From a virus, in the IMG/VR virus record IMGVR_UViG_3300046007_008688, positions 1 to 21,306 of that record: a DNA stretch of 21,306 bases, one strand, 5' to 3'. Each line of letters starts with the position of its first letter. Within the stretch, counting starts at the first letter, position 1. Positions 1-21,306 of the stretch are shown piece after piece. Position numbers and translations under genes: made by a program. Under the pieces are notes generated by a model. It was not told the DNA's origin. It ran no database searches and saw nothing but the letters and a program-made list of their open reading frames with translations.

Positions 1-3000
1 ACTAATTTCTTTGGGGGTACAACACCTGAAAAATTTATTAATACACAAATACCGAAGTATGAAGCTTCGTATATCGCAAAAGCTTATTTACAACAATCTA
101 ATCAGTTGTTTGTAACTAGAATTTTGGGATTGTCAGGATATGACGCAGGACCATCTTGGTCATTTAGAACAATCGCAAACGTAGATAAAACTACTGTACA
201 ATTTGATTGTTCAGGTAGTACATATGATTTTGGATTATGTGAAGATGTTTGTACGGGTTATACAGAATATTCTTATACAATACCTTTTACGGGATGTAAT
301 AATGATATAAATACTGTAGTATTTGGTACAGTATCAGGAGATAACTCAATCATCACAGATAAATTTAATCAAAGTTATCAAGAATTTAATGGTTCTACAT
401 CAACAATAGTTTCAAACTTCCAACAACAAATTTTTGATATTATTGTTTCTTCAACAACTCTTTCAACATCAGCAACCTCAGCGTATTATTACGGTACTAT
501 TTTAGGTGATGATTATGATGCGTTATCGTTAATATATACTAAAGAAACAAACGTATTCGATGTAAGTAATGTTGATGCACATTTAGCAGATTACACAGCA
601 CCGGAAAATGACCCTTGGTATTATGCGTTATTTGATAATGATAATGGTAATTACACAGGTAGTTCATATTATTCTATTATTCAAAATTTAGGACAAAGTA
701 CAACATCATCAAATTGTAAATCTTTCACATCTTTTAATGTTAGTGGTGTGACAGGTAGTATAAACTATACTAATAACACAATTAGTGTTACATTACCATA
801 TTCAACTTTTTCAGCCGCGAGTTTAACAAATGTTGTTGCAGGATTTGAGGCTTGTTGTACAGGAGTAACGATTAGTACTGTTCCACAAGTTAGTGGAGTT
901 ACTTCAAATAATTTCACAACACCGGTTAGTTACCTTTTAACACCAAATGATGGTTCAACACCTGCAACTTGGGTAGTAACTGTGACTATACAAAATCCTT
1001 GTAATCCATTAACATCAGGTAATACAGGTTCTCAAAACATAGGTACAATCATAACTTGTTATACAGGTAGTGTTACGGGTAAAATATATGTTTATACAGG
1101 AATTTCATATACTGATTATGATGATTTAGTTATTGCAACACTTCGTTCAAGAGGTATTGCGACTTATGGAACAGGTAGTGATGGACCGGCATATGAAGTA
1201 ACTGGTTTAACTGATGTAGTTATGAATTGTACCGGTAATTACTCAACAATATCTAAAAATCCATATTCAACATTTGGACTTAATGTGACTGATTATGATG
1301 GTAATACATTCTTCTTTGAAACATCATTTAGTGAATCAGATTCAAAATATCTTCCAAAGGTATTTGGTTCTTCAAACTTTGCAAAACCAAGAACCACTGT
1401 TCCATTATTTGTTGAAGAGAGATTCCAAACATTATTAAACTACGGTTATAATAAAGGTTATATTAGAGGTATAAATTGTGATTTATTATCTTTACCAAGA
1501 GCAAAAGGAAATGACTTATCCTCAATTGCGTTTTATTTAGAAAGATACCAAACACCTGTTTCACCTTGGGTTGTTTCAGAATTAAGAGGTAGTAAAGTTT
1601 ATAACTTATTCAGATTCGCAACAATTGCCGATGGTAACGCAGCTAACACTGAAATTAAAATTTCAATTGCTAATATGTCATTCGGTAATTTAACGTTTGA
1701 TATTTTGGTTAGAGATTTCTTTGATACCGATAATAATCCTGTAGTTATTGAGAAATTTACTAACTGTAGTATGGACCCTAACGATAATTCGTTTGTGGCT
1801 AAAAAGATTGGAACAACTGATGGAGAATATGAGTTAAATTCTAAATACATAATGGTTGAAATGAATGAAGACGCACCCGTTGATTCATTACCTTGTGGTT
1901 TCCAAGGATTTAATTTTAGAAATTACGCAACTTCTAGACCACCATTCCCAATTTTTAAAACTAAATATGATTTCCCTGGTGAAGTTGTATTTGACCCCCC
2001 ATTTGGATTAAGTTCAGGTTCTAACTTGGCAATCCAAAGTCCGGGAGATAATGTTCGTAGAACTTACTTAGGGATTTCGACAGGATATGGTGTAGGATAT
2101 GACCCTGATTTCTTCCAATATAAAGGAAAACAAAATCCTTTAAATATTTGTAATACTACTGAAGGTGCTGATTGGACATATAAAACAAGAGGTTTCCATA
2201 TGGATGTAAACGCATCATCGATTGTTTATCCGGGAACATCAAATCCTGAATTCTATGTTGGTGACGCTCCATTTATATCAGACCCGTCTGATGAAACAAG
2301 TCCTTACTACAGAATATACTCACGTAAATTCACATTATTAGTACAAGGTGGTTTTGATGGTTGGGATATCTATAGAGAATCAAGAACTAATACCGATACA
2401 TTTAAATTAGGTCAAAGAGGTTACTTAAATGGTGCTTGTCCGGATTTAAGATATCCAACAGCTACAGGTTTTGGAGCGTTTAAACAAATTACTGTTGGTA
2501 ACAATAGTGTTGATTACGCGAACTCTGATTACTACGCATATTTATTAGGTCAACAAACATTCTCAAATCCTGAATCGGTTAATATTAACTTATTTGTTAC
2601 TCCAGGGATTGATTATACTAATAACTCTGATTTAGTTGAAGATGCAATTGAAATGATTGAGTTCAACAGAGCTGACTCATTATATATTTGTACAACAGCT
2701 GATAGTGATTTATTTATTCCAAGTCCTGACCCAAGTGCGTTAATTTATCCACAAGAGGCAGTAAATGAACTAGAGAATAGAGGTATTGATTCTAACTACA
2801 CCGCAACTTACTACCCTTGGGTATTAACTAGAGATAGTGTAAATAACACTCAAATCTATTTACCACCAACGGCTGAGGTTGTAAGAAACTTGGCATTAAC
2901 TGATAACATTGCGTTCCCTTGGTTCGCAGCGGCAGGTTACACAAGAGGTATCGTAAATGCTATCAAAGCGAGAAAGAAACTTACTCAAGAAGATAGAGAC

Positions 3001-3411
3001 ACCCTTTACCAAGGACGTATCAACCCAATTGCCACTTTCTCTGATGTTGGTACCGTAATTTGGGGTAATAAAACTCTACAAATTGCTCAATCAGCACTTG
3101 ATAGAATAAATGTTAGAAGATTATTACTTCAAGCTCGTAAATTGATTTCGGCAGTATCTGTAAGATTATTGTTTGAACAAAACGACCAAAAAGTAAGACA
3201 AGATTTCTTAGATGCGGTTAATCCTATCTTAGATGCTATCAGAAGAGACAGAGGTTTATATGACTTCCGTGTAACAGTTTCGTCAGACACCGCTGATTTA
3301 GACAGAAATCAAATGACAGGTAAGATTTATATCAAACCAACCAAATCGTTAGAATTTATAGACATTACATTCTATATTACTCCAACAGGAGCTTCTTTCG
3401 AGAATATATAA
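1..3411 (+). CDS. Tail sheath protein, 5' end missing, with Ig-like insertion
   Basis: This frame is open from the first base, so the gene starts before the window; a TTG at 106 is only an internal codon. The visible 1136 residues already far exceed T4 gp18 (about 660). The visible N-terminal stretch (QLFVTRILGLSGYDAGPSW, about residues 36-54) and the C-terminus (ITFYITPTGASFENI) match the pattern I recall for T4-like sheath proteins: core domain at the start, and the conserved strand that locks neighbouring subunits at the end. Residues about 245-335 look like an inserted immunoglobulin-like beta-sandwich of the Bacteroidota DUF5018 type, ending PATWVVTVTI. The middle is rich in Thr, Ser, Asn and Tyr. 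The sheath polymerises around the tube and contracts to drive it through the envelope. A hairpin follows the stop codon. Identification is firm; the role of the insertion is inferred. Confidence 0.88.
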   Translation, partial: TNFFGGTTPEKFINTQIPKYEASYIAKAYLQQSNQLFVTRILGLSGYDAGPSWSFRTIANVDKTTVQFDCSGSTYDFGLCEDVCTGYTEYSYTIPFTGCNNDINTVVFGTVSGDNSIITDKFNQSYQEFNGSTSTIVSNFQQQIFDIIVSSTTLSTSATSAYYYGTILGDDYDALSLIYTKETNVFDVSNVDAHLADYTAPENDPWYYALFDNDNGNYTGSSYYSIIQNLGQSTTSSNCKSFTSFNVSGVTGSINYTNNTISVTLPYSTFSAASLTNVVAGFEACCTGVTISTVPQVSGVTSNNFTTPVSYLLTPNDGSTPATWVVTVTIQNPCNPLTSGNTGSQNIGTIITCYTGSVTGKIYVYTGISYTDYDDLVIATLRSRGIATYGTGSDGPAYEVTGLTDVVMNCTGNYSTISKNPYSTFGLNVTDYDGNTFFFETSFSESDSKYLPKVFGSSNFAKPRTTVPLFVEERFQTLLNYGYNKGYIRGINCDLLSLPRAKGNDLSSIAFYLERYQTPVSPWVVSELRGSKVYNLFRFATIADGNAANTEIKISIANMSFGNLTFDILVRDFFDTDNNPVVIEKFTNCSMDPNDNSFVAKKIGTTDGEYELNSKYIMVEMNEDAPVDSLPCGFQGFNFRNYATSRPPFPIFKTKYDFPGEVVFDPPFGLSSGSNLAIQSPGDNVRRTYLGISTGYGVGYDPDFFQYKGKQNPLNICNTTEGADWTYKTRGFHMDVNASSIVYPGTSNPEFYVGDAPFISDPSDETSPYYRIYSRKFTLLVQGGFDGWDIYRESRTNTDTFKLGQRGYLNGACPDLRYPTATGFGAFKQITVGNNSVDYANSDYYAYLLGQQTFSNPESVNINLFVTPGIDYTNNSDLVEDAIEMIEFNRADSLYICTTADSDLFIPSPDPSALIYPQEAVNELENRGIDSNYTATYYPWVLTRDSVNNTQIYLPPTAEVVRNLALTDNIAFPWFAAAGYTRGIVNAIKARKKLTQEDRDTLYQGRINPIATFSDVGTVIWGNKTLQIAQSALDRINVRRLLLQARKLISAVSVRLLFEQNDQKVRQDFLDAVNPILDAIRRDRGLYDFRVTVSSDTADLDRNQMTGKIYIKPTKSLEFIDITFYITPTGASFENI

Positions 3412-3418
3412 TAAAAAA

Positions 3419-3449
3419 ATTATGACCCATTGTAATAGTGGGTCATAAT
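3419..3449. terminator. Perfect 11-bp inverted repeat after the sheath gene
   Basis: ATTATGACCCA (3419-3429) and TGGGTCATAAT (3439-3449) are perfect reverse complements around a 9-nt loop, 7 nt after the sheath stop. No T-tract follows on the + strand. On the - strand the stem is followed by a run of T (complement of the A run at 3413-3419), so as an intrinsic terminator it fits antisense transcription better. On the + strand it may act as a mRNA 3'-end stabiliser or weak terminator. Confidence 0.6.
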
Positions 3450-3467
3450 AAGCCTTAATATAAAATT

Positions 3468-4286
3468 ATGTTAAAAAATAAAATAGTTGAAGGAATTGAT
3501 GAGTTTGGTGCTCCGGATGAAAAATATTATGCGTTTGATTGGGACGATAATATTGTATCAATGCCAACTAAAATATTGTTAAAAGACGAAGAAGGGGATA
3601 CTGTAGGAATGTCAACTGAAGATTTTGCAACTTACAGAGAAGAGATTGGTAAAGAACCATTTGAATTTGATGGACATACAATTGTTGGATTTGCTGAAGA
3701 TGCTTATAAATGGTTTGGTGTTAAAGGTGATAAACAATTTATTGTCGATGCTATGACGGCTAAACCGGCAGCAGCTTGGCCTGATTTTGTAGAGGCAATT
3801 AATAATGGTTCAATCTTAGCTATTGTAACTGCAAGAGGACACACACCATCAGTATTAAAAGAAGGTGTTTATAACTATATTGTTTCAAATACGAATGGTA
3901 TAGATTCTAATGAATTGGTTAGAAATTTAGAAAAATATCGTGATTTAGCGGATGAAGAAAATGTATCTAAAAGAGAAATGATTCGTGAATATTTGGATTT
4001 ATGTAAATTTTATCCAGTAACTTACGGACAAGGGTCGGCCGCTAAAGTAGAACCATTAAAAAAAATGGCAGTAAGAGAGTTTGTTAATTATGTTAGGGAA
4101 ATGTCTGATTATATTCAGAAAAAAGCTTTCTTAAAAAATAAGATAAGTAATTATTTTGTACCAAAAGTAGGTTTTTCGGATGACGATTTAAAAAACGCGG
4201 AAACTATAAAAAAAGATTTTGAGAACGACCCAGATAATATAGTTACAGTATATTCAACAGCAGGAGGAATTAAAAAAGAATATTAA
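3468..4286 (+). CDS. HAD-superfamily hydrolase-like protein in the tail cassette
   Basis: This 272-aa protein carries the main haloacid dehalogenase (HAD) motifs in order. Motif I is FDWDDN (residues 23-28), with D24 as likely nucleophile and D26 as acid/base. Motif II is VTARG (120-124). K193 or K198-199 could supply the motif III lysine, and GFSDDD (235-240) fits the metal-binding motif IV. This predicts a Mg-dependent phosphatase or phosphotransferase fold; the substrate cannot be read from sequence. The segment between motifs I and II is long enough for a cap domain. It lies between sheath and tube genes, where T4 has no enzyme, so it may modify a virion or assembly partner, or simply be expressed late. 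The ATG start has an A/T-rich leader and no Shine-Dalgarno sequence. HAD fold is well supported; function is unknown. Confidence 0.75.
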   Translation: MLKNKIVEGIDEFGAPDEKYYAFDWDDNIVSMPTKILLKDEEGDTVGMSTEDFATYREEIGKEPFEFDGHTIVGFAEDAYKWFGVKGDKQFIVDAMTAKPAAAWPDFVEAINNGSILAIVTARGHTPSVLKEGVYNYIVSNTNGIDSNELVRNLEKYRDLADEENVSKREMIREYLDLCKFYPVTYGQGSAAKVEPLKKMAVREFVNYVREMSDYIQKKAFLKNKISNYFVPKVGFSDDDLKNAETIKKDFENDPDNIVTVYSTAGGIKKEY

Positions 4287-4295
4287 AATAATTAT

Positions 4296-4303
4296 TATAA
4301 ATA
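4296..4303 (+). promoter_or_regulatory. TATAAATA, identical to the T4 late-promoter -10 element
   Basis: The octamer lies 9 nt after the HAD-like gene stop. It matches the T4 late-promoter consensus (read by gp55-type sigma factors) exactly. If used, it would give the tail tube mRNA a leader of roughly 130 nt. In DNA this AT-rich a chance match is quite possible. Confidence 0.35.
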
Positions 4304-4322
4304 AAAACTATTAAATAATTAA

Positions 4323-4352
4323 TTATAATAACTAGAATTTCTAGAATTATAA
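4323..4352. repeat. AT-rich imperfect inverted repeat in the tube gene leader
   Basis: TTATAAT (4323-4329) pairs with ATTATAA (4346-4352). After a small internal loop, CTAG (4332-4335) pairs with CTAG (4341-4344) around a 5-nt loop. It lies in the 159-nt gap between the HAD-like and tube genes, the longest gap in the window apart from the span holding the frameshift extension. The rest of the gap is almost pure A/T. The hairpin would be weak, and its role is unknown. Confidence 0.35.
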
Positions 4353-4396
4353 AAAATTTAAATCTAAAAGTCAAGAGAAAAAAATTAAATAGGTAA

Positions 4397-4404
4397 TATT
4401 TATA
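4397..4404 (+). promoter_or_regulatory. TATTTATA motif upstream of the tail tube gene
   Basis: First of five TATTTATA octamers located just before genes in this window. Here 41 nt separate it from the ATG. It may be a phage late-promoter or leader element. The evidence is recurrence at gene borders only. Confidence 0.35.
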
Positions 4405-4445
4405 ATAAACAAGATAAAAAAATAAAAATTAAAAACAAATAGACA

Positions 4446-4934
4446 ATGGCTGATTTATTAATGAAAATGCCCATACCGTATGAACCAAAAAGAAATAATC
4501 GTTTTATTATGCGATTTCCATCAACATTAGGTATTAATGAATGGTTTGTTGAAACGGCAAAAAGACCAAGTATAAAAATTAACGCAACTGAAATACCATT
4601 CTTAAATACTTCAACATATGTGGCTGGTCGTTTTAATTGGAATGAATTAGCGGTGACTTTCAGAGACCCAATTGGTCCCTCAGCTTCACAAGCTTTAATG
4701 GAATGGATACGTTTATGTGCTGAATCGGTTACCGGACGTATGGGATACGCAGCAGGTTATAAGAAAAACGTTGACCTTGAGATGTTAGACCCAACTGGTG
4801 TTGTTGTAGAAAAATGGATTTTAGAAGGAACATTTATTACAAGTTCTGACTTTGGTTCTTTAAGTTATAGTGATGATAAAATTGCAACAATCAATACATC
4901 TTTACGTATGGATAGATGTGTATTAGTTTATTAA
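4446..4934 (+). CDS. Tail tube protein (T4 gp19-like)
   Basis: The 162-aa length is nearly that of T4 gp19 (163 aa). The order of elements fits the tube fold: KRNNRFIMRFP near residues 15-25, a hydrophilic loop, a central strand GRFNWNELAVTFRDPIG (about 61-77), the helix ASQALMEWIRLCAE, then a closing strand pair ending INTSLRMDRCVLVY. Stacked hexameric rings of this protein form the inner tube through which DNA passes, inside the sheath. It follows the sheath and the HAD-like gene. The ATG has no Shine-Dalgarno sequence but has an A-rich leader. The long AT-rich gap upstream, with TATAAATA and TATTTATA motifs, fits a separately driven, strongly expressed structural gene, although that is inferred. 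Confidence 0.88.
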   Translation: MADLLMKMPIPYEPKRNNRFIMRFPSTLGINEWFVETAKRPSIKINATEIPFLNTSTYVAGRFNWNELAVTFRDPIGPSASQALMEWIRLCAESVTGRMGYAAGYKKNVDLEMLDPTGVVVEKWILEGTFITSSDFGSLSYSDDKIATINTSLRMDRCVLVY

Positions 4935-4944
4935 AAAATATAAA

Positions 4945-5142
4945 ATGTTAACGGCTAACGACATTTATAATTCACCTACATTATCTAATGAAACCTGGGT
5001 TTCAATTAACAAACCTAAAGTTTATCAAAGAATTAAAAGATTAACTATACATATGAATGAGGATACATTATTTATTGATAGACTTAAATTTGTTGAAAAT
5101 TTAATAATTCAAAAAAAAATATGTCTTTTATCTTTATCTTAA
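4945..5142 (+). CDS. Small unknown protein between tube and gp26/51-like genes
   Basis: A 65-aa reading frame starts 10 nt after the tube stop with an A-rich leader like those of its neighbours, and ends 2 nt before an intrinsic terminator. It is rich in Lys, Ile and Asn, with no signal peptide or membrane segment and no family I recognise. Residues 1-55 read as plausible protein. The last residues (KKICLLSLS) follow a run of nine A at 5111-5119, where polymerase slippage or a sequencing indel could change the true C-terminus. Co-transcription with the tube gene and position inside the tail cassette suggest a late role, perhaps in assembly. It could also be non-essential filler. Confidence 0.55.
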   Translation: MLTANDIYNSPTLSNETWVSINKPKVYQRIKRLTIHMNEDTLFIDRLKFVENLIIQKKICLLSLS

Positions 5143-5144
5143 TT

Positions 5145-5169
5145 AAAACCCACATTAGTGGGTTTTTTT
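5145..5169 (+). terminator. Intrinsic terminator after the tube operon
   Basis: AAAACCCAC (5145-5153) and GTGGGTTTT (5158-5166) form a perfect 9-bp stem with an ATTA loop, and the T run continues to 5169. This is a textbook rho-independent terminator on the + strand. The next gene must therefore have its own promoter or depend on read-through. Confidence 0.88.
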
Positions 5170-5176
5170 ATTTATA
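5169..5176 (+). promoter_or_regulatory. TATTTATA motif directly after the terminator
   Basis: The octamer begins on the last T of the terminator and ends 44 nt before the ATG at 5221. A promoter is expected here because the terminator just upstream should stop incoming transcription. A looser TATTATTTATTATAA stretch lies closer to the start. Confidence 0.4.
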
Positions 5177-5220
5177 TAAAAAAAACATTTCTTATTATTT
5201 ATTATAAAAAACAAATTATT

Positions 5221-5976
5221 ATGGAACAAAACATTATAGATGCGGCAACACAAGGTTTTAACTTACCTCACGATGTTGTTCAATTACCAACAGGGGGTAT
5301 ATTTTATCAATCGAAAAAGAAATCAGTTAAAGTTGGTTATTTAACAGCTAATGATGAAAATTATTTAATTGGTTCAGGTATTAGTGGTGAAAATATTATT
5401 TTATCATTATTAAGAAATAAAATATATGAACACGATTTAAGACCTGAGGAATTATTAAATGGTGATGTTGAAGCAATTTTAATATTCCTAAGAAATACAT
5501 CATTTGGACCGGAATATAAAGTAAATTTAATTGACCCTAAAACGGATAAACCTTTTGTTGGGACTATTTTGTTGGATGAATTAAATATTAAACAAACTAG
5601 TGTGAAACCTGATGAAAATGGTTTATTTACAACAACATTACCTAAATGTGGTAAAACGGTTAAATTAAAATTAACAACCTTCAACGATACTATTGAATTA
5701 GACAGAATGGTTAGTCAATATCCTGCCGGAAGACAAGCACCAAGGGTAACTTGGAAATTAAATCAACATATTGTTGAGTTTGATGGGGAAACTGATAAAG
5801 GTAAAATTGCTACTTATGTTGAGACATTACCAATTAGTGATTCAAAATACATAAGAAAATTTTTAAGAGATAATGAACCATCATTAGATTTAAGTAGACA
5901 AGTAATCGCCCCATCAGGAGAATTGGTATCTTTCGAGATAACCTTTGGGGTGGACTTTTTTCGCCCTTTCTTCTAA
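5221..5976 (+). CDS. Baseplate protein, T4 gp26/gp51-like family, zero-frame part
   Basis: The zero frame encodes 251 aa. The pattern fits the T4 gp26/gp51 baseplate family (Pfam T4_baseplate) as I recall it: a LP-x-G-G-x-F-Y stretch near residues 22-30, then VKVGYLTANDENYL, a helical LLRNKI region, LLNGDVEAILIFLRNTSFG (about residues 79-97), and a beta-rich second half ending in a DFF segment. T4 members act in hub and wedge assembly. I chose the ATG at 5221 over an in-frame GTG at 5158, because that GTG lies inside the terminator stem. The zero frame stops soon after the DFF motif, while a protein-like frame continues in +1 to 6118, so the mature product may be about 298 aa (see next entry). 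Confidence 0.7.
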   Translation: MEQNIIDAATQGFNLPHDVVQLPTGGIFYQSKKKSVKVGYLTANDENYLIGSGISGENIILSLLRNKIYEHDLRPEELLNGDVEAILIFLRNTSFGPEYKVNLIDPKTDKPFVGTILLDELNIKQTSVKPDENGLFTTTLPKCGKTVKLKLTTFNDTIELDRMVSQYPAGRQAPRVTWKLNQHIVEFDGETDKGKIATYVETLPISDSKYIRKFLRDNEPSLDLSRQVIAPSGELVSFEITFGVDFFRPFF

Positions 5977-6118
5977 TCATAGACAAGGTCTAATTGAGGA
6001 GTATTATTTTTTGGCTCGTTTTATTAGACTTTCATATTCAGATTTTTATATAATGCCGACTTATGTAAGAAAATATCTTGTAGACCGGATAATCGAAGAT
6101 AATACACCAAAGACGTAA
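5942..6118 (+). CDS. +1-frame extension of the gp26/51-like gene (candidate frameshift)
   Basis: Frame +1 relative to the upstream gene is open from just after a stop at 5939-5941 to a TAA at 6116-6118. It has no ATG until near the end (6050 region). It overlaps the zero frame at 5942-5976, and the overlap contains TTT TTT CGC (5956-5964). A +1 slip on the six T re-pairs fully with tRNA-Phe (TTT then TTC) and joins GVDFF to ALSSNHRQGLIEEYYFLARF and on to MPTYVRKYLVDRIIE. That tail, an acidic helix followed by MP-x-x-x-R-[KR]-[FY], resembles segments I recall downstream of such baseplate proteins in T4-like phages. CGC looks rare among AGA-type Arg codons here, which would favour slippage. Alternatives are a sequencing indel in the T run, or reinitiation at TTG 6011, 9 nt after AGGAG (5997-6001). 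Confidence 0.6.
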   Translation, partial: PLGWTFFALSSNHRQGLIEEYYFLARFIRLSYSDFYIMPTYVRKYLVDRIIEDNTPKT

Positions 6119-6143
6119 TTTAAAACTACTCTTTGGTGTATTT
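6101..6143 (+). terminator. 13-bp inverted repeat, probable terminator
   Basis: AATACACCAAAGA (6101-6113) and TCTTTGGTGTATT (6130-6142) are perfect reverse complements around a 16-nt loop, followed by a T-rich but broken tract. The left arm covers the last codons of the +1-frame extension, and its TAA lies in the loop. This is where a terminator would sit if that frame is the true gene end. Confidence 0.65.
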
Positions 6144-6150
6144 ATTTATA
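6143..6150 (+). promoter_or_regulatory. TATTTATA motif before the tape measure gene
   Basis: The octamer directly follows the inverted repeat and ends 12 nt before the ATG at 6163. As at 5169, the order is hairpin, then motif, then gene. Role as promoter or leader element is inferred. Confidence 0.38.
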
Positions 6151-6162
6151 AACACATTTAAT

Positions 6163-7935
6163 ATGGGGGCACTTGACGACTTAAAAAAATTAACAGCAGC
6201 ACAAGCAAAATTAATACTTGATATTGATAATTCAAGTTCTAAAATGTTGGGTCTATTCGGTATGACCGATAAAATGGCTCAGTCAATGAGAGCTGCTATG
6301 GCTTTATCATTAGACGCTATCCAAGATATGGGTGGTACCCTTGAAGATGTTGCAAGATTACAAGAGGGTGTTGCTGGTAGTTTGGGTAGAGCGGTCACAT
6401 TAAGTGCTGATGGTGCTAAAGATTTATATGCCTCATATAAAGTTACCAATATAGAAGTTACTAAAATGGTTAGTAGTATGGCTGATGTGGGTATATCGGC
6501 TTATAATACTGCATCTGAAATGAAAAAAGTTGTTGATATTGCTCGTGAATCCGGAGTTAATGCTCAGGCAGTGTCTGCTAAAGTTATAGATAATATGAAA
6601 TATCTTAATCAATTCAATTTTGAAGGTGGAGTTTCAGGATTGGCTAAAATGGCCGCACAAGCGAGTATGTTAAGAATTGATATGAAATCAACATTAGATT
6701 TTGCTGAAAAAGTTTATAATCCTGAGGGTGCTATTGAAACGGCTGCGGCGTTACAGAGATTAGGTGTTACTCAAGGTGACTTATTAGACCCATTAAAATT
6801 AATGGATTTATCACAAAATGACCCTGCTGAATTACAGAATCAAATTGCTCAAATGAGTAAACAATTTGTTCAATTAGGTAAAGATGGTCGTTTTGAAATT
6901 ATGCCGGGAGCAAAACGTCAAATGCAAGAAATTGCTAAGGCGATGGGTATGCCATATACTGAATTAACTAAAATGGCGTTAGCAGGTGCTGATTTAGATA
7001 AGAAAATGAAGGAAATAAGTTTTCCTAGTGATTTTGCTAACGAGGAAGATAAAAAACTTATCGCCAATATGGCGGAGATGGGTAAGGATGGAAAATATCA
7101 AGTAACAATTGGTGATGAAACTAAAGATGTTGACAAACTTAATAAAGAAGATTTTGCAAAACTTAAAGAGGCGGCTGAAAAAGGACCACCTACAATGGAA
7201 GATTTGGCTAAACAACAATTGTCTGCCCAACAAACTATGGCGGGAGGTATTGCAAAACTTGTATCAACACCAGCAAAAACTTTGGCTAAATCATATACAG
7301 GTGATGAATTATTAACATTGGCGAAAGGTATTATGCCGGCTATTAATAATTCTTTAGACCCTAAATTAAAACCTAAGGAGTTAGGTAGAGAACTTGATAA
7401 AACTGTTGCAGGTGGTAACTCTATTAGTGATTTTTTAGGGGGAGCCACAGATGCTGTTTTATCTTCTGCCACTAATTTTTCTAAGGCTATAGATGAATTA
7501 ACTCGAAAAATGCCATTAATAAGTAACGGTCTTCAACAAATACTTGATAAAATGAGTGGAGTTCCAGTTAGAACAGGTCGTGATGTTTTAAAAATGCCAA
7601 ATGAAGATATTCAATTATTACCGGAAGACACATTTGCGGCATTTACCAAAGGTAGTGATGTTTTATCTAGACTTACAGGGGTAAATAACAATAATAATAC
7701 TAATAATACACCATCATCAACTAATTCTACAGTAGATTTAACACATACATTAAATATTAATATAACTGCACCTAGTAATGTTAATACTGACCAAGTTATT
7801 GCGATGTTTAATGATACCGGTGTTTCACAAGCATTAGGTGTTGCGGTTAAAGAGGCGTTTAATAATGGGGGATTAACAACATCCAATCCTAATAAACAAC
7901 AATTAATGAATTCTGGAAACTTACAATACTCTTAA
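6163..7935 (+). CDS. Tail tape measure protein (T4 gp29 position)
   Basis: The protein has 590 aa from the ATG at 6163, close to T4 gp29 length as I recall it. The upstream TTG at 6133 is rejected because it lies in the inverted repeat. The first half is almost wholly helical and rich in Ala, Met, Lys and Gln, with blocks such as TSEMKKVVDIARESGVNAQ, AALQRLGVTQGDLLDPLKLM and RFEIMPGAKRQMQEIAKAMG. These match the pattern I know from tape measure proteins of Bacteroidota T4-like phages. The second half has an Asn-rich linker (about 507-525) and then LTHTLNINITAPS, a short beta segment before the C-terminus. Tape measure proteins fill the tube lumen, set tail length and are ejected before DNA. 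Position after a gp26/51-like gene and before the large baseplate genes fits. Confidence 0.82.
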   Translation: MGALDDLKKLTAAQAKLILDIDNSSSKMLGLFGMTDKMAQSMRAAMALSLDAIQDMGGTLEDVARLQEGVAGSLGRAVTLSADGAKDLYASYKVTNIEVTKMVSSMADVGISAYNTASEMKKVVDIARESGVNAQAVSAKVIDNMKYLNQFNFEGGVSGLAKMAAQASMLRIDMKSTLDFAEKVYNPEGAIETAAALQRLGVTQGDLLDPLKLMDLSQNDPAELQNQIAQMSKQFVQLGKDGRFEIMPGAKRQMQEIAKAMGMPYTELTKMALAGADLDKKMKEISFPSDFANEEDKKLIANMAEMGKDGKYQVTIGDETKDVDKLNKEDFAKLKEAAEKGPPTMEDLAKQQLSAQQTMAGGIAKLVSTPAKTLAKSYTGDELLTLAKGIMPAINNSLDPKLKPKELGRELDKTVAGGNSISDFLGGATDAVLSSATNFSKAIDELTRKMPLISNGLQQILDKMSGVPVRTGRDVLKMPNEDIQLLPEDTFAAFTKGSDVLSRLTGVNNNNNTNNTPSSTNSTVDLTHTLNINITAPSNVNTDQVIAMFNDTGVSQALGVAVKEAFNNGGLTTSNPNKQQLMNSGNLQYS

Positions 7936-7955
7936 AATAGATTATTTATCTATTT
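7935..7955 (+). terminator. Weak AT-rich hairpin after the tape measure gene
   Basis: AAATAGAT (7935-7942) and ATCTATTT (7948-7955) pair around a 5-nt loop, starting at the last base of the stop codon. The stem has one G-C pair and is followed by an A/T mix instead of a clean T run. It overlaps the TATTTATA motif at 7951, so at most it is a weak terminator. Confidence 0.35.
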
Positions 7956-7958
7956 ATA
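7951..7958 (+). promoter_or_regulatory. TATTTATA motif before the 1649-aa baseplate gene
   Basis: The octamer ends 16 nt before the ATG at 7975, a spacing like those at 6143 and 20170. It may be a promoter for the baseplate operon that runs through 20151 without another obvious border. Confidence 0.38.
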
Positions 7959-7974
7959 ATTAAATAATAAAAAT

Positions 7975-10900
7975 ATGTCAAATAGTACATTATCGTTTGC
8001 ATCCTCATCTTCGTTTAGAGATGTTTTATTAGCAAGAAACTTAACACCTTATACTGTTACGGGGGTTTATACACCACCGTTATCGAATATTAATAGTGAG
8101 ATTACTTTAAGTAATTTTAATGTTATTGATTCACCCGACGAGTTAATTTCTGAAAATCCTTTTGCTGACCTATTATACCCTTTAAACGAATATGGACCAG
8201 ATGGTGGTTTTGATGATGAAATAACATTTAATGGTCCCCCAGTTCCGGTCAATTCAAATCAGGGTGAATATAGTCCTAATGATACTGTATTAGATATTGT
8301 AAATGAATTCTTCATTGACGCGGCATATATTGATAATTACTATGGTCCGGTTGGTGGTTTTAATGATATGTATGGTGTTACAACTCAAATATTGGGACAA
8401 CCTATACATCAACCATATTTACCACTTCCATTTGTTCCCTCATCATATTCACCATACTCAATTTTATTATCAACAAATCCTGAGGGTAGTGATGGTTCAT
8501 TATCTCAGGATTCTTATTTGGCTAGATTGGGTGCTCAAACATTAAATGAGTTATTTCAAGATAGAATTGCTAGACAAATTTTTATAAATACTGTTGGTCA
8601 AGTAAATTTAGAATCATTATCAGACCCTTTTGAGGCGAGTTTAATTATATCGGGACAAGAACCATTAATATATAGAAATTGGAAAATTACTTCACCTGAA
8701 GACCCAATTACTGCTGCGGGTGATTTATTAACAAGATTAGGTGGTGCGTATTGGCCTGTTTCACCAATTCCTGGTGATTATTTTAGTGATAATACAAGAA
8801 ACGGACAAACACAACAAACTTCAAATGCCTTAAATGTTGTTAATCAACTTACTGGTGGATTTTTAGGACCAATATTAAATATTAGTAGAAACCCATCTGA
8901 AATATTTTTAGCGAACACAGGAAACGGTCAAAGGTCGGTATTATTTAGAAATTTAGAATACAATAGATACCAACCAAGTTATAGAAAAGATTTTGGTGGA
9001 TTATTGGGAATAGGTCAGGCGATTGTTAGTTTAATAAATCCTTCTAACGGGACTTTGGTTGGGGGTTATTATGTTGGTAGTAGAAATGCTGAACCTTCAA
9101 CAATAACATCACCACCTAATCAAATTCCTGTTAATGCTTTTGGACAACAAGAACAATCACCGGTTTATGGTCCTTCTGAAATGGGTATTCTATTTGAGGG
9201 GAATCAAGACACTCTTAATTTTGGTTTAGCGGCTAAACCACTAAGTGATGGTGGAGGTATTGACGGTCAATTTGTTTGGACTTCACCAAAATATAAACCA
9301 AATGCTGGATTTAGTGCAACACCGGGTGGTGGTTCAGGTTCGGCTGACCCTGAATTTAATTTAATTAGTAGTAATTACACTCGTGATGAATCTACAAATA
9401 TTACATTCAAAGAAACGTCAATTCTTGACCAAACTCAAAGATTGGTTAATTCGGCGGATAACGTACAAGGGGTTAATAGATTAAAACACGTTGGTAATGC
9501 TATTAACCAAGTCAGTAAAGTATTCCACGATGGATATAAAGAAATGACTAAAGGTTCTCAGGTTGTGTCTTATAAAGACCAAACAACCGGAGCTGAGGCT
9601 GGTATTGAATATTGTCGAGTATTCACCAAAGACACCCCTTATTATACTTATTCCGACTTACAAAAAACAGATGGTATAACCACATCCGGAAGAAGATTTA
9701 GTAGTTCAGTATTAGATAATACTTTTAATTTAAACATTTCTCCAACAAGAAATCCGGGGTCAACAAATATAGTTGCAAACGGACCTAATGGAATGGGGGG
9801 TTATGCTAAAAAATATATGTTCTCAATTGAGAATTTGGCTTGGAGAACATCAACAAAACAAGGTTATACTTATGATGATTTACCTGTTTGTGAAAAAGGA
9901 CCAAACGGAGGTAGAGTTATGTGGTTCCCACCTTATGATTTAAAATTTAATGATTCAAGTACTGCAAATTGGTCTGAAACATCATTTTTAGGTAGACCTG
10001 AACCAATATATACGTATAAAGATACAAAAAGAACAGGTTCATTAACTTGGAAAATAATTGTTGACCATCCTTCGGTAATTAACACAATTGTTGATAAACA
10101 ATTAAAAGGTGTTAATAAAGAAAGGATGAATTCTATATTGGATTCGTTTTTTGCGGGGTGTGTTAAATATGATATTTATGAATTGGCTAAAAAATTTAAT
10201 ACGGTTCCTACAAGAGATTTATATACGTATCAAGAGATTTTAACTAATCCTAAAGTTAGTACTGAGGATATTAAAGCGGTTAAGGATAGTATACCGACAC
10301 AAAATAGTACCAATGCGAGTAGTGCTGCGGATAGTGTTCCACAAACAAATACCGAACCATCAGTTGCTAACTTAAAAAATTATGAAAATTTTGGATTTTA
10401 TTTTGAAAATAATGTACCGGGACCTACTAATAGAACCGCAACAACACCTGATTCAACATATAATGCTAATTACGATAATTACATTTTTAATATGAATCAA
10501 GACCAATATGTTGCAATATCAAGTAAAACATTTGTGGCAAATAGTCCAAATCTTAATGTTAAACAATTCTTTGAAAATGTTGTAATTGATAATTTTGATT
10601 ATATAAACAAAGGATTTATTGAAGACGCTTTTAAAATATTAAGTGAAAAAACAGGCACAATAAAAATAACTTTAACCGCTGGAGCATCTGCACCGGCAAA
10701 TAAATCGTATAACAAAGCGTTATCACAAAGAAGAGGAAATTCTATTATTGAATATTTTAAAACAACTAAATTAGGTAAATTTATAACTGAAGATAATACT
10801 TTAACATTTACAAGTGTAAATGCAATAGGTGAAGATGGGGTTGTCAACCCAACCAATTCAATGGGATATGCTGGGGCTTCGGTTACTTGTACTGACAATA

Positions 10901-12924
10901 TTGTTGATAAAAATGGTAAAGTTACTCACGATTCTCAGTGGTATTCTGTTGCCGCTATGGCTTGTAGAAGGGTTATAATGAGTAAAATTGATGTAACGGC
11001 ATTACCTTTTGATAAACCAGTGGTTCCTGAAGAAAAAACTGAGGTAATTGTAAATACTCCGGCAGAAAAGAAACCGGAACCAAAGAAACCGGAACCAATT
11101 GTTACTATTGAAAAAAAATTAAAAGACGGTATTAGTAAACTAATATTAAGAAATTTATTCTCAGAATGTGATTATTTTGATGTTATTAAGGAAAATGTAC
11201 CGATGTTATATGACTCTATTCAGGAAAAACTTAAATATTTTAACCCTGCGTTTCACTCTATGACACCGGAAGGTTTAAACGCTCGTTTAACGTTTTTAAA
11301 TCAGTGTGTTAGACCTGGTGAAACTATACCTGTAATTGGTTCAGATGGAAAACCAAGACAAAATGATGCTCAAAATACGTCGTTCGGTGCTCCACCGGTT
11401 TTAGTTTTAAGAATTGGTGATTTTTATAATACCAAGATTATACCTAAAAACTTAGCTGTTACATATGAACCGTTACTTTTAGACTTAAATCCTGAAGGAA
11501 TTGGTATACAACCTATGTTAGCGAATATTACATTATCATTTGATTTAATTGGTGGTATGGGTCTTAAACAACCTGTTGAACAATTACAAAATGCGTTATC
11601 GTTTAATTATTATGCTAATACTGAAATATATGATGAAAGGTCTACTTGGACTGATGATAGTTGGAAGGCTTTAGATAAACAATATTTCCAAGATATTTTA
11701 GATGCTCAACCTACGGTAACAAATGTTGATAATCAACAAACTAATGCTGCGGGTGACACTATTGGTCAGATACAAACTACAGTTAATTCAGAAAGTGGCC
11801 AAACCGGAGACATTACATATACGAAAATTATGGATAGTTTATTGGATGTAACCAAAGAATATTATACAAATATTATAAATCAGGCGGAAACTATGACTAA
11901 ATCATATAATGATGGGATTTGGCAATTAACAACTAAAGAATTACTATATACTAATGGTAAATTTAATTTAAATGTCTTTAATACTCCACCATCTGAACAA
12001 GTTACCATTTTTGGAAAATCTGTTTTTGAAAATAAAATTGATGAGTTATTTACAAAAACAATTGAGGATATTGATAATGATACTAATTTTATAATAGTAG
12101 GTTTACTTGGTGATAATTTTAATGAAGCGACGATTAGGGATGTTAAATCAAATTTGAAAAAATATATAACTGATTATAAAGCTGATTTTAGTTTGGGGGT
12201 TAATTCTATTGTTAGTAATGTTGTTCAACAACAAGTTGATATGGTTCAAGTATTTAGAAAAATTAATTATGTGGCAACATTTTCTGATGGTGTAATAATT
12301 GATTCTAAACCTAAAGTATATAATATATCGGCAACAACTGAAATTAGTGAATTAAGTGTCCCTGAACCAATAGATACTTATGATGAACTTTGGAGAGATT
12401 ATCAAACAGTGGGTGATAATATAAATAGATTTTATGAATTTTTAATAACAAATGAAATAATTTATGAAAATTATGATGAACCGGGTGATTTTAGTCCGAC
12501 ATCTTCTGTTTTTGAAATAGATGATTTATCGGGTAAAAGATTTTTTATGATAATGGCTCAAATTTTTAATGATAAAGATAAGTTTAATCAGTTTAATGAT
12601 ATTGTTATCACTAATACTATGGATAATTCCACATCAGGTTTAAAAAGAAAATATAATAAAATTGTTGATAATTTCAGAGATAAAGTTAAAGAAGAATTAG
12701 ATGCGGAAGAAAAATCTTATAAAGCGGTTAAAAAAGATGAAGTGTATTTAGATTATCTTGCGGTTGAAAACCTTTATAAAAAAGGTAAAACACGTAAATT
12801 TACATATACAACAGTACCTAATTCATCAACAAATGAACAACAGACAGCGGATTTATTATTATTATATCAAGGTAATAATAATGGTGATAAAACAATTTGG
12901 ACAGATAAAACCCAATTTAATTAA
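7975..12924 (+). CDS. Large baseplate structural protein with OmpA-like domain
   Basis: This 1649-aa protein looks like a fusion of several tail parts. Residues 1-400 are rich in Pro, Gly, Asn and Ser with no clear domain. Around 649-700 a block (WFPPYDLKF, then TANW and LGRPEPIYTYKDTKRTGSL) resembles tube-like domains of baseplate/tube-initiator proteins. Residues about 840-1000 fit an OmpA-C peptidoglycan-binding domain: amphipathic helix, TIKITLTAGASAPAN, then NKALSQRRGNSIIEYF near 912-928. A Lys-Pro hinge (KKPEPKKPEP, 1032-1041) follows. Around 1140-1220 a second tube-like block ends LSFDLIGGMGL. The C-terminal third is acidic and helical. It may take the place of T4 gp48/gp54, the platform on which the tube starts. 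Two nt separate it from the gp53-like gene, so they are co-transcribed. The OmpA call is good; the T4 equivalence is inferred. Confidence 0.68.
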   Translation: MSNSTLSFASSSSFRDVLLARNLTPYTVTGVYTPPLSNINSEITLSNFNVIDSPDELISENPFADLLYPLNEYGPDGGFDDEITFNGPPVPVNSNQGEYSPNDTVLDIVNEFFIDAAYIDNYYGPVGGFNDMYGVTTQILGQPIHQPYLPLPFVPSSYSPYSILLSTNPEGSDGSLSQDSYLARLGAQTLNELFQDRIARQIFINTVGQVNLESLSDPFEASLIISGQEPLIYRNWKITSPEDPITAAGDLLTRLGGAYWPVSPIPGDYFSDNTRNGQTQQTSNALNVVNQLTGGFLGPILNISRNPSEIFLANTGNGQRSVLFRNLEYNRYQPSYRKDFGGLLGIGQAIVSLINPSNGTLVGGYYVGSRNAEPSTITSPPNQIPVNAFGQQEQSPVYGPSEMGILFEGNQDTLNFGLAAKPLSDGGGIDGQFVWTSPKYKPNAGFSATPGGGSGSADPEFNLISSNYTRDESTNITFKETSILDQTQRLVNSADNVQGVNRLKHVGNAINQVSKVFHDGYKEMTKGSQVVSYKDQTTGAEAGIEYCRVFTKDTPYYTYSDLQKTDGITTSGRRFSSSVLDNTFNLNISPTRNPGSTNIVANGPNGMGGYAKKYMFSIENLAWRTSTKQGYTYDDLPVCEKGPNGGRVMWFPPYDLKFNDSSTANWSETSFLGRPEPIYTYKDTKRTGSLTWKIIVDHPSVINTIVDKQLKGVNKERMNSILDSFFAGCVKYDIYELAKKFNTVPTRDLYTYQEILTNPKVSTEDIKAVKDSIPTQNSTNASSAADSVPQTNTEPSVANLKNYENFGFYFENNVPGPTNRTATTPDSTYNANYDNYIFNMNQDQYVAISSKTFVANSPNLNVKQFFENVVIDNFDYINKGFIEDAFKILSEKTGTIKITLTAGASAPANKSYNKALSQRRGNSIIEYFKTTKLGKFITEDNTLTFTSVNAIGEDGVVNPTNSMGYAGASVTCTDNIVDKNGKVTHDSQWYSVAAMACRRVIMSKIDVTALPFDKPVVPEEKTEVIVNTPAEKKPEPKKPEPIVTIEKKLKDGISKLILRNLFSECDYFDVIKENVPMLYDSIQEKLKYFNPAFHSMTPEGLNARLTFLNQCVRPGETIPVIGSDGKPRQNDAQNTSFGAPPVLVLRIGDFYNTKIIPKNLAVTYEPLLLDLNPEGIGIQPMLANITLSFDLIGGMGLKQPVEQLQNALSFNYYANTEIYDERSTWTDDSWKALDKQYFQDILDAQPTVTNVDNQQTNAAGDTIGQIQTTVNSESGQTGDITYTKIMDSLLDVTKEYYTNIINQAETMTKSYNDGIWQLTTKELLYTNGKFNLNVFNTPPSEQVTIFGKSVFENKIDELFTKTIEDIDNDTNFIIVGLLGDNFNEATIRDVKSNLKKYITDYKADFSLGVNSIVSNVVQQQVDMVQVFRKINYVATFSDGVIIDSKPKVYNISATTEISELSVPEPIDTYDELWRDYQTVGDNINRFYEFLITNEIIYENYDEPGDFSPTSSVFEIDDLSGKRFFMIMAQIFNDKDKFNQFNDIVITNTMDNSTSGLKRKYNKIVDNFRDKVKEELDAEEKSYKAVKKDEVYLDYLAVENLYKKGKTRKFTYTTVPNSSTNEQQTADLLLLYQGNNNGDKTIWTDKTQFN
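11068..11097 (+). repeat. Two tandem 15-nt repeats encoding a KKPEP hinge
   Basis: AAGAAACCGGAACCA occurs twice in a row, in frame, giving KKPEPKKPEP. It lies just after the OmpA-like domain and probably forms a stiff, basic linker. Such in-frame repeats can vary in copy number between related phages. Confidence 0.8.
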
Positions 12925-12926
12925 AA

Positions 12927-13253
12927 ATGAATACTAAACAAAATTATAATAGATACAACGATTTTTTGTTTAATGGTGAGCAAACTATTGTTCCATATAT
13001 TACTATTCCTAGTAAATCTACGGACAAAAGGTATATTTACAAAATTGGTCAATCAAGGTTGGATAAAATATCTCAACAATATTATGGTACACCAACATTT
13101 GGGTGGTTAATTATGGCATCAAATCCTAACTTTGGTGGTGAAGAATGGAATATACCGGATGCAAGTATTTTAACGATACCATTTCCGTTAGTAACATCTT
13201 TACAAGATTATAAATCAGAATTAGACAATCATTTCTTTTATTATGGTAGATAA
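12927..13253 (+). CDS. Baseplate wedge protein, T4 gp53-like with LysM fold
   Basis: This 108-aa protein has a central LysM-like segment: YIYKIGQSRLDKISQQYYG (about residues 36-54), then TPTFGWLIMASNPNFGGEEWNIPDASILTIP. The RLDKIS-x-x-YYG-x-P-x-x-x-WLI-x-x-x-N pattern is the signature I associate with T4 gp53, the wedge subunit that joins wedges around the hub. The T4 protein is about 196 aa, so this is a short version that keeps mainly the LysM-like core. It starts 2 nt after the previous stop, and its last 11 nt overlap the start of the hub gene, which suggests translational coupling of the three baseplate genes. LysM can bind peptidoglycan, but in this family it probably serves protein contacts. 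Confidence 0.8.
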   Translation: MNTKQNYNRYNDFLFNGEQTIVPYITIPSKSTDKRYIYKIGQSRLDKISQQYYGTPTFGWLIMASNPNFGGEEWNIPDASILTIPFPLVTSLQDYKSELDNHFFYYGR

Positions 13254-16200
13254 ATCTGAAAATATTTTAGTAGAATTTGACTACAACAACATAACAATTA
13301 TTGACCCAAACAAAGTTATTGATTCTAATAATATTGTTAGTGAAAGATATGTCAGTCAAGAAAATTTGGTGATGTATGCTAATCTTGAATGTAGTGTGTT
13401 ACCAAGAACTAAATTAGCTGTTGGGGTTTCAAATGATAGTGCAATAAAAACAATATCAATTGCAAAAATTAACTTTTTAAAACCTGGTGATAAACAATAT
13501 TTGGATAATTCTTATACTGATGATATTACGGGTAAAGATAGTATTAAATCTGAAATTGTTAATTTACCAAATAAAAGTTCTCCGTCTAAACCTAATGTCA
13601 GTGACGATTACTATATTAAACATTCTCCAAATTCAGGTAAACAAACCGGAAGTGTGGATAATGGTTTATTAGGTATTACATCAATTAACATTAGACAAGG
13701 GTTAGATTTTTTACCAACGGTTGATATTAAATTGACTGATGTGAAAGGTCGTGCTTTATTTGAAGGTGGAAATAATTCACCTTACGCCGCGTTTTTTAAT
13801 TTACCATATCCATTATTTCATTTAACAATTAAAGGTTATTATGGTAAAGCGGTTAGATTAGCGTTGATGTTACAAAATTTTACAACAACTTATAATGCTG
13901 ATACAGGTAATTTTGTGGTGGATTTAAAATTTTACACTTACAAATATACGGTTTTAAGTGAAATTACTATGGGTGCTTTAATGGCAACTCCTCATATGTA
14001 TCAATCAAGATTTACAATTAGTTCAAAAAGTGGAGGACCTAGTCAAACAACCAAAACTAATAATATTGTTGTTGAAAGAGGTTATCAAAAAATAGTTGAA
14101 ATGTATAGTGAATATAAGTCTAAAGGATTAATTCCAAATGATTTCCCGGAGATAACCATTATGCAAATGAAAGATAGAATTGAAAATTTTATCACAAATA
14201 TTTTAGAGTCATTCACTAAACAAAATTTAGACCCTTTAACTGATTTAGACACATATAGTAATAATTTAAGAGATTATCAGAAAGATGTGTTTTATACATT
14301 ACAAACTTCTTGGTTTAATAAATATATGGATGTTGTTAATTACTATATTTTGAATACCGGGCAAAAAGTTTATACTTTTAAAAAAGGTACAAGTTTAGAA
14401 ATTAAAAGTAATGCAATTTCTGATTTGAAAGGTATACTTGATAAGTATAATATTTTATTAAACGGTAATAAAACTTGTGGTGAAAAGGGTAGTTATGAGA
14501 TTAATGGTAAAAAAACGGAATGTAAAATACCAAATCCTGTTAAATATGAAATTTTTCCAAAAGATGTTGATTACAACGATATAAATCTTGAAGAGACATA
14601 TAAAGCACAAAGAAAAAATAGTCAACCAACACAAGAAGATTTAACTAAATTTAGAGCTGAATTAACAAAAGATAATATATTAAATAATATAACCATAACA
14701 CTTAAAGGTGGTGGTAAACAAGCGAGCTCACAATTTTTTGTATTTGAAGGTAAAAATAGTTTTATTGATTTAACTGATAAAATGAATAAGGACCTTCAAA
14801 CAAAACGAGAAACTATTCAAGATGAATTAACCAAAGCTTTGGCGGAATTATTGGAGAGTAAGGATAATGGTATTGGTTTTATCCCAAATATTAGAAATGT
14901 TCTTGCTGTTGTATTTGCTAATGGTGAGGCTTTTTTAAGGTTGATGGATGATGTTCATACCAAAGCTTGGGCTCAGAGAGATGAGAAAATTAGAAAAAAC
15001 GCAATATTTGATAGTACAGTTTCTAATGCAAATCCTGATAATCAAACTTCAGGTAGTAATTCTACCGAACCAATTTACCCTTGGCCTCAAGTAATTAAGG
15101 CAACGACTGGTGAGAATGGGCAAGAAAAATATGAAGTAAGATACCCGGGTGATAATGATATTATTGCTCAAACAAAAGGTTATTTATATGATGTATGGCC
15201 TGAAATTGAATTTGTTGAAGAGTTTATTAGAGGTTTAACTCAAAAAACACCTCCACCACAACCAGTAACAGATAATTCAAATTCAGTTACCGAACCAAAC
15301 AGAGTTTCTTTAGGGGCTATTGAGTTTCCGGTTAGTAATGAAGTTTTTGCTAATAAAGTGGATGTTAATTACATTTATGAAATTTATGAAAGAATTTTAT
15401 TAACATCTCATTATTCAAAATTAAATAGAAGTGAAAACAATACGACTGATTTAGATAAGGTATCAAATATTATCGCTGATGGTGAGAGTATTAATATAAA
15501 GAATAGTGTATCAAATTCTGACGCATCTTTAATTAAAATTATTAGAGATTATAATCTTACGGCAAGTAGTTTTGAAGGTGTTTTAAAACATATTTCAAAT
15601 GAAGGTGCGGGACAAAGTTGGCAGAATTACATTAGAGGTATATTTAACACAGGTTATATTAAAAATGAAGTTGAAAATGCTGATTTTGAATTGTTTAGTC
15701 AAACTAAACTTGATAGTAGTGATTCTCAACCATTAGTTTCCCTGAATAAAGAACAAGATATTTCAACATACGTATCTACTTCAACATCGTCTAATAAATA
15801 TGATTTTTCAGATATATTCCCATTTACAAATAAAAAATGGGTTCAGGGTAATCTGTCAAATGGTATTAGTACAGATGAGAAATTAGCGTTTAATACAACT
15901 AAAACCTTGGTGTTTAATAGTAATAAAAAGGTTATTAGTAATTTTACTGATTCTCAATCTCAAGATGTTAAGAAACCTATAACTAATTTTGTTTATAAAA
16001 ATATAAAAACACCTGTTATTATAAATGAAGATTTTAGAAACTTTTATGCGACTAGAACGTATGAAAATCAATTACCAACAGAGGGTGATATTAAATACCT
16101 AAACTATTCAGGTTTGGTGAGTAGTTACCAAACAACATCAATATTAAACACGCCTTATTTTATTAATGCTATTCAAGAGGGTGTTGAAAAAATGATAAAT

Positions 16201-19200
16201 AAAGAACAGTATCCATTTGTTAGTTCTGCATATTTGTTTATTAATAGCTTACCATTATCAACATTAAGAGAAAAATTTAAATCTTATACCGGTTCAGACG
16301 CACAATATTCTGATGAAAGTTTAGATTATATATTTGCGTCATTAAATAAATTTGGTGCATTACATAAAATGCCTTATGCTTGGGTATTAAAAATAGGTTC
16401 TATTTGGAATCGTTATAAAACTTATATTGAAACCGGTAATGATATATTATCCAATTGTTGGAAGGATTTTGATTATGTTGAAAACTTTGACCCTGTAACT
16501 AATGATAAAACCAAAACATATAACTTAATTCTTCCTGGTCAAACTGGTACAACATCAATAGTGTTAGAACAATTTACTACTACTGTGACAAGTAATGGAA
16601 CTACTTCTGCAACAACAATTAATACCGGATTTTATCCTAAATTGATAAATGATTTTAGTATTTTTTATCAAGGTTTTACAATTTTTACGGGATATACTAA
16701 TACAGATATTCAAAATGGGTTTAATGAAGGTTTGGTGTTAAACTACGTTCCTGAAGCAGTTATTAATAATGTAAGAGGATTAATTATTAAAAAAGTAATA
16801 CCTTGGTCTGTTTCGGTAACTGCTGATTATGGACAATATCAGTTTATAATGCCATCGAATGGAAGTGTTGTGAGTCAAATAAAATCAGAATGTCTAAATA
16901 TTTTTTCAGATGCTACTTTTGCATTAACAGGTTTTAATATTGTACCTAATCCTTGTGACTTTTCAGGAAATAGTGCGATGTATAACGGTTCGGTTAGATT
17001 ATTTTGGACGGCACCAAATTATGGGTATTTTGATAATTCTAAAGTGGTAAAACCTTTTCCAACAAAATATTTAAAAGAAGTTTGGTCGGGACAATCCATT
17101 CAAGAAAATTTCTCAATCAATGGGGAAAATAGTCAATATACTGATATTAGTGAAATGTTTTCAGTGTTTGATAAAGATACGTTAGATAAGTTTGAAAAAG
17201 AATTTTTAAATTTTAGTATATCAACGTATGATTATGTTGATGAAGATAATGGTGATAAAATTAATTCTCAAAAAACATTCAAAAATTTCCAAGAATTGAT
17301 GAGAAGTTTAATGAAAATTACAAACAATAGTGTTAATAATATGTTATCGGTTGAAGATACTCAATCAAAACAATTAACAAATATTTCAAATACAATTAGT
17401 CAATTTTTAAATTATGATATATACTTTAAAAAGGGAAATCCGTCTAATTTTGATAGAAAATTGTTTTATACGTTTTCATCTAATCGTATAATTGTTAGTC
17501 CATATACTTGGGATTATTATAATTACGTTACACCAAATTCTTTACCTAGTACCGACCCTAATTCACCTTCTTTATTTATATCTAAATTTTTAAAACCAGA
17601 TGAGTGGATAGCGTTAGAAACGTATGTTGGGTTTTCCAATATACCGGAATTAGTTTATACTGATAATGGGTCTTACATTACAGATTTCTTTATTGATTGT
17701 AATGTTGCGTTTGACGTTGAAAACATTGAAAACTTACATCCTATTATTAAAATTTATGCAACCCAAAAATTAAAAGATAACACTTTAAATTATGATAAGT
17801 TTGTTAAATTGATGAATGAGTATTTAAATACGTTGGATAGTTTTAATGATAAAATTTTGAATAGTGCAATGATTAAAATTAGAGCACTATTACCTACTGT
17901 TAGTGAGACACCTAAACCACCAAAAGAATCTGTTTTAGAAAGTACTCAAAGTAAATTAGAGTTATGGGAATCATTTAAGGCGACAAATGATAAATGGATT
18001 GCCGGTAATGATTTTAAAACTAAAACTTTATTTGAAGATGTTTTATTATTGGATAGGGCGAGTAGAAATATTGGTGAAAAAGTGTTAGTTGATGTTATAA
18101 AACTTAAAAATACTTTAACAAATATTAATGTTGCTGCAAGTATGTTAACATATGTTAATGATATTTTGGTAACAAATAATTTTGTTGTAATGAATATACC
18201 TTCATATGTTAATTTTTATAATGTACAAGACGCGGTTAAAAATCCAAAACCAAAACCTGATGGTACTTTAGAATTCGCTAACATAATGTTCGGTACCTTT
18301 ATGAATGTTGATTATAGAAATTCATCCGCAAAGATGGTTTGTTTTTATGCGGGCAAACCAAGTCAACACGTAGCAATCAATAATGTGGATTATAGATTTA
18401 AAGATGACGCTTTTGATTTAAGACGAGCGAGTGATAACCCATTAAATGAAAACCAAATTGGTAAAAATGATTGGGATAAATCAAATAAAGTTGTTGGGTT
18501 TAATGTTGAATTTGGTACCCAAAATCAATCAATATTCAAAGGATTTAATGTCTCACAAAACCCGGGATTACCAACAGCGGAATCATTACAGGTTATTAAT
18601 CAAATGGCTAATCAATCAGGAAATAGAGGTGGTTCAACTCAAAATATGTCGTTGTATAATTTATACAAAAATAGAAGTTATGCTTGTCAGGTAAATATGA
18701 TGGGTAATGCTATGATACAACCAACTATGTATTTTAATTTAAGACACGTCCCAATGTTTAGTGGTCCATATATGATACAAAAGGTTAATCACAGTATAAC
18801 ACCCGGTAATTTTGAAACCACTTTTGAAGGTATCAGACAACCAACAGCATCATTACCATTAGTGGAAAATTATATACAATCGTTAAAAACATCGTTATTA
18901 CAATCTATAATTGAAACAAATAATCAAAGAAGGGCTGAAGACGCTAAGGCAAATTTAACGGCTTCTACTAAGACTAATGTAATAGGTCAATCCGAACAAA
19001 AAGCCGCTGATAATACACAAAAAGAGGGTACTAAACCTAAAAATACTCAAGAGTGTCCACCGGTTGAAACAACCAATGATAAATATGGTAAATTTACACC
19101 TGAAACACCAACACCAACTACGGCAACATATAATAAAGTTATTGAATTAATATCATCAAAAACTAAAGGTAAACCTTTAAATCTTGCTTATAGTGTATTT

Positions 19201-20151
19201 GTTAAAATGTTTTTGAATAGTAATGATGGGACGGTGTTAAAAACACAATCAAATAATTATAGTGGAACTGATTTAATGAGTGATTGGGGTGCGTCGGTTG
19301 ATGAATATTTCACTAAAAAATATTATTGTGGAGGACTTTTAAATACTAAACCGTATGTTATGTTTGATAGTTTAGATAAAAATATTGATTTTTTAATTAG
19401 TCGATTTTTAATCACATCACTAACTATTCAAAATTTAAATAAAGAAGAAGTTACTAAATTTATAATTTTATATTCTGACGCTACAAAATCAGATGAAAAT
19501 GTTTATACAAGTATGAATCCTACTGACCTCAGTAATATAGAAACCAAAGTTGATGAAGCAATAAAATTGTATAATTCGACTACCGGTAATTTTACAAAAA
19601 CATCACCACCAGTCAAACCAACAAACAGTAATAATGATTCCGGTCTTTTTGAAGAATCAAAAGTTTTTGGTACTTATTTTTTACAAAATCTCAAAACAAA
19701 TACAAATGGTTCTATAAGTGGTGACTTTTTAGTAATTAATCAAGGTGAAACATTATCTCAAAGTTATCCGGCAAAACTCTATGTTAGAAGTGTGATGAGT
19801 AATATTGAATTAGCAACTTTTACAGTTGGGACAAACAATAGAGGGACATTCACAACTCAACCGGACACTGTTAATTCATTAAAAGCAATTCAGAATAGAC
19901 AAACATTCGAAATTGTTTTTATAATTAAGGTGGATGCTTTTCCAAATATCACTTACGATGAATCGCTAGTTCTTTTACCTATAGGTTGTCCTGACTTAGG
20001 ATTCAAAACTAACGATTTAATTGAACCGGATTTTTGGAAAGAAATTGAGCAAAATATTTGTTGTGAGTGTTATAGTAAACCATATACAGGAACACAAGTT
20101 ACTTGGAAAGACCAAAACTGTTCAAAAAATGGAACAACACCTTGTGATTAA
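13243..20151 (+). CDS. Giant baseplate hub protein (2302 aa)
   Basis: The gene starts at an ATG inside the end of the gp53-like gene. Residues about 145-250 (INIRQGLDFLPTVDIKLTD, then NLPYPLFHLTIKGYYGK) look like the N-terminal hub domain in Bacteroidota T4-like phages. Residues about 1810-1873 (ACQVNMMGNAMIQPTMYFNL, then GPYMIQKVNHSITPGNFETT) fit the closing domain of gp27 / late-control-D type hubs: cysteine strand, G-x-x-x-I-x-P, and V-x-H-x-I. Residues about 1963-2105 weakly recall a lysozyme/glucosaminidase-like domain (NNYSG, MFDSLDKNIDFLISRF), but no catalytic Glu can be assigned. The tail has five Cys between 2273 and 2301. T4 gp27 is about 390 aa, so this is several times larger and may include spike or wedge functions. 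Long middle parts match nothing I know. Confidence 0.68.
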   Translation: MVDKSENILVEFDYNNITIIDPNKVIDSNNIVSERYVSQENLVMYANLECSVLPRTKLAVGVSNDSAIKTISIAKINFLKPGDKQYLDNSYTDDITGKDSIKSEIVNLPNKSSPSKPNVSDDYYIKHSPNSGKQTGSVDNGLLGITSINIRQGLDFLPTVDIKLTDVKGRALFEGGNNSPYAAFFNLPYPLFHLTIKGYYGKAVRLALMLQNFTTTYNADTGNFVVDLKFYTYKYTVLSEITMGALMATPHMYQSRFTISSKSGGPSQTTKTNNIVVERGYQKIVEMYSEYKSKGLIPNDFPEITIMQMKDRIENFITNILESFTKQNLDPLTDLDTYSNNLRDYQKDVFYTLQTSWFNKYMDVVNYYILNTGQKVYTFKKGTSLEIKSNAISDLKGILDKYNILLNGNKTCGEKGSYEINGKKTECKIPNPVKYEIFPKDVDYNDINLEETYKAQRKNSQPTQEDLTKFRAELTKDNILNNITITLKGGGKQASSQFFVFEGKNSFIDLTDKMNKDLQTKRETIQDELTKALAELLESKDNGIGFIPNIRNVLAVVFANGEAFLRLMDDVHTKAWAQRDEKIRKNAIFDSTVSNANPDNQTSGSNSTEPIYPWPQVIKATTGENGQEKYEVRYPGDNDIIAQTKGYLYDVWPEIEFVEEFIRGLTQKTPPPQPVTDNSNSVTEPNRVSLGAIEFPVSNEVFANKVDVNYIYEIYERILLTSHYSKLNRSENNTTDLDKVSNIIADGESINIKNSVSNSDASLIKIIRDYNLTASSFEGVLKHISNEGAGQSWQNYIRGIFNTGYIKNEVENADFELFSQTKLDSSDSQPLVSLNKEQDISTYVSTSTSSNKYDFSDIFPFTNKKWVQGNLSNGISTDEKLAFNTTKTLVFNSNKKVISNFTDSQSQDVKKPITNFVYKNIKTPVIINEDFRNFYATRTYENQLPTEGDIKYLNYSGLVSSYQTTSILNTPYFINAIQEGVEKMINKEQYPFVSSAYLFINSLPLSTLREKFKSYTGSDAQYSDESLDYIFASLNKFGALHKMPYAWVLKIGSIWNRYKTYIETGNDILSNCWKDFDYVENFDPVTNDKTKTYNLILPGQTGTTSIVLEQFTTTVTSNGTTSATTINTGFYPKLINDFSIFYQGFTIFTGYTNTDIQNGFNEGLVLNYVPEAVINNVRGLIIKKVIPWSVSVTADYGQYQFIMPSNGSVVSQIKSECLNIFSDATFALTGFNIVPNPCDFSGNSAMYNGSVRLFWTAPNYGYFDNSKVVKPFPTKYLKEVWSGQSIQENFSINGENSQYTDISEMFSVFDKDTLDKFEKEFLNFSISTYDYVDEDNGDKINSQKTFKNFQELMRSLMKITNNSVNNMLSVEDTQSKQLTNISNTISQFLNYDIYFKKGNPSNFDRKLFYTFSSNRIIVSPYTWDYYNYVTPNSLPSTDPNSPSLFISKFLKPDEWIALETYVGFSNIPELVYTDNGSYITDFFIDCNVAFDVENIENLHPIIKIYATQKLKDNTLNYDKFVKLMNEYLNTLDSFNDKILNSAMIKIRALLPTVSETPKPPKESVLESTQSKLELWESFKATNDKWIAGNDFKTKTLFEDVLLLDRASRNIGEKVLVDVIKLKNTLTNINVAASMLTYVNDILVTNNFVVMNIPSYVNFYNVQDAVKNPKPKPDGTLEFANIMFGTFMNVDYRNSSAKMVCFYAGKPSQHVAINNVDYRFKDDAFDLRRASDNPLNENQIGKNDWDKSNKVVGFNVEFGTQNQSIFKGFNVSQNPGLPTAESLQVINQMANQSGNRGGSTQNMSLYNLYKNRSYACQVNMMGNAMIQPTMYFNLRHVPMFSGPYMIQKVNHSITPGNFETTFEGIRQPTASLPLVENYIQSLKTSLLQSIIETNNQRRAEDAKANLTASTKTNVIGQSEQKAADNTQKEGTKPKNTQECPPVETTNDKYGKFTPETPTPTTATYNKVIELISSKTKGKPLNLAYSVFVKMFLNSNDGTVLKTQSNNYSGTDLMSDWGASVDEYFTKKYYCGGLLNTKPYVMFDSLDKNIDFLISRFLITSLTIQNLNKEEVTKFIILYSDATKSDENVYTSMNPTDLSNIETKVDEAIKLYNSTTGNFTKTSPPVKPTNSNNDSGLFEESKVFGTYFLQNLKTNTNGSISGDFLVINQGETLSQSYPAKLYVRSVMSNIELATFTVGTNNRGTFTTQPDTVNSLKAIQNRQTFEIVFIIKVDAFPNITYDESLVLLPIGCPDLGFKTNDLIEPDFWKEIEQNICCECYSKPYTGTQVTWKDQNCSKNGTTPCD

Positions 20152-20169
20152 CATTTACAAATAATGAGA

Positions 20170-20177
20170 TATTTATA
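20170..20177 (+). promoter_or_regulatory. TATTTATA motif after the hub gene
   Basis: The octamer ends 13 nt before the ATG at 20191 and is the last of the five border copies. No hairpin precedes it, so transcripts from the hub operon probably also read into the next genes. Confidence 0.35.
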
Positions 20178-20190
20178 TATAAAAAAGATT

Positions 20191-20415
20191 ATGGATACAA
20201 AAACAATATTAGAAAATTACTTAGGTAAAAAAACCCGTACAACTGAAAAAGATATGGGTAATGGTTCGAAACAAGTTTGTGACTTGGATTCGGGAGATTG
20301 TTATACAATTAGAATGAAAGATGGTCTAATTGAAAGGGTTGATAATACAATGAACCAAAATAGAAAAATACAAGTTGAAACGACAACTGGTGTAAAACAA
20401 TTATTAAACGGATAA
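20191..20415 (+). CDS. Small protein of unknown function
   Basis: From the ATG at 20191 the product is 74 aa: basic N-terminus (DTKTILENYLGKKTRTT), then a beta-rich middle with two cysteines (QVCDLDSGDCYTIRMKDG), and a polar end. The upstream in-frame ATG at 20164 is less likely because it would place the TATTTATA motif inside the coding region and add a basic leader MRYLYIKKI. The C-x-D-x-x-x-x-D-C spacing could hold a disulfide or a metal, but no family is recognised. One nt separates its stop from the next start, so the two are translated together. Position after the hub suggests a virion or assembly role. Confidence 0.65.
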   Translation: MDTKTILENYLGKKTRTTEKDMGNGSKQVCDLDSGDCYTIRMKDGLIERVDNTMNQNRKIQVETTTGVKQLLNG

Positions 20416-20416
20416 T

Positions 20417-21085
20417 ATGAAAAAAATAGATAATAGAATTTTAGAAGAAATTGCTCGTTATAATTCAATCAATAATTATATTGTTGAACAAGATGCGACA
20501 TTACCACCACCTCCGGGAGAAGACCCAAACGCTTTACCACCTGCGGGAGGAGCTCCGGCACCTGTTGACCCAAATGTTGCCCCACCGGCACCTGCGGCAC
20601 CTACAGGACCTCAACCGGTTGATTTAGAAAACGACCCCGATGTGGAAAAAGTTGGTGAAGGAGATTCTGAAGGTAAAACTGAAGAAATGGATATAACTGA
20701 CTTAGTAAAATCTCAGAAAAAAGTTGAGGAAAAACAAGAAGAGTATTTTGATAACTTATTTCAACACTTAGATAATTTAGAAACTAAATTAGGTGAAATG
20801 GACGGTATTATGTCTAAATTAAATGATTTAGAGATGAAGATTGAAAAATATAGAGAAAAAACTCCCCAAGAAAAATTAGAACTTAGAAGTTTAGATTCGG
20901 GACCATTCAACCAAAAATTAAGTCAATTCTTTGATGATAAAGAAGAAGATATGGAAAAATCAGGAAAAAATGAATATATTTTAACTCAAGATGAAGTTGA
21001 GGATTATTCACCAATTGAAATTAAAAAAACATTTAGAAATTTTGGTGATGAAGGAAAACCAACATCATTCCAACAATTAAGATAA
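20417..21085 (+). CDS. Acidic protein with Pro-rich linker and coiled coil
   Basis: The 222-aa protein has three parts. Residues 1-25 are a short helix. Residues about 28-70 form a Pro/Ala/Gly-rich low-complexity linker (PPPPG, PPAGG, PAAPTGPQP). Residues about 90-155 are a charged heptad-like coiled coil (KSQKKVEEKQEEYFDNLFQ, LDNLETKLGEMDGIMSKL). The C-terminal part is acidic and contains LDSGPFNQKLSQFFDDKEE, which looks conserved in style but has no family name I can give. No signal peptide or membrane segment is present. The coiled coil suggests oligomerisation, for example a fibre-attachment, scaffold or neck protein. An intrinsic terminator follows directly, so it closes the late tail operon. 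Confidence 0.72.
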   Translation: MKKIDNRILEEIARYNSINNYIVEQDATLPPPPGEDPNALPPAGGAPAPVDPNVAPPAPAAPTGPQPVDLENDPDVEKVGEGDSEGKTEEMDITDLVKSQKKVEEKQEEYFDNLFQHLDNLETKLGEMDGIMSKLNDLEMKIEKYREKTPQEKLELRSLDSGPFNQKLSQFFDDKEEDMEKSGKNEYILTQDEVEDYSPIEIKKTFRNFGDEGKPTSFQQLR

Positions 21086-21088
21086 ATA

Positions 21089-21117
21089 AGACGGACTAAA
21101 AAAGTCCGTTTTATTTT
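21089..21117 (+). terminator. Intrinsic terminator closing the tail operon
   Basis: ACGGACT (21091-21097) and AGTCCGT (21103-21109) form a 7-bp stem, extended by a G-T and two A-T pairs, with a loop of five A, followed by TTTTATTTT. It starts 4 nt after the stop of the coiled-coil protein gene. Confidence 0.88.
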
Positions 21118-21127
21118 CACAAACAAT

Positions 21128-21156
21128 TTGACAAACCCACGGCTGACACTTATACT
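21128..21156 (+). promoter_or_regulatory. Sigma-70-like promoter before the gp32-like gene
   Basis: TTGACA (21128-21133) and TATACT (21151-21156) are separated by exactly 17 nt, almost the full E. coli consensus. Alternatively TTTG (21127-21130) and TACTTTTA (21153-21160) partly fit the Bacteroidota -33 TTTG and -7 TAnnTTTG elements, with a slightly long spacer. Either way, host RNA polymerase could use it, as expected for an early or middle replication gene just after a terminator. Confidence 0.65.
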
Positions 21157-21185
21157 TTTATAAACCTTTAAATATTTTAAACACT

Positions 21186-21306
21186 ATGGCGACAAATTCA
21201 TTAGACGCAGTTTTAGCTCAATACGAGAAAGCTAAACAAGGTAGTACTTCTTCTACCTCAAAATTTACACAAGAAGAAAGAATGAAAAAATACTTCGCGG
21301 CAATCC
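21186..21306 (+). CDS. Probable gp32-like single-stranded DNA-binding protein, 3' end missing
   Basis: Only the first 40 codons are in the window: MATNSLDAVLAQYEKAKQG, a Ser/Thr linker, and KFTQEERMKKYFAAI. This matches the N-terminus I recall for T4 gp32-like ssDNA-binding proteins in Bacteroidota T4-like phages, where the start is a short helix used for cooperative binding, followed by the K-K-Y-F stretch that leads into the core OB-fold. gp32 coats ssDNA in replication, recombination and repair. It follows a strong terminator and a sigma-70-like promoter, so it belongs to a different transcription unit than the tail genes. With so little sequence the call is moderate. Confidence 0.6.
   Translation, partial: MATNSLDAVLAQYEKAKQGSTSSTSKFTQEERMKKYFAAI

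Follow-up and report, generated by a model that had tools for sequence, protein, structure and literature searches.

In bacteriophage T4 the baseplate wedge protein gp53 has a LysM fold, which is wall-binding and is thought to have been reused as a part of the baseplate. For domains of the OmpA-C type, the DAP-site residues of TagL are Asp486, Asn494, Leu497 and Arg501, and its wall binding requires, as judged by mutation, Asn494, Leu497, Ser498, Arg501 and Ala502; Asp486 is absent from this mutation-tested list in the available part of the paper (PMC8253398). For the OmpA protein of A. baumannii, the available parts of PMC5974059 and PMC7901484 assign DAP binding to Asp271 and Arg286. No description of an OmpA-C-type domain in a phage baseplate was found among the titles and abstract openings listed in searches of open-licence papers.

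We analysed the whole length (21,306 bases) of the virus record IMGVR_UViG_3300046007_008688, hereafter called the window. Pfam and PHROG profile searches of its ORFs revealed a contractile-tail gene cluster, in which the sheath gene matched PF17482 above the cut-off as well as phrog_23, the tube gene matched phrog_4542 (with PF06841 below the cut-off), and a further gene gave a T4 baseplate-protein match (phrog_150, with PF12322 just below the cut-off). Judging by its position and composition, another ORF of the cluster probably encodes the tape measure. The ORF at 7975..12924 on the plus strand encodes a tail protein of 1649 aa that contains a domain of the OmpA-C type, and with the sheath, the tube, the T4 baseplate protein and a baseplate wedge as its neighbours it probably belongs to the baseplate region. 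The 1649-aa ORF itself matched no family in these searches. Directly downstream, the plus-strand ORF 12927..13253 matches phrog_7145 (baseplate wedge subunit, E=3.8e-5), and we call it gp53-like; under a strict pattern, a gp53-like motif was detected downstream of the domain gene in 40 of 63 family members. This gene order would place the 1649-aa protein itself in the baseplate.

Three other ORFs of the window deserve mention. The sheath protein (window 1-3411) comprises at least 1136 aa, its match to sheath families is confined to the last ~290 residues, and the remainder forms a very large N-terminal extension. Between the sheath and tube genes, ORF 3468-4286 carries the pattern FDWDDN...VTARGHT, which resembles that of HAD-type phosphatases; this ORF had no PHROG match at E<=0.1 and no Pfam match at E<=0.01. 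For the 2302-aa ORF at 13243-20151, after the wedge-like gene, Pfam gave no match at E<=0.05, and the sole PHROG match is of doubtful value (E 0.018).

A sequence-only reading of the window had proposed that the 1649-aa ORF contains an OmpA-like domain at 10510-10980. The profiles of relatives and the AlphaFold model confirmed a real and complete OmpA-C-type domain; the proposed coordinates, however, were too short and left the first strand outside. According to the profiles, AlphaFold and structure comparison, the domain comprises aa 805-1014 (about 10387-11016, plus strand) in the order b1-a1-b2-a2-b3-a3-b4; additional residues are inserted after b1, ahead of a1. All the elements that had been named were recovered, i.e. 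the amphipathic helix KGFIEDAFKILSEKTG, the strand IKITLTAGASAP and the helix YNKALSQRRGNSIIEYF, followed by a Lys-Pro stretch. Strand 1 (NFGFYFENNVP), which belongs to a conserved FYFxNDxP block, begins at 10387, upstream of the region first proposed, and strand 4 (ACRRVIMSKI) ends near 11016.

The relationship to OmpA emerged mainly at the level of the family. The window domain alone matched PF00691 with E=0.047 and 14.5 bits, which is sub-threshold (cut-off 27.2), and neither the whole 1649-aa protein nor its 613-aa middle part had a Pfam match. At the same time, PF00691 matched 39 of 41 non-redundant family domains, the window included, at E<=0.1 (best 3.1e-6), and the 613-aa part matched it in 23 of 41 members at E<=0.01. 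When the 41-member profile was compared with the PDB, the top matches were chains of an outer-membrane protein, Pal and PorE (E 1.2e-4 to 1.9e-4); the NCBIfam search of the family domains returned Pal, PorE, YiaD and other OmpA-type families, and hhalign against OmpA and Pal of E. coli, taken from the MG1655 record, gave a probability of 93 percent. In each of seven long phage records the single PF00691 match fell in an ORF of 1555-1694 aa, the size of this gene (7/7), and exceeded the Pfam cut-off in one of the seven (28.3 bits). In addition, 12 of the 41 domains matched phrog_7897, a family without a named function that also has matches in cellular control genomes. By profile, the domain is a member of the OmpA C-terminal family.

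The predicted structures pointed in the same direction. In the first AlphaFold model, built with 13 sequences, the mean pLDDT was 71 and OmpA-type entries made up most of the structural matches. The second model (41 sequences, 613 residues) resolved the domain at model residues 191-400 with block mean pLDDT values of 82-95, most of the flanks remaining below 60, and in it four strands alternated with three helices. Structural comparison yielded 50 rows of OmpA, Pal, MotB, TagL, PorE, YfiB and similar proteins with a top Z of 9.9; in five of these rows (8z5n, 5jir, 9ngu, 7mud and 7muc) the domain is not named in the title. Foldseek against the PDB gave no match at E<=0.001 with either model, the best one being the C-terminal domain of PorE, 6top (E 2.6e-3). 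We regard an OmpA-C fold as practically certain. The sequence-only reading was to be abandoned if the prediction differed from OmpA-C; both AlphaFold and the structure comparison returned OmpA-C.

Scans of IMG/VR uncovered a large family of relatives, of which three scans supplied the best 80 of 589, the best 80 of 578 and the best 80 of 578. The domain was present in all 229 untruncated loci among the 239 examined, which rules out an oddity of a single contig, and the records that carry the gene reach 322 kb, within the jumbo-phage size range. Among 50,697 phage records no relative was detected with the whole protein (E<=1e-3) or with the domain of locus L088 (E<=1). The first scan of GTDB species genomes matched 69 stretches, none of which was confirmed as a relative. 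When the phage motif was searched as an exact DNA pattern, GTDB species genomes gave 0 matches and IMG/VR at least 120. At all 114 of the pattern places that were re-read, the ORF bore at least one further signature of the 1649-aa protein: MWFPPY at 94, the strand-1 motif at 102, the AMACRRV-type end at 89 and the second flank at 77. The plasmid search produced one weak match to the OmpA family (E 0.3), and the viral structure library one close match, A0A6J5L6C4 from an uncultured phage.

The ligand site of the phage domains is altered in one position and otherwise largely kept. Ser905 (10687..10689, plus strand) stands where OmpA and TagL have the DAP-site Asp. Counted by position, this residue is Ser in 165 of 165 distinct domains, and an alignment made with no motif filter likewise showed Ser in all 41 members. 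Asn913-x2-Leu916-Ser917-x2-Arg920 (10711..10734, plus strand), identified by alignment and motif count, is what the phages retain of the DAP-site motif; its spacing is the same as in TagL, without gaps. The residue counts cover 239 loci (the window, L038-L115 and L230-L389), 229 of them with the motif and 10 too short, which reduce to 165 distinct domains; L002-L037 enter through the alignments only, and the IMG/VR loci found with the exact DNA pattern were left out of the Asp/Ser counts because that pattern demands Ser. With a counting pattern that requires Asn, Leu/Ile and the last Arg, leaves the Ser position free and was passed by every long-enough locus, Asn and Arg were each found in all 165 domains and Leu in 161 (Ile in 4). 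The position of TagL Ser498 is Ser in 144 and Ala in 21, and at that of Ala502 the Ala is mostly lost, being kept in 6 of 165. In the aligned members Asn-x2-Leu-Ser-x2-Arg lies on helix 2 in 41 of 41, and the 20 columns that do not vary in alignment A6 include pocket-motif positions. Three loci (L235, L236 and L280) are divergent, with the Tyr before Asn and the first Arg changed and the Ser and the last Arg kept. As regards a family-wide loss of the ligand residues, the outcome was mixed: the Arg never varies, and every relative checked has Ser in place of the Asp. Canonical meso-DAP binding appears less likely because the DAP-site Asp is Ser throughout; another acidic residue, e.g. in the ND that follows strand 1, could take over from the Asp.

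A second conserved feature of the domain is the cysteine pair Cys972 to Cys997 (10888..10965, plus strand), both columns of which are invariant (41/41). In all 154 complete domains the cysteine of MxCR has another cysteine before it. The two residues may constitute a disulfide or a metal site. Such a pair is unusual, as the protein is expected to fold in the cytoplasm.

The domain is bordered by beta-rich parts of the protein. The flank before it (GRVMWFPPY...GRPEPIYTY..., 9802..10251, plus strand), conserved in alignments A5 and A7, is possibly tube-like; Foldseek linked it weakly to CIS tube proteins, to the collar of a diffocin and to a phage baseplate. The second flank (FGAPPVLVLRIGDFY...EIYDER, 11383..11640, plus strand) was recognised by its conservation. 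Both flanks were poorly modelled by AlphaFold and gave weak Foldseek matches only, and the Pfam and PHROG searches revealed no fitting family for them. Immediately after the domain lies a variable linker rich in Pro, Lys and Glu (11017..11118, plus strand), defined by its sequence, length variation and a pLDDT below 50. Its Lys-Pro stretch EKKPEPKKPEP consists of two tandem copies of a 15-base unit, and the repeat search of the window listed no repeat family at this place. The linker length ranged from 35 to 137 residues with a median of 46 (141 of 154 complete sequences, some conserved residues before SECDY being included). The mobile Lys-Pro hinge envisaged from the sequence fits these data, the stretch after the domain having both low pLDDT and variable length. 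Since both bordering stretches have low pLDDT and the rear one varies in length, the domain can probably move.

The predicted fold, the position in the gene, the conservation and the Asp-to-Ser change are directly supported. Starting from these, we tentatively favour, by a small margin, a domesticated, linker-tethered contact module of the baseplate over a retuned wall-binding pocket. In this view, large contractile-tailed phages of one lineage acquired an OmpA-C-type domain; it became fixed in a protein of the baseplate region, between two conserved beta-rich parts, and has a flexible stretch on either side. Its usual meso-DAP binding would have been lost, because Ser replaces the Asp in all members checked and only Asn, Leu and Arg are retained, and the pocket would still bind something, because the rest of its motif is nearly invariant. 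The domain may serve as a tethered contact module whose conserved pocket, with its Arg, holds a segment of a baseplate partner, or else some other acidic ligand, ahead of contraction or while it proceeds. Its place in the virion, its inability to bind DAP, the partner it holds and when it does so are all inferred. Judged from the residue pattern, a baseplate partner seems the most likely ligand and a differently recognised wall component nearly as likely; the latter is nearly as plausible because the wall-binding residues tested by mutation in TagL are mostly kept and the Asp is not listed among them in the available part of that study.

The original suggestion that the domain may anchor the tail to peptidoglycan finds partial support: Asn, Leu and Arg are kept, but Ser in place of Asp in 165 of 165 domains weakens its canonical form, and an altered form is possible. 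Under such a reading, which remains a realistic if less probable choice, Ser stands for Asp, Arg and Asn grip a stem-peptide carboxylate, and the tail tip holds the wall during penetration. The invariant Asn and Arg (165/165) and the Leu (161/165) are among the residues that abolish TagL wall binding when mutated, according to the available part of PMC8253398, the nearest profiles are those of OmpA/Pal/PorE-type domains, and mobile linkers would suit a reaching tether; against this, the Asp that is DAP-binding in A. baumannii OmpA, as stated in the available parts of PMC5974059 and PMC7901484, is absent in every relative checked. The wider claim, that a widespread uncultivated clade of large phages carries a wall-recognition module of new specificity, in which the OmpA-C pocket with Ser for Asp clamps peptidoglycan or another envelope carboxylate during contraction, seems unlikely to us. 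It is still more improbable that the domain is a structural spacer or an assembly scaffold only, with an old pocket that binds nothing. The pocket residues may be conserved for folding alone, and the conserved strand-1 Tyr/Phe, the Cys pair and the strand-4 RRV could be read as core residues; however, the Asn and Arg located in TagL's crevice (in the available part of PMC8253398) do not vary in the phages either. Chance likeness without true OmpA kinship, for which the sub-threshold score of the window sequence (14.5 vs 27.2 bits) and the lack of a PDB Foldseek match at E<=0.001 with either model might be adduced, was rejected as scarcely credible, since the PF00691 matches of the family, the PDB profile, the structure comparison, the long records, NCBIfam and hhalign concur.

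The fold as such is known. New are its place in a tail protein, the exchange of Asp for Ser without exception, and the fact that it has become established in these phages. A domain that anchors proteins in the bacterial cell envelope has become fixed in the tail of a large group of uncultivated phages with one uniform change in the ligand pocket. This raises the question of whether the phage version still holds the wall or has been turned into a machine part, as is thought for the LysM fold of T4 gp53.

Among the known systems, the C-terminal domain of OmpA and Pal (PF00691; A. baumannii OmpA-C 3td3-3td5, Pal 4g4w) agrees with the phage domain in predicted fold, with Z 9.8-9.9 across 108-123 residues, and shares the Asn-x2-Leu-Ser-x2-Arg motif and the terminal RRV strand, whereas the phage domain differs by the change of Asp to Ser, the insertion between strand 1 and helix 1 and the place inside a tail protein. 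PorE of type IX secretion, whose C-terminal domain (6top) is the best Foldseek match, was also the sole family that NCBIfam returned for the window domain at E<=0.01 (E 6.9e-4, a score well short of the model's own cut-off), but it is a cell-envelope protein and has Asp at the position where the phages have Ser. As to the mode of working, the domain can be compared with TagL of type VI secretion (5m38, 7bba), in which an OmpA-C domain anchors a contractile machine; TagL, however, resides in the envelope complex of the firing cell and, unlike the phage domain, keeps Asp486, as given in the available part of PMC8253398. Among the viral structures of BFVD/UniProt, the 613-aa part matched A0A6J5L6C4 best (E 5.7e-18, with 36 percent identity across 408 columns); this uncharacterized protein comes from an uncultured Caudovirales phage and is probably a member of the same family. 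Finally, T4 gp53 differs from the phage domain in both fold and protein, and a gene for a wedge subunit lies directly downstream of the domain gene here.
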